Below the pieces are notes generated by a model. That model did not search any database. It was not told where the DNA came from and saw nothing but the letters and a program-made list of their open reading frames with translations. The translations under genes were made by a program, and so were the position numbers. 64,000 nt of DNA from contig JAAXIC010000017.1 in the NCBI GenBank assembly GCA_012270555.1, positions 62,001 through 126,000 on the forward strand. The letters are read 5' to 3'. The stretch comes from Chloroflexota bacterium (GTDB lineage: Bacteria > Chloroflexota > UBA11872 > VXOZ01). Of this stretch, positions 1 through 64,000 are shown in pieces (within the stretch, counting starts at the first letter, position 1; each line of letters starts with the position of its first letter).

Positions 1-46
1 CCGCCTGGAATCGCCCCCACCCCAAGCTAGATGAGGAGATCCTGCC

Positions 47-2497
47 GTGCAGTCACACGCCCGTCTTGTCATCATCGGCGCCGGCATTGTGGGGTGCAGC
101 GTCGCCTACCACCTTGCGCAGCGGGGTTGGCGCGATATCGTAGTGGTGGACCAAGGGCCGCTGTTCGACACCGGCGGATCCACTTCCCATGCGCCCGGCC
201 TCGTGTTTCAGACCAACCCTTCCAAGCTCATGACCACGCTGGCCATGGATACAGTGGCGCTTTATGGTGGTCTTGAGTTGGACGGTCAGCCGTGCTGGTA
301 CGGTGTAGGCAGCTTGGAGGTGGCGTATACCGAGGCTCGCTGGCAGGACCTCCACCGCAAAATGGGTTTTGCCAAGTCTTATGGTCTGGAGTCCCGCTGC
401 ATCTCACCCGGTGAGGCGCACGAACTCGTCCCGCTGCTGGATCCCGGTGTCATTCACGGCGCGTACTATGTCCCCAGCGACGGCATCGCCAAGCCCGTGC
501 GCGCGGCTGAGGCGATGTCCCGCTATTCCCAAGACCACGGCGCCACGTTCTATGGGAATACGACTGTTACCGGCATAGCGGTGGAGGCGGACCGCGTGCG
601 CGCGGTTGAGACCACAGCGGGCTGCATAAATGCCGAGATGGTGCTCATCTGCGCCGGCATCTGGGGGCCGCGGGTGGGACGCATGGCCGGTGTCTCGATC
701 CCACTGCTGCCGGTACAACACCAGTACACGCGCACCGCGCCGGTGCCCGCCCTTAAGGGCGAGACCCGTGAGGTCGTTCATCCTGTCGTGCGTCACCAGG
801 ACTACGCCATGTACTTTCGCCAGGAGGGTGAGTGCTACGGCGTTGGGAACTATAAGCACGAACCGTTGCCGGTCGAGCCTGACGACATTCTCAGCCATGC
901 CGATGCGAAGCGCGCGCCTGCCATGATGGACTTTACGCCGGAGCACTTTGCGGTTGCGCGGCAGGCTGGGGACGAGCTCTTTCCCGCCCTGCGCGGCCTA
1001 GAGTTGACGGACGCCTTCAACGGCATGTTTTCCTTCACGCCCGACGGCCTGCCCATCCTGGGCGAAGCGCCGGACGTAGCAGGACTATGGATTGCGGAAG
1101 CGGTGTGGATTACGCATGGCGGGGGCGTGGGCAACGTTGTGGCGGAGTGGATGGACACAGGCGTGACCAGCCAGGACTTGCGGGAAGCCGACTACCACCG
1201 TTTCTCGCCCCATGTACACACGCCGGCATATGTGAAGGCGCGCGGCGCCCAGCAGTACCGCGAGGTCTACGACATCATTCATCCACTGCAGCAGATGGAG
1301 AATCCGCGCAACGTGCGATGCAGTCCTTTCCAGCCGCGGCTTGAGGCGCTGGGGGCGGTCTTCTTCGAAAGCGCCGGTTGGGAGCGTCCGCAGTGGTTTG
1401 AGGCCAACCAAACCCTCATTTCGGATGAATCCGCACCAAGTCGATCGGGCTGGGAAGCCCAGCACTGGAGCCCCATTCAGGCCGGCGAGCACCGTGCTAC
1501 CCGCGAGCGGGTTGCCATGTATGACCTGACGGCGTTCATGAAGCTAGAGGTCAGCGGTCCGGGCGCGCTGGCATTCCTGCAATCTGTCAGCGCGAACCAG
1601 GTGGACCGCCCGGTGGGTAAGGTCGTCTACACGGCGATGCTCAATCAGAACGGCGGTATTCAATGCGACCTTACCCTTACGCGGCTGGCACGCGATCGCT
1701 TTCTCGTTCTCACGGGAGGCGCCAGCGGTACGCGCGATCTGGCGTGGTTACGCAAGCACGCGCCAACTGACGGCTCAGTAGGTATCAACGACGTGACCTC
1801 AGAGTTTTGCGGGATTGGGTTGTGGGGGCCGCGAGCGCGCGACGTTTTGGAGCGCGTGTGTGATGACGATGTATCCAACCGCGCGTTCCCGTATTTTGCC
1901 AGCAAGCCAATTACCATCGGAAACGCGCCTGCCCGAGCCCTGCGCGTCTCGTATGTCGGCGAGTTGGGTTGGGAAATCTACGTTCCTACGGAGTACGGTC
2001 TTGGCGTATGGGATTCCCTTTGGGAAGCGGGGCAGCCGTTTGGCATGATCGCTGGCGGCGGTGGAGCGTTCGAGTCACTCCGCTTGGAAAAGGGGTATCG
2101 TCTGTGGGGCACCGACATTCAAACGGAGTACAATCCGTACGAGGCCGGTCTGGGCTGGGCGGTGAAGCTCAATAAAGGCGACTTCATCGGCCGCGAGGCA
2201 CTCATGCGCAGCCGGGAAGCGGGCATCGAGCGGCGGCTCTGTTGCCTCACGCTGGACGATCCCAGCCATGTAGTGATGGGCAAAGAGCCGATCCTCGACG
2301 GCGAGCAGGTGCTCGGCTACGTAACCAGCGCGAACGTCGGCTACACCGTGGGTAAGAGCATCGCCTACGGCTATCTGCCGGTCAGATATGCGACGACTGG
2401 CACGCAGGTGACCGTGGAGTACCTTGGCAGACTGTATGCGGCAACGGTAACGGACGAGCCACTCTACGATCCCAACCACACAAAGCTGCGCAGCTAA
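47..2497 (+). CDS. FAD-dependent oxidoreductase with GcvT domains (dimethylglycine/sarcosine dehydrogenase-like)
   Basis: The 816-residue product has the two-module layout of dimethylglycine dehydrogenase and related enzymes. A DAO-type FAD domain (about residues 7-370) opens with the dinucleotide motif GAGIVG at 11-16. It has GGSTSHAPG around 43-51, where His48 sits where related enzymes bind FAD covalently. An FAO-type linker (about 370-430) leads to an aminomethyltransferase (GcvT) domain and a GcvT C-terminal barrel (about 430-800). Family members demethylate N-methylated glycines and pass the one-carbon unit to tetrahydrofolate. The GTG start has an AGGAG-type ribosome site about 9 bases upstream. 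The exact substrate cannot be read from sequence; a sarcosine-oxidase-like gene lies 3.3 kb downstream. Confidence 0.88.
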   Translation: MQSHARLVIIGAGIVGCSVAYHLAQRGWRDIVVVDQGPLFDTGGSTSHAPGLVFQTNPSKLMTTLAMDTVALYGGLELDGQPCWYGVGSLEVAYTEARWQDLHRKMGFAKSYGLESRCISPGEAHELVPLLDPGVIHGAYYVPSDGIAKPVRAAEAMSRYSQDHGATFYGNTTVTGIAVEADRVRAVETTAGCINAEMVLICAGIWGPRVGRMAGVSIPLLPVQHQYTRTAPVPALKGETREVVHPVVRHQDYAMYFRQEGECYGVGNYKHEPLPVEPDDILSHADAKRAPAMMDFTPEHFAVARQAGDELFPALRGLELTDAFNGMFSFTPDGLPILGEAPDVAGLWIAEAVWITHGGGVGNVVAEWMDTGVTSQDLREADYHRFSPHVHTPAYVKARGAQQYREVYDIIHPLQQMENPRNVRCSPFQPRLEALGAVFFESAGWERPQWFEANQTLISDESAPSRSGWEAQHWSPIQAGEHRATRERVAMYDLTAFMKLEVSGPGALAFLQSVSANQVDRPVGKVVYTAMLNQNGGIQCDLTLTRLARDRFLVLTGGASGTRDLAWLRKHAPTDGSVGINDVTSEFCGIGLWGPRARDVLERVCDDDVSNRAFPYFASKPITIGNAPARALRVSYVGELGWEIYVPTEYGLGVWDSLWEAGQPFGMIAGGGGAFESLRLEKGYRLWGTDIQTEYNPYEAGLGWAVKLNKGDFIGREALMRSREAGIERRLCCLTLDDPSHVVMGKEPILDGEQVLGYVTSANVGYTVGKSIAYGYLPVRYATTGTQVTVEYLGRLYAATVTDEPLYDPNHTKLRS

Positions 2498-2646
2498 GGG
2501 TTGGGGCTTTCAGGCAGTCGCGACACCTCCGGAAAAGTGTGAATCCACGCTGGAATTGAGCTTTGCGGCGAACAGTCCGTCAGCTTCTCATTATGGGTCA
2601 TCAATCAGACACAAAGACTCAAGCTTTAGACTAAAACAACAAGAGA

Positions 2647-2666
2647 GGCTCCCCAATTGGGGAGCC
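2647..2666. terminator. Palindromic terminator between convergent genes
   Basis: The perfect 20-base palindrome GGCTCCCCAATTGGGGAGCC lies between the convergent oxidoreductase and groEL genes. T-rich tracts follow it on both strands (CCTTCTCGTTT on the plus strand, TCTCTTGTTGTTTT on the minus strand). It would form a strong hairpin in either transcript and probably ends both, most clearly groEL, whose stop is 35 bases away. Confidence 0.7.
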
Positions 2667-2700
2667 CCTTCTCGTTTCTCGGTATTGAGAACTGGATGCT

Positions 2701-4332
2701 CTAGTAAGGCATCCCTTCGTCACCGGCGGGTGCGGGTGCGGGCGGTTCGGGAATGTCGACCACCAGCGCGTCGGTCGTCAGCACCATGGCTGCTACCGAA
2801 GCCGCATTCTCGACAGCCGAGCGGGTGACCTTTAGCGGGTCAATGATGCCCGACTCGATCATGTCGACGTACTCAGCGGAAAGGACGTTGAAGCCAACGT
2901 TCTTGTTGCGGCGGCTCTTGGCCAAGCGGCGCACTTCCTGCGCGATGACTGATCCATCCTGGCCGGCATTCTGCGCGATGCGGCGAATGGGCGCCTCAAG
3001 TGCGCGACGCATAATCGAAACCGCGACGCCTTCATCGCCGTCAAGCTTCAAGCCGTCCAGCGCGGGCAGCGCGTTCAGGAGGGCGATACCGCCACCGGGA
3101 ACGATGCCTTCCTCAACCGCGGCGCGAGTAGCCGAGAGCGCATCCTCGACGCGGTGCTTCTTCTCTTTCAGCTCGATCTCGGTGGCAGCGCCGACGTTGA
3201 TGACGGCCACGCCGCCGGACATCTTCGCTACGCGCTCTTCGAGCTTCTCGCGATCGTAGTCGCTCGTGGTCTCTTCGACCTGTGCCTTGATCTGGTTGAT
3301 GCGGCCCTTGACTTCCTCGGAGTCACCGTGGCCCTCGACAAAGGTCGTGTTGTCCTTGTCGGATACCACACGGCGGGCGCGGCCGAGGTCCTCGATCATG
3401 ACTTGGTCGAGGCGGCGACCCAGCTCTTCGGAAATCACCTGACCGCCGGTCAAGACCGCTATGTCCTGCAGCATTTCCTTGCGGCGGTCGCCGTAGCCGG
3501 GGGCCTTGATGGCAACGCAGTTCAAGACGCCGCGCATCTTGTTGACGACCATCATCGCCAGGGCTTCACCCTCGACGTCTTCGGCAATCACGACCAGGTT
3601 CTTCTGGCCGCCCTGCACGAACTTCTCAAGCAGCGGCAGCACGTCGTTGCCGGCGCTCAGTTTCTTGTCGGTGATGAAGATGTACGGGTCCTCGATGGAG
3701 GCTTCCATGCGGTCGGAGTTCGTTACGAAGTAAGGAGAGATGTAGCCGCGATCGAATTCCATACCTTCGACGAATTCGACCGAAAAGCCGATCCCACGAC
3801 CCTCTTCCACCGTGATGACGCCGTCTTTGCCGACCTTGTCCATCACGTCACCGATGAGGTCGCCGATTTCACTGTCGGCGGCGGAAATAGAGGCGACTTC
3901 CGCAACCTGGGCCTTGCCCGTCACGGGCGTGGCGATCGCGCGAAGTTCGTCGACGACGACGCGGGTGGCCTGCTCCAGGCCGCGCTTCATGATCATGGGG
4001 TTGACACCGGCGACTACGTTGCGGTGCCCTTCGTTGATGAGCGTGTGGGCCAGCACGGTCGCGGTGGTCGTGCCGTCACCAGCGATGTCGTTCGTCTTGC
4101 TCGCGGCTTCCTTGATGAGTTGGGCGCCGACGTTCTCGAGCCCATCCTCAAGTTCGATCTCTTTGGCTACGGTAACACCGTCGTGGGTGACCACCGGCGC
4201 GCCGTACTTCTTGCCCAGTGCTACGTTGCGCCCCTTGGGACCGAGCGTGGACTCGACCGCGTCGGCCACCTTCTCGATGCCGCCCATGAGAGCGCGTCGG
4301 GCTTCCTCGTCTAATACTACCTGCTTTGCCAT
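2701..4332 (-). CDS. groEL: 60 kDa chaperonin GroEL
   Basis: This is a full-length 543-residue GroEL, the ATP-dependent folding chaperonin that forms a double heptameric ring in the cytoplasm. The start [10 protein letters not shown], the ATP-site motif GDGTTT at 85-90 and the C-terminal equatorial segment [20 protein letters not shown] are all canonical. The C-terminus ends in a Pro/Ala-rich stretch and GDEGMPY, with only one GM in place of the usual GGM repeats. No groES lies next to it: the neighbours are a convergent flavoprotein and a divergent MBL hydrolase. A near-consensus promoter lies 70-100 bases upstream, with an inverted repeat at the probable transcription start. An AAGGAG ribosome site precedes the ATG. 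Confidence 0.98.
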
Positions 4333-4370
4333 TGGCGTAAAATTCTCCTTCTTGCGCCAAACACCAATTT

Positions 4371-4395
4371 ACACCGCAAAAAGTGGGAGCGGTGT
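4371..4395 (-). promoter_or_regulatory. Inverted repeat in the groEL leader, possible operator
   Basis: ACACCGC and GCGGTGT are separated by 11 bases. The repeat begins about where transcription should start, 7 bases from the -10 box. This is where a CIRCE/HrcA operator commonly sits in groE leaders, but the arms do not match the CIRCE consensus TTAGCACTC. It could be an operator for another heat-shock repressor or a leader hairpin. The role is inferred from position only. Confidence 0.4.
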
Positions 4396-4402
4396 TCCTC
4401 TA

Positions 4403-4431
4403 ATTATAGATTCCCCATTTCTTGCAGTCAA
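4403..4431 (-). promoter_or_regulatory. Sigma-70-type promoter of groEL
   Basis: Reading the minus strand, TTGACT (4426-4431) is followed after exactly 17 bases by TATAAT (4403-4408). This matches the housekeeping consensus at 11 of 12 positions. It points at groEL and would give a leader of about 60 bases. I see no CIRCE element overlapping it. Confidence 0.75.
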
Positions 4432-4704
4432 GTGAGAATATGCATTCTTCCTCTAGACTTGCGTAGTTTCAGCGCGACTTATTGTAGTTTTCGGATTCTT
4501 TTTTGCAGTAGCATTGCGCAGCAATGTAATTTGGCACACACTTGACGTAGGAAGTTGCGAAGGGCGATTGGGATGGCGCTAATTGCGCGGGGCAAGCGCA
4601 AGCTTAATCGCGGTATCATTCAGCCAGCAGGAATAGCGATCCTAACAGCAACGAACGGATACTCTGCCCTACTTTGTAAGTGTGTGGAGAGAGGCAATTC
4701 TGAC

Positions 4705-5595
4705 ATGTCACTGAGACTGATCCTTCTTGGCACCGGCACGCCCACGCCCTCCTTGGAGCGCGCCGGAGCCAGCTTCCTTGTGGAACATGAGGCCGCTGCT
4801 CTCCTGTTCGACTGTGGGCCCGCAGCGGTCCGCCGACTCTTGGCGGCAGGCGTATTTCCTACACGGGTAACCCATCTCTTTCTCACCCACCTGCACTACG
4901 ACCATTGCATGGACTATGGCTACCTTGTCCTCAACCGCTGGGATCAGGGCGTTGGTCGGATTCCGGATTTGAAGGTATATGGCCCCGGCGGCACGGAGCG
5001 CATGACCCACTTGTTGTTTGGCGAGGAAGGGGTGTTTCAGGACGACCTGGCTGGACGCACGCAGCACCCGGGAAGCCACTTCGTCTATGAGCACCGCGGC
5101 GGCGCTTTGCCTCGCCACCGCCCGGCGCCTCAAGTACAGGAGGTCTATGGCGGGGCCGAGATCGCGGGAGAGGACTGGAACGTGCGTGTGGCGGATATGG
5201 TGCATTGCCAGCCCTATCTCAAGTCGGTTGCCTATCGCTTCAATTGCGCGGAGGGGAGCATTGTCGTCACGGGAGACACGGCGCCCAATCCACAGCTTGT
5301 GGCGTTGGCGCAAGGTGCGGGCGTGCTTGTGCACATGTGCCACTTCCTCAACGACGTGGAATCGGATGTGCGGATTACGTCGTCATGTTCCGGCCACCTC
5401 GACGCGGCGCGCACGGCGGCGGAGGCCGGGGTGGAGAAGCTCGTCTTGGTTCACCTCACCGAGCAAATTACGCGCCCAGGAATTCGCGAGCGCATGATTG
5501 CGGAAGCAGCGGCGGTCTTTTCCGGCACCATTGTCTTAGGTGAAGACCTGATGGAAATTCCCATGGCTCCCATTCGCCCAGAACCTATACTCTAG
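4705..5595 (+). CDS. MBL-fold metallo-hydrolase (RNase Z/arylsulfatase-like)
   Basis: This 296-residue metallo-beta-lactamase-fold enzyme carries the zinc-binding motif HLHYDH at 62-67. It also has a later metal Asp in VTGDTAPNP and a C-terminal His in VLVHLTEQI. The N-terminus MSLRLILLGTGTPTP is the usual opening of RNase Z-like and arylsulfatase-like members. I chose the ATG at 4705 because GAGAGAGG lies just upstream and homology begins there; the frame is open 150 bases further upstream. RNase Z proper tends to have extra exosite features not evident here, so the substrate (tRNA 3' end, sulfate or phosphate ester, lactone) is open. Confidence 0.85.
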   Translation: MSLRLILLGTGTPTPSLERAGASFLVEHEAAALLFDCGPAAVRRLLAAGVFPTRVTHLFLTHLHYDHCMDYGYLVLNRWDQGVGRIPDLKVYGPGGTERMTHLLFGEEGVFQDDLAGRTQHPGSHFVYEHRGGALPRHRPAPQVQEVYGGAEIAGEDWNVRVADMVHCQPYLKSVAYRFNCAEGSIVVTGDTAPNPQLVALAQGAGVLVHMCHFLNDVESDVRITSSCSGHLDAARTAAEAGVEKLVLVHLTEQITRPGIRERMIAEAAAVFSGTIVLGEDLMEIPMAPIRPEPIL

Positions 5596-5764
5596 CGGGG
5601 CAATGCAGACGTGCTGCCCAACCCCTTTCATTCCGCTGGGAAAGTGCTTGGACAGTTGAGGACAGTAAGTGCGTTGGGAGCTGGGTGAGGGTCTTGGGCC
5701 GACTCACGTGTCAGCCGAAAGCAATTGAAGGCAAAGCAAGCGGTAGTTGTAAGGAAGACGGCGT

Positions 5765-6904
5765 ATGCAGGCGGAGCGATTCGATTCGATTGTCGTTGGT
5801 GTAGGTGGCATGGGGAGCGCCGCCGTCCATCACTTGGCGCAGCGCGGCGAGCGGGTGCTGGGGTTGGAGAAATTCGATATTCCCCATGACATGGGGTCGT
5901 CGCATGGGGTCACGCGCGTCATTCGGCTCACGTATTTCGAGCACCCTTCGTACGTGCCGCTGCTGGCGCGGGCGTATGCGCTTTGGCGGGAATTGGAGCA
6001 GGATGGCGGGGAGCAGTTGCTTTACATAACGGGCTCGATTGACGCGGGCGCGCCGGATTCGTTCGTTGTCAAGGGTTCCATAGCGTCTTGCGCGGAGCAC
6101 GATCTCGCACACGATGTGCTTACGAGTGCGGAACTGACACAGCGGTTCCCCGGATTCGCTCTTCCACCTGAGATGATGGCGATATGGCAGCCTGATGGCG
6201 GATTTCTCGTGCCGGAACGCTGCATCGTGCACCACGTCTTGCAGGCGCAAGCACTGGGCAGCGAAGTGCGAGCGCGGGAACAGGTTATCGAGTGGCAGGC
6301 GGAGCCGAGCAGTGTCACGGTGCGCACGAATCGGGCAACCTACGTTGCCGAGCGCGTAATATTCACCGCTGGAGCGTGGAGCCAGTCGTTGCTGCCAGTG
6401 CTGGGTGTGAACGCCATTCCAGAGCGCCAAGTCATGGGCTGGTTTCAACCGGCGCAACCGGAACTCTTCGCGGTTGAGCGCTTTCCGGTCTTCAACTGCC
6501 TCGTGCCGGAAGGCCATTACTATGGTTTTCCCATCTTTGGGATACCGGGGTTCAAACTTGGGAAATACCACCACCTTCAGCAACAGACTACAGCGGGTAG
6601 CGTAGACCGCGAATGTCATCCGGAGGACGAAGCGGCGCTGCGCGCCTGTACGCAGCGGTATCTTACGGGTGGCATGGGCGCGACTTTGGCATTGAAGACA
6701 TGCATGTTTACCAACACGCCGGACGGACACTTCATCATGGACCACCACCCTGAACATGGGAACGTGGTCATAGCCGCCGGCTTTTCGGGCCACGGTTTCA
6801 AGTTCTGCAGCGTGGTGGGCGAAATCCTTGCGGAATTGGCGCTTGACGGCAAGACGCGGCACGAAATTGGGATGTTTGGCCTCAACCGGTTTGACATGCA
6901 ATAG
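5765..6904 (+). CDS. Monomeric sarcosine oxidase / N-methyl amino acid oxidase-like flavoprotein
   Basis: The 379-residue protein matches the MSOX/SolA family in length and motifs. It has an FAD-binding GVGGMG at 12-17 and GSSHGVTRVIRLTY at 44-57. Cys313 in the motif KTCMFTNTPDGHF is the position of the covalent flavin cysteine in monomeric sarcosine oxidase and N-methyltryptophan oxidase. GFSGHGFKF follows near the C-terminus. These enzymes oxidatively demethylate sarcosine or other N-methyl amino acids to the amine, formaldehyde and H2O2. The context (a DMGDH-like gene 3 kb upstream) suggests methylated glycine use. Which N-methyl amine is used cannot be told. Confidence 0.88.
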   Translation: MQAERFDSIVVGVGGMGSAAVHHLAQRGERVLGLEKFDIPHDMGSSHGVTRVIRLTYFEHPSYVPLLARAYALWRELEQDGGEQLLYITGSIDAGAPDSFVVKGSIASCAEHDLAHDVLTSAELTQRFPGFALPPEMMAIWQPDGGFLVPERCIVHHVLQAQALGSEVRAREQVIEWQAEPSSVTVRTNRATYVAERVIFTAGAWSQSLLPVLGVNAIPERQVMGWFQPAQPELFAVERFPVFNCLVPEGHYYGFPIFGIPGFKLGKYHHLQQQTTAGSVDRECHPEDEAALRACTQRYLTGGMGATLALKTCMFTNTPDGHFIMDHHPEHGNVVIAAGFSGHGFKFCSVVGEILAELALDGKTRHEIGMFGLNRFDMQ

Positions 6905-7000
6905 GATGGTCTAAGCTGAGGCAAAAGCCACGCCGCTTCTCGGATTGTTCACGACTGCACATCCCGGAGCTAATTCAATCGCGGCATTCTTCGACTAACC

Positions 7001-7100
7001 GCAGGTTGCACACATCGTCCGCAGGTGGCACACATAGTCGGCGCGTGGCACACATGGTCGGCGCGTGGCACGCATTGTCCGCAGGTGGCACGCAAAGCCC
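7001..7100. repeat. Tandem array of five 20-bp units
   Basis: Five head-to-tail 20-base units lie at 7001-7020, 7021-7040, 7041-7060, 7061-7080 and 7081-7100. Each has the core GTGGCACACAT or a close variant, such as GTTGCACACAT. The units alternate between a GCAGGTGGCAC form and a GCGCGTGGCAC form. There is no spacer between units, so this is not a CRISPR. It lies in the gap between two convergent genes and runs directly into a palindromic repeat at 7099-7131. Confidence 0.85.
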
Positions 7101-7131
7101 GTTCGTGGTGAGCCTGTCGAACCATGAACGG
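7099..7131. repeat. Dispersed palindromic repeat, CCGTTCGTG...CATGAACGG type (copy 1)
   Basis: CCGTTCGTGGTGAGC and its partner ending CCATGAACGG form an imperfect stem. The same sequence recurs at 43866-43922, 63159-63191, 63224-63251 and 63932-63956, always outside genes. The core TTCGACAGGCTCAGG / CCTGAGCCTGTCGAA resembles REP-like elements seen in many bacterial genomes. Confidence 0.8.
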
Positions 7132-7165
7132 ACGGGTTGCCGGCGCCACTGCGACTGCCGACCCT

Positions 7166-8356
7166 CTATTGCGGCCCATACTGCGCCACTACAGTTTCGT
7201 CAACCTCTATCCCCAAGCCGGGTCGCTGTGGGATCAAGACTGTCCCATCATCTTCCAGCGTGAAGGGCTCGCGCAGCAGCGTGTCGCGCAAGGGGTTGGG
7301 ATTGCGGTCGAACTCCAGCATTGGCTCATTGAGGGCCGGCAGCGGGTTCGCTGAATGGGGACTAGGCGGCAGCGAGGCAATGAAATGCAGCGCGGCGGCC
7401 AGCGCGATGCCGGATCCCCAGACGTGGGGATAGACTTGCACGTCAAATGTTCGCGCCAGCGTAGCAATCTTGACGGCTTCAGAGATGCCGCCGGTGCCGC
7501 AGATGTCCGGCTGGGCAATGTCGATGCACCCTTCGAGCATGAGGTCGCGGAAGGAAAACCGTGTGTGCTCGCATTCGCCGCCGGCAATGGCGAGATCGAG
7601 GGTCTCGGCTACCTGGCGGTACCCTCTGCGGTCTTCGGGAATTACCGGTTCTTCAAACCATAGAGTATCTTCCTCTTCCAAACCGCGGCCGACGGCAATG
7701 GCAATGTGCGGCGGATAGGCGTGATTGGCGTCCACCATGTAGGGGAAGCGTTCGCCGCTGGGTGCGCAGGCATCCAAAGCCCGCCGCGCTGCCTTCACGC
7801 GGGCGAGGTCTTCAGCCACGGAAAGCAGCCCGACTTTGATCTTCAACGCGCGAAATCCGTTAGCTACGTGCCGCTCAACTTCCGCTGCCAGCGCGCCGGT
7901 GTCCGCCCATTTCTCCGGCCCGCCCTTGTAGTAGCCGCCGGTGGCATACGCCTTGACCCGGTTGCGATAGGCGCCGCCCAAGAGCGTGTGAATTGGCTGC
8001 TGCAGCGCTTGTCCCGCAATGTCCCAGCACGCAATGTCGACCCCGCTGATCGCCTCAACGGCTGTGCCCTGCCGTCCCCAGTCGCGGATGTGCGCGTAGA
8101 GTTTTTCCCAGATCACGTCCATGTGCAGCGGATTCATGCCGGTGATGCGGGGCGTCAGCACGTGGTCGATCATGGCGGCTACCGGCTCCGGCGCGCCCCA
8201 CAGGCCCGCCTCACCCCAGCCAACGAGACCGCTGTCCGTCTCAATACGCACGAGGCAACTGCTGCGCTCGGAGAAAGACTCTTGCGAGGCGTAAAACTCT
8301 TCATGTTCGGCCAGCGGGCTCTTCAGCACGTAGCTTTGGACGTCAGTGATTTTCAT
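7166..8356 (-). CDS. Mandelate racemase/muconate lactonizing enzyme family protein (enolase superfamily)
   Basis: This 396-residue enolase-superfamily protein has an N-terminal capping domain and a TIM barrel. In the barrel I can see the KxK base motif in RALKIKVGL, the metal ligands in MVDANHAYPPH (Asp), WFEEPVIPED (Glu) and IAGGECEHTRF (Glu), and the second base His in VYPHVWGSG. The KxK...H arrangement is that of the mandelate racemase subgroup, whose members dehydrate sugar acids or racemise 2-hydroxy acids using Mg2+. An AAGGAAG ribosome site precedes the ATG by about 9 bases. The gene stands alone. A second, distinct family member lies at 48.1 kb. The substrate is not predictable. Confidence 0.9.
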   Translation of the reverse strand: MKITDVQSYVLKSPLAEHEEFYASQESFSERSSCLVRIETDSGLVGWGEAGLWGAPEPVAAMIDHVLTPRITGMNPLHMDVIWEKLYAHIRDWGRQGTAVEAISGVDIACWDIAGQALQQPIHTLLGGAYRNRVKAYATGGYYKGGPEKWADTGALAAEVERHVANGFRALKIKVGLLSVAEDLARVKAARRALDACAPSGERFPYMVDANHAYPPHIAIAVGRGLEEEDTLWFEEPVIPEDRRGYRQVAETLDLAIAGGECEHTRFSFRDLMLEGCIDIAQPDICGTGGISEAVKIATLARTFDVQVYPHVWGSGIALAAALHFIASLPPSPHSANPLPALNEPMLEFDRNPNPLRDTLLREPFTLEDDGTVLIPQRPGLGIEVDETVVAQYGPQ

Positions 8357-8569
8357 GTGGATGGGCTTCCTTGTAATGCTTGCGGCAAATCTGTCCCATT
8401 ATACCGAGATTCATTGCTGTCCTTGGGTCCTGCCTTGCGTAACCACTGCCCCAAGAAGCGCTGCTAATCAGGGTTCGGCCCGGTTGCACGGCGCGGTGGG
8501 AGACAGGTGCGGCGCTCTGCTGCGAACACCGTGCAGTTGAGAGTAGACAACGGCCTGTGTGGACAGAGG

Positions 8570-9367
8570 TTAGAGTGGCCCGCGAATTGTCTTACGCGAC
8601 GCGAAATCGCTGTCAACGTGATTGCTGGCGCTTTCAGCGCGGCGGGAAATGGCGCCGATCAGCCCGCTGAAAATCCATGCATGCAAAGGGTACTGGGCGT
8701 ACCAATAGACCAAGCCGAACAGGCCCTTTGGGATGAACGAAGCGGTCTGCTCCAAGGTGCTGGTGCCGTCCTGTCCCTCCCGCACTTCGTATTGGAGCCA
8801 AGCCCGGCCGGGTAGCTTCATTTCGGCCCTCAATCGGAGCAGACGGTTCGGTTGCAGGTCTTCCACCCGCCAGAAGTCCAAGGCGTCGCCGACACGCAAG
8901 TTATCGGGATGTCGTCTGCCCCTGCGCAGGCCGGCGCCGCCCAACATGCGATCTAGCATGCCGCGCAGCCGCCACATCCAATTGGCAAAGTACCACCCTC
9001 GCGCCGCGCCGATACCGGTAAAGACGCGGAAGACCTCTGCGGCCGGTGCCGCAACCATGCGGTGACGGCGCTCGACGATCATTCCCTGGTGGGATTCTAG
9101 CCGGGCCGCCGACTCCGGCTCCGACGTTGTGCCGGCGGCATCGCTCCACGCCGTATCGATCCGTCCCTTCTCAAGGTCTCCGATCACGCTGCCAATGGCG
9201 GTGGCGTAGTCTCGGGGCTCGATGTGGGGGAAGAGTGAGCGAGCAAGCGGATTTGTCACGATGACGTCGTTGCGGAGTCCCTCGACGAGTGGTGCGGTGA
9301 TGCCGGCGGGAATGGGGGTCATCCAGTGCACCCAGTAGGAGGATAGGCGGGGTGTGAGCACTGGCAC
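8570..9367 (-). CDS. C-terminal half of a frameshifted NAD-binding/DUF2867 protein
   Basis: This frame continues the gene whose N-terminal half is at 9319-10077. It covers the end of the NAD(P)-binding domain and a DUF2867-like (SRPBCC fold) domain with VFRVFTGIGAARGWYFANW and LRLRAEMKLPGRAWLQYEV. The segment LTPRLSSYWVHWMTPIPAG is exactly what should follow RGLRRWLIPV in an intact protein, but it lies in another frame. The apparent GTG start at 9367 is an artefact with no ribosome site. One missing G/C near 9369-9370 accounts for the break. Confidence 0.75.
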   Translation of the reverse strand: MPVLTPRLSSYWVHWMTPIPAGITAPLVEGLRNDVIVTNPLARSLFPHIEPRDYATAIGSVIGDLEKGRIDTAWSDAAGTTSEPESAARLESHQGMIVERRHRMVAAPAAEVFRVFTGIGAARGWYFANWMWRLRGMLDRMLGGAGLRRGRRHPDNLRVGDALDFWRVEDLQPNRLLRLRAEMKLPGRAWLQYEVREGQDGTSTLEQTASFIPKGLFGLVYWYAQYPLHAWIFSGLIGAISRRAESASNHVDSDFASRKTIRGPL

Positions 9368-10077
9368 CGGATCAGCCAGCGGCGGAGCCCCCGCGCACGT
9401 GCGTAACCGAGCATCAAGCCCTTGTACGTGGTAATGTCACTCCCGCCAATCTCCACAACGGCCCCGCCACTCTCTGGGGTGTCCAGGGCCGAGAACAGGT
9501 ATTCCAGCAAGTCGTCTACGGCAATCGGCTGAATGCGCGAGTATACCCACTTGGGGCAAATCATAATGGGCAGCCGCTCTGCCAGGTACCGGATCATCTC
9601 AAAAGAGATGCTGCCGGAGCCGACGACGACCGCGGCGCGGAATTCCGTGACTGGGACGCCACTCTCTCCCAACGCACTTCCCGTCTCCTGGCGGGAGCGC
9701 AGGTGTGGGGATAGATTGGCTTGCGGGTCTCCCAATCCCCCCAGGTATATGATGCGATTCACGCCTGCATTGCTTGCCGCTTTGCCAAAGGCGCGGGCGG
9801 CTTTGATATCGAGGTCGTGAAAGTTGGCGCCGTGGGACATGCTGTGGATGAGGTAGTAGGCAACGCTTACCCCTTTGAGTGCTCGCGACAGGGTGTCGGG
9901 ACAGAGGATGTCACCCGCCACGATCTCGACCCGGTCGGACCAGGGACGGGAGAGCGCCTTGGCCCGGCTGCGGACGAGCACGCGCACCCGGCGATCCTCC
10001 TGAAGCAGGCGGGGAACCAGCCTGCCGCCGATGTACCCGGTGGCTCCGGTGACCAGAATTGTCTCAGTGCGGTCCAT
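9319..10077 (-). CDS. N-terminal half of a frameshifted NAD(P)-binding (NmrA/SDR-like) protein
   Basis: The Rossmann-fold N-terminus has the dinucleotide motif GATGYIGGRLV and the atypical-SDR features VAYYLIHSM and RIIYLGGLGD. Reading stays in register through RGLRRWLI and then runs into about 20 meaningless residues before a stop at 9319. At the same point the reading frame of the 8570-9367 segment takes over. An intact homologue would be about 490 residues with a DUF2867 C-terminal domain. A single-base deletion in a short C run (9369-9370) is the simplest explanation. It could be a real mutation or a sequence error. Confidence 0.8.
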   Translation of the reverse strand: MDRTETILVTGATGYIGGRLVPRLLQEDRRVRVLVRSRAKALSRPWSDRVEIVAGDILCPDTLSRALKGVSVAYYLIHSMSHGANFHDLDIKAARAFGKAASNAGVNRIIYLGGLGDPQANLSPHLRSRQETGSALGESGVPVTEFRAAVVVGSGSISFEMIRYLAERLPIMICPKWVYSRIQPIAVDDLLEYLFSALDTPESGGAVVEIGGSDITTYKGLMLGYARARGLRRWLIRCQCSHPAYPPTGCTG

Positions 10078-10456
10078 TGGCTGCGTATGGCGACCTGCAA
10101 ACGAACGCTAGAGTCTTGATTTCACTATAGATTGTTACAATGAGCATTGGCTTAACAGCGTGGGGGAGTTAGACGCATGGATCGCTTGCACTACAATACA
10201 TGTCAGAAGTGAAGAGTGGCATTGTTCGCAGCCGCAAGTGGCTGAAAAAGCAGAGCGCTGAGGGGCAAGGCCCACGGTGCAAGTGCGTTCAAGCACCGGC
10301 CTCTTGCGGCCTCACTGGCTTGCGGAGAGTATTGCTGGATTAGCGAAATCGGCATGAAGCCCGTGTTACTATTTCGTCAAGTTCAAGACGGTTGAACGCA
10401 AGGGTGAAAGAACACTGTCCTCAAGAATGGGCAATTCACAGAGAAAGGCTGCAACG
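10078..10456. other. Intergenic region with a possible structured segment
   Basis: This is a 379-base gap between divergent genes. I see no convincing coding frame. At 10232-10325 the strand CCGCAAG can pair with CTTGCGG at 10319-10325 (or with a second copy at 10303-10309). The pairing would enclose hairpins GGGC-AAG-GCCC (10263-10273), CGGTGC/GCACCG (10275-10298) and GGCC/GGCC (10298-10311). It lacks the D-arm and T-arm geometry of a tRNA. It may be an unrecognised small RNA or leader structure, or chance in GC-rich DNA. Confidence 0.3.
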
Positions 10457-11683
10457 ATGCGGGACCCACTTACCATTGCGCGTTCGATCGGCGACCGCTT
10501 TGTCGCCTGGCAGGGCACAATCGGGCGTCCCGACCCGGAGAAGTGTCCCTTCGTCACGACTAGCAGCGACTTCGGTCCGACGCATGCGCACTCGCCGCCG
10601 TACCTGGCGCAGGCCCTCTACCGGCTGTATGAGCGGACTAATGAAGTACGCTACAAGGAGGCGGCTGACCGCTACGCTGTTTTTACGTTCAGCTTCATGC
10701 GCGATCCCGTGCCGCCGGTGGCGGATCGGCAGCGCAATCTGCGGCTGAGCCAGCGGATGGAACGGGATCCAACCACCGTTGGCGATCCACGGACCGTGAA
10801 CAACCTCTTCAGCCGATCCTGGATGCAGGGCGTTGGTCTGTGGTGCTACGGAGAATTCCGTTCACACAACCCGGACGAAAGCTGTTTTGATGCCCGGGCT
10901 GATTCGCTGTTTGATTACCTGCAGCAGCATCGCACCGATCGGGGTCATGCCTACAACATCGGCTACCCGCCTTCCGACTGCCAAGACCCAGCCATTACTG
11001 ATGGCGCTTTCACCGATGATCTCAGGTGGGTCGGTATGGGGTTAGTGCACTACTACGAGCAGACGCGGCGGGATGAAGTGCTGGCATCAGCGGTGCGGTT
11101 GGCGGACTACTACCTTCGCAGCCACCAACCGGGATCGCCGGACGGCGCATTTGTCGAATCACTGGGCACGTGGTGCATCGGGCCGTGGCCGACCGAGATT
11201 GCCGCTGAGCACTTCCCCAGCGTAAGGATGGATGAGACCGGCTGGGGTTTCTCCGCGCGTGGCGCAGTGGAATTCCTGACACGGTTGCACACATGGCTGC
11301 CGGAAGGGCATCCGCGCGAGGCCGTGATGCGCGATCGCTGCACGCGCTCGGTCGAATGGCAATTCTCGTGCCAGTTTGCGGATGGCGCCGTCGGCATGCA
11401 CACGCAAGACGATCACTGGCTGGGTATGACCGCGGCGGCTCTCTCGGCCTACGATCACATACGCGCGGTGGGCTGGGTGGATGAGGCGCTTGCTGAGCGG
11501 CTGGGACCAAGAGTGACGCTAGCAAGCGAGTGGCTGGTCGCCAACGCGACGGAAGAATTCATCGACCAGGGAGGCTACCGTAAGATCACGGGCAGGACCA
11601 CGCCGCACCCGCCGGAAAACCTGGCATGGCTGCTTGGTTGGACGGTTGAAGCGCTGCTGCGGATTGAGGCTGAAGCACTTTGA
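10457..11683 (+). CDS. Uncharacterised protein, possibly an (alpha/alpha)6-barrel enzyme
   Basis: I do not recognise this 408-residue protein with certainty. It has no signal peptide or membrane segment. Repeated Trp/His/Tyr-rich helical stretches (YLAQALYRLYERTNEVRY, GLVHYYEQTRRDEVL, RLADYYLRSHQP, FLTRLHTWLPEGH) look like the alpha-helical repeats of six-hairpin glycosidase-type or uronyl-hydrolase-type barrels. The ATG at 10457 is preferred over one at 10427 because AGAAAGG lies 8-10 bases before it. The gene stands alone between a divergent broken gene and a convergent cupin. A role in carbohydrate processing is only a guess from the fold. Confidence 0.7.
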   Translation: MRDPLTIARSIGDRFVAWQGTIGRPDPEKCPFVTTSSDFGPTHAHSPPYLAQALYRLYERTNEVRYKEAADRYAVFTFSFMRDPVPPVADRQRNLRLSQRMERDPTTVGDPRTVNNLFSRSWMQGVGLWCYGEFRSHNPDESCFDARADSLFDYLQQHRTDRGHAYNIGYPPSDCQDPAITDGAFTDDLRWVGMGLVHYYEQTRRDEVLASAVRLADYYLRSHQPGSPDGAFVESLGTWCIGPWPTEIAAEHFPSVRMDETGWGFSARGAVEFLTRLHTWLPEGHPREAVMRDRCTRSVEWQFSCQFADGAVGMHTQDDHWLGMTAAALSAYDHIRAVGWVDEALAERLGPRVTLASEWLVANATEEFIDQGGYRKITGRTTPHPPENLAWLLGWTVEALLRIEAEAL

Positions 11684-11756
11684 GGCGTGGAAGCAAGGTC
11701 CAAGAACAGCAGCCGACGGATGTCACGCTTACCGGATGGTGTCCTGCTCCGATCTA

Positions 11757-12119
11757 CTACTCTGCAGTCGGCTCGCCCCAGATAATGAGCAACTTCAGCG
11801 TCTCGTCGCCGGTGTTGCGGAAACCGTGGTCAACCCCGGGAGGAGCCATGACGGCGTCACCCGCCCGGACCGGCACTTCTTCTCCGTTCATCCACATGAC
11901 GCCCTGACCCTCAATGAAGTAGTAGAACTCCTCCAGCACGTCGTCGCCTTCGTGGATATGGGAGCCCTCACTCGCGCCCGACAGCAGTTCCCACACCTCG
12001 ATGCGGACGGGCAGCCGCGTGGTTTCCCGGAAGAACCTCCGGCGCGTGATCCTGCCATCCCCTTCGTGGAAGGCGGGCGCGTCCAACACGTCCGCCGCTT
12101 CGTTCTGCTTCCATGCCAT
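11757..12119 (-). CDS. Small cupin-domain protein
   Basis: The 120-residue single-domain cupin has motif 1 in SHIHEGDDVLEEFYYFIEGQG and motif 2 in PPGVDHGFRN. These supply the usual His/Glu/His metal ligands. Such proteins are small beta-barrels that act as isomerases, dioxygenases or ligand-binding partners, and nothing here specifies which. It is convergent with the preceding uncharacterised gene and monocistronic. Confidence 0.85.
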   Translation of the reverse strand: MAWKQNEAADVLDAPAFHEGDGRITRRRFFRETTRLPVRIEVWELLSGASEGSHIHEGDDVLEEFYYFIEGQGVMWMNGEEVPVRAGDAVMAPPGVDHGFRNTGDETLKLLIIWGEPTAE

Positions 12120-12384
12120 CCTGTGCCTCCAAGCCTACTGGTTTGGAATTCAGTATAGCGCACCCTATGACTTGGATTGGGCGCTGCTGACGTCCCAGCC
12201 TACTCATTGCAGTGAATCTGGTTTCTTTGGTTTAATTCTGTAGAGGCCCTGGAGATCGGATTGGCACGTCTCTCCTTGGTAGTGAAACCGGATAACCGGC
12301 GGCGCTCGTTTGTTACCCGGTAATTGTTCGCCAAATAACGGATCGCATGTGGCCGTCAGAGAGGGCACATGGAAGAAGGAAGCA

Positions 12385-13707
12385 ATGAGTCGCGGTCGTA
12401 AGCTACGGGAGTCTGATCCGGTAGAAGTGACGCTCACCGGCATGGCGCATCGCGGGCCGGCGGTGGGCCGCATCGATGGACAGGTGGTTTTCGCGTTCTA
12501 CGGGATTCCTGGTGAGCGCGTTAAGGTGCAACTGGAGCGCCGGCGCAAGAAGCTCCTACACGCGCGCGTCGTTGAAGTGCTCGAAGCTTCACCTGAGCGC
12601 ACCGACCCGCTTTGCCAATACTTTGGTGCATGCGGCGGCTGCCAGTGGCAGCACATTGACTATGCGGCCCAAGTGCGCCTAAAAGAGGAAGTTGTCACCG
12701 AGCACTTTGCGCGGATCGGCAAACAACCGGTTTCCATCGACGCCGTGCACACGCCAAGCTCCCCCTGGGAGTACCGCTATGGCTGCGAGATCGCTCTCTC
12801 ACGCGAAGCGGGCTTCCGGCAGCGTGGCAGCCGTCGTGTCGTCGAGATTGAGCATTGCGCCATTAGTCACCCGCTCATCTCCAAGCTGCTAGCGATACTA
12901 AATGAGATGATCCGCGACGGCAGGATCCCGGATCTGTGGGGAAGGAACTGGGTGGAGACGCGCGTCATTCCGCAAGGTGGCGCCGCCAAGCTGGCGCTGA
13001 TTCTGGAAGGTGTCCGCAATGTTGACCTGGAGGCGGAGCCGGAGCTTGGGGCCGTTCTGGAAGCCCTTGCTACTATTCCGGAGGCGGCGAGCGTCTCCTA
13101 TCGCACCCCAAGCGGTCGCGTGGAGCCCTTCGCCGGATCGGCTCTGGTAGGTATCAAACTTATGGGCAAGACGATCCAGTTTCCGCCCGGGGCTTTCTTC
13201 CAGGCCAGCGTGGAGATGCTGCCGCTTGCTATCTCCCGCATGCGTGAGCTGGCGGCGGTCCAGTCAGATGAGACCGTGCTCGATCTCTACTGCGGCGTTG
13301 GCATATTCGGCCTCTTCATGGCCGAGGACGCTGGACACGTCATCGGCATCGAAGTGGACAAGCAAGCCATCGCAGCCGCGCGGCAGACGGCGGCGGATTG
13401 GGGGCTGCGGAACATCGATTTCTGGGACCTACCTGCCGAGAAGGTAATTGATGACTTGCCCGCAGTCGACGTTGCTATCGTCGATCCGCCGCGCACCGGC
13501 TTGGACCCGCGTGTGCTCCGCGCGGTAGCCGGCAGCGCGCCGAGCCGGATCGTCTACCTCTCATGCGAACCGTCGACGCTGGCGCGCGACGCGGCGCTCT
13601 TGCAGGAAGAGGGGTACCGCGTGGAGCGACTTGAGCTCTTTGACTTCTTTCCGCAGACCTACCACATCGAGAACCTTGCGCTATTTCGTCGCGGCGAACC
13701 CAGCTGA
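12385..13707 (+). CDS. rlmD: 23S rRNA (uracil-5-)-methyltransferase, RlmD/RumA family
   Basis: This SAM-dependent RNA methyltransferase of about 440 residues makes 5-methyluridine, probably in 23S rRNA. A TRAM RNA-binding domain (about 10-68) is followed by iron-sulfur cysteines C77, C83 and C86 in the CxxxxxCGGC motif; C158 is the likely fourth ligand. The SAM site is DLYCGVGIFGLF and the nucleophile Cys lies in YLSCEPSTLARD. I chose the ATG at 12385, preceded by GAAGGAAG, over an upstream in-frame ATG at 12310. It is followed 57 bases later by coaE. RlmD, RlmC and TrmA-like specificities are hard to separate, so the symbol is tentative. Confidence 0.85.
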   Translation: MSRGRKLRESDPVEVTLTGMAHRGPAVGRIDGQVVFAFYGIPGERVKVQLERRRKKLLHARVVEVLEASPERTDPLCQYFGACGGCQWQHIDYAAQVRLKEEVVTEHFARIGKQPVSIDAVHTPSSPWEYRYGCEIALSREAGFRQRGSRRVVEIEHCAISHPLISKLLAILNEMIRDGRIPDLWGRNWVETRVIPQGGAAKLALILEGVRNVDLEAEPELGAVLEALATIPEAASVSYRTPSGRVEPFAGSALVGIKLMGKTIQFPPGAFFQASVEMLPLAISRMRELAAVQSDETVLDLYCGVGIFGLFMAEDAGHVIGIEVDKQAIAAARQTAADWGLRNIDFWDLPAEKVIDDLPAVDVAIVDPPRTGLDPRVLRAVAGSAPSRIVYLSCEPSTLARDAALLQEEGYRVERLELFDFFPQTYHIENLALFRRGEPS

Positions 13708-13764
13708 CACTCAGCATAGAGGACACAACAGCGCGGAGATCGCGTGATTAAGGAGGACGGTCCA

Positions 13765-14442
13765 ATGTCAGACGGCCTGCACAGTGCAGGGAGGCGGCGG
13801 GAAGCGCCTGTAATTGGCATCACGGGCAACATCGGCACCGGCAAGAGTACCGTGGCAAGGCTCCTTGCCACGCTTGGCGCGCACGTGGTTGATGCCGATC
13901 AGGTAGTGCATCGCCTCTACCGTGACCCAGAAAGTGCATTGGTGCAAGCCGTCGCTGCTGAGTTTGGTCAGGATGTCTTGGCGCAAGACGGCTCGCTTGA
14001 TCGTGCCGCCCTCGGCAAAGTAGTGTTCAACGACGCCGCGGCATTGCGCAAACTTGAGAGGATCGTGCATCCCGCCGTCGTGGCAGCCGTGCGGGAGGAC
14101 CTAGACCGGACCCCGCCGCATGTTCCTTTCGCCATAGAGGCCATCAAGCTGATAGAGAGTGACCTTGTAGTGTTGCTGGACGTCGTGTGGACTGTGGTTG
14201 CACCACCGGAATTGCAGCGTGAAAGACTAAGTGCCAAAGGCATGTCACCAGAAGAAGCGCAACGACGCCTGGAAATGCAGCCAACTGTTGAGGATAGGAT
14301 CGCCCAACTGCGGCAAAAGCGCGGCGCCTCTTGCCCGGTCACGAGAATAGCCAATGTGGGGACATTTGCCGACCTAGAGTCGACCGTGCAGGACCTTTGG
14401 GGCACAATGCAGGCAGCGAATCCCGATACCAAGGAGCCCTAG
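13765..14442 (+). CDS. coaE: Dephospho-CoA kinase
   Basis: CoaE catalyses the last step of coenzyme A synthesis, ATP-dependent phosphorylation of the 3' hydroxyl of dephospho-CoA. The 225-residue product has the P-loop GNIGTGKST at 21-29, the DADQVVHRLY motif and the lid/CoA region typical of the family. The start is set by the strong site AAGGAGG (13749-13755) placed 9 bases before this ATG. An earlier in-frame GTG at 13744 would lie upstream of that site. The gene is 4 bases from the next one and probably co-transcribed with it. Confidence 0.95.
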   Translation: MSDGLHSAGRRREAPVIGITGNIGTGKSTVARLLATLGAHVVDADQVVHRLYRDPESALVQAVAAEFGQDVLAQDGSLDRAALGKVVFNDAAALRKLERIVHPAVVAAVREDLDRTPPHVPFAIEAIKLIESDLVVLLDVVWTVVAPPELQRERLSAKGMSPEEAQRRLEMQPTVEDRIAQLRQKRGASCPVTRIANVGTFADLESTVQDLWGTMQAANPDTKEP

Positions 14443-14446
14443 AATC

Positions 14447-15013
14447 ATGCCCTGGACTGTACTCGGCCTCACATTTGCCGCCGGGCAAAACCCGTATGCT
14501 GCCCTGTTTCTCTTGGCGGTGCTGGCCCGCTCCGAAGACGTGGAGTTCTCGTTGCAGTCTCCGTTCACATTTCTGTCTCATACCGTGACGATTGGCGTGC
14601 TCTTTGTGCTTGCGGGTGCACAGGTCTTTGCGGACAAGCACCCCCGTTGGGGGCGTCACGAGGCGGTGGTGAGCGCAATCACGCGTCCGCTCTGTGCGGT
14701 CGTAATCGTGCTTAGTCTGCTCGGCACTGCCGCTGCCGGCGTGTGGCTATGGTTGGCGGTCGCGGTAGTCATCGCGCTCTGCAGCCACGTCTCTCGCGTC
14801 GCCATGCGGCGTCAGCTCGCCAGCAGAATGTCGGGCATGGGATACCTCATGGCTAGTCTTTTGTTGGATAGCGCCGCCCTCGTTGGTGGGTTGCTCGCTA
14901 TCTTGGTGCCCATTGTTGGCGCGGTATTGGGATTGCTGATGCTCGGCGGTGCGGCGGCGCTATCCTTCCGTTGGCGTTTTACGACGAGGGCCAGCCAAGG
15001 GACGGAGTCCTGA
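14447..15013 (+). CDS. DUF4126-like small membrane protein
   Basis: The 188-residue hydrophobic protein has about four or five predicted membrane segments (VTIGVLFVLAGAQVFADK, AVVIVLSLLGTAAAGVWLWL, LLAILVPIVGAVLGLLML). Its layout, a helical hairpin followed by a charged DKHPRW loop, resembles DUF4126. The gene begins 4 bases after coaE and is probably translated from the same message. No function is known for the family. Confidence 0.75.
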   Translation: MPWTVLGLTFAAGQNPYAALFLLAVLARSEDVEFSLQSPFTFLSHTVTIGVLFVLAGAQVFADKHPRWGRHEAVVSAITRPLCAVVIVLSLLGTAAAGVWLWLAVAVVIALCSHVSRVAMRRQLASRMSGMGYLMASLLLDSAALVGGLLAILVPIVGAVLGLLMLGGAAALSFRWRFTTRASQGTES

Positions 15014-15148
15014 GGCAGGAGCAAGCTGCTCTCTGCGCGATCCCACTGCCTGATGCGCGAAGTTTCTGCTGCGTTCCTATTAGGGCAAGTCGCAAGCCTT
15101 TGCGGTCACGCCGTGAACCCGTGGCCTCTCTCTTAAGTGGCCAATAGG

Positions 15149-15169
15149 GCGCAGGTTACAAACCTGCGC
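15149..15169. repeat. Dispersed palindrome GCGCAGGTT-N3-AACCTGCGC (copy 1)
   Basis: This is a 9+9 base perfect inverted repeat around ACA, followed by TACCGGAG. The same palindrome and the same 3' flank recur at 46848-46868 and 56966-56986. Here it is nested inside a second inverted pair, GGCCTC (15123-15128) and GAGGCC (15175-15180). It lies between the convergent DUF4126-like and Agl23-like genes and may also act as a terminator. Confidence 0.8.
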
Positions 15170-15222
15170 TACCGGAGGCCAAACGCGGGACTGGTGGGTA
15201 AGGAAAGCGCTACCGGGAGTAA

Positions 15223-17004
15223 CTAGAGCAGGTGAACGAGATCGCCGCGCACGAAGAAGTAGAAGTCCTGTGAACCGAAGCGGAATTCCGGCGCGTCGAC
15301 GGGTCTGGGCATCTTCCGGCTAACCAGCCACGCTGTGAAATTGCTGCGTGTTGTGGGGTTCGTTATGAATTCCAGCCAGAAAGTCGGCTTCAATTCGCGG
15401 TACAGGTGTTCAGGGAACCACCACCGCAACCTATAGCGAAACGGCACGTAGTTGCTCAGGTGTTCGCGCGCGCTTTCGACCTCGCTTGCGGTGACGATCA
15501 CAAAGGCCGCCTCGCCCGGATCGCCAATCTTGGCTATGTATCCCACCTTGGTGTAGTCGCGGAGATACCACGCGAACGGCCAGGAATCCTCATTGTCGAT
15601 GAGACCGACAATCTCCGTGTCGGTCGTGAGCCTGCGCGAAATCTGCTCAATCTGCGCGACCACATAGGGCACGTCCGGCGTCGTCTGCACGTAGACCAAT
15701 AAGTCCCGCGGCGTGTCGCCGTGGGCGTATGCCAGCGGTAGTCCGGTGTGCAGCGCGTAGACACCGATCAAGAGAAAGAGAGTCAGTGCAATGCGATGGC
15801 GGCGGAGGCCGTTGGGCTCGGCAAACTTCTGTCCCAGAAACCGGGCAACCAAGAGAATGCCCGGCAGAGAGAGATGGAGCACGAGCCAGGGCATGCGTTC
15901 ACCGGCGAGAGAATACAGCACAACCGCGGCGACGAACCAGTAGCAGAGAAAGCGATCCGTCAGGTTGCCGCGACGCGCAAGAAACCACAAAGCTGGCAAC
16001 GCGAATACCGCCACTATCAGTTCATAGAGCGGCACCTGCATGAAGTAATACCAGATGGGTTGGTTGCCCCGGCCGACGTCTTGCTGCGCCAGCCAGTACT
16101 CTAGCGCCTTGATCACGCCGCTCGCGAAATCTTGGGGATGCGTGTAGAAGGCGGTAAAGAAGGTCACGAAAACCAAGAGAAACGCAACTATGCCGGCAAC
16201 GAGAAGCCGCCAATCGCGCCACAGGTCGGCGAGCGCGCTCTTCACCGATTCATGGCTGGGCAAGCGTGCCGCCAGCCCGGGGGTGAATTGCTCCTGCAAG
16301 AACCGAATGATGATGAATGATCCTGCAATAGCCAGGGTAATGTACGTGTTCTCCTTAGTTGCCAGGGAGAGCGCGACGGCTATCGTGCCTATGTAGATAT
16401 ATGCGCGTTGTCTGGTATGCAGCCAGCCAAAGAGCGCCAGCACGATGAGCATGGTCCACGCCACCACGTAGATGTCATTTCGCGCGAACCGAGAGAAGTA
16501 AAGCAAGGGGGGCGAAACGGCCATGAGAATGGCCGCCAGCACCATGCCGTTCCTGCCCAGATAGGGCTTCAGGGGGTAGACCAGCAGCACGGAGAGCACG
16601 CCGAAGAGCGCCGGCCCAAAGCGGGCGACCGCGTCACTGACGCCAAAGAGAAAGAACATGAACGCGGTGAAGTAGAACTGGAACGGGCCGTGCAGCAAGG
16701 GGTTGTAACGGTAATCGAACGAACGGTAGATGTCCCACGCAAAGCGGGCATGCATGCTTTCGTCGTGGTGCAAGGCGCGCGTCCCCAGGTCCCAAAACCG
16801 CGTAAAGGCCACGAACACCATCACCGCGAGGAATACAAGCAGTTGCCAGCGGGAGAGCCCGAAGGGTGTCTCGGTCCGCAGCCAGACAGCAATCGCCGGC
16901 CAATGAGCGGATACCGGCTCTTCCGGCGGTGGGGGTGTCCGGCGCGAGCGCGACTTCTTCGACTTGGACTGCGCCGCGGGTGGGGCTGCTTTCTTAACTG
17001 CCAT
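15223..17004 (-). CDS. TIGR03663-family (Agl23-like) multi-pass membrane protein
   Basis: The 593-residue polytopic membrane protein has a Lys/Pro-rich cytoplasmic N-terminus (KKSKSRRTPPPPEEP-like, 1-30). After the first membrane segment come FTRFWDLGTRALHHDESMHA and WDIYRSFDYRYNPLLHGPF. The DE/HHDE motif in the first extracytoplasmic loop is that of GT-C fold glycosyltransferases that use lipid-linked sugars. The family is named TIGR03663 or Agl23-like and occurs in Chloroflexi and archaea. Its start overlaps the end of the upstream DUF2298 gene by 11 bases, so the two are translationally coupled. The exact sugar donor and target are unknown. Confidence 0.85.
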   Translation of the reverse strand: MAVKKAAPPAAQSKSKKSRSRRTPPPPEEPVSAHWPAIAVWLRTETPFGLSRWQLLVFLAVMVFVAFTRFWDLGTRALHHDESMHARFAWDIYRSFDYRYNPLLHGPFQFYFTAFMFFLFGVSDAVARFGPALFGVLSVLLVYPLKPYLGRNGMVLAAILMAVSPPLLYFSRFARNDIYVVAWTMLIVLALFGWLHTRQRAYIYIGTIAVALSLATKENTYITLAIAGSFIIIRFLQEQFTPGLAARLPSHESVKSALADLWRDWRLLVAGIVAFLLVFVTFFTAFYTHPQDFASGVIKALEYWLAQQDVGRGNQPIWYYFMQVPLYELIVAVFALPALWFLARRGNLTDRFLCYWFVAAVVLYSLAGERMPWLVLHLSLPGILLVARFLGQKFAEPNGLRRHRIALTLFLLIGVYALHTGLPLAYAHGDTPRDLLVYVQTTPDVPYVVAQIEQISRRLTTDTEIVGLIDNEDSWPFAWYLRDYTKVGYIAKIGDPGEAAFVIVTASEVESAREHLSNYVPFRYRLRWWFPEHLYRELKPTFWLEFITNPTTRSNFTAWLVSRKMPRPVDAPEFRFGSQDFYFFVRGDLVHLL

Positions 17005-19387
17005 TGGCTTTCAACACGTACACGTTGCCGCTCTGAAACACGACGGGGAACCAGTTAAGGAGGTGGTCTACGTCTTGCCCGTAGAGTTGGCGCTCCCAGT
17101 CCCCTACGAAGATATAGTCGGCACCATACTTGCGCAACAGGGCATTTGCGTCTTCCCGCCCCGCGTTCACGTAGAACTGCTGGAGATCGCTTTCGCGTTC
17201 GAGTACCAGCCCAAAGTCATTGCGCCAGAGATTCTCGTGCTGGCGCCAGCCGAGCACCGTTTGCAAGCCCGTGAAGGCTGCTACCCGGCTATAGAGACTG
17301 TACTCCTGGCCGGAAGCCTCTATTACCACGCTATCTGACGCTGCGTTGGCCTGCAACCAGGCAATGGCGGCTACTTCATCAGCATGGTCGCGGGCGTAGA
17401 ACTTGGTGCCGTCCAAAGTCGGCGGCTCGCGTTGAAATGAAGCAAAGATAGGCGCGGTAAGGGCACTGTAATAGAAACCGCTGAGCACGAGCAAAATGGT
17501 GGCCGCGCGAAACACCCAACTCAACGGACGCTGCCTTTGGCGCAGCCAAATTCTGGTGTAGTAGATCGCGAAGGCCATCACCGGCGCAAGAAGCGTCCAG
17601 GTTTGGAAATATAGCTTGAAGACGGTGTTCATACGCATGTTGGGCGGGCCGTAGAAATCCTTTACATAAAATATCTCGCTGGCGAAGACGAGTAGTGCCG
17701 CCAAGCCTACAACACTTAATATCAATGGTATCGGCTCGCTATAGTCTCGCCACCACAGGAGAATGCCAACGCCAATGACGAGACTCAACGCGATGATCGC
17801 CAGTGCCGCAGTGTCGAAGAGCCGGGCGAGCAACAGCGTCACGACGACCCAACAAACGAGAATCCAAACCACGTAGGGCTGATAGGACTTCCGGCGTTCC
17901 TTGGGTTCAGGTTCGGCGGTGGCGGGTTGGGCGGAACCTCCGTCCGCGCGCCGCCGCTGCTGCCGCGCCTTGCGTCCCCGCGTTTGGCTCTGCGGTTCCG
18001 CTGCTTCCGGGACGATGTGGCGCAGCGAGGTCTGAATGCCGACTATCGTCAGGAGCACTCCCAAGGGCACCAGGAAGATGCCGAACATAGTGAAGAATTG
18101 GCCGAGATCCGAGCGGTAGGGTACCAGGCCGATCCCCTGGGCCGGCGGACCGAAGGTCAGATAGAACGGCGCATAGAGCAAGAGCGCCAAGAAACCCGTT
18201 GCGCCGAGCCAAATGAGCGCGTCTTTCCACTGTCGCCACATGTCGTGAACCCGGAGCGAGAGCAGCACAAACACCGCAAGCAGTAGGAAATACGTGGGAA
18301 AATCCCACGAATTCAAGAAGTAGAGACCGCCAAAGATGACGGCGCTCAAGACGACACGACTGACGCGCGCAAGGGTAAGAATCGGCAGAATGGACTTCCA
18401 CTCTCGCGGAAATGACGGGGGCAGAGGCGGATAGTCGGGATTGGCGTACCACGTGAGCGCGGTGAAGATGGCGAGCAGGGCAAAGGGCAGCGCCATGACG
18501 TGCGGGTGCATATCGCCCAAAATGAAACTAAAGGCGGGGAATTCATTGATGGTGTAATCGAGCAACGTATCGCCTTCGACGCGTTGTATCACGCGCGTGG
18601 CATTCCAGCCGACACCGAACCAGAAACCCTGACGTAGGATTTCGGGATCGGACAGGGCTTTCCAGATGGTGAAGAGGTTGCCAATGAAGAGGAGCAGGAA
18701 GACGGCAAAGAGACCGGTGAGTGTTCCTCTACGCGGCTCGATAATACCGCCCGCGGCTTGAAAGCGCTTGACGAGGCTGTAGCCGATGCCGTAAGCTCCC
18801 AGTCCACTCAGGGCGAAGAAGAGCGCCAATGCCAGGTTATACGTGATTCCTGAGGGTATGCCGGTAAGGCGCGTAAGGAATGCCACCATCAGGTAGCCGA
18901 AATAGTAGTAGTTGATCGTGAGGCCCGCGGCCCAAGCATCGTGGGGAGGCAGGGACGACGATTGGAGAATGCTGTTGAGCATCATGAAGTCCATGAACTT
19001 CTCGGTGCCCATAAGCTCCGGCGCATACTGACGCAGCACCGCATAGGCAGTCAGGAGAACCAGGAAGAGGACTTCCACGACGTAGAGTTGATGCCCCACG
19101 GCTTCCCGCATAGTTTTCAGGCGTAAGTGGAAGCGCCGCACTGTGACCGCTGAAAGCGCACCGAGGAGGACGAGCACGACAATGAGGGCCCACAGGGTAT
19201 TCGGCAGGATACGCAGCGACATCAGGAGCCAACCGACGAAGCCAAAGAGCAGTAGGCCGAACGTTTTGGCGAACGGATACCCGGCCAAGGGCATGTGCCG
19301 GAAGAGCAGCCAGGTTAGCGGTAGTGTCACCAAGCTAATGGCTTGCACCACAAGCCACCACAGCAGAATGTACCCTAAGGTTGTCAC
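16994..19387 (-). CDS. DUF2298 (Chlor_Arch_YYY) multi-pass membrane protein
   Basis: The 797-residue integral membrane protein has a dozen or more hydrophobic segments. It contains the YYY signature for which the family is named (AGLTINYYYFGYLMVAFL, about 155-175). It also has the conserved acidic/His motifs EFPAFSFILGDMHPHVMALP and the FVGDWERQLY region in the soluble C-terminal part. A charged cytoplasmic insert of about 30 residues (RGRKARQQRRRADG) lies near the middle. The family is restricted mainly to Chloroflexi and archaea and is thought to be a GT-C-like glycosyltransferase. It forms an operon with the Agl23-like gene. Confidence 0.87.
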   Translation of the reverse strand: MTTLGYILLWWLVVQAISLVTLPLTWLLFRHMPLAGYPFAKTFGLLLFGFVGWLLMSLRILPNTLWALIVVLVLLGALSAVTVRRFHLRLKTMREAVGHQLYVVEVLFLVLLTAYAVLRQYAPELMGTEKFMDFMMLNSILQSSSLPPHDAWAAGLTINYYYFGYLMVAFLTRLTGIPSGITYNLALALFFALSGLGAYGIGYSLVKRFQAAGGIIEPRRGTLTGLFAVFLLLFIGNLFTIWKALSDPEILRQGFWFGVGWNATRVIQRVEGDTLLDYTINEFPAFSFILGDMHPHVMALPFALLAIFTALTWYANPDYPPLPPSFPREWKSILPILTLARVSRVVLSAVIFGGLYFLNSWDFPTYFLLLAVFVLLSLRVHDMWRQWKDALIWLGATGFLALLLYAPFYLTFGPPAQGIGLVPYRSDLGQFFTMFGIFLVPLGVLLTIVGIQTSLRHIVPEAAEPQSQTRGRKARQQRRRADGGSAQPATAEPEPKERRKSYQPYVVWILVCWVVVTLLLARLFDTAALAIIALSLVIGVGILLWWRDYSEPIPLILSVVGLAALLVFASEIFYVKDFYGPPNMRMNTVFKLYFQTWTLLAPVMAFAIYYTRIWLRQRQRPLSWVFRAATILLVLSGFYYSALTAPIFASFQREPPTLDGTKFYARDHADEVAAIAWLQANAASDSVVIEASGQEYSLYSRVAAFTGLQTVLGWRQHENLWRNDFGLVLERESDLQQFYVNAGREDANALLRKYGADYIFVGDWERQLYGQDVDHLLNWFPVVFQSGNVYVLKANGS

Positions 19388-19433
19388 CGTTACTGTTTAA
19401 CTTTCACCTGAGGGCGCGGGGCTATCTCTACAA

Positions 19434-20072
19434 TCACAACTCGCCGGCTACCCAGGCTACGCCGCGTTGCAAGAATCGGGCTGCGCCCGGATACTGCAGG
19501 GCGGCCCGATCGTGTCCCAAGAGGAGCGTGCACACGCGGGTGTGAGGATGATCGACCACCCATAAGAGCGGCTGCACGTTCCCGTTTAGTTTGGCATGAG
19601 CGAGGAGTTGCGCCTGCGGCGTCAATTGCACGTTGGCGTAGAGTTCATCGCGCACGGCGAACTCCACCATGCGGGCAGTGATGGGGTGGGTTGAGTCGTC
19701 AATGTGCACGACGAATGGGCCGTAGGGCGGATGATAGAAGTCCGGCGTGGGCCAGCCGCCAATAAGCTGCGTATAGTCTTCCCAGCCGCGAAAGCTCAGG
19801 ACGCCCGCATGCAGCACGAGGAGTCCCTTGCCCCGCGCTAACGCCTCGCGAAACGCCGCTTCTCTGCTGTGCGGCCAGCGTTCTTCTTGCGTGTTGAGAT
19901 AGAGCAGGAACGCGTCATAGGCATCAATGGCAGCAGTCTCGAGTATGCCGGTGTCTTCGGTGATGACTACCTTCACGCCGCCGGATTCTTCCAGGTAGTC
20001 CGCCACGTGCGCGGCGACGTCCCTCGGCTTGTGCGCCGGGTTTGCCCCGCCAAGCAGCAAGATGTGCTTCAT
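19434..20072 (-). CDS. ThuA-like domain protein
   Basis: The 212-residue protein has a glutamine-amidotransferase-like (ThuA) fold. It begins MKHILLLGGANPAHKPRDV and has DAFLLYLNTQEERWP, GKGLLVLHAGVLSFRGWEDY and TRVCTLLLGHD. ThuA-like proteins are linked to disaccharide and sugar catabolism, often beside Gfo/Idh dehydrogenases and TIM-barrel epimerases, but their chemistry is poorly known. No signal peptide is seen. Neighbours on the same strand are the YYY gene (46 bases downstream) and an aminotransferase upstream. Confidence 0.85.
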   Translation of the reverse strand: MKHILLLGGANPAHKPRDVAAHVADYLEESGGVKVVITEDTGILETAAIDAYDAFLLYLNTQEERWPHSREAAFREALARGKGLLVLHAGVLSFRGWEDYTQLIGGWPTPDFYHPPYGPFVVHIDDSTHPITARMVEFAVRDELYANVQLTPQAQLLAHAKLNGNVQPLLWVVDHPHTRVCTLLLGHDRAALQYPGAARFLQRGVAWVAGEL

Positions 20073-20277
20073 TGAACTTTTCCACTCCCTTATCAGGATT
20101 CACGCCTGAATAGGCCTCCCTTCCATCTTATACGTTCAACGGCTTTCTGTGTGGAAGGGAGGGTTTGCATAGGGGGTCTACGCGAGGCAGCGATCGGTTG
20201 CGGTGACAGGCCAAAGTGCAAGGCGGCGGCGATTCTCGCGACAACGCTCGCCCTTAGCTCTCTGGACTGCCTGCTCC

Positions 20278-21585
20278 TTACGTTGCCGCAAGCACGGCCG
20301 CAGACGCTTCCACAGCCGTCAAGGCATTATCGAGGATGTCAAGCGCGCGCTCGGCCTGCGCCAGCGAGACGACGAGGGGTGGCTGGAAGCGGAGTACGTT
20401 CCCGTAGAATCCGCCGCAGCCAATGAGAAGTCCCGCCTTCCGGCACTCTTCTTGCACACGTTTCGCCTCGTCCGGCGCCGGAGTCTTGGTTGCGCGGTCG
20501 GTCACGAGTTCGATACCGATCATAAGCCCCTTGCCGCGCACGTCGCCGATGAGGCTGTGGGAATCACGCCACGTCTCAAGCGTATCCAGTACGTGCTGTC
20601 CGACGTAGCGCGCGTGCTCGGATAGGTTTTCGCGTTCCAAGAAATCGATGGTGGCTATGGCTGCCGCGGCCGAAACGAGATTGCCGCCAAAGGTGCTGAA
20701 GTGGTCGCCAGGTTGGAAGGACTCGCCGATTTCAGGCCGGGTGGTGAAGGCGCTGAGCGGAAAACCGTTGGCAATACCCTTGGCCGAGGCGAGGATGTCC
20801 GGCTCGATTCCGATTTCCTCGCTAGCAAACATCGTGCCGGTGCGTCCGAAGCTCGTTTGCACCTCGTCGGCGATGAAGAGCGCGTCGTTCTGATCGAGGA
20901 TGCGCTTTACTTTGGGAAAGTACTCGGGCGGCGGGACGATAATACCGCCTTCTCCCATGACCGGCTCCGCGATCATTGCCGCCACGTTGCCGGTGGTCTG
21001 GGTATCGAATACGCGCTCAACCTCGTCAGCACACGCCACATTGCAGGATGGGTACGTGAGATGGAGCGGACAGCGGTAGCAATAGGGCGCCGGTGCCATG
21101 GCAGCACCCGCCACCAGCGGTCCGGCGCGGCGCTTCCGGCGGACGTTGCCGCCGAGGCTCAACGTACCGAGGGTGCGGCCATGGAAAGAATATTGCAACG
21201 AGATGAACTCGTTGCGGTCAGTGTAGGTTTTTGCGATGCGGAGCGCGCCTTCCACGGCTTCAGCCCCGCTGTTGCCAAAGAAGGACTGTTGCAGCCGTCC
21301 CGGCGTGATTTCTGCCAGCTTCTCCGCCAGATCGGCCACAGCCGGGGCATAGTACAGGTAGCTCCCAACGTGTACGTGGCGATCCATGGCGGCTTTGGCG
21401 GCGGCAAGTACCTCAGGATTGCTGTGCCCGGCGTTCACCACCGAGTAGCCCGCAAAGCCATCGAGGTATTCCGTCCCGTCCGCAGCCGTAAGCGTTGCGC
21501 CCTGCGCATGCGAAACTTCGACCGGCGGCATTGCGGGCGCATGGCTCGTGACAACGTATTCTTCGTACTTCTGTTTGGTGTCCAT
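20278..21585 (-). CDS. Class III (4-aminobutyrate-type) PLP aminotransferase
   Basis: The 435-residue class III aminotransferase has GYSVVNAGHSNPEV near the N-terminus, the cofactor-stacking FFGNSGAEAVEGALR, the PLP Asp in FIADEVQTSFGRTG and the Schiff-base Lys in LASAKGIANGFPLS. These enzymes move amino groups from omega-amino acids such as 4-aminobutyrate, ornithine or beta-alanine. I prefer the ATG at 21585 (MDTKQKYEEY), with GTGGGA just upstream; the frame extends 8 codons further to an ATG at 21609. The four-residue region CHLTYPSC with three nearby Cys is unusual but occurs in some relatives. Confidence 0.9.
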   Translation of the reverse strand: MDTKQKYEEYVVTSHAPAMPPVEVSHAQGATLTAADGTEYLDGFAGYSVVNAGHSNPEVLAAAKAAMDRHVHVGSYLYYAPAVADLAEKLAEITPGRLQQSFFGNSGAEAVEGALRIAKTYTDRNEFISLQYSFHGRTLGTLSLGGNVRRKRRAGPLVAGAAMAPAPYCYRCPLHLTYPSCNVACADEVERVFDTQTTGNVAAMIAEPVMGEGGIIVPPPEYFPKVKRILDQNDALFIADEVQTSFGRTGTMFASEEIGIEPDILASAKGIANGFPLSAFTTRPEIGESFQPGDHFSTFGGNLVSAAAAIATIDFLERENLSEHARYVGQHVLDTLETWRDSHSLIGDVRGKGLMIGIELVTDRATKTPAPDEAKRVQEECRKAGLLIGCGGFYGNVLRFQPPLVVSLAQAERALDILDNALTAVEASAAVLAAT

Positions 21586-21832
21586 TGCGCTTATTCCCAC
21601 GTTATACAAACACTAGATTCCGTACAATAGTTATTCAGCTATGGCTGTTAGTATAGCGTACCATCCCGGAAGCGGCAGCGGACACTGCCGCTCATGGCGT
21701 ACGCAGCCAGAAGACAACCGCGAGGGTGAACACGCAGGCGCGTGTCGTATGGATCACTGGGCCATTGCAGTAAGCTGTTGGCGGCGCCAGGAGATGGCAC
21801 AGAGGGCTTTCAGGAGACCGACAGCGAAGTGG

Positions 21833-22963
21833 TTACTTAATCCTCTTGCTGTTGTCTTTCACCTCTTTGTAGACCAAGCGCGGCGTGAATTCAGGGTCTA
21901 TCATGCGGAAGTAGTACTCAGACGACGTAGGGGGGATATCGCCTACCTGACGGAGATACCAGATACAGAATACCCCTGCCCACGGCCAGTGGCTGCGGCC
22001 GTACCGAATGCCTTCAACCGTCCACTCCGCCTGCTCTTCCTCCGTAACGCGCCGCCAGATCAGCTTTTCGGCGGCCATGTCAGCGGGCGATGCATTCCAG
22101 CCGTATTCGTTGAACCACACCGCTTTGTCGCTGTCGTTGTTGCGTTCCATCACTGCTCGCAGGAGTTCGACGCGGCGGAAGTTGAGCACATTGGGATCGG
22201 GCTCAGCGATAGGTGGGAACTCCAGACCGTACGCGTTCGCCGACATGATGTCGAAGTATGCGCCGGCGCCGTGCTGATACATCTCTTCCAGGAAGTCAAG
22301 CTCGACCATGGCGCGCGGGGATCGTTCCAAGGTAATGGCGAGCGGGGCCGCCAGCACCTTGATGGAGGGATCCACCTCTTTTAGGCGCTGATAGCCGCTA
22401 CGCAGCAGGTCCACGTATCCCTTGGGGTCAGGCGGGTTGCCCCATTCGTGCGCCAGATTGGGTTCGTTCCATAGCTGATAGTGCGCAATGCGTCCCTTGT
22501 AGCGCTCGGCCAAAACGGCAAGGAAGTCGCCGAAGTCGGCGAAGTTCGGGGGCGGCGCCTCCGGCGCTGCGCCGGGCTGCCGTGCCCAGAGTGGGGTACG
22601 GTCAACGCGAGCGATGAGCTTCAGGTCGAACTCCTCGGCGAGGTCGACAATCTCGTCATATTTCTCCCAGGTCGGCTTCTGCCACGTTTGATCGAAAAAT
22701 TCACCCTTGCGGCCCTGCTCGATCTCTTCCCACGGGAACTGCTGCTTGATCCACTTGATGCCGGCGTCGCGGGCCATTTCAAGGGTCTTCTCTTTCTTCC
22801 AGAATTCAACCTCTTTGTGGAGGAAGGCGTTTGTGCCCCAGGGATTGACCCGCGCCTCCGGAATCGCGCGTTCGATTTCCGGCTCAGCGTCGCCGCGAAG
22901 CGGTCCGCACGTCGCAGCGGCGAGAGATGCCGCAGCCGCCGCCAGCATGTTTCTGCGTCGCAT
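21833..22963 (-). CDS. Exported glycoside hydrolase-like TIM-barrel protein (GH5/GH39-like)
   Basis: The 376-residue protein starts with a twin-arginine-like signal, MRRRNMLAAAAASLAAATC. Cys19 could be a lipobox cysteine, so it may be a Tat-exported lipoprotein. The body is a clan GH-A barrel. WNEPN at 166-169 supplies the putative acid/base Glu167 and WFNEYGWN at 283-290 the putative nucleophile Glu286. The spacing fits GH39 or GH5-type retaining beta-glycosidases. Its ATG overlaps the stop of the upstream epimerase-like gene (TAATG), so the two are coupled. The sugar substrate is unknown. Confidence 0.83.
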   Translation of the reverse strand: MRRRNMLAAAAASLAAATCGPLRGDAEPEIERAIPEARVNPWGTNAFLHKEVEFWKKEKTLEMARDAGIKWIKQQFPWEEIEQGRKGEFFDQTWQKPTWEKYDEIVDLAEEFDLKLIARVDRTPLWARQPGAAPEAPPPNFADFGDFLAVLAERYKGRIAHYQLWNEPNLAHEWGNPPDPKGYVDLLRSGYQRLKEVDPSIKVLAAPLAITLERSPRAMVELDFLEEMYQHGAGAYFDIMSANAYGLEFPPIAEPDPNVLNFRRVELLRAVMERNNDSDKAVWFNEYGWNASPADMAAEKLIWRRVTEEEQAEWTVEGIRYGRSHWPWAGVFCIWYLRQVGDIPPTSSEYYFRMIDPEFTPRLVYKEVKDNSKRIK

Positions 22964-23826
22964 TAGTCCTGCCCTGCCTCGATTTCCTGCATGTAGTCGA
23001 AGGTAATGTCCAACGCCTCACGGGGAGCAACGGTATCCGGTTGCAGGTCGAGCGTGTACCACTGACAGACATCCGCACGCAGCAACCGGCGCAGCGGCTT
23101 GCGAATGGCCGCAAAGCCTCGCCCCGGCGGCACGAAGAGCCCCGCGGCCGCCGCGCTTGGCAGGCCGCGCATGCCGAGGTGGATTTCTTGTGCTAGCTGT
23201 TCGTCGAGGTCCCGCACGTAGCAATACGCTATCCGCGCGCCATGGCGCTCGATAAGGGCCATCGGATCTATCTCCATCAGCGCCAGGTGTCCGAGATCAA
23301 GCGCGAGCGTCACAAGCTCCGGCTCCGTGCCCTCGAGGAACTGCTCTATTTCATCTTCGGTCTCGATGAATGAAGCCAGTCGCGGACGAAATGCTACCGC
23401 GACGCCGATAGAGCGAATCATATCGGCCACACTCTGCACCGTGTCAACGAGGGTCGCGTGTTCACTGGCTGAGAGTGCGTCATAGCGCATGGCATTCGGC
23501 CAGCCGGCGGTTGACATGCGCTCATTCGAGCCGGGAACAGAAAGAATGCAGAATGCCGGATTCAGGGACGCCAGCCCATCGAGCAATTGCGGCAATGGCG
23601 GACGGTGGGTTAATGTTACGGCGCGATCGTACCAGGGTTCGTGCAGCGAAAGTGCGGAAAGGACAAGTCCACTCTCAGCGAGTGGGTCCGGGTTTGCCAA
23701 CAGCGAGGATAGGGCGACCCCTCTTTGCTCCACCCCCGCAAACGTAGCGGCGCTGCATGTCTCTGCAATTTCCTCAAGCGGAGCCTCTTTCCAAAGCCCT
23801 GGAGCGCAGCTGAGTGGAGCGGCCAC
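22963..23826 (-). CDS. Sugar phosphate isomerase/epimerase-like TIM-barrel protein
   Basis: The 287-residue protein has the AP-endonuclease-2/xylose-isomerase-like barrel. Visible motifs are GVAVAFRPRLASFIETEDE, VTLALDLGHLALMEIDP and ARIAYCYVRDLDEQLAQEIHLG. In typical members metal Glu and His residues line the barrel mouth; here the last His is less obvious. The GTG start lies 3 bases after the NYN gene stop, and its TAA overlaps the next ATG, so it is the middle of a three-gene operon. The member may be divergent: the usual VxxHxKD is replaced by CYVRDLDEQ. Confidence 0.8.
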   Translation of the reverse strand: MAAPLSCAPGLWKEAPLEEIAETCSAATFAGVEQRGVALSSLLANPDPLAESGLVLSALSLHEPWYDRAVTLTHRPPLPQLLDGLASLNPAFCILSVPGSNERMSTAGWPNAMRYDALSASEHATLVDTVQSVADMIRSIGVAVAFRPRLASFIETEDEIEQFLEGTEPELVTLALDLGHLALMEIDPMALIERHGARIAYCYVRDLDEQLAQEIHLGMRGLPSAAAAGLFVPPGRGFAAIRKPLRRLLRADVCQWYTLDLQPDTVAPREALDITFDYMQEIEAGQD

Positions 23827-23829
23827 TGC

Positions 23830-24540
23830 TCACTTTCCCTCGAAGTTCGTCCGCGGATAGTATTGGCTACCCTTCTGGTCGCGTACCGTTTCCGGTGATT
23901 CGGCGGGCGTTTCGTAGGCGGCGAAGGAGCTTGGACTATCGTGTGACAGCGGTGTGGCGGTGTCGGAGCCGGTCGCGCGGGTACCGTTAGGCGGCAAGGT
24001 CATCTGGATCGCTGGGACCAACTCGGAGAGTTCCGTAAAGGTATCGGCTACGTCGATGAGCGCCATGGCGGTCATCTCCGCCAGTCCGACGACTTCGACC
24101 CGCACACCCTTGAATTGCACGGCTTCCACCAAACGGACGAAATCCCCATCCCCGGAGACGAGCACGGCGGTATCGATGTGTGGAGCAATCATCAGCATGT
24201 CGATTGCGAGTTCCACGTCGAGGTTCGCCTTGACGGTGCCGTCGGGGAAGCGGCGCAGGTGTTTGGTAACGACCCGAAAACCGTGGCGTTTCATCCACGT
24301 CAAGTAGCCCTGGGACTCCGGGTTTTGCGGATCGACGCCGGCATAGGCAAAGGAGCGCAGTAAGCGCCGGCCTTTCGTGAGGATCTCCACCATGCGGGTA
24401 TAGTCGACGCGAATGCTGAGCTTGCGGGCTGCAAAGTACAAGTTCCCCAAGTCGATGAAGAGTGCGACTTTCTCGAAATAGGGCGGGAAACCGAGTTGCT
24501 CTGCTTCAACAGTAGGGCGGTCAAGATCGTTTGCATTCAT
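23830..24540 (-). CDS. NYN-domain (LabA/DUF88-like) protein
   Basis: This 236-residue PIN/NYN-fold protein resembles the LabA/DUF88 group of putative RNases. The acidic residues expected at the metal site are present in ALFIDLGNLYFAARKL, NLDVELAIDMLM and VLVSGDGDFVRLVEAV. The C-terminal 60 residues are low-complexity Ser/Thr/Pro-rich and probably disordered. I chose the ATG at 24540, 8 bases after AAGAGG, over a GTG at 24549. It is the first gene of an operon with the epimerase and hydrolase genes, an unusual pairing. Confidence 0.85.
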   Translation of the reverse strand: MNANDLDRPTVEAEQLGFPPYFEKVALFIDLGNLYFAARKLSIRVDYTRMVEILTKGRRLLRSFAYAGVDPQNPESQGYLTWMKRHGFRVVTKHLRRFPDGTVKANLDVELAIDMLMIAPHIDTAVLVSGDGDFVRLVEAVQFKGVRVEVVGLAEMTAMALIDVADTFTELSELVPAIQMTLPPNGTRATGSDTATPLSHDSPSSFAAYETPAESPETVRDQKGSQYYPRTNFEGK

Positions 24541-25160
24541 AAAAAGCACCTCTTAATGCAAGGACAGGGTTGGGGAACGTTGATGCAAGATTGAGTAAAA
24601 GAGCGAGTACAGTGGGTGGTCTTGCGCGTAAAACGCTTTGCATTCATTGGAGGTAAGCGAGCAACAAGGAATCAGGCGCGGAGGTGAGACGTTAAGGGCG
24701 TAGAGCTTGCATTGAGGCTAGCGATTTCCGTGCGAATCCTGCAAGCATGGCCTCTAGGCGAAAGTATGAGGTCGAAACCGGTTGCGGAGGAAAAAACAAA
24801 GGAAAGGGTCTCGGAGTGAGGCACGTGCCAGCGGCTTTCAATAGTATAGCAGGGTCGTGAGACATTGGCTAGTGGACGAGAGGGTGGAATCTCAGATGCC
24901 TTCCTGCCGTACTTTAACAAGCAGTGAATTTCACATGCGTGATTTATTGTGGGAACTGCCACATTCACCGAAGAGAGTATACTGAGGGTGCAGTGGAAAC
25001 CGTTGGCAGAGACGGCGGTTTCTTTGGGAGCAGATTGAGGCTGGTCATGGGCGCTTACGTATGCACCTTGCGCGCTCGGGCCCGGCTGTCCCTTGCCAAT
25101 GAAGAGCAGTTAGACAGAGAATAGCTCCAGCGGGACGCTATTGCATAGAGAGTACGTGGC
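24541..25160. other. 620-base divergent intergenic region
   Basis: No convincing gene is seen here. Small open frames on both strands lack ribosome sites and recognisable content. It presumably holds the promoters of the leftward NYN operon and the rightward flavoprotein. TATACT occurs at 24843-24848 (minus) and 24978-24983 (plus), but neither has a good -35 box at the right distance. I found no tRNA-like cloverleaf or strong terminator. Confidence 0.5.
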
Positions 25161-26543
25161 ATGCAAAAGGTAGACGTAGTTGTCATCGGCACCGGTCCGG
25201 CAGGACACCGTGCTGCCATTCAAGCGGCGAAGCTGGGTAAATCGGTTGTCGCTATCGAGCAGCGGCGCTTCGTCGGCGGCAATTTGGTAAACGCCGGCTC
25301 GATCCCGAGCAAGACCTTGCGTCAGGCGGTGCTCTACCTCACCGGGTTCTTCGAGCGCAACATCTATGGGATCACGTACACGGTAAAAGAGAACATCACC
25401 ATTGCCGATTTGATGTTTCGCTGCGAGCACGTGATCAAGACCGAGACCGACGTGCTCGAGGTGCAACTCTCCCGCAACGGCGTGATGCCACTCTACGGCA
25501 GCGCTGAATTCATCGGCCCCCACAAGGTTGCCGTCAATCTGGAGAGCGGACAGACGGAAGAGGTGGAAGCGGACTATGTCATCATCGCAACCGGGAGCCG
25601 TCCGGCGCGGTCTGCCATGGTGCCCTTCAACGGCCGGACGATTATCGATACCGACGGCGTGTATATGCTCCAAGAGCTCCCGAAGCGTCTCGCAATCGTC
25701 GGCGCGGGTGTGATCGGCGTTGAGTATGCGTGTATCTTTGCGGCGCTCGGTATCGACGTGACCCTCATCGAGCAGCGGGACGAGATGCTCGATTTCATCG
25801 ATGAGGAAATCCGCGAGGCGCTTTCCTACCACATGCGGGAAGCGGGGATTACATTTCGGTTCCGCGAGGAAGTGGCCGAAGTCAGCGACGAGGGACACCG
25901 CATTGTCGCCCGCACCCGCAGCCGCAAGACGATCATGGCCGACCATCTCCTCTACGCCGGAGGCCGCCAAGGGAATACTGACACGCTCAACCTGGCCGTC
26001 GCCGGCCTAGAGGCGGATAAGCGGGGACGGCTGAAGGTCAACGATCAATTTCAAACCGACGTACCCCACATCTATGCCTGTGGCGACGTGATCGGCTTTC
26101 CGGCGCTGGCTGCGTCGTCTATGGAGCAAGGGCGGCTTGCCGCTCGCCACGCCTTTGGTGAAGGCGGCTCCTTTAATTCCAATCTCTTTCCATACGGTAT
26201 CTACACGATCCCGGAAACATCGATGGTCGGGCAGACCGAGAAGGAATTGAGCGAGGCCGGGATTCCCTATGAGATTGGTGTGTCCCGCTACCGCGAAATA
26301 GCGCGCGGGCAGATTATCGGCGATCCGAACGGGCTCGTGAAACTCCTCATTCACGCCGACGATAGGATCATCCTTGGCGTACACTTGCTCGGCACCGGCG
26401 CATCGGAGCTCGTCCACATCGGACAGACGGCGATGGCGCTGGGCGGCACGCTCGACTTCTTCGTGGACAACGTCTTCAATTATCCTACGCTCGCCGAGTG
26501 CTACAAGGTGGCGGCGCTGGACGCGTACAACAAGCTTGCCTAA
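25161..26543 (+). CDS. SthA-like (Si-specific NAD(P)+ transhydrogenase) flavoprotein lacking the redox cysteines
   Basis: The 460-residue pyridine nucleotide-disulfide oxidoreductase-fold protein has an N-terminal FAD site GTGPAG at 10-15. The NAD(P)-binding motif GAGVIGVEYACIFAALG, the second FAD motif IYACGDVIGFPALA and a C-terminal dimerisation domain ending in NYPTLAECYKVAALDAYN follow. Overall it reads most like soluble transhydrogenase SthA (SIPSKTLRQAVLYLTGFFE). The disulfide motif is GGNLVNAGSIPSK, so both cysteines of lipoamide dehydrogenase (CxxxxC) are replaced (Leu42, Ser47). SthA keeps the first. This rules out dithiol chemistry but allows hydride transfer between NADPH and NAD+. 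The gene stands alone. Confidence 0.85.
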   Translation: MQKVDVVVIGTGPAGHRAAIQAAKLGKSVVAIEQRRFVGGNLVNAGSIPSKTLRQAVLYLTGFFERNIYGITYTVKENITIADLMFRCEHVIKTETDVLEVQLSRNGVMPLYGSAEFIGPHKVAVNLESGQTEEVEADYVIIATGSRPARSAMVPFNGRTIIDTDGVYMLQELPKRLAIVGAGVIGVEYACIFAALGIDVTLIEQRDEMLDFIDEEIREALSYHMREAGITFRFREEVAEVSDEGHRIVARTRSRKTIMADHLLYAGGRQGNTDTLNLAVAGLEADKRGRLKVNDQFQTDVPHIYACGDVIGFPALAASSMEQGRLAARHAFGEGGSFNSNLFPYGIYTIPETSMVGQTEKELSEAGIPYEIGVSRYREIARGQIIGDPNGLVKLLIHADDRIILGVHLLGTGASELVHIGQTAMALGGTLDFFVDNVFNYPTLAECYKVAALDAYNKLA

Positions 26544-26655
26544 AACCCATTGGCACTCGCTCTCGCCTTTCCGCTATCCAGGGACAGCATCCGCATACGT
26601 GCCCCGCGCTTGCCTTGTGGAGACCTTTGCGTAACCCTCGCCGCAGCGAGGCAGT

Positions 26656-26691
26656 CCCCTCTCCTGGTGGGAGAGGGATAGGGTGAGGGTG
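26656..26691. repeat. CCCTCTCC/GGGAGAGGG hairpin repeat (copy 1)
   Basis: CCCTCTCC and GGGAGAGGG form a stem with a TGGT loop, followed by ATAGGGTGAGGGTGA. The reverse-oriented copies at 26781-26817 and 50752-50788 share the core CCCTCACCCCGGCCCTCTCC. Repeats of this type are very common in intergenic DNA of many bacteria. Confidence 0.8.
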
Positions 26692-26780
26692 AATCTGCTC
26701 TGAACGCCAGTCGGTTTAGAGCCGGTTTGGTTTTGATATATATTGACTGTACAAGTCATGCGATGAGAACAGCGAGAAGA

Positions 26781-26817
26781 CCCCTCACCCCGGCCCTCTC
26801 CCCGAGGAGAGGGTGAA
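26781..26817. repeat. CCCTCTCC/GGGAGAGGG hairpin repeat (copy 2)
   Basis: CCCCTCACCCCGGCCCTC followed by TCCCCGAGGAGAGGGTGA is the reverse-oriented partner of the copy at 26656-26691. It forms a stem CCCTCTCC / GGAGAGGG around a CGA loop. Confidence 0.8.
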
Positions 26818-26853
26818 GCTTTTGCCCTCGGGACCTCGTTATGCAAAGGTCTC

Positions 26854-27147
26854 CTACTGAGAGAAGGGGATGCTCTGCGCTATGCTCCGCAGGAAGGCGC
26901 GTGCCCCGGCGTGGGCCGCGTGGAGGCGCACCACCGGCTTCACCACCTGCTCTCGCGAGATTTCATCGGTATACGTGGCAATACTCGCCACATGAGCTTG
27001 ACCGCTGTGCAGGAGGTCGCGCAGCGCAGCGTCGGCGCGGCGCACCATGCCTGCCAGCAGGAGAGTCAAGACCAGCACAAGCACGCTGAAGAAGAGCGCC
27101 TCGCTGACGAGTATGAGAATCGCAATGTCACGCCAAGCTGCCAGCAT
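26854..27147 (-). CDS. Small membrane protein of unknown function
   Basis: The 97-residue product has one strong N-terminal membrane segment (ILILVSEALFFSVLVLVLTLLLAGMV) and then a mainly helical cytoplasmic part (RRADAALRDLLHSGQ). It resembles DUF948-type proteins in layout and is similar to the third gene of this operon. The frame is open upstream, but the ATG at 27147 is preceded by AAGGG and lies 10 bases after the YtxH-like gene. Together the three minute genes look like one transcript. I do not recognise a function. Confidence 0.65.
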   Translation of the reverse strand: MLAAWRDIAILILVSEALFFSVLVLVLTLLLAGMVRRADAALRDLLHSGQAHVASIATYTDEISREQVVKPVVRLHAAHAGARAFLRSIAQSIPFSQ

Positions 27148-27157
27148 CAGTATGCCC

Positions 27158-27361
27158 TTACTGCTTGGCTTCCTCGAAGCGGGCGAGAAGCTCTTGTTCA
27201 GTCTCTTCCGCCGCTTCCGCCGCTTCGCGCCTGGCGACTTCAATCTGGCGGCGAACACTCTCGCGGAAGGTCTCGCCACTGCTCGGCGCGAGTAAGCCGC
27301 CAACTACCAAGCCGAGGGATATCCCCATCGCGAAGCCAACCGTAAATCCTAGCACGTGCAT
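27158..27361 (-). CDS. YtxH-like small membrane protein
   Basis: The 67-residue product starts with a Gly-rich transmembrane segment (GFAMGISLGLVVGGLLAPSSG) followed by a Glu/Ala/Arg-rich coiled-coil tail (RRQIEVARREAAEAAEETE). The LLAPSSGETFRESVRR motif is typical of YtxH proteins, which are often linked to stress or envelope functions. An AGGAG lies very close to the ATG. It is the middle of three tightly spaced small membrane genes (gaps of 12 and 10 bases). Confidence 0.8.
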   Translation of the reverse strand: MHVLGFTVGFAMGISLGLVVGGLLAPSSGETFRESVRRQIEVARREAAEAAEETEQELLARFEEAKQ

Positions 27362-27373
27362 CTTCTCCTTGTC

Positions 27374-27679
27374 CTAACTCTTTTGAATGCGTCTGACGGC
27401 ATCGGTCAACGTCCGCACAAACCGCAAGATGCCGATAGTCCTGCCCGCGGCCTTGGCAGTCGGACGCACAACGGCCTCACTCACGAACTGCGTCGTGCCC
27501 TTTACCGTATTGCTGGTTTCGGTAAGGGACCTGAGGAGCGGCCTGATCTCTTCCTGAAGTGTGCCGGCAAGTCGTACAACCGCCAGCACCAAGAAGAGCA
27601 CTGAAAACGCCATGAGGGCGGAGATGAAGGCAAGTACGATGACCGCTATGTCGCGTATCTCACTGAGGCCCAATGCCAC
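27374..27679 (-). CDS. Small membrane protein, DUF948-like layout
   Basis: The 101-residue product has one N-terminal transmembrane helix (IAVIVLAFISALMAFSVLFLVLAVV region) and an amphipathic tail containing LQEEIRPLLRSLTETSNTVKG. That tail pattern is seen in DUF948 proteins. The start is uncertain: the GTG at 27679 lies only 2 bases after AAAGGA, whereas a TTG at 27673 would have normal spacing. It is first in the three-gene run with the YtxH-like and 97-residue proteins. These could be envelope-stress or membrane-scaffold proteins, but that is a guess. Confidence 0.65.
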   Translation of the reverse strand: MALGLSEIRDIAVIVLAFISALMAFSVLFLVLAVVRLAGTLQEEIRPLLRSLTETSNTVKGTTQFVSEAVVRPTAKAAGRTIGILRFVRTLTDAVRRIQKS

Positions 27680-27814
27680 GATCCTTTCTCATACGTCAAG
27701 TTTTTAGAAACTGTAAGAATTGAGACTACTAGTACATGCGAGTCTGCGGCGTAGCCGCATGTGTTTCTCACTTGTCGCTGCCGAGGTCTGGGTGTCCGTA
27801 GGCAGTCTCCTTAC

Positions 27815-30274
27815 CTATTCGCTCGGGCTGCTCGCTGGTGCGCTGACGCCGGAACCTCTGCGCAGGAAGGGAATGAGCCGCCGTATGCCCAGATTCAGTC
27901 CCCGCCGGTAGAGCCGCCAGCGCAGTCTTCCCCAGGCCTTGACTGCAGTGTTCTTCTGCTGCGCAGAGATGCCTTGCGGGCTATAGAGCGATTCGGCGTA
28001 GGTGGTACAGATCGCCTGCACCGCGCTATCAGGAAAGCGCTTGTCAGAAGCCGGACGCACGTCGTTGAGCAAGATATAACCGTATTCATGCGGCGTATAG
28101 GCGGTCGAGGCGGGGATGCCTGCCAGCCTGCCGGCGCGCACCAACTTGCGATAGATGTGCCGCACCATTTGGTGGGGATTCATGCGTCGCTCTTGCACAA
28201 AGCCATACGTGAACCAACCCACTACGATAACGACCAATACCGCGAGCAGCGGGCGCAGATCGGGCAAGTCCGGCACTTCCACGCCGAGGATGCTGGTTCC
28301 CGGCACAGCCCCGCCGACTACGGCGGCCGCACCCGTAACCAAGAACTCCTCTTCACCAAGCTCGTCGTAGAACTCGTCAAGCTCAGGGTTCGCCGAACCG
28401 CTAATCTCAGCGGCGAGAATGCCGCGGTCTATGGGTGTTTGGTTGGGGCTCGGCTCGAAGGGAATCCAGCCGAGGCCGGCAAAGTACACTTCCGGCCACG
28501 TGTGCGCCTGCTTCTCGGTCACGACGAACCGGCGTTGCGCCACGTCGTACCGGCCGGTAGCAAAGCCTACGGCCAGGCGAGCAGGCACCCCCACTGTGCG
28601 CAGCATGACGACCATGGTGCTGGCGTAGTAGTCAGCGTAGCCGCGCTTGGCTTCGAAGAGAAAATAGTCAACCGCGTCCTTGTCCGCGGGCGGCGGCGGA
28701 ATGGCAATCGAATAGGGGATGCGCCGCAGGAAGAGCTCGATTGCCAAGGCCTTCTCATACTGCGATTCCTTCCCGCGCACAACGGTTCTTGTCAGGTCCA
28801 CCACGCGCTGCGGTAGCCTTGGCGCTTGCATATACCGGCGAACCTCGTCAGGAACCTCGCCCTGGGCATTCAGCAACTGGTCCTCCGTCGCAGTGGTAAC
28901 CAGGCTCTCAAGAGTGTACTCGAGGTCGGGCACCGCAACGCGCCGCGCGCGCAACAGGTCGTAGTCAAGCGGCGTGTCCGAGGAGGCTACCTGCACGCGG
29001 TATGGGATGTTGATGCTCGTCGGGAAGTCCGGCGCAAAGACGATGTCGCTGGGGCTATCCACAATGCGGAAGGTGAACGTCGCCGGTCGCCGGTAGCTCA
29101 CCGGCGGCGGGGGGATGGGTTCCTCGTTGGCTCTGCGGTCGAGCAGCGTTCCACTCGTGTTGTACCAGGTGTAGCCGGTATAGGCATCGAAGGTGGCGCC
29201 GCGCCAATAGCCGTTGAAATTGCTCTCGTCTGTTGTGACGTACATGCGGTACGGCTGGCTGAAGCGCCGGGGTCCGCTGAAGAGACGGTTGTCGGAGCCG
29301 AGGATAAGACCGATGCCGCTCGGATTCTGCACGCCTGAAAACAGCCGCTTGGCGGTATTGTCAATCTCAGACCATTCACCGCCGAAAACTGTCCAGAACG
29401 TCTCCGAGATCGGATTGCTGCCGACACGCGGCGCCATGGTCGCAACGAAGGTGATGGCGGTAGTCAAGATGACGCTTGCAATCAAGACATCCAGGCCGAC
29501 TTCGGTCGCATAGTCGAGCTTGCGGGACTCCCAGCGCTTGTGCAGCGCGTGCAGATTCAAGCGCACCATGAGCAGGAGCGTCGCGGCAAGGAACAAGACG
29601 AACGGCCAGCGTCCCTGGCCGGAGTACGCCAGGTTGATCACCATGGCAACGCCCGGTACGAGCGCCACTATCAAGACATCGTTGTGCCGGAAGAAGCCCC
29701 ACGTCGCCACGAACCCAATGGCCCACCCGACAAGGGTGATCCAAAACACGAACACGCCGTTGTCCTCTGAGTACGTGCCGCTGAGGCCGGCGCGCGTCCA
29801 GTCGAGTATACGAGCGCCAAAGTCGCTGGCATTTGTGAAAAAGGTGGACGCCGCATCAAGCGGAGGGATGGGCTGGGGCACCCCGCGTCCGCTAAGCAGA
29901 CCGCCAAGAGCGCCGAGGATCCACGTGAGGGTGTTCAACAGCAGCGCCAGGGCGTCTTGAAAGATGCGGTCGAGGGGCGGGAGGGCTTCGCTGACAAGCA
30001 AGAAGCAATAGACAATCCCGACAATTGCGCCGAGGATCCAGCCTTTCCGTGTGCTCCACCGCGTTTGGGCGGCGACAAAGCCAAAGAGCAGGCCGATTGC
30101 GGCCGTCGAAAAGATGGCTTCGGTGCCGATTGCCCAGCCCGATTGATGGATCGACCAAGAGCTTACCAGGACCATCGCTGCCAAGAGCAGGAGCGTGAGC
30201 CAATGCCTGAGCAAGGTTTCGAGCAAGCTCGGTCTATCCTCAGTGGACGTGTCGGTGTAAGGGAGATTTGCCAT
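27815..30274 (-). CDS. TgpA-like transglutaminase-core membrane protein with DUF4129 tail
   Basis: The 819-residue protein has about six N-terminal membrane helices (DUF3488-like region, about 20-260) and a large extracytoplasmic region with a transglutaminase-like core (about 450-640). A further transmembrane helix (RPLLAVLVVIVVGWFTYGFV) and a C-terminal DUF4129-type helical domain follow. In the core the catalytic Cys motif GYCxxFAS reads GYADYYAST, with Ala547 in place of Cys. The His region AHTWPEVYFAGLGWIPFEP is intact. It may be a non-catalytic member. The start is 4 bases after the DUF58 gene, the usual partner. A MoxR-type ATPase commonly completes such operons but is absent here. Confidence 0.88.
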   Translation of the reverse strand: MANLPYTDTSTEDRPSLLETLLRHWLTLLLLAAMVLVSSWSIHQSGWAIGTEAIFSTAAIGLLFGFVAAQTRWSTRKGWILGAIVGIVYCFLLVSEALPPLDRIFQDALALLLNTLTWILGALGGLLSGRGVPQPIPPLDAASTFFTNASDFGARILDWTRAGLSGTYSEDNGVFVFWITLVGWAIGFVATWGFFRHNDVLIVALVPGVAMVINLAYSGQGRWPFVLFLAATLLLMVRLNLHALHKRWESRKLDYATEVGLDVLIASVILTTAITFVATMAPRVGSNPISETFWTVFGGEWSEIDNTAKRLFSGVQNPSGIGLILGSDNRLFSGPRRFSQPYRMYVTTDESNFNGYWRGATFDAYTGYTWYNTSGTLLDRRANEEPIPPPPVSYRRPATFTFRIVDSPSDIVFAPDFPTSINIPYRVQVASSDTPLDYDLLRARRVAVPDLEYTLESLVTTATEDQLLNAQGEVPDEVRRYMQAPRLPQRVVDLTRTVVRGKESQYEKALAIELFLRRIPYSIAIPPPPADKDAVDYFLFEAKRGYADYYASTMVVMLRTVGVPARLAVGFATGRYDVAQRRFVVTEKQAHTWPEVYFAGLGWIPFEPSPNQTPIDRGILAAEISGSANPELDEFYDELGEEEFLVTGAAAVVGGAVPGTSILGVEVPDLPDLRPLLAVLVVIVVGWFTYGFVQERRMNPHQMVRHIYRKLVRAGRLAGIPASTAYTPHEYGYILLNDVRPASDKRFPDSAVQAICTTYAESLYSPQGISAQQKNTAVKAWGRLRWRLYRRGLNLGIRRLIPFLRRGSGVSAPASSPSE

Positions 30275-30278
30275 CTTG

Positions 30279-31589
30279 CTACCCTGCGCTTAGATCATGG
30301 ATACGGCTTGTTGCCGTAGTCTCCACTGTCTGTGCACGCCGCCGCACGTCTTCATCACCCTTCTCCAAGGCGATCGTGCGGAACTCTTGCCCTTGTTCGA
30401 TTTCGATGTATGAAATCCCGGCGGCGCCAAGCGCGTTTTGCAAGGGAGCGCTTGGCTTGGAGTCCCCGAACGTCTGCGGTACAAGGTGCAGCACCGTGGG
30501 CCGGATGCCTCTCCGAGAAACGTTGACCAAGATGGGCGCCAACGCGGGGTCGGTGCTCGGCGTGATGACGATAAGGCTCATGCTGCCCCGGATTTGCGGT
30601 GCGACTTCAGACAACACCTCTCCTACCTGCGCCCTACCTTGGGCGCGCACGACCGCCAGGATTTCCATGATGCGCCACATGTGCTGGCTGCCCTTGTTCG
30701 CGCGCAGAATGCGGTTATCTTCGCCGTAGGTAATGAGCCCAATGGACTTTTGCTCGCGGATCAAGCGGTAGACCAAGGCCGCGGCGAGCTTGACGCTGTA
30801 TTCTTCCGTAGACTCATCCTCTTCACCGGCTTGAACCGCCCGATCGAGGTCGAGCATGATCCACGTGCTCCCGCCCGGTTCCATATCAAATTCTTTCGTC
30901 TGCAAACGGCCGCGCCGCGCCGTGGTGGGCCAGTGAATAATGTGGAGCGCATCGCCGGGCACGAACTCGCGCACGCTGGCGGCGTCGGTAGTGAGGTGCA
31001 AGGCCCGCCGCAGCGAGCGCGATTCCCCAGTCTGGCGGCCGGTCGGCAGCGCCAGCCCCGGCACTTCGGTTATGGGCGGATAGACCAGAAACGTCGCTTC
31101 ATCAGGCAGAATCTTGGTGGCGCGGAAGATGCCGAACGGGTCACCCGTGTAGACGCGCAAGGGCCCCAGCCGGTAAAGACCCCGCCGGTTGCACAAAGCG
31201 CGCGTCTTCCACTCACGGTGCTCACGGGGGCCCAGCCCGGTGACGATGCCGGCCTCATAGCCGGGTACGTCTGAGTGGTCGTTCACCTCCACCCACAGCA
31301 CGGGCAGCGCACCGGAATTGGCGACGCGAAACGTCTCCACGATTTCATCGCCCAGCGTGGCCCACTTGGAAACCAGGTGCCGCTCGACGCTGAGATTGCG
31401 GATGTTCCTGGTGGTCCAAAAGTAACTCAGGGCGATAAGGCCGAGCATGGCGTACAGAAAGGAATAGAGCACGTTGATGCCGGAGATGAGGGCAAGCAAC
31501 AAGATGCCGGCGGTCAGCACAAAAATGAGCGGCCGCTCCAGTTGGACCTGAACTGCCCCTTGCTCTGCTTGACGATCAGCGTCTATCAT
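30279..31589 (-). CDS. DUF58 domain protein
   Basis: The 436-residue protein has two N-terminal membrane helices (VLTAGILLLALISGINVLYSFLYAMLGLIAL) and a vWA-like DUF58 domain. That domain contains RRALHLTTDAASVREFVPGDALHIIHW and STWIMLDLDRAVQ, with a DxDxx cation site. DUF58 proteins are usually encoded with MoxR AAA+ ATPases and transglutaminase-like TgpA proteins in complexes of unknown function, possibly in protein maturation. The gene is first in the operon with the TgpA-like gene, 4 bases apart. It is divergent from glyA. Confidence 0.9.
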   Translation of the reverse strand: MIDADRQAEQGAVQVQLERPLIFVLTAGILLLALISGINVLYSFLYAMLGLIALSYFWTTRNIRNLSVERHLVSKWATLGDEIVETFRVANSGALPVLWVEVNDHSDVPGYEAGIVTGLGPREHREWKTRALCNRRGLYRLGPLRVYTGDPFGIFRATKILPDEATFLVYPPITEVPGLALPTGRQTGESRSLRRALHLTTDAASVREFVPGDALHIIHWPTTARRGRLQTKEFDMEPGGSTWIMLDLDRAVQAGEEDESTEEYSVKLAAALVYRLIREQKSIGLITYGEDNRILRANKGSQHMWRIMEILAVVRAQGRAQVGEVLSEVAPQIRGSMSLIVITPSTDPALAPILVNVSRRGIRPTVLHLVPQTFGDSKPSAPLQNALGAAGISYIEIEQGQEFRTIALEKGDEDVRRRAQTVETTATSRIHDLSAG

Positions 31590-31892
31590 CTAGCACCGCC
31601 CAAGTACCTATGTCCGGTCGCGAAACGCGCCTTTCATATCACTATACCCCAAGCAACGGTAGGTCGCATTGCTTTCACGGGCAATTGTCGTTGCCGGGTA
31701 GCCGAAGAATTCTAACGTGAACACGCACAAGGGCGGTGCAACGTCTCGTTACCGATGCGTCACATGGGATGGGTCGCAAGGAGTGGCTCTATGCTAGGAT
31801 TAGGGTAGAAGATCTGTGCTATTGCTAAGCCTTAGTAGAGCACGCGCGCCCGCCAGTTAGGACAGGAGCCTCTTACGAAAGGACACGATGAA
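31590..31892. other. Divergent intergenic region upstream of glyA
   Basis: The 303-base gap between the DUF58 operon and glyA holds no gene that I can support. A leftward -10-like TATAGT (31641-31646) lacks a convincing -35. The plus-strand AAAGG at 31878-31882 is the glyA ribosome site. I see no riboswitch-like structure. Confidence 0.5.
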
Positions 31893-33173
31893 GTGGCCGA
31901 CGTGGTCGTCGAAGCCGTACAGAAAGTATTGACAGGAATGGAAAGCCTCGCGCAGCAAGATCCGGATGTCTACCAATGGATCGTCAAAGAGCGCCAGCGC
32001 CAGGAAGACCATCTGGAACTCATCGCCTCTGAGAACTATACGAGCGCCGCGGTGCGCGAGGCGTGCGGCTCGATTCTCACGAACAAGTATGCCGAGGGCT
32101 ATCCCGGACGGCGCTACTACGGCGGTTGTGAGTTTGTGGACGAGATCGAGCAACTCGGGATAGACCGGGCCAAGGCCCTATTTGGCGCGGAACACGCCAA
32201 CGTGCAACCATATTCAGGTTCTAATCCCAATGCCGCGGTCTACCTGGCTATGCTCGAGCCCGGTGACACGGTTATGGGCATGTCGCTGGCGCAAGGCGGA
32301 CACTTGACCCACGGGCACCCGAAGAATTTCTCTGGCCTCGTCTATAACTTCGTGCCCTATGGGGTGAATCTCGAAACGGAACTCATCGACTATGACGAGG
32401 TAGAGCGTATTGCCCATGAGTGCCAGCCGCGCCTAATTGTCGGCGGCGCTACGGCCTACTCGCGCATCATCGATTTCGCGCGCTTGCGGCAGATTGCCGA
32501 TGCTGTCGGTGCGTTGTTCCTCGTAGACATGGCGCATATTGCGGGTCTGGTCGCTACCGGGCTTCATCCGAGTCCGGTGCCGCATGCTCACTTCGTGACG
32601 TCATCTACCCACAAGACGTTGCGCGGGCCGCGCGGCGGACTCATCCTTTGCCAAGAGGAGTTCGCCAAGAAAGTGGATAGCGCCATCTTTCCAGGCTTGC
32701 AGGGCGGCCCGTTCATGCACATCATGGCGGGCAAGGCAGTGGCTTTGGCGGAGGCGATGACGCCGGAATTCAAGGCCTACAGCGAGTCCGTCATTGAAAA
32801 TGCCGACGCGCTGGCATCCACGCTCATGGAGCACGGCCTGCGGGTTGTCTCAGGCGGCACCGAGAACCATCTCATGGTGGTGGATTTTGGCAAGGAGGGG
32901 CCGTCCGGCAAGGTGGTAGAGGCGGCGTTGGCCAAGGCCAACATCACTGTGAACAAGAACACGGTACCCCGCGAGACCCGCTCGGCTTTCGTCACCAGCG
33001 GCATCCGCATCGGCTCACCCGCCGTCACGACGCGCGGCATGGGCGTGGCTGAGATGCAACGCATCGGCGCCGGTATTGCTGAGGTGGTGCACAATCGGAA
33101 AGATAAGACTACGCTGCAACGGGTGCAACAGGACGTACTCGACCTCTGTGGCGCATTCCCCGCGCCGGTGTAA
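31893..33173 (+). CDS. glyA: Serine hydroxymethyltransferase
   Basis: The 426-residue PLP enzyme interconverts serine plus tetrahydrofolate with glycine plus methylene-tetrahydrofolate. [19 protein letters not shown] near the N-terminus, [11 protein letters not shown] and the Schiff-base Lys in [15 protein letters not shown] identify it. The start is GTG at 31893, 10 bases after AAAGG; an in-frame ATG at 31938 is possible but has no good site. The C-terminus [12 protein letters not shown] is the usual end. It stands alone but would connect functionally to the methylated-glycine oxidases at the left of the window through glycine and folate-bound one-carbon units. Confidence 0.97.
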
Positions 33174-33249
33174 GCATACAGCACTTCATTAAAGGCGCGT
33201 TACTGTCAGTTTCGGGCACTGTATGCTGGTTCAGATACGTTTACGGATT

Positions 33250-33278
33250 TGACAGTCAATCCTCTTTCAGAATAGGGT
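33250..33278 (+). promoter_or_regulatory. Possible promoter of the secreted repeat protein
   Basis: A perfect -35 box TTGACA (33250-33255) is followed after 16-17 bases by AATAGG (33272-33277), which matches the -10 consensus at three positions. It would give a leader of about 75 bases to the GTG at 33359. The weak -10 makes this tentative. Confidence 0.4.
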
Positions 33279-33358
33279 GTAATGAAGGTTGGGAGCCAAC
33301 CCTCCGCGAGATTGCATACATAGTGCAGCTCTGCTCGCTGCCTAGATAGGCGAACCCA

Positions 33359-34555
33359 GTGAAGTACCTTCAGCGCGCCTTAAGCATCCTAGTATTTGCT
33401 GTCCTTGTCCTTGCCGCTCTTTCTCCGGCCCTGAGAGTGCAGGCGGAGGTAACGCTGCCTCACGGTACTGTCGTTTCTCTGCAAGGCACTCCGCACCTAT
33501 GGTTTGTGGATGCAGAAGGCATCCTGCATTGGGGCGGCGACACACGGGCCCTGGCGGGGCGTCACATAGACTGGAACAAGCGGGTTGCAGCCAGTTTAGA
33601 AGAGCTCCAGGCCTTGGATATCGGCGATCCATGGCTTTCCACTGGACTGCTGAAAGATGGCGATCCAATCTATCTGGTTAAGTGGGAAGCGGAGTGGATG
33701 GAACCTCAGTTACTGCACATTCAGTCTTTGAGCGATGTCGAGTTGTTTGGTATAGACAGCAGCAACTATGGGGATTTCGTGCACGACATACCGACATGGG
33801 AAGCCGAATACGGGCTCTCAGTGAGCGATCTTGAGCGGTCTCCGTTGGAACCGGCCACGACGCCCGGTGATTCCACTCCAAGTTCAACCCCAGGAACGCC
33901 ATTGACGAGGGAGGCCGTGCTGCAACGCTTAGCTGCACTGGTCACCGACGACGATGACGACGATGATGACGACGACGCTACCGACACTGCGACTGCCACA
34001 GCTACGGCAACGGGGAGCCAAACCGCCACCGCAACCGCGACGGCGACAGACGACGGCACATCCACTACTCAAACGGCCACGGACGACACACCGGACAACC
34101 AGAATACGCTCACGGCTACAGCCACCGACACTGCCACGGCAACTGGCGATCAAACGGCCACGGCAACGGCGACGGCGACCGACGATGGCTTGTCCGCAAC
34201 TGCCACGGCAACAGACGATACTCCGGTCAATCAAGTCTCGGGCACGGGCACTGCCACAGACACCGCGACCGCTACCGGGACCGGCGACCAAACGGCTACG
34301 GCTACCGCCACAGCGACCGACGACGGCGCATCTGCGACGCAAACGAGCACGGATGACACCCCTGACGCACAGAACGTGCCTACGGCCACTGCCACTGCTA
34401 CCGCAACAGCGACAGCGACGGGCGAGCAAACGGCGACAGATACCGCCACCGCTACAGACGACGGCACGTCAGTGACGGTCACCGCAACCGATCCCACGGA
34501 CAGCACCCCCCTTGACACTGGCTCGGATGAAGATAGCGATGACGATAGCGACTAG
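33359..34555 (+). CDS. Secreted Thr/Ala/Asp repeat protein
   Basis: This 398-residue protein is of unknown function. A Sec signal peptide (about 1-29, cleavage after VQA) is followed by a roughly 150-residue folded region with short motifs such as HLWFVDAEGILHWGG and LLKDGDPIYLVKW. A Ser/Thr/Pro linker, a run of ten Asp (197-206) and about 190 residues of Thr/Ala-rich repeats come next. Four units beginning GSQ/GDQ/GDQ/GEQ at about 219, 263, 309 and 355 (period 44-46) each contain TATATATATDDG and TDDTP-type segments. The C-terminus is acidic, with no membrane anchor or sortase signal. The composition suggests an extracellular, probably calcium-binding or O-glycosylated stalk. Confidence 0.85.
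   Translation: MKYLQRALSILVFAVLVLAALSPALRVQAEVTLPHGTVVSLQGTPHLWFVDAEGILHWGGDTRALAGRHIDWNKRVAASLEELQALDIGDPWLSTGLLKDGDPIYLVKWEAEWMEPQLLHIQSLSDVELFGIDSSNYGDFVHDIPTWEAEYGLSVSDLERSPLEPATTPGDSTPSSTPGTPLTREAVLQRLAALVTDDDDDDDDDDATDTATATATATGSQTATATATATDDGTSTTQTATDDTPDNQNTLTATATDTATATGDQTATATATATDDGLSATATATDDTPVNQVSGTGTATDTATATGTGDQTATATATATDDGASATQTSTDDTPDAQNVPTATATATATATATGEQTATDTATATDDGTSVTVTATDPTDSTPLDTGSDEDSDDDSD
34013..34480 (+). repeat. Coding tandem repeat (four units of about 132-138 bp)
   Basis: Within the secreted protein gene, four imperfect direct repeats of about 132-138 bases encode alternating Thr-Ala stretches with DDG and DDTP-type acidic elements. The triplet-like ACNGCN composition makes the region prone to slippage. 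Confidence 0.75.
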
Positions 34556-34599
34556 GTATAACGAAGAAGCCGTTACCTTTTTCGTGAAACGGTAGCGCT

Positions 34600-35823
34600 G
34601 TGGCGGACGTTCTGGCTGCTCCCCCTCTGCTTCGGCAAGTCTCTTTGCCCGACGACCCCAACTTGGGAGACTTCCCCTCCCTCTTTGACGGAGAATGGGT
34701 GTGGCGCGCGTACTGTGCGTCGTTCGGCTCGCCCGCTGAACAACCGCACGCCCTTCGCTTCCGACAGTTGAGCTACAATCCCGGACACAGCGCCGTGGCC
34801 ACGTACGTGATGGAGTGGCACTGGGAAGACTTCGCTTCCCAGGAGCAGTTTGCCGTTGAGCTTGCCCGTGACCGGCCTGCGCGCTTATTTCGCTATCCCG
34901 ATGACCGCTACCTGCCGGGTTTGCAGGAAGTGGCCTCCGCCATACCGGCCTGCAACCTGCTCAACCGCTATGTATTCGCGTCTTCAGTACAGCGCGTGCG
35001 CGTGAGCCTCGTGCGCTACCGGCCCGCCGGCCATGCCGTCTTGCGGCATCGTGTTGGCCGCGTGCGCTTCTACGTACGGGCGATGCGGCCCGACCGTTTA
35101 CCTCGCTTGCTCAAGGCTGGGGAACATGCCGGCCGTACGGACTTCGTGATACCGCGGCTGGCGGGTAGCTGGGCCGAGGGCGGTGTTGTCTGGCTCTCCG
35201 AGATTCCCGGAAAGAACCTGCGCCGCCTCGTCCGCACGGGCCAACAACCGGACTTTGCCCCAATCCTGGAAAACCTGTCACAGCTCTGGGAAATTCCCTT
35301 TGCAGTTGACGAACACCGGCCGTTCAATCTGCGGGGCGCTTACCGCCGGGCGCGGCGTGTCTTTCGACACGTGCTCCGCGACCATGATTTTGCGCGCCAG
35401 CATCTCCGGCGCGCGAGAAGCGTGCTTGATCCGTTTGTGGAGTCCTGGCGCCCCTCGTCCCTGGCCCACAACGACTTCTACGACGATCAGCTCATTCAAC
35501 TCCCCGACGGTAGAGTTGCCCTCGTGGATTTCGAGGAAACCGGTCTTGGCGATCCTTTGCTCGACGTTGGGAATTTTCTGGCGCACATGCTCTGGTCGGC
35601 TACATTTGGAGGCGAACGCGAGTCCAAGGCGAGCGGCGAGTACTACGCGCGTTTCCGTACCGCAGCGCTGGCGCGCTTTGGGTGGGACGAGCAGGAACTC
35701 AATCTGCGGGAAGCGGTGTGCATTTTCAGAGTGTGCACCAACCCCATTCGTCACCTTGCGCCTGACTGGCCGCACCGGGTCGAACGCGGACTATCACTCG
35801 TGAATGAGGCATTGGAGCGGTAG
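34600..35823 (+). CDS. Aminoglycoside-phosphotransferase-like kinase family protein
   Basis: The 407-residue protein has the APH/choline-kinase fold. The catalytic loop reads LAHNDFYDDQLIQL and the metal site VALVDFEETGLGDPLLDVG (DFE in place of DFG). The HxDxxxxN motif has Gln where Asn is usual. Some APH-family members phosphorylate small molecules such as sugars, choline or thiamine rather than antibiotics. The start is GTG at 34600, 44 bases after the repeat-protein gene. No resistance role can be inferred. The C-terminal half ends in RVCTNPIRHLAPDWPHRVERG. Confidence 0.85.
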   Translation: MADVLAAPPLLRQVSLPDDPNLGDFPSLFDGEWVWRAYCASFGSPAEQPHALRFRQLSYNPGHSAVATYVMEWHWEDFASQEQFAVELARDRPARLFRYPDDRYLPGLQEVASAIPACNLLNRYVFASSVQRVRVSLVRYRPAGHAVLRHRVGRVRFYVRAMRPDRLPRLLKAGEHAGRTDFVIPRLAGSWAEGGVVWLSEIPGKNLRRLVRTGQQPDFAPILENLSQLWEIPFAVDEHRPFNLRGAYRRARRVFRHVLRDHDFARQHLRRARSVLDPFVESWRPSSLAHNDFYDDQLIQLPDGRVALVDFEETGLGDPLLDVGNFLAHMLWSATFGGERESKASGEYYARFRTAALARFGWDEQELNLREAVCIFRVCTNPIRHLAPDWPHRVERGLSLVNEALER

Positions 35824-35859
35824 AGAGACGCTGTGAATGGCCCAGCCTTGCAGCGCCAC

Positions 35860-36651
35860 TCAATGGTGGTCTACGCGAGGCCCGTAGGGTAAGCTGCGTA
35901 GGTCGTCCACGACCTCGATGATGGCTTTGCTCACCGTTTCGAGGATGCGTTCGCCTTTCCAGGCGGCGCCGAGGGTGGGATCACCGCCCGTGCCGTCTTT
36001 TGACATCTTGCTGAGGTGGTCGACGAACTTCACCGGCGAACCGCCCATGAGGTCGCGGTAGTGCCACTTGGTGCGGACACGGTAGTCGGCTTTGGCCTTA
36101 TCCATTTGCACCCGCGCCGGATCGAGGGTGAGGTAGATGGAGGTCTCGAATTCACCGGCGTGGTCCATGCCGCCGGGATACTCGGATTCGCGCCACTCCT
36201 CAACATCCTCTTTCGCTAAATCCCAATATGAGATGAGGGCGCACGCGGCAGTGGAGTGCAACGTGGCGAGGCGGGCGGACACCTGTAGCAGCGGGTCGTT
36301 GGAGGCGTGCCCGTTTACGAAGAGAATGATCGGGAAGCGATGGCGCGCAAAGCTCACGGCGACGTCGTGGCAGTAGTCGATGAAGTGCTGCGCCTGCACG
36401 GAGATGGTGCCGGGAAAGTCCATGTTGTGCTCGTTGAAGCCGTAGTGGATCGGTGGGGCGCAGAGCAGTTTCTCTGGGGCGGCTTGCGCCGCGCGCTCGC
36501 AGACGGCAACCGCCGCCACATTGTCGGTGTCTATCGGCAGGTGCGGGCCGTGTTGCTCGAGCGCCGCCACCGGCAGCAGGATGGCCTTCTTTTCTTTCGC
36601 TGCCTCTCGCACTTCCGGCCAGGTCAGCTTTTCGTAGCGCCATTCCGCCAT
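35860..36651 (-). CDS. Creatininase-family amidohydrolase
   Basis: The 263-residue protein has the creatininase/MftE-type fold. The metal residues are seen in LPVAALEQHGPHLPIDTDN (Glu, His, Asp), in NGHASNDPLL (His) and in MDHAGEFETSIYLTL (Glu). Family members hydrolyse cyclic amides such as creatinine, or act in maturation of peptide-derived cofactors. The true start is the ATG at 36651, 8 bases after GAGG; the long frame extending further left overlaps a real gene on the other strand. It is convergent with the APH-like gene and divergent from the solute-binding protein. Confidence 0.88.
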   Translation of the reverse strand: MAEWRYEKLTWPEVREAAKEKKAILLPVAALEQHGPHLPIDTDNVAAVAVCERAAQAAPEKLLCAPPIHYGFNEHNMDFPGTISVQAQHFIDYCHDVAVSFARHRFPIILFVNGHASNDPLLQVSARLATLHSTAACALISYWDLAKEDVEEWRESEYPGGMDHAGEFETSIYLTLDPARVQMDKAKADYRVRTKWHYRDLMGGSPVKFVDHLSKMSKDGTGGDPTLGAAWKGERILETVSKAIIEVVDDLRSLPYGPRVDHH

Positions 36652-36796
36652 AGATGTATCCTCAATCGCTGTTTGAGACACACTGTTCGCTCTCAGTATA
36701 GAGAAGCTTGGCCGCCAGGGTTGCAGATGGGAATAGAGGTCGGTAGAGTTTAGACGAGAGTGTGTTACGTGTTTCACAAAGGGCAAGGAGCACGCG

Positions 36797-38161
36797 ATGA
36801 GAGATCGTATTCTGCGACGAACCTTTCTCGGCGGCGTTGGCGCTACCGCAGCAGGAGCATTGTTTGTAGCTTGCGGCCAGGCGGCGCCCATGGAAACGGC
36901 AGAGGCGCCCCAGGAAGAAGAGGCGCCGCAAGAAGAGGAAGCACAGCCCGCTGCGGCGGAGGCCGTTGAGCTTGAAGTGTGGACAACCCGGCGCTGGGAC
37001 CTTTCCCAGGGCTTGGGGTTGGAGGTCAAGCAGGAGATCGAGGCCTTGGTGGAAGGTCTCACCGTCAAGGATCTCATTCCGGAAGGCAACCGCTTTACCA
37101 TCTTGATTGCGGCGCAAGCGGCAGGCACGTCGCCGGATATTGGCCAAGTTGGCGTCTGGCAGAACCAGCAGGTGGCGGCCGGCGGCATCGTCGACAGCTT
37201 GGAGAGCTACTACGCCCAGTCTCCGGTTATCAATAAGGACGACATCTGGCCGTCCTTGCGCATCGACATGGACCACAAAGGCCAGGTGTGGAGCATGCCG
37301 TTTGGCCCGGACGTGCGCTTCTTCTACATCCACGACAATCTCTATCTGGACGCGGGCCTTGACCCGGAGAACCCGCCCGTGACGTGGACGGACTTGGAGG
37401 ACGTAATTTCCAAGTCATTCAAGGGCGGCAATACGATTGAGCAGGTGGCGTGGGGGCCGTTGTGGGCCAACCGTCACGTGTGGATGGTGCCGATGTGGCA
37501 GCTCGGCGGTGAGAATATCAACGCCGATGCTACGAAGATCACGCTGAACACCGAGGAAGGCCGCGAGGGCATGGCGTGGCTGAAGAAGGTGCACGACATG
37601 CAGGGCGGCTACGACGCGCTGCAAGAATTCAAGGGCGATGAGAACGCCCGCGCGCACTTCTATGCCAGCCGTCTCGCCAATCTCTATGACACTGGCTCCA
37701 TCCGGTTTGAGAGCATTGCCCAGGAAGCGCCGGACCTTGAGTACCACTGGGGTCACTGGCCCAAGCCGGCGGACGGGTTCAACCGCACGTACGGCGGCTG
37801 CCATACGTGGGTGCTGCCCGTGGGCGCAACCCACAAAGATGTAGCCTGGACGTTCATGGAGCACTTCGGCGATGATAGCGTCAACATCCGCTGGGCCAAG
37901 CACTTCGACCGGCTGCCGATCCGGGTCGACACGTCGTACAGTGAGGCCTACCACGGCGGCGATCCATTCGTCATCCATCAGGTTGACGTCATGGAAGGGC
38001 GTCGTTTTGTGGTCTCGGCCCCCGGCGCCAACGAGATGCTCGGCATCATGAGCGGTGGCGTGCCGGATATGCTTACCGGCAAGACCACCATCGAGGAAGG
38101 CTTGCGCAATACTGAGGCTCAGGCGCAGGCGGTGCTCGACGAGTGGCTGGCACGGGAATAG
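36797..38161 (+). CDS. ABC-transporter solute-binding lipoprotein (extracellular solute-binding family 1-like)
   Basis: The 454-residue product carries a Tat-like signal (RRTFLGGVGATAAGALFVAC) with the lipobox Cys at residue 27. A Glu/Pro/Ala-rich linker (EAPQEEEAPQEEEAQP) of about 25 residues connects to a large substrate-binding domain (VELEVWTTRRWDLSQ onward, SMPFGPDVRFFYIHDN). This is the plan of family 1 sugar-binding proteins. No permease or ATPase genes lie beside it, so it is an orphan here or works with a transporter encoded elsewhere. The ligand is unknown; the context suggests a component taken up for the following DUF3604 block. Confidence 0.87.
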   Translation: MRDRILRRTFLGGVGATAAGALFVACGQAAPMETAEAPQEEEAPQEEEAQPAAAEAVELEVWTTRRWDLSQGLGLEVKQEIEALVEGLTVKDLIPEGNRFTILIAAQAAGTSPDIGQVGVWQNQQVAAGGIVDSLESYYAQSPVINKDDIWPSLRIDMDHKGQVWSMPFGPDVRFFYIHDNLYLDAGLDPENPPVTWTDLEDVISKSFKGGNTIEQVAWGPLWANRHVWMVPMWQLGGENINADATKITLNTEEGREGMAWLKKVHDMQGGYDALQEFKGDENARAHFYASRLANLYDTGSIRFESIAQEAPDLEYHWGHWPKPADGFNRTYGGCHTWVLPVGATHKDVAWTFMEHFGDDSVNIRWAKHFDRLPIRVDTSYSEAYHGGDPFVIHQVDVMEGRRFVVSAPGANEMLGIMSGGVPDMLTGKTTIEEGLRNTEAQAQAVLDEWLARE

Positions 38162-38373
38162 AATCCAGCAATGTGCAGATAGCCCTTGCGGGGTTGAGAA
38201 ACCCAGAACGCTGTTCGAGTATGACGGGTTGCTTGGCCCCACCTGAGCGGGGACAAATCTGTGTGAATATGGGGTGCGAAGTGAGGCATCCAGCGCCGCG
38301 TGCAGCGCGTGCTGGATGCCTCGCCGTTTATATATGGAATTTCCAACAGAGAGAGTGTTCATAAGGTCTTGAC

Positions 38374-39924
38374 GTGAGCAGGCAAGAATTCGATCCGAAC
38401 CTCATCCGTTTGCCGCTGGACTACAAAGGCACGCCGGAACTGGCGGAGATCCGCGTGAATGTGCCCAGCATCGTACCGCCGGATGCGAGCAACGGTGAAT
38501 TCAAGATCGGCCTAGAGCTACGGGACCAATGGGGTTTTCACCTGCCCAAACAGAGTGCCCACTTGGAGTTGTCCATAGAGGGAGCAAACGGTGAGGTCCC
38601 CGCAGAAGTGCCAATGCTGCCGGAGTACGACAGCCACTACGCTGTACGCGGTCACGTTGTGGAGAAAGATCGGGTCTTTCGCGTGCGTGCGCGGGACCGC
38701 GAGACTGGTATCGAGGCCCTCAGCAATCCCGCCTGGGCGCCGGCCTACATGTACGGCGGCGACCACAAGCTGTACTGGGGCGACTTGCACTGCCACCGGT
38801 TGGAAAAACCCAGCCGCAAGCGCAGCGATCCGCTGCTCTGGAGCTACGGGCCCGCGACCGTGGACGAGGTGTACCGCTTTGCGCGGGACGTGGTGCACCT
38901 GGACTTCACGGCGCTCACCGACCATGACTACGCCCTGAGCACTGACGAATGGCGCGAGATTCAGGAGGGAGCGGAGTTCTACAACCAGCCGGAGCGCTTC
39001 GTGACGCTGCTCGGCTACGAGTGGTCGTGGAATCGCGGGCCGGACGCCGACTGCGGCCACCGCAACGTGATTTTCCGCCACGGCGACATGCCGCTCATTT
39101 CCAGTAATTGGAAGGGGTCCAACACGCCGCAGGATCTCTTCAACATCTTTCGCCGCATCTCCCGCACCGGCTGCGACATCCTCTCGATTCCCCATCACCC
39201 GGCGCGTCTGGGGAACCGCATTTGGCACAATTGGGAGTCCATGGACCCGGAATTCGAGCGCCTCATGGAGGTCTATAGCCACTGGGGCAGCAGCGAGCAC
39301 GAGGGGGAGCCGTATGCACTCAAAGCTCGCAACGAGCGCACCCAGTGGGAAGAGCCTTACGCGGAGTACCCACCCTATGAGGCCACCGGCCACTTCCTGC
39401 AGGACGGGCTGCGCCAGGGCTTTCGCTTTGGATTCGTGGGCGGCAGTGAGAGTCACGATGGCCGCGTCACCAGCAGCGTGCAGATCGCCCACCTGCCCAT
39501 CAAATCCACGACATTCAACCACCACGCTGGCATGACGGGCGTTTGGGCGCGCCGCCGCGAGCGGGATGCCGTATTCAGTTCGCTCTGGCAACGCCGCGCC
39601 ATCGGCACGACCGGTGTGCGCATTTATCTCGATTTCGACGTGGACAACCAGCCCATGGGCGAAATCATCAGCGTGCAGTTTCCACCAAAAGAAATGCGTG
39701 TGCGCGTCCACGGTACGGCGCCGCTTGCCAAAGTAGTAGTGGTCAAGAACAATCAGGACTGGCACGTATCGGAGAATCCCGGCTGGGAGTGCGTCCTTTC
39801 GCTGAATGAGATTGAGATGCCACAAGACCGCACAGACTGGTACTACGTGCGCGCAACGCAGGAAGATGGCGAGATGGCATGGTCGAGTCCCATTTGGATC
39901 GAGGACGCCCGCCGTGTCTTCTAG
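38374..39924 (+). CDS. DUF3604 protein with intact metal motifs
   Basis: The 516-residue protein begins with a beta-rich region of about 120 residues. A PHP-like metal-dependent hydrolase domain follows, with WGDLHCH (135-141) and ALTDHDYALS (180-189). Further motifs are LGYEWSW, GHRNVIF, LSIPHHPARLG and GGSESHDGR, then WQRRAIGTTGVRIYL near the C-terminus. It has no signal peptide. The GTG start at 38374 lies downstream of AAGG. DUF3604 proteins are found across marine bacteria; their reaction is not established. The two genes that follow are relatives whose metal site differs. Confidence 0.88.
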   Translation: MSRQEFDPNLIRLPLDYKGTPELAEIRVNVPSIVPPDASNGEFKIGLELRDQWGFHLPKQSAHLELSIEGANGEVPAEVPMLPEYDSHYAVRGHVVEKDRVFRVRARDRETGIEALSNPAWAPAYMYGGDHKLYWGDLHCHRLEKPSRKRSDPLLWSYGPATVDEVYRFARDVVHLDFTALTDHDYALSTDEWREIQEGAEFYNQPERFVTLLGYEWSWNRGPDADCGHRNVIFRHGDMPLISSNWKGSNTPQDLFNIFRRISRTGCDILSIPHHPARLGNRIWHNWESMDPEFERLMEVYSHWGSSEHEGEPYALKARNERTQWEEPYAEYPPYEATGHFLQDGLRQGFRFGFVGGSESHDGRVTSSVQIAHLPIKSTTFNHHAGMTGVWARRRERDAVFSSLWQRRAIGTTGVRIYLDFDVDNQPMGEIISVQFPPKEMRVRVHGTAPLAKVVVVKNNQDWHVSENPGWECVLSLNEIEMPQDRTDWYYVRATQEDGEMAWSSPIWIEDARRVF

Positions 39925-40022
39925 ACGTCCAATGGTTGGGACGTGGGATTGTAACGCGGTACTGTAAATCTGGGTGCCCGCCGCGTGTCATTGCCAGTGG
40001 CTGGGAAAGAGGAGTGCAGCCC

Positions 40023-41846
40023 ATGCTCGTGGAAGAGAGTGAACGGTTCCGGGTACGTGTAGACGGCCTGTCGCGCGTTGCTGAGACGGTCACGCTTGAA
40101 TTGCACTACACACCGCCTGCGGGCGGCCTGCAGACAGATGGGAATCTTTGGTTCTTCTTTGACATCCGGCAATTTGAAACATGGGTGCTGCCCTTGGATT
40201 CGCCGGAAGCGGTTACGGTGCGCGGGCCGGCGGGGTCAACCTGGCAAGCCGAGGCCCTCCTTGGCGGCGGTGTGGTGCGCACGTTCGATATCCACTATCC
40301 GATACCTGAGTTTCTCCACGTGGTGCACGTGAAGTGCGTTGCGGGTGCTTTGGTAGCGAGAGACTGGCTAGCGGTGCAACTGCGCACAGTCCCCGGTGGC
40401 TTCCTGCTGCCTCGCAACGCCATTGATAACTTCCGATTTTGGCTGGTTGAGGACCCTCGTGGAGAGCTTACGTTCTACTTACCGGAACGAGATAAGCACC
40501 ACTACTTTCTGCCGCGCGATGCAGAACTATCATTGCTGGCGAGCAACCCAATCGCGATCGAGGCTGCCGGTCCGGCGGCCCTGCACGTATCCGTGCCCTC
40601 GCACACCACGGGACAGGTGACCGCGCGCGCCGTGGTCACTGATAGATTCGGCAATCCTGTGCGCGATGCCAAAGGAGATGTCACCTTGCGTTCGAGCAGT
40701 GGCACGACAACGGCCGCGCTCAATACGTCTAGCGCCACAGGGACGATTGCCGTAAGGGGGCCTGTGGATAGCGTCACGGCGTCATATCAGGGCATCGAGG
40801 CAAGGAGCAATCCTGTGCGCGTTGCAGCAGAGCCGCCGCCGTACGCACTCTATTGGGGAGACCCTCACGGCATGCTCTTCAACCAACGTCCTATTGTCGA
40901 GCATTTCGCTTGGGGCAAAGACGTGAATCACCTTGACTTTGCCGGAGGCCAGCTATTCTCCTACAGCATTGCCATCAAAGAGGTGTGGGAGGATCTCCAG
41001 GACGCGTGGCAGAAATATGATCTGCCCGGCGAATTTGTGGCGCTGCCTTCAGCGGAGTTTGGGACATTGCCCGACGGCAGTCACCGCCACGGCTTCTTCC
41101 CGGAGATTGCGGGACAGCCGCCGGTTTTCTGTGAAGACCGTCCCGGCGCGCATGACCCCAAGCTCCACGCACGCTATCATCCCGATACCGTCTTTTGCCA
41201 AGACTATCAGGAGTTCTATCGCGAGATGAAGCGCCGCGGCGCCCTAATGCACGGTCACTTTCATACGCACTTCTATGCTGAAGAACACTTGGCGGAGATC
41301 TATCAGAAACAGCGTACCGATGGCGTCGTGGAAGAGGAGAAGATCAACCAACACCTGATGCGCGGCGTGAAGCTGGGCATCGTGGGCGGGAGCGACACCC
41401 ATGACAGCCGGCCTGCCAATCCCTATCCGGAGCCCATCCCGGAGGGTTCCAGCGGACTGACGGGGGTATGGGCGGAGCGGCTGGATAGACCTTCCATCTT
41501 CGACGCGTTCTTCAAGCGGCGCTGCTATGCCACCTCCGGGGTGCGCATCATCGTAGATTTCCGCGTTAACGGCAATTGGATGGGTTCCACAGTGCGTGAC
41601 GATGCCTTCACGTTCACAGCGGAAGTGGTAGGTACGGATGACATCGCGCAGATCGATCTGGTAATAAACGGCGATACGGCCGCGAGTTACACGCCGCTTC
41701 AACGGCACGTACAGATGGAAGATGTGGTATCGCTGCGGTTCTCTCCTGTCAATGCCCACTACTGCTACTTGCGTGTACGCCAGTGTGACGGCAATCGCGC
41801 GTGGACGAGCCCAATTTGGCTTGAAGCAGCGAACCACGCTGTCTAG
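40023..41846 (+). CDS. DUF3604 paralogue with altered metal motif (A)
   Basis: The 607-residue protein has a beta-rich N-terminal half. Part of it resembles a bacterial Ig-like repeat (TGQVTARAVVTDRFGNP, about 197-212). The C-terminal half is a DUF3604 domain, in which WGDLHCH becomes WGDPHGM (278-284) and the TDHD motif is lost (LDFAGGQLFSYS). New His-rich elements appear (HGHFHTHF at 410-417, SHRHGFFP). GGSDTHDSRP and CYATSGVRIIVDF are kept. The start is the ATG at 40023, 9 bases after AGAGGAG; the frame is open further upstream with no support. The next gene is a close copy. Confidence 0.87.
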   Translation: MLVEESERFRVRVDGLSRVAETVTLELHYTPPAGGLQTDGNLWFFFDIRQFETWVLPLDSPEAVTVRGPAGSTWQAEALLGGGVVRTFDIHYPIPEFLHVVHVKCVAGALVARDWLAVQLRTVPGGFLLPRNAIDNFRFWLVEDPRGELTFYLPERDKHHYFLPRDAELSLLASNPIAIEAAGPAALHVSVPSHTTGQVTARAVVTDRFGNPVRDAKGDVTLRSSSGTTTAALNTSSATGTIAVRGPVDSVTASYQGIEARSNPVRVAAEPPPYALYWGDPHGMLFNQRPIVEHFAWGKDVNHLDFAGGQLFSYSIAIKEVWEDLQDAWQKYDLPGEFVALPSAEFGTLPDGSHRHGFFPEIAGQPPVFCEDRPGAHDPKLHARYHPDTVFCQDYQEFYREMKRRGALMHGHFHTHFYAEEHLAEIYQKQRTDGVVEEEKINQHLMRGVKLGIVGGSDTHDSRPANPYPEPIPEGSSGLTGVWAERLDRPSIFDAFFKRRCYATSGVRIIVDFRVNGNWMGSTVRDDAFTFTAEVVGTDDIAQIDLVINGDTAASYTPLQRHVQMEDVVSLRFSPVNAHYCYLRVRQCDGNRAWTSPIWLEAANHAV

Positions 41847-41964
41847 ATTCACGCGTCAGGTCCGTGGAGCAGACACAAGAGCGCAAACGCCTTCATCGCA
41901 TTGGTGGCTTAGTCGTACACGAATGTGACAACTGTTTGCAATCAGACGTTAAGTCGGTCTGTCT

Positions 41965-41972
41965 GCTATGAT
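41965..41972 (+). promoter_or_regulatory. Possible extended -10 promoter upstream of DUF3604 paralogue B
   Basis: TGCTATGAT forms an extended -10 element about 65-70 bases before the ATG of the second duplicated DUF3604 gene. No good -35 lies at the right distance. It is suggestive only and would mean that the two duplicates are transcribed separately. Confidence 0.3.
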
Positions 41973-42042
41973 ACGATACCGTCAAGCTGTGGCGTTTAGT
42001 TTTGGGCTATATAACCGCTATGACGAAAGGGTGCGATGAGCC

Positions 42043-43854
42043 ATGTCTGCAAATGCCGGTGGAAGATTTCACGTCAGCGTAGAAGGGCCGCTGAGAGTTG
42101 CAGAGACGGTGGCGCTAACGTTGCACTACTCGCCGCCGGCGGGCGGGCTCCAGACCGGCGGCAATCTCTGGGTCTTCTACGACATCCGGCAGTTTGGCGA
42201 TCGTCAACATATGTACGGGGCAGATGGCGTTGGTGTGAGCGGGCCCGCCGGAACAGCCTGGGAAGCCCGGGCGCTGATGGACGGCCGCCAGGTGCGTACG
42301 TTCGATATCCATCCCCCCGCGCCTGAATTCCTCCACGCAGTGCATGTGCAATGTGTGAGCGGCAGCATAGCGGAAGGTGAACGCGTTGCGATTGAACTGC
42401 GGACTGCTCCCGACGGCTTTCTGCTGCCCGTGAACGCCATCGATGCCTTTCGCTTTTGGTTGGTGGAAGACGCTGCGGGCAAACTCAGCTTCTATCATCC
42501 GGAGCGAGACAAGTACCACTATTTCCTGCCGCGTGAGGCTGAACTCTCGGTCTTGGAAAGCAACGCGCTTACGATAACGGCTGCCGAACCGTCTGTGCTG
42601 CAAGTAACCACGCCCTCACACGCATCGGGACAGGCGGCAACACGGGTGGTGGTCACCGATCGGTTCGGCAATCCCGTGCACGATGCAAAGGGTAACGTGT
42701 CTTTACGAACCGGCAGCGGCGAGATTTCTGTCGCGCTCAACTCGTACAGCACGGAGGGAACGATGCCGCTGCAAGGGTCAACCGCTAGCGTGACGGCTAC
42801 GTATCAGGGCATCGAGGCAGAGAGTAACCCGGTGCGGGTAGATGCAGATACTTCCCCATTTACGCTCTATTGGGGAGACCCCCACGGCATGCTCTTCAAC
42901 CAACGTCCCATCGTCGAGCACTTCGCCTGGGGCAAAGACGTGAACGCCCTGGACTTTGCCGGCGGCCAACTTTTTTCATACAGCATTTGCATTGGCGAAA
43001 TCTGGGACGAGTTGCAGGAGGCGTGGGCAAAGTATGACCTGCCGGGCGAGTTCGTCGCTTTGCCCTCGGCGGAGTTTGCCACGGGCCCCGATGGCAGCCA
43101 CCGCCACGGCTTCTTTCCGGCGCCGGAGGGCCAGCCGCCGGTCTTTTGTGAAGACCGTCCTGCCGCTAACGATCCCAAGCTTCATGCCCGGTATCACCCA
43201 GATACCGTCTTCTGTCGCGACTATCAGGAGTTCTACCGCGAGATGAAGCGCCGGGGCGCGCTCATCCACGGCCACTTCCATACGCACTTCTACGTGCAGG
43301 AACACCTGGCGGAGATCTACCAAAAGCAGCAGACCGACGGGGTTACTGAGGAAGAAAAAATCAACCAGTTCTTGATGCGGGGCGCGAAGCTCGGCATCGT
43401 CAGCGGCAGCGATACCCATGACAACCGGCCCGCCAATCCCTACAAAGAGCCGGGGCCGTCCGGCCCCGCCGGACTGACGGGCGTGTGGGCGGAACGGCTC
43501 GACCGTCCGTCGATCTTCGAGGCGTTGTTCAACCGGCGCTGCTACGCTACCACCGGCGTGCGCATCATCGTGGACTTCCGCGTGAACGGCGCGTGGGTGG
43601 GGTCCACAGTACGGGCAGACCGGTTCGCGTTTGCGGCGGACGTGGTCGGCACGGCGGACATCGCACAGATCGATCTAGTGGTCAATGGCGACACGGCCAG
43701 TAGCTACACACCCAAGCGACAACACGTTCAGTTGGCAGACGACGTGCCCCTGCGGTTCTCTCCGGTTGGCGCCAATTACTGCTACCTGCGCATACGCCAG
43801 GAGGATGGTAACCGCGCGTGGACGAGCCCGATCTGGTTGGAGCCGCTGCTTTAG
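42043..43854 (+). CDS. DUF3604 paralogue with altered metal motif (B)
   Basis: This 603-residue protein is a close tandem paralogue of the 40023-41846 gene. It shares the beta-rich N-terminal half and the motifs WGDPHGM (about 277-283), SHRHGFFP, HGHFHTHF, GGAKLGIVSGSDTHD-type and CYATTGVRIIVDF. Both copies have lost the second His of the HxH pair and the TDHD motif, so the altered site predates the duplication. The ATG at 42043 follows AAAGGG. Upstream lies a 196-base gap with a possible promoter. Transcription from the first copy may also continue through it. Confidence 0.87.
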   Translation: MSANAGGRFHVSVEGPLRVAETVALTLHYSPPAGGLQTGGNLWVFYDIRQFGDRQHMYGADGVGVSGPAGTAWEARALMDGRQVRTFDIHPPAPEFLHAVHVQCVSGSIAEGERVAIELRTAPDGFLLPVNAIDAFRFWLVEDAAGKLSFYHPERDKYHYFLPREAELSVLESNALTITAAEPSVLQVTTPSHASGQAATRVVVTDRFGNPVHDAKGNVSLRTGSGEISVALNSYSTEGTMPLQGSTASVTATYQGIEAESNPVRVDADTSPFTLYWGDPHGMLFNQRPIVEHFAWGKDVNALDFAGGQLFSYSICIGEIWDELQEAWAKYDLPGEFVALPSAEFATGPDGSHRHGFFPAPEGQPPVFCEDRPAANDPKLHARYHPDTVFCRDYQEFYREMKRRGALIHGHFHTHFYVQEHLAEIYQKQQTDGVTEEEKINQFLMRGAKLGIVSGSDTHDNRPANPYKEPGPSGPAGLTGVWAERLDRPSIFEALFNRRCYATTGVRIIVDFRVNGAWVGSTVRADRFAFAADVVGTADIAQIDLVVNGDTASSYTPKRQHVQLADDVPLRFSPVGANYCYLRIRQEDGNRAWTSPIWLEPLL

Positions 43855-43865
43855 GCGAACCTCTA

Positions 43866-43922
43866 GTTTGCCGTTCGTGCTGAGGGCTGCGCGTAGCCCC
43901 TGTCGAAGCATGAATGGCAAAC
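43866..43922. repeat. Dispersed palindromic repeat, CCGTTCGTG...CATGAA type (copy 2, long form)
   Basis: GTTTGCCGTTCGTGC pairs with GCATGAATGGCAAAC. Between them is an extra small hairpin GGGCT...AGCCC. This 57-base copy is longer than those at 7099, 63159, 63224 and 63932. It lies 12 bases after the DUF3604 stop and may double as a terminator. Confidence 0.8.
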
Positions 43923-44059
43923 TGTTCGAGGACTTAAGAGTGTTGGCTGGTCACCTCGAATTGCGTGACTGCTCCAAGCTCGCGACGGCAGTTCGTGCGT
44001 GTAGGTGGCTATCCTGAAGCGCGACAAGGTATTTCTTGTAGAGAGAGGGAGACACAGGC

Positions 44060-45169
44060 ATGGCTGACTTCGCACGCATAACGCAATCCATGTCCGAGCA
44101 GCGGCTCGAAGCCCTGATCACCCTCGGCATGCGCAATTGCGCCTATCTGGCCGGGACCATCAGCGAGGGTCCGTGGCTCAACGAACCGCAGGGCCTTGCG
44201 CCCTGGATGGCATGTCTGATTCCTCCCGATCGATCGTTTGCATTCGGTGGTATTCCCAAAGAAGCTGGCATACCGGTGGCGGGTTTCGCGCCCGACCACT
44301 CGCGGGCGGCGCGTCTAATAGAGCTTGCAAAACAGATGCGCCAGCGGAGCTTGGCACGGGCGCGCATCGGTTTGGACATGGACTTTGCGTCGGCAAGCGA
44401 CCTGGAGCGGCTGCAAGAGCTTTTGCCGGAGGCGACGTTTGTTTCCGCCGACCTGCTGCTTGCAAAAGCGCGGGCGTCCAAGACGCCGCAGGAATTAAAC
44501 TGGCTCCGCAAGGCGATTGCGGCTTCTGAAGCCGGCTACCGAGAAATGCTCAAGGAAGTCAAGGTAGGCATCTCGTTCCAAGACCTCGTCACGGTGTGGG
44601 CGAAAGCCGTGTTGGACAATGGCGCCTTGCCGATCAACACGTCGCCGGTGTCGTGGATGCTGCCCCACGGCGGCACAAGCCTGCGCGACCAGCCCAATGC
44701 GGCGGTCATTCGCGGACCTGGCATAGTGGAAGCTGGGCTTGTGTACCGCGTCGATCTTGCCGCCATATCGGGTGGCTACTTTTCTGATCAGAAGTTCAAC
44801 TTCAGCGTGGGCACGCCACGCAAAGAGAGCCTAGCCGTATGGCAGGAACACCGGGAGCGACAGCTCTTCATGGAGGAGTTTGTACGTCCAGGCAAGACCA
44901 AACGTGAGGTGTTCGAGGCGTGCCAGCGTGAATTTAAGGATACCGATGAGTACGCCTGGTGGATTCACGGCGTTGGTATGGACAAGCACGAGGAACCGTT
45001 GATCGGCAGCCTATTGCCCGCGGCCGTCGACGTCAGGCCGGAAATCACGTTTGCGGAAGGCAATGTGGTCTCGCTAGAGTCCTCGTGGCTTGAGGAGGAC
45101 ATGTACGTGCTTAGGCAAGATGGGTTTGAAAGGCTGGGGACGATACCGCAAGAAGTGGCGATTGTGTGA
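44060..45169 (+). CDS. M24-family metallopeptidase-like protein (Xaa-Pro peptidase/creatinase fold)
   Basis: The 369-residue protein has the pita-bread fold. The N-terminal creatinase-like domain occupies about 1-150. In the C-terminal domain the metal ligands of aminopeptidase P are visible: two Asp in VDLAAISGGYFSDQKF, His in WIHGVGMDKHEEP and two Glu in the AEGNVVSLESSWLEEDMY region. Creatinase itself lacks metal, so retention of the ligands favours a metallopeptidase. The ATG follows GAGAGGGAG. Context: downstream of the DUF3604 pair and upstream of a subtilase-like gene. The substrate, an Xaa-Pro peptide or other amide, is open. Confidence 0.85.
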   Translation: MADFARITQSMSEQRLEALITLGMRNCAYLAGTISEGPWLNEPQGLAPWMACLIPPDRSFAFGGIPKEAGIPVAGFAPDHSRAARLIELAKQMRQRSLARARIGLDMDFASASDLERLQELLPEATFVSADLLLAKARASKTPQELNWLRKAIAASEAGYREMLKEVKVGISFQDLVTVWAKAVLDNGALPINTSPVSWMLPHGGTSLRDQPNAAVIRGPGIVEAGLVYRVDLAAISGGYFSDQKFNFSVGTPRKESLAVWQEHRERQLFMEEFVRPGKTKREVFEACQREFKDTDEYAWWIHGVGMDKHEEPLIGSLLPAAVDVRPEITFAEGNVVSLESSWLEEDMYVLRQDGFERLGTIPQEVAIV

Positions 45170-45180
45170 GAATGAAGACT

Positions 45181-45223
45181 GGATTCCTCGGTTTCCCAAC
45201 CGCGCTTTCGCCGGAATGACGGA
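45181..45223. repeat. Dispersed CCGGCGAAA-type repeat (copy 1)
   Basis: The stretch GGATTCCTCG...GCTTTCGCCGGAATGACGGA is the reverse-orientation relative of the element at 46729-46782. It matches a widespread intergenic repeat whose core is TCATTCCGGCGAAAGC. Confidence 0.6.
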
Positions 45224-45336
45224 GGGAGGTTGTCACTCCTCGGGCTAGTGTCGCCCTTACGAGAGGAAGCGATTTCACCAAAGTTCGCCAATACTATAGA
45301 TCAACCAGATAATAAGAGCTACGAAAGGGAAAACCT

Positions 45337-46677
45337 ATGGCCATTGCAGAGAAGCAGAGCGGCGTGCTGCCGGAGGGTGTGCGTGAGCCCTATGATTGGG
45401 CGCTGGATCAAATGCGGATACCGGAAGCCCATGCCATTACGCAAGGCAGTCCCGATGTCATTGTGGCGGTGATCGATCTCGGCTACCGCTTCCATCCCGA
45501 CCATGAGGGCCATCTATGGGTTAACCCGCGTCCCACGCGGGGTGACATCCATGGCTGGGACTTCGCGGAGGAAGACGCCACGCTTGAGTACGAGGGGATG
45601 CGCTCAGATGCCACCTACCAGCGCGGGCACCACGCGTTCGTCGTCGGGGAAGTGGCGGTAACGGCGCCCAAGTGTCCCATCATGGTCCTGCGTGTGGGCT
45701 ACGAGCCCCACCATCAGAAGAGCTGGCCGCGCGCCATACGCTACGCGGTCGACCACGGCGCTAAGGTGCTGATCATGCCCCACGGGTATATCACGCTGGA
45801 CCATACCGACGGCGTGCCATTGTTCTATAAGGGTACGGACTTCAATTATCCCTACGACAACATCGGCTTGATCGAGGCCATGGACTACGCCTACCAGTCG
45901 GGTTCCCTGATCTTCAAGGGGACGGCGGACAATCGCGGGCGGCGGGTGGCCACCGTGAATGCCGGCCTGGATAGTGTCTTCGCTGTCGGCTCGACGAACC
46001 GGCATGGCCGGGCGGCGAACATTGCGGCGTCGGCGGACTATGCGGAAGCGGCCACGCCCGGCGGCGAACGCCATACGGATGACCCGACTGATTCGATTTG
46101 GGGCACCGGCGGCGACCACGACTACATTCCTTTTCAGGGCGGATGCATGGCGTCCGCCTTTGGCGGCGGCGTCGCGGCGCTGGCGTTTTCCCAGTACCCA
46201 CACCTCTCAAATCGCGAAATCCGGGAGATTCTGCGCAATACGTCCCAGGGAACCGGCTGGGATCCATTGCTCGGCCACGGTATTTTCGATGCCTACCGGG
46301 CGGTTTCGCTGAAGCCGGAGGAACTTTCGCCTGGCCTACGCATCGATCGGGAAGCTTCGCAGGTGCGGCACGAAAACGGACAGCTAGTGGCGGAGATTGT
46401 TGTTGAGAACACCGGCGTCTACGACGTTTCCCGCATGCTAACGGTTGCCTTCAATGGCGATCCGAAAACTGCCCCCGATTCCGGTGGTACCCGGGAGGAA
46501 GCGAACATCCTTATCCGACGGCAAATCGGACATTGCATTGCGGTGGCGACGGGTCTCGAGCGGGTGCGCGTGTCCTTGGAGTTGGACGGTGATGCACAAT
46601 CCGATGAGGTCTGGGTGCAGGTCAACCCGCTGGACCTCGGCATGGCGGGGGTCTACGATTCAGCACGGATATTCTAA
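45337..46677 (+). CDS. Subtilisin-like protease fold (S8) with Cys in place of the catalytic Ser
   Basis: The 446-residue protein has a subtilase-like core. It shows Asp47 in VIVAVIDLGYRFHPDH, His98 in YQRGHHAFVVGEVA and Asn199 in KGTADNRGRR. The Ser motif GTSMAxP is replaced by GGCMASAFGGG with Cys270. A jelly-roll-like C-terminal domain (about 320-446) follows. There is no signal peptide, so the protein is cytoplasmic or exported by an unusual route. A Ser to Cys substitution usually cripples subtilases, although a cysteine-dependent activity is possible. The gene is downstream of the M24 gene and may share its transcript (gap 167 bases). Confidence 0.85.
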   Translation: MAIAEKQSGVLPEGVREPYDWALDQMRIPEAHAITQGSPDVIVAVIDLGYRFHPDHEGHLWVNPRPTRGDIHGWDFAEEDATLEYEGMRSDATYQRGHHAFVVGEVAVTAPKCPIMVLRVGYEPHHQKSWPRAIRYAVDHGAKVLIMPHGYITLDHTDGVPLFYKGTDFNYPYDNIGLIEAMDYAYQSGSLIFKGTADNRGRRVATVNAGLDSVFAVGSTNRHGRAANIAASADYAEAATPGGERHTDDPTDSIWGTGGDHDYIPFQGGCMASAFGGGVAALAFSQYPHLSNREIREILRNTSQGTGWDPLLGHGIFDAYRAVSLKPEELSPGLRIDREASQVRHENGQLVAEIVVENTGVYDVSRMLTVAFNGDPKTAPDSGGTREEANILIRRQIGHCIAVATGLERVRVSLELDGDAQSDEVWVQVNPLDLGMAGVYDSARIF

Positions 46678-46728
46678 GTCTGTGAGAGGCAAAGCACACT
46701 TGCTCTCGTCAGCGAATTGGCGACTTTC

Positions 46729-46782
46729 CGTCACTCCGGCGAAAAGCCTGCCCCGTACTCGATACGGGGCCGGAGTCCAGGG
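46729..46782. repeat. Dispersed CCGGCGAAA-type repeat with internal hairpin (copy 2)
   Basis: CGTCACTCCGGCGAAAAGCC is followed by the hairpin GCCCCGTA-CTCGA-TACGGGGC (46750-46770) and then CCGGAGTCCAGGG. The outer ends are partly complementary. A related sequence in the other orientation lies at 45181-45223. The core resembles the TCATTCCGGCGAAAGC family found between genes in many bacteria. Confidence 0.75.
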
Positions 46783-46847
46783 AGCACACACGGAGGCCAG
46801 TCCCGCATCGAGCAAATGTTCGGCATTGCGGTACGTAGTGGCGGCCA

Positions 46848-46868
46848 GCGCAGGTTGCAAACCTGCGC
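46848..46868. repeat. Dispersed palindrome GCGCAGGTT-N3-AACCTGCGC (copy 2)
   Basis: This is the same 9+9 base palindrome as at 15149 and 56966, here with GCA at the centre and the shared 3' flank TACCGGAG. Confidence 0.8.
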
Positions 46869-46988
46869 TACCGGAGTGATTACGTCTAGAACTGTCTATT
46901 GCACGGCATCGGCAGAGAAGCTTTATAGGGCTCCCACTTGCGGCTTGCTGATTAGGTGACCCGTAGTTCGTGGGGTGAATGGGAACAT

Positions 46989-48011
46989 ATGCGTATCACA
47001 TCCGTAGAGGTAGTCCCGTGGAAAGACGACGCCTCGTTCGTCTACTCAGTGGTCTTTGACGAAGGAACCGTCGATTGCCTGGCAAATGCCTTCCCGCTTG
47101 GGAAGCAATATGACATTCCCGGTGACGTCGCGGTTGTAGCCGGACAGCTGGGCGAGAAGCGCCACGTCGAGCGCAGTTCGCTCAATGACTACTTCCACAT
47201 GGGGCCGGAGCACTTGAAGTTTCTCCTCTCCCAGGGCTGGAGCGTGAGCAATCACAGCTATTCGCATCCGCCTCTGCGGGATCCGAGCAGCATTGACTAC
47301 GAACAAGAGATCGTGGAGTCCTACCACGTGCTGGAGCGCGCGCTCGGGCAGCCGGCGCCGGTGTTCTCCTCATGGAATAGCTTTGAGGTATATGACACGG
47401 TGCGGGCATGGGTGGAGCGCACGCCGGGCTATCTTGCTCTGACACGCGCGTCCAACGATGCCGAGCACATCAATGAGCCGGACTTCGACCCCTTCAGCAT
47501 TTGGCGCAACCGTCTTTCTGAGGATGACGAGATAGAATTTCTGCCGCCGTGGCTCTCGCGCGCCGGGTTCGAGCCGGCGCGCGTGCACGGCAAGTGGTTG
47601 GTCGACGTCACGCACCTGGTTATGTACAAGACGCCGCAGGGGCACAAGTGTATTTCGCCTTATGCGTTGGAAGGTCGATTCGACCAGATGCGCACGCACT
47701 TTGGCGACAGCATGTGGGCCGCTAATCCCGATGACGTGGTGCGCTACCGGTACCTGCGCCGTCATTGCTTGCCCACCATAGAGCAGGAATCAGATTCTCG
47801 CGCCACCATCACGTTGAGATTCCCAGAGTTGCCGCCGCAGATTGAGGAAGGCGAGTTGACGTTCCTTGTCTCGCTTGCGGATGACCATGGCCCGGTGAAA
47901 GCGAGCGGGCCTAATGGCACCATTGATGTCGTGCTGGCTGGAGAGCGGCGGCTGCGGTTTACATCCCGGGTGTCTGACGAAACACAGATTTTACTTACGA
48001 GCGGCAGTTAG
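46989..48011 (+). CDS. Polysaccharide deacetylase (NodB)-like protein
   Basis: The 340-residue protein has NodB-like features. VVFDEGTVD (21-29) matches the catalytic/metal Asp motif (normally FDDG), and NHSYSHP (88-94) supplies the HxxxH metal histidines. The N-terminal half should form the deformed barrel. The C-terminal half (VDVTHLVMYKT, RATITLRFPELPPQI) is beta-rich. The start ATG at 46989 has GGGAAC just before it; the frame opens 33 bases earlier. The substitution of Glu for the second Asp may affect metal binding. Substrate and cellular site are unclear, as there is no signal peptide. Confidence 0.72.
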   Translation: MRITSVEVVPWKDDASFVYSVVFDEGTVDCLANAFPLGKQYDIPGDVAVVAGQLGEKRHVERSSLNDYFHMGPEHLKFLLSQGWSVSNHSYSHPPLRDPSSIDYEQEIVESYHVLERALGQPAPVFSSWNSFEVYDTVRAWVERTPGYLALTRASNDAEHINEPDFDPFSIWRNRLSEDDEIEFLPPWLSRAGFEPARVHGKWLVDVTHLVMYKTPQGHKCISPYALEGRFDQMRTHFGDSMWAANPDDVVRYRYLRRHCLPTIEQESDSRATITLRFPELPPQIEEGELTFLVSLADDHGPVKASGPNGTIDVVLAGERRLRFTSRVSDETQILLTSGS

Positions 48012-48124
48012 CAGCAAGACTGCAGGGGTGGGGAGCGCCGCTTGGCACGTGGAATGCCCCACGCTGGGCCCGGGACTATTGCCGATTGAACAGTTGCCTT
48101 GCAGGGCAAAGTGCTGTAATCGGC

Positions 48125-49258
48125 TTACCAGTCCGTCAACGACCCGTCGTCGCGATGCAGGCGGGCGTGTTCCGAGTACTGATAGGGATACTGCTTGGCC
48201 GCCTCGGCGTTGAACTCGATGCCAATGCCGGGCACGTCGGCGGGATAGAGGTGTCCGGCCTCCACGCGGCACTGCGTGGGAAAGATATCGGTCATGGCGG
48301 GCGGGATCATCGAGAGTTCCTGAATGCCGAAATTGGGAATGCACAGGTCGAGTTGCACGCTGGCGGCGGTGTTCACGGGGCCCAACGGGTTGTGCAAGGC
48401 CGAGTCAATGTAGTGCACCTCGCTCATAGCTAAGATCTTCTTGCCCTCGGTTATGCCACCAACCAAGCCGAGGTCAGCGCGCATGTAGTCGATCAACTCG
48501 TTCTCGATGAGCTCGCGGAACTGCCACTTCGTGATGAGCTGCTCGCCGGTGGCAATGGGCACGCTCGTGTGATGCCGCAGGTTGGCGAACGACTGCGGGT
48601 TCTCCGAACGAATGGGGTCTTCGATGAAAAAGGGGCGCAGCGGCTCAAGTCGTTTACATAACTGTATAGCCCACGTGGGGTTGAGGCGCGTGTGCACGTC
48701 GAGGGCGATTTCGATTTCGTGCCCCACGGTCTCGCGCACCGCTTGAAACGCTTCCTCAGCGTCACACACGGCTCGCGCCGGTTCCAGAATGCCGCCCGGT
48801 TCGTTGGGCAGACCAAAGCGCACGACTTCAAAACCTTCATCCACGCGCGACTGCGCGGCTTGCGCATATGCCTCCGGGCTGTCTCCGCTAAAGTGGGCGT
48901 AGCAACGCACCTTGTCGCGGGTCCTGCCGCCGAGCAGTTGGTACGTTGGGACTTCAAGAGCTTTACCGAGCAGGTCCCACAGGGCGATGTCGAGGGCGGA
49001 AATCGTGGCCGTGAGCACCGGGCCCGCACGCCAGAAGTTGCCGCGAAAGTGGTCCTGCCAGATGTGCTCGATGCGCGCGGGGTCTTGTCCGATGAGCAGC
49101 GGCCGGTAGTGCTCCACGGCTGCTGCCACCGCCTTGTCCTTGCCGGAACATCCGGACTCGCCGATGCCGTAGAGTCCGTTCTCCTCGGTAACGGTGACAA
49201 AGGTGTAATTGCGCGAACCGTTATTCACGATGTGGGTCTGGACGTCGCTGATCTTCAT
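48125..49258 (-). CDS. Enolase-superfamily dehydratase (mannonate/galactonate dehydratase-like)
   Basis: The 377-residue enolase-superfamily protein has GESGCSGKDKAV in the capping domain. In the barrel it has the metal Asp in IALDVHTRLNP, Glu in FFIEDPIRSEN and Glu in IATGEQLITKW, with a His in DSALHNPLGPV. The DVHxR and NFGIQE elements match the mannonate/galactonate dehydratase group more than mandelate racemase. The KxK position reads VVRFGLP, so the first base differs. These enzymes dehydrate sugar acids to 2-keto-3-deoxy acids. The ATG follows AGGAGG. It is not in an operon with the other enolase-superfamily gene at 7.2 kb. Confidence 0.9.
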   Translation of the reverse strand: MKISDVQTHIVNNGSRNYTFVTVTEENGLYGIGESGCSGKDKAVAAAVEHYRPLLIGQDPARIEHIWQDHFRGNFWRAGPVLTATISALDIALWDLLGKALEVPTYQLLGGRTRDKVRCYAHFSGDSPEAYAQAAQSRVDEGFEVVRFGLPNEPGGILEPARAVCDAEEAFQAVRETVGHEIEIALDVHTRLNPTWAIQLCKRLEPLRPFFIEDPIRSENPQSFANLRHHTSVPIATGEQLITKWQFRELIENELIDYMRADLGLVGGITEGKKILAMSEVHYIDSALHNPLGPVNTAASVQLDLCIPNFGIQELSMIPPAMTDIFPTQCRVEAGHLYPADVPGIGIEFNAEAAKQYPYQYSEHARLHRDDGSLTDW

Positions 49259-49420
49259 GGCTTACCTCCTATGCAAACGTGCCGGTGCATGGTACAGCAG
49301 TCGGTTTCGGAGACAGGTAGCAGGAAATCATGATGTAGGTTCCAAACCGCCGCGCGATTGTAATTGTATCGTGTAACGGGCAACCACAAGGGCTGCCCCT
49401 ACCGCTTTCAAGGCGGGATC

Positions 49421-50611
49421 CTAGGCCAGCTCTTGCAGCCGCTCCAGGGCTTCCTGCAGCTTCTCGCGGCTGGTGGCGTACGACATGCGCAGGTAGCCGT
49501 CGGCAAGGAACGAGGACCCTGGCACGGTAGCAACGTGGGCTTCCTCCAGCAGACGGTCGGCGACCGCCATATCCTGCTCATCTCCTTTGACTTGCGGAAA
49601 GGCATAGAACGCCCCACCGGGCAGCGCGCACGTATACCCAAGGTCACGCAGGCCTTCGACGAGCAGCGTACGACGCGCGCTAAACTCGGCAACCATCTCC
49701 TGCACGCAGTCCTGCGGACCGGTAAGCGCGGCAATGGCGGCCTTTTGGGCGGCAGACGTCGGATTGCTCGTGATCTGCGTCATCAAGTCGTTGATGGCCT
49801 TGATTACCGGTTCCGGGCCCGCCACATAGCCCAGGCGCCAGCCCGTCATGGCGTAGGTCTTGGAGACCGTATTGACCGTAATGACGTTGGCCTTCTCATC
49901 CGCCCCCATAGAAGCGGGCGACAGGTGTTCCGTAGCGCCGTAAAGGAAGTGCTCGTACGTCTCGTCGGCGATGAAATAGATGCCCCGTTCCACGCACGCC
50001 TGTGCGAGTTTGCGAATTTCTGCGGGATCGGCCACCTCGCCGGTGGGGTTGCACGGCGAGTTAAGGAGTATAGCGCGGGTCTTGGGCGTGATGCGCTCCA
50101 CCAGCGGGTCAGCCGTAATTGAGAACGGCGAGGCGAGGGGAACCGTAACGGGATTCCCTTGCGCAAGTTTGATTTGTTCGAGGAAAGTCGGCCAGGTCGG
50201 CGCGTGCACGATCACCTCATCACCGGGATCGCAGATGGCGAGGAAGACGTTGCATACGGCCTGCTTCCCGCCGACGCACGCCACGACTTCGTTCGGGCTG
50301 TAGTCGACTCCGTTCTCGCGGGAGAGCTTTTCCGCGATGGCTTCCTTGAGTTCAGGAATGCCGCCGGCGGGCGTATATTTGTTGAAGCCTTCCTGAATCG
50401 CGGCAATGGCAGCTTCCTTGATGTGATCCGGTGTATCAAAGTCCGGTTCGCCGACGGAGAGGTTGATGACGTCAATGCCCGACCGCACCATGGCTTTGGC
50501 CTTGGCGTCCATCGCCATCGTCGGCGAAGGTGTCAGATTCAGTATGCGGTCGGCGACGGCCTGCGCGGTGCGAGGGGGTGCCACGAGCGGATTGCCTCCA
50601 GATGCTCTCAT
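49421..50611 (-). CDS. Aspartate-type PLP aminotransferase (class I/II)
   Basis: The 396-residue class I/II aminotransferase has VINLSVGEPDFDTPDHI near the N-terminus, NKYTPAGGIPELKEAIA, the PLP-binding region NPCNPTGEVADPAEI and the Schiff-base Lys in NTVSKTYAMTGWRLGY. Arg in YLRMSYATS binds the substrate carboxylate. It is most like AspC-type prokaryotic aspartate (or aspartate/prephenate) aminotransferases. The gene stands alone on the minus strand between the dehydratase-like and ychF genes. Confidence 0.93.
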   Translation of the reverse strand: MRASGGNPLVAPPRTAQAVADRILNLTPSPTMAMDAKAKAMVRSGIDVINLSVGEPDFDTPDHIKEAAIAAIQEGFNKYTPAGGIPELKEAIAEKLSRENGVDYSPNEVVACVGGKQAVCNVFLAICDPGDEVIVHAPTWPTFLEQIKLAQGNPVTVPLASPFSITADPLVERITPKTRAILLNSPCNPTGEVADPAEIRKLAQACVERGIYFIADETYEHFLYGATEHLSPASMGADEKANVITVNTVSKTYAMTGWRLGYVAGPEPVIKAINDLMTQITSNPTSAAQKAAIAALTGPQDCVQEMVAEFSARRTLLVEGLRDLGYTCALPGGAFYAFPQVKGDEQDMAVADRLLEEAHVATVPGSSFLADGYLRMSYATSREKLQEALERLQELA

Positions 50612-50751
50612 ACGGAAGATCGTTCACTGGTGATTATATATCCATGCGGGATGGTTTGGAAAAGGGCGCCGTGCGGCATTTCGCCGACTGGCGCGAATTG
50701 TACGGCACAGGTGTTGCCTAATCTTCTCTGGTTACGGCTGTCAGGGATGTT

Positions 50752-50788
50752 CACCCTCACCCCGGCCCTCTCCCAGCGGGAGAGGGGG
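50752..50788. repeat. CCCTCTCC/GGGAGAGGG hairpin repeat (copy 3)
   Basis: CACCCTCACCCCGGCCCTC continues into TCCCAGCGGGAGAGGG. It is the same family as at 26656 and 26781, here between the aminotransferase and ychF genes, where it may also terminate ychF transcription. Confidence 0.8.
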
Positions 50789-50809
50789 TTATCTCGTCCC
50801 AATTGGGAG

Positions 50810-51874
50810 TCAACGGGTGAATAGGATGTAGAGCACGTCGCCGTCTTGCACGATGTAGTCGCGGCCTTCCTGGCGCACGAGTCCGTGTTTGCGCGCGTCG
50901 CCGTAGCCGTTGTGTTCGACCAACTGGTCCCATGCAATCACTTCCGCCCGCGCGAACCCCCGCGCCATGTCGGTGTGGATCTTGCCGGCGGCATCTTGCG
51001 CTCTCGTGCCTTGCGGAATTGCCCACGCGCGCACTTCCTTCTCATTGAGCGTATAGAAGTGGATCAGGCCCAAGAGCGCATGCGACTCGTGAACGACCCG
51101 CGCCGCGCCCGCTTCATCAAGGCCTAAGTCCTCGCGAAAGAGGTCGGCTTCTTCCTGCGGTAGCTGCGCGATCTCCATCTCCAATTGCGCGCAGAGGCTG
51201 ATGACCGTGGTCTGCGCGTATGTGTACGCGGCGCGGACGTTCGCGGCCAATTCGTCAGCCTGCGACACCTGCTCTTCAGAGAGATTGAGGACAACCAGAG
51301 TAGGCTTCATTGTGAGGAATTGGAACCCGCGGATTGCCTGTTCTTCGTCGGCGGCTAAGTCGAGTGCGCGTGCCGGTATGCCCTCTTCGAGCGCACTTTG
51401 CATGCGTTCCAAAAGACTCTGTTCACGCTCGAGGAAAAGGCGTTCGGCTGCCGGGGCCGTGCGCCACTGTTGCGCGATCCGCTGCAGGCGGCTTTCCACG
51501 ATTTGCAGGTCCGGAAAGATGAGGTCCAGATGAATGCTTTCCAGTTCGGCAGCGGGATCCTGTGTCCCACTGAAGGCTCCGAGGACGATGAGCAGCGCGT
51601 CCACGGTGCGGAGCGTCCCTACCCAGGCGGCTTCCTTTTCTTGCCTGCCAAATCCCGCCCCGGGAAAGTCCAGGTACTGCACTTCCGTGGGGATACATAA
51701 TTCGGTCTCGAACAGCGTGCAGAGCGCTTCGAGGCGCGCGTCGGGGAGACGTACGGTGGCGAGGGTTGGTTCGAGGCCGTGCGCTTGGTGGTGCTGTTCC
51801 GCCGCGTCCCCCGCTAAGGCGTTGAAGACGGTGGTCTTGCCGGCGAACGGCAGCCCGACGATGCCAATTTGCAT
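50810..51874 (-). CDS. ychF: Obg-like ATPase YchF
   Basis: The 354-residue YchF ATPase has the P-loop GLPFAGKTT (7-15). A G-domain includes YLDFPGAGF (switch II DxxG region), and a coiled-coil insert follows. A C-terminal TGS-like domain contains YTLNEKEVRAWAIPQGTRAQDAAG and HTDMARGFARAEV. YchF/OLA1 binds ATP rather than GTP, associates with ribosomes and responds to oxidative stress. The P-loop reads PFAGKT where most members have PNVGKS. Here it is a monocistronic minus-strand gene. Confidence 0.94.
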   Translation of the reverse strand: MQIGIVGLPFAGKTTVFNALAGDAAEQHHQAHGLEPTLATVRLPDARLEALCTLFETELCIPTEVQYLDFPGAGFGRQEKEAAWVGTLRTVDALLIVLGAFSGTQDPAAELESIHLDLIFPDLQIVESRLQRIAQQWRTAPAAERLFLEREQSLLERMQSALEEGIPARALDLAADEEQAIRGFQFLTMKPTLVVLNLSEEQVSQADELAANVRAAYTYAQTTVISLCAQLEMEIAQLPQEEADLFREDLGLDEAGAARVVHESHALLGLIHFYTLNEKEVRAWAIPQGTRAQDAAGKIHTDMARGFARAEVIAWDQLVEHNGYGDARKHGLVRQEGRDYIVQDGDVLYILFTR

Positions 51875-52285
51875 CTACTTACCTTGCGGATTGCATGGAA
51901 TTGCTCGACTAGCGCGCAGCTAAGGGATATTCGTCACAACAAGGCTGCGAATCGCAAAAGAATTATGGGAGCCAGGAGAGTGCGGTCGTACTCTTACGCG
52001 GTTGTGCGGCCTGTTAGCGCACTGCCGCAGCCTGGCATCCGTTAGGTATTGTATGCCCCGATAACCGGAGCGACAAGCGAGGTTGTTTTGCCTAAGTTGC
52101 TACGCTATCATCATTCTAGTTGTCGCACTGCATTGCGTTTGGGCACGGCGACGGGCGTATAGGGGGGGACTCTCCGCGTGTCGCAGACAATCGACGCAAG
52201 TACCTCGGTGCAATGGGAGTCCAACGATTGCAAGTGCTTAGAGTTTTTGACAAGACTGTAGAACGTTGAGTTTGGAGGTAGTAGC
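51875..52285. other. Divergent intergenic region
   Basis: This is 411 bases between ychF and the maleate-isomerase-like operon with no supported gene. TTGACA occurs at 52247-52252, but no -10 box follows at the expected distance. GGAGGT at 52275-52280 is the ribosome site of the rightward gene. Otherwise nothing recognisable is seen. Confidence 0.5.
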
Positions 52286-53029
52286 ATGTTTGGTTGGCGC
52301 GGACGCATTGGTTTGCTCGTTCCGTCGGTGAATACGGTAGTGGAGCCGGAAGGCTGCGCGCTGCTGCCGGACGGTTACGCCGTCTACGCGACGCGCATGC
52401 GCAATTCTCGCTCGGACGCCGACGACATGGCGCAGATGTGCGCGCACGTGGACCGTGGGGTAGATGAGCTGCTCAGCGCGAATGTGGATGCTATCGCATT
52501 TGCCTGTACTGCGGGCAGTTTCTTTGAAGGCGCCGACGGCGAAGAGGCGCTGCGCGAACGTTTGCGGGGCGGCAGCCAGATTGAGGCAGTGACTACTGCC
52601 GGCGCAGTTGCCGGGGCTTTGCGGTCTTTGGATGCGCAGCGCGTGGCCATGGTGACACCCTATATTCCTGAACTGAACGACCTGGAGGTCAAGTTTCTGC
52701 AGGATTGGGGTTTCGACGTGGTGAGCCAGGCCGGCATGAGCATTCTCACGGCGTTCGACATTGGTGTAGTTCCGCTTGAGGAAACCTATCGCTTTGCCCG
52801 CGAACACGCCGCCGCTGATGCCGATGCGCTCTTCATTAGCTGCACCAACCTCCGCACCATGGACGTAATCCAGGCGCTCGAAGAGGACTTGGGCATACCG
52901 GTAGTGACGAGCAATCAGGCCACCTACTGGCAGTGCCTACGCTCTTTGGGGCATACAGCGGCGATACCCGGCTATGGCAGGCTGTTCGAACTGCTTCCCG
53001 CGGCCCGGCCCGTGCCTGTGACCGTCTAG
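52286..53029 (+). CDS. Maleate cis-trans isomerase / Asp-Glu racemase superfamily protein
   Basis: The 247-residue protein matches maleate isomerase and arylmalonate decarboxylase-like members of the Asp/Glu racemase superfamily. The two catalytic cysteines are in AFACTAGSFF and ISCTNLRTMD. PSVNTVVEPE near the start is the carboxylate-binding segment. The GGAGGT ribosome site lies 7 bases before the ATG. It starts an operon with hyuA-like (3-base gap) and hyuB-like genes. In that setting it may equally be a hydantoin racemase-like enzyme. Relation of substrate to hydantoins or maleate is undetermined. Confidence 0.87.
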   Translation: MFGWRGRIGLLVPSVNTVVEPEGCALLPDGYAVYATRMRNSRSDADDMAQMCAHVDRGVDELLSANVDAIAFACTAGSFFEGADGEEALRERLRGGSQIEAVTTAGAVAGALRSLDAQRVAMVTPYIPELNDLEVKFLQDWGFDVVSQAGMSILTAFDIGVVPLEETYRFAREHAAADADALFISCTNLRTMDVIQALEEDLGIPVVTSNQATYWQCLRSLGHTAAIPGYGRLFELLPAARPVPVTV

Positions 53030-53032
53030 GCG

Positions 53033-55126
53033 ATGCCTGTGGACTCATCTTTGCGCGTCGGTGTCGATATCGGCGGTACCTTCACCGACCTCGTCTTCAT
53101 GGATTCCCAGGGGCTGCGGGCGTGGACTAAGGTGTCTTCAACCGCCGCTGACTTTGCCCAGGGCATTGTCCAGGGCCTTGACGCGCTCATTCGCGAAACG
53201 GAATCCGAGAGCGCGGACATTTGTGAAGTTATTCACGCGACCACCGTAGCGACCAACGCCATCCTGGAGGGCAGGGGCGCGCTCACGGGTCTTATCACGA
53301 CGGCGGGCTTTCGCGACGTGCTGGAGATCCGGCGCTTGCGCATGCCGCGTCTCTACGACCTGCACTGGGAACCCCCGAAACCGCTGGTGCCGCGTGCGCT
53401 GCGGCGCGAGGTTGACGAGCGTGTCGACACGGACGGCGACGTGGTGCGCGCATTGGATGAGGAGAGTGTTCACGCGGCGATAGCGCACTTGCTGGACGCG
53501 AGCGTACGTTCGATTGCGGTTTGCCTCATCAACGCCTATCGCAATCCCGATCACGAAGAACGCATTGGCGCGTTGCTTCACGCGGCCGCGCCGGACGTTT
53601 TCGTTTCCCTTTCGTCCCACGTGCTGCCTGAAATTCGCGAGTACGAGCGGACAAGCACCACGGTGATCAATGCGTACATCGCGCCGGTGATGCGCTCGTA
53701 TCTCAATCGCCTCCACGACTCTCTCGACGAGCGGCGCATTACCGCCCCCGTGTACATGATGCAGTCCGCCGGCGGCATGATGGGCGCCGCCAAGGCGGCG
53801 GAACAGCCGATTCACGTGATCGAGTCCGGGCCTGCCGCGGGCGTAATGGGGGCGCTTTCGCTGGCCAACGCCATGAATGCGGCAAATGTGATCACCCTCG
53901 ATATGGGCGGCACGACGGCGAAAGCCTCGGTGATTGAAGATAGCCGCATTACTCGTACCAATGACTACGAGGTGGGCGGCGGCATCAGTCTCAGCGCGCG
54001 GCTGCAACGGGGCGCGGGCTACGCGCTGCGGGTGCCGGCCATAGATATCGCGGAAGTCGGCGCAGGTGGCGGCAGCATCGCGTGGATCGACCCGGCCGGC
54101 GGGCTCCGTGTCGGACCCCATAGCGCGGGCGCTGAACCCGGTCCGGTGTGCTACGCGCTGGGTGGTGAAGAGCCGACGCTCACCGATGCCAACGTCGCGC
54201 TTGGGTACTTGAATCAGACACACTTCCTCGGCGGAGAATTGCCCATAGATGCCGACCATGCACGCGCGAACTTGAGTAAAAAACTGGCTACTCCCCTTGA
54301 CCTCAGTATTGAAGATACGGCTCTCGGCATTCATCGCATTGCGGTGTCGCACATGAGCCGCGCCGTACGGGCGGTCACGGTGGAACGCGGGCGCTCGCCC
54401 GCGGATTTTGTGCTGTTTGCGTTTGGCGGCAGCGGGCCGCTGCATGCCGCCGAAATGGCGCAGGAGCTTGGCGTGGGGCAGGTCGTCGTACCGCCGTTTC
54501 CGGGGCTTTTCAGTTCACTGGGTCTGCTCTGCGTGGACGTGGCGCAGCACGCGGTGCAAACGGTATTGCTGCCGCTTGACACGGTGAGTGAAGAAGAGAT
54601 CAATCAACATTACCAAGCGCTGGAGTCGCGTTTGTCTGCCGAGTTGGGAGCGAGCGGCGCGGCGCGGCAGGACGGCGATTGGCAGCGATTTGCTGATCTG
54701 CGCTACGCCGGTCAGTCTTTCGAGCTTACCGTACCTTTCGAGGAATCTAAGCCGGCAGTGATGCGGCAGGCTTTTGAGAGGGAGCACGAGCGCACGTACG
54801 GACACAAGGCCCCTGACGACCCCGTGGAACTCGTAAACCTGCGTGTGGAGGTGACGCTGCCGCGTGAAGGCGCGCACCGCTGGGGCAGCACTGCTACCAG
54901 AAAGGGAATGCTTGACGGTCCGAAAGAGCGGACAGCGTATTTCGGCGCCGCAAGCGGCCAGCGCACAGTGCCGCTGCTCGCGCGCCATGAACTAGAGACG
55001 ATTGATCGACCCGGTCCGCTGATCATAGAGGAGTACGACACGACGATTCTGGTACCGCCCAATTGCACTGCGAAACGCGACGCGTGGGACAATGTGGTGA
55101 TCACCGTGGGAGAGGAGCGGACGTGA
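53033..55126 (+). CDS. Hydantoinase/oxoprolinase A subunit family protein
   Basis: The 697-residue protein is a HyuA/5-oxoprolinase N-type subunit of the actin-like ATPase fold. ATP-site motifs include RVGVDIGGTFTDLVFMD at the N-terminus, ATTVATNAILEGRG and ITLDMGGTTAKASVIED. Family enzymes use ATP to open hydantoins, N-methylhydantoin or 5-oxoproline rings together with the HyuB partner. Its last codon overlaps the GTG start of hyuB-like (GTGA). The ATG sits 3 bases after the maleate-isomerase-like gene. Confidence 0.92.
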   Translation: MPVDSSLRVGVDIGGTFTDLVFMDSQGLRAWTKVSSTAADFAQGIVQGLDALIRETESESADICEVIHATTVATNAILEGRGALTGLITTAGFRDVLEIRRLRMPRLYDLHWEPPKPLVPRALRREVDERVDTDGDVVRALDEESVHAAIAHLLDASVRSIAVCLINAYRNPDHEERIGALLHAAAPDVFVSLSSHVLPEIREYERTSTTVINAYIAPVMRSYLNRLHDSLDERRITAPVYMMQSAGGMMGAAKAAEQPIHVIESGPAAGVMGALSLANAMNAANVITLDMGGTTAKASVIEDSRITRTNDYEVGGGISLSARLQRGAGYALRVPAIDIAEVGAGGGSIAWIDPAGGLRVGPHSAGAEPGPVCYALGGEEPTLTDANVALGYLNQTHFLGGELPIDADHARANLSKKLATPLDLSIEDTALGIHRIAVSHMSRAVRAVTVERGRSPADFVLFAFGGSGPLHAAEMAQELGVGQVVVPPFPGLFSSLGLLCVDVAQHAVQTVLLPLDTVSEEEINQHYQALESRLSAELGASGAARQDGDWQRFADLRYAGQSFELTVPFEESKPAVMRQAFEREHERTYGHKAPDDPVELVNLRVEVTLPREGAHRWGSTATRKGMLDGPKERTAYFGAASGQRTVPLLARHELETIDRPGPLIIEEYDTTILVPPNCTAKRDAWDNVVITVGEERT

Positions 55127-56841
55127 GCCGAGAGTTCGATCCGGTAGAAACGGAAATTCTCAAGAACGCGCTGGAATCGCTGGTGGATGAGATGGCGATG
55201 ACGGTGCTTCGGACGGCGTATTCGAACAACCTCAAGAACAGCATGGACTTTTCCACGGCGCTCTGCCAGCCCAGCGGCGAGCTCATTGCCCAGGGATTGA
55301 CTCTCCCGCTGCATCTCGGTTCAGTGCCTCATGCTATGGAAAGCATTTTCGCGACGTTCGGCGGCGACGTGCAGCCGGGCGACATCTACATGCTCAACGA
55401 TCCGTACGCCGGTGGTACGCACTTGCCGGACATCTATATCTTCAAGCCCGTATTCTTGGAGGGCGAACTTGCGTGTTTCTTGGTATCAATTGCCCATCAC
55501 GCCGACGTGGGCGGCATGGTGGCAGGCGGCAACGGCTGTGACGCTACCGAAATCTTCCAGGAGGGCATCCGCATTCCGCCGCTCAAGCTCTACGCCGCCG
55601 GCGAACCGAACGAAGCCGTCTTTGAGCTCATGCGCGCGAATGTGCGCGTGCCGCGCCTCGTGCTGGGCGATATTCGCGCGCAACTTTCCGCCTGCCACGT
55701 GGGCGAGCGACGTGTGGCGACTCTCTTTGCGCGCTACGGACACGAGGATCTGCAGGCGCGGTTTTCCGCGCTACTCGACTACACGGAACGGCTGGCGCGG
55801 CAGGCTATTGCCGATCTGCCCGATGGTGAATACGCGTTCACCGACTACATTGACGACGACGGTTTTGATCCGGGACCAATACCCATTGCCGTCACCGTGA
55901 AGGTGCACGGGGATTCGATGACGGTGGATTTTGCCGGCACGTCGCCCCAGGTGCGCGGCGGCATCAATTCACCAATACCGTTCACGCGCTCGGCGGTATA
56001 CGCCTGCGTGCGCAGTCTCATGGGAGAAGAAATCCCGAACAACGAAGGGTACTTCCGCCCGATCGAGGTGATTGCGCCCGAAAGCTCGGTTATCAATCCC
56101 AGCATGCCCGCGCCGGTGGCGGCGCGCGGCCTCACGGGTTACCGGACGGCAAATGCCGTGATGGGCGCTCTCGCCAAGCTGGCGCCGGAACGCATACCGG
56201 CGTGCGAGGTAGGCGGCGATACCGGCGTGAGCATTGGCGGCTACGACGATGACGGCAACCCGTTTGTCTACCTCGAATTCCTCTTTGGCTCGTGGGGAGG
56301 CAAGCCTTGGAGCGACGGTACCGACGCCATGGCGAGCATTGTCGTGAACTTCTCGAACAATCCGGTGGAGGTTGTGGAAGCCGAGTTGCCCTTGCGCATC
56401 GAGCGCTACGGCTATGTGCCGGATTCCGAAGGCGCGGGTAAGTATCGCGGTGGCCTGGCGTTGGTGCGCGACTACCGCCTGCGCGAGCAGCGCGCCACCT
56501 TACAGTTGCGTTCTGATCGACATAAGAGGCATGCATACGGTCTGGCGGGCGGCCACGACGGCGCGCCATCGCAAAACATCCTCAATCCAGATACGGAAGC
56601 GCGCGTGCTTACGAGTAAGGCCACTGAGACGATATTTGAGGACGACCTGTTCCGGCACATGGTGTCAGGGGCCGGTGGCTGGGGCAATCCCCTGGAACGC
56701 GATCCGCAGCTTGTGCTGGATGACGTGCGCAATGAAAAGGTATCGCGTGAGCGGGCCCGGGAGGTCTACGGGGTCGTGGTAACTGCTGCGGGCGAGTTGG
56801 ACCCTGAAGCTACGGAACGTTGCCGAGCCGGAAGCGGCTGA
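55123..56841 (+). CDS. Hydantoinase/oxoprolinase B subunit family protein
   Basis: The 572-residue protein is the HyuB/acetone carboxylase beta-like partner. FDPVETEILKNALESLVDEM at the N-terminus, MLNDPYAGGTHLPDIYIFKP and VSIAHHADVGGMV with metal-binding His and Asp residues identify it. The start is GTG at 55123, which overlaps the hyuA stop by GTGA and follows GAGAGGAG. The complex would hydrolyse a cyclic imide/amide at the expense of ATP. The last 20 residues are variable. Confidence 0.92.
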   Translation: MSREFDPVETEILKNALESLVDEMAMTVLRTAYSNNLKNSMDFSTALCQPSGELIAQGLTLPLHLGSVPHAMESIFATFGGDVQPGDIYMLNDPYAGGTHLPDIYIFKPVFLEGELACFLVSIAHHADVGGMVAGGNGCDATEIFQEGIRIPPLKLYAAGEPNEAVFELMRANVRVPRLVLGDIRAQLSACHVGERRVATLFARYGHEDLQARFSALLDYTERLARQAIADLPDGEYAFTDYIDDDGFDPGPIPIAVTVKVHGDSMTVDFAGTSPQVRGGINSPIPFTRSAVYACVRSLMGEEIPNNEGYFRPIEVIAPESSVINPSMPAPVAARGLTGYRTANAVMGALAKLAPERIPACEVGGDTGVSIGGYDDDGNPFVYLEFLFGSWGGKPWSDGTDAMASIVVNFSNNPVEVVEAELPLRIERYGYVPDSEGAGKYRGGLALVRDYRLREQRATLQLRSDRHKRHAYGLAGGHDGAPSQNILNPDTEARVLTSKATETIFEDDLFRHMVSGAGGWGNPLERDPQLVLDDVRNEKVSRERAREVYGVVVTAAGELDPEATERCRAGSG

Positions 56842-57161
56842 TTGTGAGATCGTTTCGGGCGGTCAGGTTAGGAAAGTAACGTCGCGGCCTTTGCCAGCAG
56901 TCGGACGTCTTGGTCCCGCTATTTCAGCCTCGTTGGCGCGATTCCCTGATGATGCGGTGACGCTGGCGCAGGTTACAAACCTGCGCTACCGGATACTGGC
57001 AACGACACCTGTGCCTTCGTCCGTTGCTTGCAGACTAAGCGATTCCTTGACCCGGTTAGCATAGCCGGATCCAAGTGCCTAGATGGCACAATCCACGCTC
57101 TTGCTCCTACGCACCTCTAGTAATTTGCTGCGACTGCCTCTAGTCCGCGCAATTCATAGGT
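56842..57161. other. Convergent intergenic region
   Basis: This is 320 bases without a supported gene, between the convergent hyuB-like and DegT genes. It contains the palindrome copy at 56966-56986, which could act as a bidirectional terminator. Nothing else recognisable is present. Confidence 0.6.
56966..56986. repeat. Dispersed palindrome GCGCAGGTT-N3-AACCTGCGC (copy 3)
   Basis: This is identical in its arms and ACA centre to the copy at 15149, again followed by TACCGG. It lies between convergent genes. Confidence 0.8.
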
Positions 57162-58454
57162 TCACGCCGGTGCCAGCTCTGCGAGCCGGTCTGCATTAGC
57201 GATTACTTTGCGGAAGGCGGCGCCGACTTGCTCCACCCACTCCGGGTTGGGATCAATCGGGGTCTGAATCCAGAACGCCGTACCGTGAATGCGTTCGCTC
57301 ACGGGCAGAGAGCCGCGCTGCCTGCGCACGCGCGAGTCTGACGGCAGGTCCTTCCAGGGACCGCCGACATTGTCGAGCGCATAGTCGTTGAAGAGCGGCT
57401 CCAGGTGCATTACGCCATAGCCAAAGGGTGTTATCTCCGTCTTCGTCTGTACGCCTTCAGCGACCAACGCTTTGAGAAGAGTATCTACAGGCACGCCGAT
57501 TGCCTCAGTGTCGAACATCCCGGCGTAGTGTATCAAGCCGCCGCGTATTGCCTTGGAATAGACCTGCTGCGGATACACGCCCGGAATAGCGCTCAGCAGA
57601 GCGTCGAGCCGGTCGAACCACGCCCGGCGCTTCTCGTTCATTTCCGGCAACCGCCGGAACTGGGCGCGCACCATGCCGATGGCGAGCGGATTGGCGCGGT
57701 ATTTGACCCCCAGTCCCATGTTGCGCAAGTCGGCGAACTCGGCAGTCGACCAGAGCTTGCCACAGCGCCCGTACTGGCCGAGCGCCAGCATGCGGTCGTA
57801 GAGCGCGTCATCGTCCGTCACGGCGACACCGGCCTCGATACCCGTCATGGCCTTGCCCTTCTGCAGGCTGAAACAGCCGATGTGACCGAACGAGCCGACC
57901 GGTTTGCCATCCCAGGTTGCGCCATGGGCGTGTGAAGCGTCCTCGATGAGGACGATGTCGGTGCCGTCCACGATCTCCCGAAACGCGTCGAGGTCCGCCG
58001 GGTTGCCATAAACGTGCGTGATGACAATGGCGCACGTGCGGTCGGTGATCTTGCGCCGGACATCCGCCGGGTCCGCGCAGAAAGTCTCCGGGTCTGCATC
58101 GCAGAACACCGGCGTCGCGCCGCAATGGAGTATGGGACTGATGGACGCGTGCCACGTCACGGAGGGCACGATCACCTCTTTGCCCGCATGGGCGCCCGCG
58201 GCAAAGATGGCGGAATGGATGGTGGCCGTGCCGTTGCACATGGCGAGCGCATGCTTGGTGCCGATGAACTCGCGCCACTCTTGCTCGAACAGGTCTAACT
58301 CCGCATACGCATCCCCAAAGTTATCCATCACCCGCAGCACGTACTCCTTTTCCAGGTCGGTCACACGCTCCCAACGGTCGTTGATGGGAGCCGTCACTGT
58401 TTGTGGCCCGCCGTCTAGCGCTAATGCCGACGGGACGCTCAATGTCTTTGCCAT
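57162..58454 (-). CDS. DegT/DnrJ/EryC1/StrS-family PLP aminotransferase
   Basis: The 430-residue sugar aminotransferase-like protein starts MAKTLSVPSALALDGGPQT. It has the DegT hallmarks FEQEWREFIGTKHALAMCNGTATIH, VTWHASISPILHCGATPVFCD, VLIEDASHAHGA and the Schiff-base Lys in FSLQKGKAMTGIEAG. Members aminate nucleotide-activated or scyllo-inosose-type sugars, or act as 3,5-AHBA-type synthases. The ATG at 58454 follows GGGAGG by 7 bases; the frame extends 24 codons upstream. The gene is monocistronic. The substrate is unknown. Confidence 0.9.
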   Translation of the reverse strand: MAKTLSVPSALALDGGPQTVTAPINDRWERVTDLEKEYVLRVMDNFGDAYAELDLFEQEWREFIGTKHALAMCNGTATIHSAIFAAGAHAGKEVIVPSVTWHASISPILHCGATPVFCDADPETFCADPADVRRKITDRTCAIVITHVYGNPADLDAFREIVDGTDIVLIEDASHAHGATWDGKPVGSFGHIGCFSLQKGKAMTGIEAGVAVTDDDALYDRMLALGQYGRCGKLWSTAEFADLRNMGLGVKYRANPLAIGMVRAQFRRLPEMNEKRRAWFDRLDALLSAIPGVYPQQVYSKAIRGGLIHYAGMFDTEAIGVPVDTLLKALVAEGVQTKTEITPFGYGVMHLEPLFNDYALDNVGGPWKDLPSDSRVRRQRGSLPVSERIHGTAFWIQTPIDPNPEWVEQVGAAFRKVIANADRLAELAPA

Positions 58455-58619
58455 GCCTAGCCTCCCTATATTGGCTTGGTTGCTTTGGCAACAACTATTG
58501 CCCATGTTCGCCCGCATGTCAAGCACACAGATGGCTGGCCTTTCGGCGTGCTATCGCGTGCGGAACGGCGCACGTCAGATTGGACCGAAGGAGAGGCCAT
58601 TCGGTAGAAGAATAACGAA

Positions 58620-58648
58620 GGAGGTGCGTGCCAAAGTCGCGCACCTCC
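58620..58648 (-). terminator. Hairpin downstream of the PspC gene
   Basis: GGAGGTGCG (58620-58628) pairs with CGCACCTCC (58640-58648) around an 11-base loop. Reading the minus strand, a T-rich stretch (TTCGTTATTCTTCT) follows it. It lies 28 bases beyond the PspC stop, so it is a likely Rho-independent terminator. Confidence 0.55.
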
Positions 58649-58675
58649 CATGCTTGCTAGTTGGTTGGCAAGCCG

Positions 58676-59836
58676 CTAGTGGCTGTTATTCGCTGCCCTC
58701 TTGCGGCTCCATTGCCAGAGCAGCAGTACGCCAAAGCCAATTATTGCGAGCGGCCAGGTGAGATCGGACACAAACGAGGGCAGGAGTTGGTTTATCAGAA
58801 TGAGCGCCCCAAAGCCGACCAGCCCGCCACCGATCCAGGTGCGCCACGCCGGTCGCGGTATCACGCGATTTCTGTGGACCAGCATCGCCCCGCCAATTGC
58901 CATCATGAAGACTACAGGGATGATGCCGTCTGAAAACCAAAAGAGGCTCAGGCTGTCCAACAGCGTTAGGACACTGACAAGGACCAAGCCACCGCCGACC
59001 CAGAGGCGCCATGCCGGTCGCGGCGTGTCGTTATTGCGATAGAAGAGTAAGAGTGCGCCAATGACGAGGATTACCATCGACTCGGGGGAGAACCACAGCC
59101 ATTCCGCGTTATCGGCAAGCGCAATGAGGCCGAGAGTGATCAGTCCCGCTCCAAGGAGGGGCAGCCAGCGGTGCTTTGCTTTAGACGTGGGCGCTGCGGC
59201 TGCTTGGCGCTGCTCGCTCTGTAGGTCCTCCTCGCTGATGCCGAGGATTTCGTTCTCCAACTCTTGCTCTTGGGCGCGCTTGGCAGCGGCGGGATCGGCA
59301 GCGCGCGGCTCTCTATTGAACGTCTCGCGCACGCGGTCGCCGATCCGCTCCACCATCGGGTCTACGCGCTCTGCCACGTCTTTGAAAGTGTCGTCGGCAG
59401 CCGAGGTTATCCGACCGCTTTCCGGCATGACCAGCCAGAAAACAGGATAGGCGATCAGGGTTACGCCGCCGCTGATGAAGGTGGCGACGACCCAGAGCAC
59501 ACGCATCAAAGTCGTATCCATGCCAAGGAATTCGGCCAGGCCGCCGCAAACGCCGGCCAGCATGCGCTCGTCGCGGCTGCGCGTCAGGCGATTTTCGCGC
59601 GTGAACTCTTCTTCTGTATGAGCATAGGCCGGTGCTTCCGGCATGACGAACCAGAAGACAATATATGCAAAGAGCGCCATGCCACTGGTGAGAAAGATGG
59701 CAAGTATCCAGAGCAGACGCACGATGGTGGGGTCCCAATCAATGTATGCTGCCAGGCCTCCACAGACACCGGCGCACGTGCGGTCGGCCCGGCTCCGCAT
59801 GAGGCGCCGCACGGCGGGTTCTACCGTCTCTGCCAT
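58676..59836 (-). CDS. PspC-domain protein with two PspC domains and a membrane tail
   Basis: The 386-residue protein has two consecutive PspC domains (about 8-70 and 80-150), each with the signature CAGVCGGLAxYxxxDxxxxR and a membrane helix. A charged coiled linker with KRAQEQELENEILGIS follows, then six or so hydrophobic segments resembling LiaF-like repeats in the C-terminal half. PspC senses or dampens envelope stress in many bacteria. A very strong ribosome site (AGGAGGAG) and a near-consensus promoter precede it. A hairpin follows the stop. It may be highly expressed. Confidence 0.88.
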   Translation of the reverse strand: MAETVEPAVRRLMRSRADRTCAGVCGGLAAYIDWDPTIVRLLWILAIFLTSGMALFAYIVFWFVMPEAPAYAHTEEEFTRENRLTRSRDERMLAGVCGGLAEFLGMDTTLMRVLWVVATFISGGVTLIAYPVFWLVMPESGRITSAADDTFKDVAERVDPMVERIGDRVRETFNREPRAADPAAAKRAQEQELENEILGISEEDLQSEQRQAAAAPTSKAKHRWLPLLGAGLITLGLIALADNAEWLWFSPESMVILVIGALLLFYRNNDTPRPAWRLWVGGGLVLVSVLTLLDSLSLFWFSDGIIPVVFMMAIGGAMLVHRNRVIPRPAWRTWIGGGLVGFGALILINQLLPSFVSDLTWPLAIIGFGVLLLWQWSRKRAANNSH

Positions 59837-59881
59837 TGCTCACTCCTCCTCGGTTCGTCAAGTCTAAACATGCTCTTTAGG

Positions 59882-59911
59882 ATTATAAAACTTATATTAG
59901 CAATTAGTCAA
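59882..59911 (-). promoter_or_regulatory. Sigma-70-type promoter of the PspC gene
   Basis: Reading the minus strand, TTGACT (59906-59911) and TATAAT (59882-59887) are 18 bases apart in an AT-rich stretch. This would give a leader of about 38 bases ending in the AGGAGGAG ribosome site. The same TTGACT/TATAAT pair occurs upstream of groEL. Confidence 0.7.
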
Positions 59912-60102
59912 GTATATTTGCACAAAAGTTGGCAAAAGTCCGAGGTATTGTGCCACAATCACATTCTCTCGCTGAAGATGACGATCGCTGCCGAGGTGAG
60001 GAAGAGATAATCTGCTGCTGACAGCACAATTCTTGTGGCTCCGCGTGTACGCCCTTGCTGAGCAGATGATACACGCCTTTCAGCCGCTTTGCGGACAAGG
60101 TC

Positions 60103-61038
60103 TCAGCGTTTCGCGGCAGCGCTACCGGCAAGGGCAGGGGGCTTGGTCTCATCAGGAAGCAAGCGAGCCTCGGCAAGGATCGAGCGCACGGTTTCGTGCT
60201 GATCAGGGGGTAGCGGCGCAAGTGGGTGGCGGGGTTCGCCGCCGTGGTAGCCGCAAAGGGTCATTGCGGCCTTGAGTCCGGCGACACCGAACCGGGTCGT
60301 AACAGCGGCATTCGGCGCCATGAGCCGGTACTGCAGTTCCCGCGCACTATCCATCTCGCCCCGCTCGAAGTGCTCGAAGAGCTGCACGCACTCGCGCGGC
60401 GCGAGGTTCGCTAGTGCAGCTACGCCGCCGCTCGCGCCCACGCAGAGGGACGTAAAGAGAAAGCTCGCCGAACCTGCCATGACCGCGAAGTCCTCGTCTT
60501 GCGTCTGCCGGATGATCTCGGTGATCTGCACGATGTTGCCGGAGCTATCCTTCAGGCCGATGATGCACGGGTGTTGCGCCAGGGGCACGGCTACGTCCGG
60601 GCCCAGGTTGATGCCAGTATTGGCGGGCATGTTGTAAATGAGGATCGGCAGGTCGGCTTCATCTGCCAGTGCCACGTAGTAATCGCGCAGAACCGCAGGC
60701 GTTAGGGCGGACTTATAGTAGGAAGGCGGCAGCACTAAGGCGGCGTGGGCGCCGCGCTCCGCGGCTTGCGAAATGAAGGCAAGGGCTTGCTTTGTCGATT
60801 CATAGGAAACGCCCACAAAAACCTGAGCGTCTGTAGGCGCGTTGGCAACGACCGTGTCCACTACTAGCAGCTTCTCTGCTTCCGTGAGAGCCGGCAACTC
60901 GCCATTGGAGCCAAGGGCAACAAAGCCCGTGAGACCGGTGGGCGCGAGATTCCTTACGTTTTCCGCAAGGAGGTCCAGTGCAAGCTCTTGATTCACAAAG
61001 GGTGTCGCTAGCGGTGGATAGATGCCGGTCAGTTGCAT
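60103..61038 (-). CDS. Dihydrodipicolinate synthase-family aldolase (HOGA-like active site)
   Basis: The 311-residue class I aldolase fold has the Schiff-base Lys in CIIGLKDSSGN and the YxxxP Tyr in LIYNMPANTG. At the usual DapA loop (GTTGE) it has GFVALGSNGELPALT. That GSNGE form is the one of 4-hydroxy-2-oxoglutarate aldolase (HOGA1)-type members, so lysine synthesis is doubtful. The ATG at 61038 follows AGGAG by 8 bases, and the frame extends upstream with no site. It is divergent from the Gfo/Idh gene. A role in keto-acid breakdown fits the neighbourhood but is inference. Confidence 0.88.
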   Translation of the reverse strand: MQLTGIYPPLATPFVNQELALDLLAENVRNLAPTGLTGFVALGSNGELPALTEAEKLLVVDTVVANAPTDAQVFVGVSYESTKQALAFISQAAERGAHAALVLPPSYYKSALTPAVLRDYYVALADEADLPILIYNMPANTGINLGPDVAVPLAQHPCIIGLKDSSGNIVQITEIIRQTQDEDFAVMAGSASFLFTSLCVGASGGVAALANLAPRECVQLFEHFERGEMDSARELQYRLMAPNAAVTTRFGVAGLKAAMTLCGYHGGEPRHPLAPLPPDQHETVRSILAEARLLPDETKPPALAGSAAAKR

Positions 61039-61297
61039 GGGAATTACTCCTGTCGCAGTGGTCCGTTCACCGCCAAGTATAGTCCCAGGCGAACGCGTAG
61101 ACAAAGTCGCGCTCCTGCCTGGCACGGTGCGGCCTGCTGCCGTATTGGGCTGTGGACGGTGTTTTCACTTGGAAAGTGCGGGAGTTTTGTGTTTCACCTT
61201 GGGGCACGTACAATAGGCGGAGAAGCCGCGGGCCTTGGCGGCCCCGGCGGAACCAAGGCAAGAAGACCTGGATTACCAAAGAAGGGAGCGAGACGCT

Positions 61298-62335
61298 GTG
61301 GGAGTGAGAATTGGCATCATAGGCGTTGGCGGGCGGTCCGTGCGCGAGATGCACGACCTGGTTCAGATTCCCGAAGCAGAAATTGTAGGCTTATGCGATA
61401 TCGATGAGCCGCGGTGCGCGGCGGCCGTGGACACGATCAATGGCTCTTTACCGGAGGGGGCCAATCCGATTCAGCCAGGACTCTTTTCCGATCACCGGGC
61501 GATGCTCGACGCCGCGGAGTTGGACGCGGTATATATTTCATTGCCCACGTTTGCGCACGGCCAGATCGATCATGACGTGATTGCGGCCGGCAAGGCGGTG
61601 TTGATCGAAAAGCCCATTGCTCTCGAGCTTTCTGTAGCTAAGGAGATTGCGGCCCACATTGCAGAAAAAGGGATTGTGAACTCGGTCGGTTACCAGATGC
61701 GGTATGCGCCGTCCGTCGGTCAAACGCGCGCTTTGCTGGAGGGCGTGACGATCGGTATGGTCATTGCCGTGCGCTGGGGACAGTTGCCGGGAACGCCGTG
61801 GTGGCGAGTGCAGGAGCAGTCCGGCGGCATGCTCATCGAACAGCACACTCACGGCATCGACCTGGTGCGGTATTTCGTGGGCGAGCCGGATACCTTCTAC
61901 GCCGCCGGCGATACTGTGTTGCTCACGGACGTGCCGAACTTGAACATCTTTGACGTGAATGCGGTGACCGTGCGGTTCAAGAACCGGGCGGTAGGCATGA
62001 TTGGCAACTCGCCCGCGGCACATGCCGGCACACCGCCGAACATCACCAACGTAGTCCACATTCTCGCGAAAGACCTGACCGTGACTGCGGGGTTCGACAG
62101 CACGACGGTATGGCGTACGGGCCAGGAGCCGGAGACAATCGCGTCCGATCAGGATTCCAACCTCCTGCTCAACCAGGCATTTGTGAACGCGGTTGCCAAT
62201 AACACGCAGGATGGCATCCTGTCGCCCTACTCCGACTCACTGCGGTCGTTCGCCTTCACCTATGCCGCGCAGAAGTCGGCGGAACTGCGGCGCGAAGTGC
62301 GGATCACCGACGACCTGGAGGTGGTGCCGCAATGA
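61298..62335 (+). CDS. Gfo/Idh/MocA-family oxidoreductase
   Basis: The 345-residue NAD(P)-dependent oxidoreductase has the N-terminal Rossmann motif RIGIIGVGGRSVREMHDL, the catalytic EKPIAL and the C-terminal substrate-domain signature SGGMLIEQHTHGIDLVRYF. Such enzymes oxidise inositols or sugars. The start is the GTG at 61298, preceded by GGGAG; a GTG two codons later is possible. Its TGA overlaps the next ATG by ATGA, so it is translationally coupled to a TIM-barrel epimerase, a familiar pair in inositol-like catabolism. Confidence 0.92.
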   Translation: MGVRIGIIGVGGRSVREMHDLVQIPEAEIVGLCDIDEPRCAAAVDTINGSLPEGANPIQPGLFSDHRAMLDAAELDAVYISLPTFAHGQIDHDVIAAGKAVLIEKPIALELSVAKEIAAHIAEKGIVNSVGYQMRYAPSVGQTRALLEGVTIGMVIAVRWGQLPGTPWWRVQEQSGGMLIEQHTHGIDLVRYFVGEPDTFYAAGDTVLLTDVPNLNIFDVNAVTVRFKNRAVGMIGNSPAAHAGTPPNITNVVHILAKDLTVTAGFDSTTVWRTGQEPETIASDQDSNLLLNQAFVNAVANNTQDGILSPYSDSLRSFAFTYAAQKSAELRREVRITDDLEVVPQ

Positions 62336-63117
62336 AAATAGGCACACGTACGGGCTCGATTGGCGCTGAAGGGGAAGACGCCCTGCCGGTAGCCGCGGCA
62401 CTGGGCTTTGCGGGCGTGGAGTTCTCCATCAGCGCCCGCGACCCTGCGGGGAACGTGCTTGCGGACCAGGCCGGTTGGGACGTGCTCAAGCGCCAATCGG
62501 CGGAGACGGGCGTGGCGGTCTGTTCGCTGTGCGTCGGCAATCTGGGCGTGATGTTGACAGGGGAAAGCGACGCCCGCCGGCAGGGCATTCAGGTGGCGAC
62601 GAACACAATCGCGGCTGCCGCGGAACTTGGCGCGCAGGTGATCCTCTGTGCTATGGACGCGCCGCCGGAACAGCCCTACGAAGAATCTTTTGCCCGTTGG
62701 GTGGATGGGTTTGGCGAGATCATGCCCGTGGCGGAACGCGCAGGCGTGACCATGGCGCCAGAGAGTGTGGGCCGCACGCACCCGCAATCTGTAGAGCGTT
62801 TCCGCCGCTTGGTCGCCGCTATCGATTCACCGCAGATTGGGGTTTACTTCGATGTTGGCAACGCGCACACACAGGGGTTCGACGCCGCCGCTGATCTGCG
62901 GGCCCTCGGCGGCATGGTCAGCCAGATCCATACCAAAGAACCGGACCGCATCCCGCTCATGGGCACGGGCCCGCTGGACTGGGATGCCATATTCGCGGCA
63001 ATTGAGGCCATCGGCTACGACGGCTGGCTGGTGCTAGAAACTGCCACCGGCGACGATGCTCGCGCCTCGGCGGTGTATAACCGGGAGTTCTTGGAGCGGC
63101 GCCTGGGTATAGCATGA
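62332..63117 (+). CDS. Sugar phosphate isomerase/epimerase family protein
   Basis: The 261-residue TIM-barrel protein has the metal residues typical of the family. Glu lies in VTMAPESVGRTHP, Asp-x-Gly-Asn-x-His in VYFDVGNAHTQG, His in VSQIHTKEPD and a final Glu in GWLVLETATGDD. It overlaps the Gfo/Idh gene by ATGA. This is the more canonical of the two epimerase-like proteins in the window. The substrate is probably a ketose or inositol derivative, not specified. Confidence 0.9.
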   Translation: MKIGTRTGSIGAEGEDALPVAAALGFAGVEFSISARDPAGNVLADQAGWDVLKRQSAETGVAVCSLCVGNLGVMLTGESDARRQGIQVATNTIAAAAELGAQVILCAMDAPPEQPYEESFARWVDGFGEIMPVAERAGVTMAPESVGRTHPQSVERFRRLVAAIDSPQIGVYFDVGNAHTQGFDAAADLRALGGMVSQIHTKEPDRIPLMGTGPLDWDAIFAAIEAIGYDGWLVLETATGDDARASAVYNREFLERRLGIA

Positions 63118-63158
63118 AGGCATCGCGCGGCGCAAGTTTCGGATTTGCCACCTCTTGT

Positions 63159-63191
63159 CCGTTCGTGCTGAGCTTGTCGAAGCATGAACGG
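63159..63191. repeat. Dispersed palindromic repeat (copy 3)
   Basis: CCGTTCGTGCTGAGC and GCATGAACGG form the arms around TTGTCGAA. The orientation is the same as at 7099, and a reverse-orientation partner (TTCGACAGGCTCAGG) lies 33 bases downstream. Confidence 0.85.
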
Positions 63192-63223
63192 GCGAGACAT
63201 CATTAGACTATTCTGTTGCCAAG

Positions 63224-63251
63224 CGCCCTTCGACAGGCTCAGGGCGAACGG
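63224..63251. repeat. Dispersed palindromic repeat (copy 4, reverse orientation)
   Basis: CGCCCTTCGACAGGCTCAGG followed by GCGAACGG is the reverse orientation of the element at 63159-63191. Together they form a facing pair of the REP-like repeat in the gap before the GNAT gene. Confidence 0.85.
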
Positions 63252-63269
63252 AAATCAGCTTGCCTAGGA

Positions 63270-63890
63270 CTACCGCGGCTCATCCGGCTTGAAGACCTCA
63301 GCCAGCACCGGGCTTGGTTGCCATTCTGATGCCAAGCACTCCATGTAGATCACGTCCCAGGTCATGCCGCCCATCACGTAGCATTCACGGCGGCGGCCAA
63401 ACTCCCTGAAGCCGGCTTTCGTGTAGGTGCGAAAGCCGGCGACATTGAAGGAGAAGACCCGAAGCATCACGTTGTGCAGGCCTAGCGCGGTGAACGCGTA
63501 GTCGAGCATCAGTCGCGTTGCTTCCGTGCCGTAGCCCCGGCCGCGCGCGTCCGGTTCAGCAATGGTGATGGCGAACTCGGCGGTGCGGTTGCGGTAGTCA
63601 ACTCCGTAGAGGCCGGTTAGCCCAATTGAGCGTTCGGAGTTGCGCTCGAATACTGTGAAAGTGATGTTCGAGCCACTGTCCGTATTTGCGTTTTCGTACC
63701 ATTGCTCTTTCTGTACCGGGGTTAGCGGCCGTGGAATGTCGCCGAGCGAGCGTAGCATTTGCAGGTTGTTGTACCAGCGCACGTAGGCAGGAATCAGGTC
63801 CATGCGCATGGGACCGAGCGCCACTTTCTCGCCTACGATATTGACCGGGGGCGGCACTGATGGTGACACTGCTCTTGAATTGAAATCCAT
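63270..63890 (-). CDS. GNAT-family N-acetyltransferase (RimJ/RimL-like)
   Basis: The 206-residue acyl-CoA-dependent N-acetyltransferase is of the RimJ/RimL or spermidine type. IVGEKVALGPMRMDLIPAYVRW starts the domain. The acetyl-CoA motif is ITIAEPDARGRGYGTEATRLML (RGxGYG), and FSFNVAGFRTYTKAGFREFGRR is the C-terminal motif. The first 18 residues are Ser/Pro/Val-rich and probably disordered. The substrate is unknown. It is convergent with the epimerase gene and stands alone. Confidence 0.9.
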   Translation of the reverse strand: MDFNSRAVSPSVPPPVNIVGEKVALGPMRMDLIPAYVRWYNNLQMLRSLGDIPRPLTPVQKEQWYENANTDSGSNITFTVFERNSERSIGLTGLYGVDYRNRTAEFAITIAEPDARGRGYGTEATRLMLDYAFTALGLHNVMLRVFSFNVAGFRTYTKAGFREFGRRRECYVMGGMTWDVIYMECLASEWQPSPVLAEVFKPDEPR

Positions 63891-63931
63891 CAGTGATCTA
63901 CGCGGCTCGACTCTCGATGGGCACAGAGAGA

Positions 63932-63956
63932 CCCTTCGACAGGCTCAGGCGAACGG
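63932..63956. repeat. Dispersed palindromic repeat (copy 5, reverse orientation)
   Basis: CCCTTCGACAGGCTCAGGCG followed by AACGG is a one-base-shorter version of the 63224 copy. Another partial copy in the opposite orientation, ccgatCGTGCTGAGG, runs off the window end at 63986-64000. The right end of the window is therefore a cluster of this element. Confidence 0.8.
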
Positions 63957-64000
63957 AGGGAAACCGGAGTATAGGAACTCCATTCCCGATCGTGCTGAGG

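Follow-up and report, generated by a model that had tools for sequence, protein, structure and literature searches.

The locus studied here raises the question of whether two adjacent and closely similar genes have departed from the metal chemistry of the family to which their upstream neighbour belongs, as a sequence-only reading of this DNA had proposed. The window, i.e. the whole 64,000-nucleotide stretch of a Chloroflexota genome that was analysed, carries on its forward strand gene A (38374..39924), gene B (40023..41846) and gene C (42043..43854, with its motif I at 42871-42891). The two latter open reading frames lie where that reading had placed them, gene B starting at the ATG at 40023 with the ribosome-binding-like AAAGAGGAG just ahead, and their identity of 72% bears out their description as close duplicates. 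All three products pass the curated cut-off of Pfam DUF3604 (PF12228; 20.4 bits), with 79.8 bits for A, 50.3 for B and 45.2 for C, and all three miss that of the CehA/McbA profile NF038032 (80 bits), with 68.0, 55.8 and 60.8 bits, respectively. The NF038032 match of gene A spans almost the entire profile, and those of B and C are significant over their C-terminal half (4.8e-15 and 1.5e-16). No signal peptide was seen in B or C on inspection by eye.

The metal site was read by alignment, using the nine-ligand PHP scheme and the metal order given in PMC3666897. The full set (H, H, D/H, H, E, H, C/H, D/N, H) is not found in B and C: ligand positions 1, 5, 6, 7, 8 and 9 are kept, position 2 is a Met, position 4, the motif II His, is lost, and position 3 is not assignable, which makes them variant PHP domains, defined by a PHP fold whose ligand set is incomplete. 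In gene B, motif I reads WGDPHGM (residues 278-284, 40854..40874), with H282 kept and M284 in place of the second His, and an invariant FSY stretch (residues 312-314, 40956..40964) stands where the TDH of motif II would be expected. Further on are SHRHGFFP (residues 353-360, 41079..41102), in which H354 is ligand position 6, HGHFHTHF (residues 410-417, 41250..41273), in which H412 is position 7 and H414 is invariant, and SDTH (residues 457-460, 41391..41402), which provides positions 8 and 9. The variant metal site of gene C is identical. The presence of WGDPHGM and the absence of TDH are thus as first described; HGHFHTHF and SHRHGFFP are also present, but they are not gains, as they align with IPHHPAR and GHRNV of gene A. 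The difference between HGHFHTHF and IPHHPAR is limited to extra His residues around H412, of which the subfamily conserves H414 alone. The objection that the three genes might share identical metal ligands was checked by the same alignment, and A differs from B and C at positions 2 and 4.

Gene A, which is DUF3604/CehA-McbA-like by Pfam, NF038032 profile and alignment, had been taken as canonical. It does keep HxH and TDH, but it is not fully canonical, since Glu replaces Asp at ligand position 8 (GGSESH), a replacement found in gene A alone among the 19 DUF3604 genes carried by this genome. Four others of these genes show a loss resembling that of B and C, which is therefore a theme of the expansion. 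Both motif II residues are missing in six of the 19, at three places of the tree, a distribution that does not strictly exclude a single origin; on this count, a TDH loss peculiar to B and C was ruled out. The gene B model has a beta-rich N-terminal region, about 275 residues long, as had been suggested, but such a length is ordinary in this genome, 13 of the 19 genes having at least 275 residues ahead of motif I. With 19 copies in one genome and several fixed, divergent ligand sets, this apparently sponge-associated genus offers a naturally mutated series of PHP metal centres.

In a 13-row alignment of B-type proteins, the six retained ligands and M284 are invariant in all covering rows (13 of 13 for M284), and H414 is invariant in its 11 covering rows. 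Among 11 full-core homologues, all six retained ligand positions are invariant against a background of 89 invariant columns out of 329 in the core, which would be expected by chance with a probability of about 0.0003. Five comparisons of B or C of the window with orthologues gave dN/dS values of about 0.10-0.17; a further comparison, of the lipoprotein (see below) with L061, was out of frame and is disregarded. Because neither the retained ligands nor the Met vary in the homologues that cover them and dN/dS is this low, B and C are, judged from their sequences, working genes under purifying selection; that they could be pseudogenes is ruled out by their open frames and by dN/dS. One relative (G016, L062) is broken.

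The PHP fold, a distorted alpha/beta barrel, is indicated by two matches to the same structure. A profile of 16 DUF3604 proteins of this genome finds PHP structure 3e38 with an E-value of 6e-5, and the alignment places HxH, motif II E/H, E, GHxN, HPG and SDxH in order. The gene B model matches 3e38 moderately, over residues 274-504 (rmsd 3.9, 163 aligned), with a Z of 7.9 that falls below the tool's caution line of 8. That model is itself of moderate quality (pLDDT 72, pTM 0.50, two motif loops being below pLDDT 50) and gene A, with a 6-row alignment, did not fold (pLDDT 46.5); a combined A and B alignment, in which the HH motif was mis-registered, was left out of folding. When the B model was compared with the PDB by Foldseek, most of the 50 matches listed were beta-sandwich domains, Ig-like ones among them, and the PHP match emerged at a second look. 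The Ig-like matches lie within residues 5-270, the best being over 180-270. Single-sequence searches for solved relatives gave none for A and, for B, only an irrelevant match (E 1.8).

B and C fall in a separate deep clade with a support of 100/100, composed of Chloroflexota rows and of two MAGs labelled Bacillota and Minisyncoccota. B-type genes were detected in 8 of 400 sampled Chloroflexota genomes and in three MAGs with other labels. The search alignments included rows from L064, L066 and L067 (A3), L066 (A4) and L067 (A6, A7), so that matches in these genomes arise partly by construction; the scan of genome contigs and the neighbourhood comparison are independent finds, as is a second A-type gene of G400. 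The contig scan used two short motifs only and is by itself no proof of rarity, and copy numbers from cross-genome scoring are lower bounds, at most about four candidates being scored per genome. Neither A-type nor B-type genes were found in viral contigs. The possibility that the signature is a common variant of known function was checked: the signature is rare among the genomes sampled, and the one paper found to contain the term DUF3604 concerns, going by its title, Chlamydia transposon mutants. Taken together, the clade, the fixed Met284 and the six fixed ligands uphold, at the level of sequence, the proposed subfamily with an altered metal site: B and C are a deep DUF3604 subfamily of their own with fixed altered metal-binding residues.

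The neighbourhood was assigned by Pfam and synteny. Gene A is preceded by a solute-binding lipoprotein gene (36797..38161, SBP_bac_8/SBP_bac_1, with a twin-Arg-like signal then a Cys) and, on the reverse strand, by a divergent creatininase-family amidohydrolase gene (35860..36660), a conserved neighbour. Gene C is followed, on the forward strand, by genes for an M24/creatinase-prolidase-like hydrolase (44060..45169), also a conserved neighbour, an S8 subtilase-like protein with a Cys (C270) at the catalytic Ser (45337..46677) and a NodB/polysaccharide-deacetylase-like protein with an FDEG motif (46956..48011). The co-directional genes that run from the lipoprotein to the NodB-like protein are separated by gaps of 98-278 bases, which leaves an operon uncertain. 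The block from the lipoprotein through A, B/C, M24 and S8 to NodB is present in G001-G004, with the lipoprotein at 95% identity and in an unchanged position. The expected co-occurrence with a canonical DUF3604 gene and a lipoprotein therefore holds in all four of the other genomes of the genus with a contig that spans this region, but it is not universal beyond the genus, since A-type genes are missing from three B-bearing genomes and weakly matched in a fourth, one distant MAG (L066) carrying B and A on one contig. Another distant MAG (L067) carries S8, B and NodB on one contig. At the thresholds used, neither a close A-type gene nor a Cys-subtilase was found in two B-bearing Chloroflexota genomes of another family and in one further MAG. 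Weaker NodB-like matches occur in three B-bearing genomes, on contigs other than that of the B-type gene; the NodB-like alignment was made without L060, which has a stop within the coordinates used.

As B and C belong to a small cluster of genes, and as pieces of this cluster are found again in unrelated bacteria, the cluster genes probably form an uncharacterised breakdown pathway. We give even chances to the reading that B and C are cytoplasmic PHP-fold metallohydrolases with a reduced metal centre, which would act in this catabolic module on a non-phosphate ester, amide or carbamate. In the probable assignment of ligands to three metals, the inner metal would keep all its ligands (E345, H354, H412) and the middle metal three of the four expected (H282, E345, D458), Met284 replacing the fourth. 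The outer metal would be lost, with H460 as its only remaining ligand, and the vacated charge could be filled by the invariant R289 or K299. Because one or two metals would be present instead of three, the centre would most likely activate water for attack on an organic ester, amide or carbamate, by analogy with CehA/McbA, rather than on a phosphate ester. In this scheme, the compound would be supplied by the lipoprotein and then dismantled by A, B and C together with the M24, Cys-subtilase and NodB-like proteins. That the cluster has spread between phyla, its enzymes having jointly acquired unusual catalytic residues and together attacking a class of compound left untouched by ordinary PHP phosphoesterases and subtilases, is unlikely; the residues concerned are the PHP Met with no outer metal in B and C, C270 for Ser in the subtilase and FDEG for FDDG in the NodB-like protein. 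The A, B, Cys-subtilase and NodB grouping provides a short, testable gene set for finding a natural substrate.

B and C could alternatively have lost catalysis altogether and be PHP scaffolds serving as partner or regulatory subunits, for instance of gene A, which they adjoin in five genus genomes (the window and G001-G004). According to PMC3666897, position 4 is one of those most often lost in variant PHP domains, and the structural role of such a domain in E. coli Pol III could be a precedent. Decay would nevertheless be expected to hit the six other ligands, which are fixed in all covering rows well above the core background, and B-type genes occur without a close A-type gene in four of the five B-bearing genomes searched outside the genus, so that we consider these pseudoenzymes somewhat unlikely.

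A centre rebuilt with Met284, H414 or other residues in place of the lost ligands, with metals and chemistry as in A and a related substrate, appears rather unlikely: Met can coordinate soft metals and the invariance of M284 and H414 would fit, but no residue suited to replace motif II is found, the invariant stretch at that place being FSY. Very unlikely is a shift from hydrolysis to another reaction, such as a lyase or oxygenase step at a His-rich site with a single metal; the conserved H412, H414, H354, H282 and E345 cluster could hold one metal, but no sequence or structure match to such enzymes was seen, the strong family matches being DUF3604 and CehA/McbA and the others listed weak.

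The reading of B and C as metallohydrolases with a reduced centre can be set against known relatives. No function is known for the DUF3604 family, and the natural substrates of CehA and McbA, which were discovered through pesticide breakdown, are largely unknown. B and C have in common with their DUF3604 (PF12228) paralogues the GGSDxH motif and an AWSSPIW-like C-terminal end, but differ by the Met for the second motif I His and by the absence of motif II. They resemble 3e38 (Bacteroides, BVU_3505) in fold and ligand order, as judged from B, but 3e38 has both HxH and EH, and the match excludes the Ig-like N-terminal part of B. The carbaryl/carbofuran hydrolases CehA/McbA (NF038032) are matched significantly by the C-terminal half of B and C; CehA, however, depends on His313, His315, His453 and His495 (PMC8292978), and thus needs both His of what is presumably motif I, where B and C retain one. 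A plant carbamate, physostigmine, is a CehA substrate according to a review. Finally, B and C share the PHP fold, incomplete ligands and the loss of position 4 with the variant PHP domains that PMC3666897 describes in bacterial replicative polymerases, but the E. coli Pol III domain lacks several further positions and does not bind metal, whereas B and C, which are not polymerase parts, invariantly keep positions 1 and 5-9.

Genes A (38374-39924), B (40023-41846) and C (42043-43854), adjacent on the plus strand, all exceed the Pfam cut-off for DUF3604, and all match the CehA/McbA metallohydrolase model below its cut-off. A profile built from 16 of the 19 DUF3604 proteins of this genome retrieves a single solved structure, the PHP-like 3e38, with an E-value of 6e-5 and with the motifs in register. 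The structural comparison proposed in the sequence-only reading could be obtained in part: the prediction for gene A did not fold, whereas B gave a model (13 alignment rows, pLDDT 72.0, pTM 0.50) in which an Ig-like N-terminal part precedes a region, residues 274-504, that matches 3e38 with a Z of 7.9 and an rmsd of 3.9 over 163 residues.

A PHP domain is described as binding three metals through a set of nine residues (H H D/H H E H C/H D/N H; PMC3666897). The source genome (G000; the contigs behind L009-L021 and the window) carries, in 3.18 Mb, 19 DUF3604 genes with varied ligand sets. All 19 keep the Glu as well as the first His of both motif I and PHH, and 18 keep the last His. Six genes have another residue in place of the second motif I His, with Met in B and C, Gln in three and Gly in one; both residues of motif II (the TDH region) are gone in B, C, C15, C52, C37 and C17_53853 (6/19). 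The partial retention of motif I and the loss of TDH, which had been proposed for B and C, are thus confirmed, but the supposedly gained SHRHGFFP and HGHFHTHF motifs are counterparts of GHRNV and IPHHP, and hence no gains. Motif II loss falls in three places on the DUF3604 tree, a single origin being, from this tree, still conceivable. As such losses recur among the 19 paralogues, B and C represent one of several variant lines and not a lone oddity. Gene A has Glu for Asp in its SDxH motif; this SESH form is found in 6/6 A-type rows and, among the 19 genes, in gene A alone.

The three genes belong to a same-strand run of seven (36797-48011), arranged as solute-binding lipoprotein, A, B, C, M24-family hydrolase, S8 subtilase-like and NodB-like genes; the window itself spans 62001-126000 of contig 17 in a genome that is 97% complete. 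A divergent creatininase-family gene lies upstream and a convergent enolase-superfamily gene downstream; no ABC permease was found among the 19 window proteins scanned with Pfam, a subset of the window genes. In four other genomes of the genus (G001-G004, 4/4 with a covering contig), creatininase, lipoprotein, A, B/C-type, M24, S8 and NodB-like genes form one common block. When the window (40023-43854) is set against L052-L055, paralogue order is A-B-C in the window versus A-C-B in G001-G003, and G004 has C-type alone. In the core tree, window B clusters with C and not with its orthologue in locus L059 (97/87), hinting at gene conversion. The window also encodes a predicted secreted protein (33359-34555), with an Asp run and then long Thr-Ala-rich low-complexity repeats.

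The neighbouring families are mostly C-N or ester hydrolases (creatininase, M24, NodB-like, subtilase-like, and a CN-hydrolase in L066), which suggests an amide-, carbamate- or ester-rich compound as substrate. The subtilase-like protein (45337-46677) has C270 (GGCMAS) at the place of the catalytic Ser, in 5/5 aligned homologues including that of L067, and keeps D47, H99 and N199. A subtilase that naturally relies on cysteine would be out of the ordinary, and none was seen among the papers listed in a literature search. The NodB-like protein (46956-48011) keeps NHSxSH, and FDEG or YDEG stands in 4/4 aligned homologues at the place of FDDG, the usual NodB-type motif.

At E <= 1e-40, B-type genes are found in 8 of 400 Chloroflexota genomes, six of six of the genus and two of another family of the same class. 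A motif-limited scan of the genome_contigs collection (84,980 species) gave nine loci, of which three (L064, L066 and L067) are in MAGs not labelled Chloroflexota. A-type genes (E <= 1e-60) occur in 7/400, the six B-bearers of the genus and one weaker match. The proposed co-occurrence with a canonical DUF3604 gene and a lipoprotein is observed in G001-G004 (4/4); among the five other B-bearing genomes, however, A-type is absent from three, weak (7e-31) in one and represented by two strong genes in one. The Cys-subtilase profile (E <= 1e-40) detects 5/400 Chloroflexota genomes, all of the genus, and, among the five other B-bearing genomes, that of L067 alone. PF12228 (E <= 1e-5) is present in 28/301 Chloroflexota genomes, a first look giving 39-46 candidates in five sampled genus members versus at most 16 in the other genomes listed; the DUF3604 expansion is similar across the whole genus. 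The bin prefix jk18x7 of the genus contig L060 also occurs in an Ircinia sponge microbiome study (PMC9531527), so that a sponge-associated life of the genus is likely.

In L066, a CN-hydrolase gene and then further ORFs separate a B-type gene (core identity 40-42%) from an A-type gene (49%) that comes after it, and another contig of this genome has a second A-type gene (55%). The L067 contig carries Cys-subtilase (53%), URO-D-like, B-type (41%), second URO-D-like, DegT aminotransferase and NodB-like (35%) genes. The genome of L067 and L103 is labelled Candidatus Paceibacterota and measures 3.4 Mb, which is large for this group, and the label may be wrong. L066 and L067 are two cross-lineage recurrences of cluster parts, and these two contigs make a functional link between the cluster genes likely.

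In the B-type alignment (13 rows, 11 spanning the whole core), H282, M284, E345, H354, H412, H414, D458 and H460 show no variation in any row that covers them, against a background of 89 invariant columns out of 329 in the core, and H410 and H416 are variable. In five pairings of window B or C with an orthologue, dN is 0.105-0.157 and dS 0.91-1.16, a ratio of about 0.09-0.17; B and C are, by sequence comparison, maintained genes. A stop interrupts the B-type gene of compared genome G016 (L062:8001-9881), the copy of its sister genome G020 being intact. That B and C are PHP scaffolds devoid of catalysis (pseudoenzymes) is regarded as a less likely alternative.

The most likely reading is that B and C are hydrolases that remain active although their metal centre is reduced, and that they act on a non-phosphate bond within a catabolic module that would be supplied by the lipoprotein. 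The open-access papers listed for DUF3604 and CehA/PHP include none on their subfamily; the single DUF3604 entry deals, to go by its title, with Chlamydia transposon mutants. Positions 5, 6 and 7 presumably bind the inner metal, 1, 2, 5 and 8 the middle one and 3, 4 and 9 the outer one, and with this assignment the inner metal should be retained in B/C and the outer one lost. A metal centre rebuilt by replacement ligands is a less probable alternative. In the work on Pol III PHP domains, position 9, at the outer metal, and position 1, at the middle metal, are occupied by Arg, inner-metal absence is linked to missing positions 5 and 7, and lost PHP ligands are often replaced by Arg (PMC3666897). 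In the reduced centre that we favour for B/C, R289 or K299, both of them invariant there, could similarly stand in for lost ligands.

Follow-up and report, generated by a model that had tools for sequence, protein, structure and literature searches.

A Chloroflexota subtilase family with cysteine at the nucleophile position is a candidate natural thiol-subtilase

Can a protein of the subtilisin fold carry a cysteine nucleophile in nature and, if so, which chemistry would it perform? The question is raised by one gene in a 64,000-nucleotide stretch of a Chloroflexota genome (the window; contig JAAXIC010000017.1), in which translation of the open frame at 45337-46677 on the plus strand gives a 446-residue S8 subtilase with TGC where the serine codon of a subtilase is expected (Table 1). 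As far as the literature searched shows, cysteine-nucleophile subtilisins have so far been laboratory products. The original prediction had said that such enzymes are known only as engineered forms, and our search, of partial coverage, likewise gave just engineered or chemically made ones and found no natural Cys-nucleophile subtilase, an earlier mention of a natural Cys-type S8 protein being possible. If the assignment holds, the exchange that turns subtilisin into subtiligase is evolvable.

Table 1. Positions of the Cys-subtilase gene, its active-site codons and its neighbours (window coordinates)
Feature	Position	Strand	Basis
CehA/McbA-like (DUF3604) metallohydrolase	38374..39924	+	Pfam; NCBIfam score below cut-off
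CehA/McbA-like (DUF3604) metallohydrolase	39879..41846	+	Pfam; NCBIfam score below cut-off
CehA/McbA-like (DUF3604) metallohydrolase	42043..43854	+	Pfam; NCBIfam score below cut-off
M24 creatinase/prolidase-like peptidase, conserved upstream neighbour	44060..45169	+	Pfam, species comparison
Ribosome-binding-like stretch GAAAGGG, ATG 7 bases further on	45323..45329	+	read in sequence
Cys-subtilase gene, clade A of the candidate thiol-subtilase family, 446 aa	45337..46677	+	translation, PF00082, orthologues, AF2 model
Asp47 codon, matching Asp32 of subtilisin; the paralogues (clade B) have Glu	45475..45477	+	alignment
His98 codon, His64 of subtilisin; helix 98-109 starts here in the model	45628..45630	+	60-sequence alignment, AF2
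Residues 99-110, site of the absent calcium-A loop (about 75-83 in subtilisin)	45631..45666	+	A2 alignment
About 11-20 extra residues, around 150-172, past the S1-cleft strand	45784..45852	+	alignment, AF2 model
Asn199 codon, probable oxyanion Asn155	45931..45933	+	invariant in all Cys proteins
Cys270 codon TGC, equivalent of the Ser221 nucleophile in subtilisin	46144..46146	+	sequence, alignment
Ala274 codon, position 225, where normal subtilases have Pro and subtiligase has Ala	46156..46158	+	alignment
Mostly-beta domain at the C-terminus (about residues 327-446), without Pfam match	46315..46674	+	Pfam, AF2 model
Polysaccharide-deacetylase-like (CE4 fold), conserved downstream neighbour	46956..48011	+	Pfam, species comparison

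The protein is a subtilase by several measures. PF00082 (Peptidase_S8) is its sole Pfam domain (residues 40-315, E=4.7e-14, 52.8 bits against a curated cut-off of 21.8 bits), and a phmmer search of the PDB with the protein as query matched thermitase and subtilisins. The structure prediction that had been proposed as a check gave an AF2 model (pLDDT 83.4, pTM 0.85) with a predicted subtilisin fold, in which, as in subtilisin, His98 and Gly269/Cys270 each mark the start of a helix. More specific identities were rejected: the NCBIfam models for mycosin and dentilisin score below cut-off (95.6 bits for the T7SS mycosin TIGR03921, whose equivalog cut-off is 278.75), and so was a role in a defence system, the protein having no PADLOC match and its paralogue matching just the generic subtilase model.

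A sequencing error, or a recent Ser to Cys mutation in an ordinary subtilase, would be the simplest account of an isolated cysteine codon. The residue is not isolated. Within its genus, which belongs to a class with 41 genomes searched, the protein is present in 5 species, the other four copies being 86-96% identical to that of the window and all carrying Cys. The genome of the window (G000) holds two S8 genes only, both of Cys type, and no Ser-type subtilase was found in the whole genome; the second gene (G000:C9, L036:4866-6266, minus strand; SGGCMAIGHVSG) is about 33% identical to the first and founds what we call clade B, with orthologues in three further species (four in all), each with Cys. 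A profile search added a 52%-identical homologue with the motif SGGCMASGFAG from another Chloroflexota class (G447, L117:6990-8348, minus strand). All ten Cys genes use TGC, in assemblies of six species and two classes, and close homologues with Ser, which the original prediction had named as a possible refutation, were not found among them. Among 95 S8 domains compared, Ser stands at this site in 85 and Cys in these 10, and a tree that omits the nucleophile-motif columns groups the Cys proteins on a single branch (support 98/95), a grouping to be read with some caution as clade A sits on a long branch. Values of dN/dS among genus orthologues within each clade are mostly 0.05-0.09 (0.18 for a single, very closely related pair that shows few synonymous differences), from which the Cys-subtilases are judged to be kept by purifying selection. 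Because TGC recurs in all ten homologues and dN/dS is low, chance or error is excluded for Cys270; the ten genes of six species and two classes, the deep Cys clade and the purifying selection contradict error or recent mutation so strongly that we consider it highly improbable. Searches of several large Chloroflexota classes found no further Cys members; phyla beyond Chloroflexota were covered only by a peptide-pattern scan of genome contigs, and members may exist there. Viral contigs hold 12 S8 relatives and plasmids hold distant S8 matches; the viral and other Chloroflexota S8 domains alignable at the nucleophile site are Ser-type, the plasmid matches falling outside the alignment.

The residues around the cysteine are consistent with a catalytic site. 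The classic Ser nucleophile in GTSMA is absent and GGCMA is found in 10 of 10 Cys members; in the protein of the window the motif reads GGCMASAFGGG, or G219 G220 C221 M222 A223 S224 A225 F226 in subtilisin numbering. The placement of Asp47 and His98 at catalytic positions was borne out, Asp47 aligning with Asp32 and the His98 column, like that of Gly104, being invariant in an alignment of 60 sequences and aligned with the catalytic His of HGTH. A small first alignment had put His98 on the second HGTH His and Gln95 opposite the catalytic one; the larger alignment contradicts this, and position 95 is variable, so Gln95 was rejected as the His equivalent. Asn199, earlier assigned to the oxyanion hole, is invariant in all Cys proteins and probably fills this role. 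Both Cys clades have one residue more than canonical subtilases between the preceding helix and this Asn, and because of this length difference ahead of Asn199, Asp198 would be an alternative oxyanion-side residue in clade A, a less likely one. The possibility that a nearby serine is the true nucleophile was also dismissed, as Ser273 of GGCMAS is Ile in clade B. His, Asn and Cys are invariant, and the acid is Asp or Glu, across Cys clades that are only 32-34% identical.

Conservation of this kind bears on whether the fold is still an enzyme. A pseudoenzyme would use the fold to bind a ligand or a partner, with Cys270 in a structural, redox or ligand-binding role, after the manner of CspC-type subtilase pseudoproteases. 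Clade A offers grounds for this view: HGTH is altered to HHAF, the SLGG cleft strand is replaced, Thr220 is changed to Gly and the prodomain is absent. The changes to HGTH, SLGG and position 220 may indicate that function was lost or has become very different, and the Glu that replaces Asp32 in clade B also counts against activity. Subtilase pseudoproteases do exist, CspA and CspC having changes in two catalytic residues each and CspC carrying Gly485 for the nucleophile Ser and Thr170 for the His (PMC6636752). The Cys-subtilases share with CspC and CspA the fold and a changed nucleophile position, but whereas CspC lost both nucleophile and His, here the His and a nucleophilic residue are retained and the set of His, Asn, Cys and Asp/Glu is fixed across 32-34% identity. 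A pseudoprotease is recognised by catalytic residues lost without possible replacement; here Ser gives way to a possible nucleophile, Cys, and His and Asn are invariant. The Ala or Gly at position 225, the specific change that accompanies an active Cys221, argues in the same direction, and we regard a pseudoenzyme, the chief alternative to an active thiol-subtilase, as unlikely.

That partner change goes beyond the original prediction, as do the missing calcium loop, the presence of a second family of Cys-subtilases and the conserved gene neighbourhood described below. Position 225 is Ala in 5 of the 10 Cys proteins (the genus orthologues) and Gly in the other 5 (the G447 homologue and the paralogues), states that are not ten independent events since the proteins share one origin; of 84 Ser-type domains, 79 have Pro here, 4 have Ala, 1 has Ser and none has Gly. 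Within the Cys proteins, the alignment indicates that the position shifts between Ala and Gly and never back to Pro. S221C with P225A is the published recipe that converts subtilisin into subtiligase. P225A relieves crowding by the sulfur and restores the activity of thiol-subtilisin (PMC7921005); a screen of active subtiligase mutants returned Ala at 225 with Gly as the only other residue tolerated (PMC9126251), and later peptiligase work found more residues acceptable there, Gly among them (PMC7921005).

The likeness to subtiligase (subtilisin BPN' S221C/P225A) comprises Cys221, Ala/Gly225, the subtilisin fold and the retained Asp, His and Asn. The differences are as clear: subtiligase is engineered, secreted with a prodomain and calcium-dependent, and has Thr220 and HGTH, none of which holds for the clade A protein, which in turn has a cleft-side insertion and a C-terminal beta domain and for which ligase activity is predicted at most. 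The insertion is common to both Cys clades, the segment past the S1-cleft strand counting 40-43 residues against 23-29 in Ser-type homologues; Chloroflexota S8 subtilases (thermitase-like, with a Ser nucleophile) share with the protein the fold, the Asp, His and Asn positions and PF00082, and their segment is 11-20 residues shorter. In the model of the target the extra residues (about 150-172) form a low-confidence beta-hairpin.

Peptiligase and omniligase, calcium-loop-deleted S221C/P225A subtilisins, come closer in one respect. The loop deleted in peptiligase comprises residues 75-83, and clade A also lacks the calcium-A loop stretch, its His64-Pro86 span counting 14 residues against about 24 typically in the A2 alignment. 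The peptiligase parent is a subtilisin from which the calcium-binding loop was deleted (PMC7921005). Clade B retains the calcium-A loop region and a few Ser-type subtilases (L028, L097, L098) also do without it, so the loss is not specific to Cys proteins. In a Foldseek search of the PDB the peptiligase mutant 7am3 was the top match to the target model (TM 0.85 by target length), at only about 23% identity; ordinary subtilisins score almost equally, many at about 0.80-0.87 by target length. The top match to a peptiligase counts for an active thiol-subtilase, and its narrow margin over ordinary subtilisins counts against one. The model of the paralogue (pLDDT 83.1) resembles that of the target, with gliadinase Bga1903, Pro21717 and thermitase as its closest matches.

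A secretion signal and a prodomain are typical of classic S8 serine peptidases, although not universal. The original prediction saw no signal peptide, and this stands: the open frame reaches just 7 codons upstream of the ATG, which leaves no room for one, and the N-terminus aligns with the start of mature subtilisin, so that a prodomain is missing too. The protein is predicted to be made in the cytoplasm without either.

Because Cys, His and Asn are fixed at 32-34% identity, Asp or Glu is kept at position 32 and position 225 has changed, we favour an active thiol-subtilase, whichever its chemistry; it is the best-supported reading, and we hold it to be probable. In its more specific form, as a natural cytosolic thiol-subtilase with a Cys270-His98 pair assisted by Asp47 and oxyanion Asn199, sequence and model still make it fairly likely. 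Cys270 would attack a peptide, ester or amide carbonyl to give a thioester acyl-enzyme. More speculatively, the acyl group might then pass to an amine, in ligation, transpeptidation or cyclisation, rather than to water, since thioesters favour amines over water and the Cys proteins carry Ala or Gly at 225, as subtiligase does. Net ligase or transferase chemistry is possible but, on the alignments, somewhat unlikely, and a natural subtilisin-fold peptide ligase or transpeptidase, in which evolution would have found the subtiligase solution of a Cys nucleophile with Ala/Gly225 independently, is a shade more doubtful. If the active reading is right, the natural family would test which of ligation and thiol proteolysis follows from Cys with Ala/Gly, and it would be a possible source of new calcium-independent cytosolic peptide ligases. 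The nucleophile of PatG macrocyclase is Ser. PatG is described as a subtilisin-like enzyme of natural origin that both cuts peptides and makes them cyclic (PMC10043927). It differs from the target in having other inserts and in belonging to cyanobactin clusters, and no such cluster was noticed around the target.

An active thiol-subtilase could also leave its thioester to water. It would then be a narrow-specificity cytosolic cysteine protease, amidase or esterase, and the loss of Pro225 would just make room for sulfur. Cysteine proteases are common in other natural folds; an unoptimised thiol-subtilisin is a poor protease, a point against activity of the target in general. Thiol-subtilisins made by engineering fall far short of the serine enzyme in activity (PMC7921005), a handicap that evolution could have solved. 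The active-site evidence for a thiol-subtilase serves this hydrolase as well, and its neighbours, mostly hydrolases (the M24 peptidase and the CehA/McbA-like genes, with an M14-like carboxypeptidase gene near the paralogue), point the same way; we take hydrolysis to be a minority possibility, but a real one.

The neighbourhood is conserved. Across the species inspected closely, the order is CehA/McbA-like genes, M24 gene, Cys-subtilase and deacetylase-like gene. Neighbours in other species were identified from their length, their order and a reading of the sequence, and the Pfam scan covered only those of the window. The M24, CehA/McbA-like and CE4-like neighbours suggest small-molecule or peptide metabolism. 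A solute-binding protein gene lies further upstream (36797-38161), the paralogue is flanked by two such genes with the M14-like carboxypeptidase gene and a DsbD-like gene nearby, and close to the G447 copy lie genes for a creatininase and a SelA-like protein.

Several minor observations concern the genes around the locus. In the tandem of three DUF3604 genes (38374-43854) the second and third are close paralogues, and the gene number seems to depend on the species. Two species carry an extra endonuclease-like gene (NucS/DUF91-like by eye) between the CehA-like and M24 genes (L005:3335-4447, L040:4913-5989), which is absent from the window. An SPFH/Band-7 gene follows the deacetylase-like gene at L004:8781-9644; 287-aa genes of the same length occupy its place in L005 and L006, and the window and L040 have none. 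Elsewhere in the window, a 398-aa open reading frame with no Pfam match (33359-34555) adjoins a serine hydroxymethyltransferase gene, and an arylmalonate decarboxylase/Asp-Glu racemase-like gene precedes the genes for hydantoinase A and B (52286-56841).
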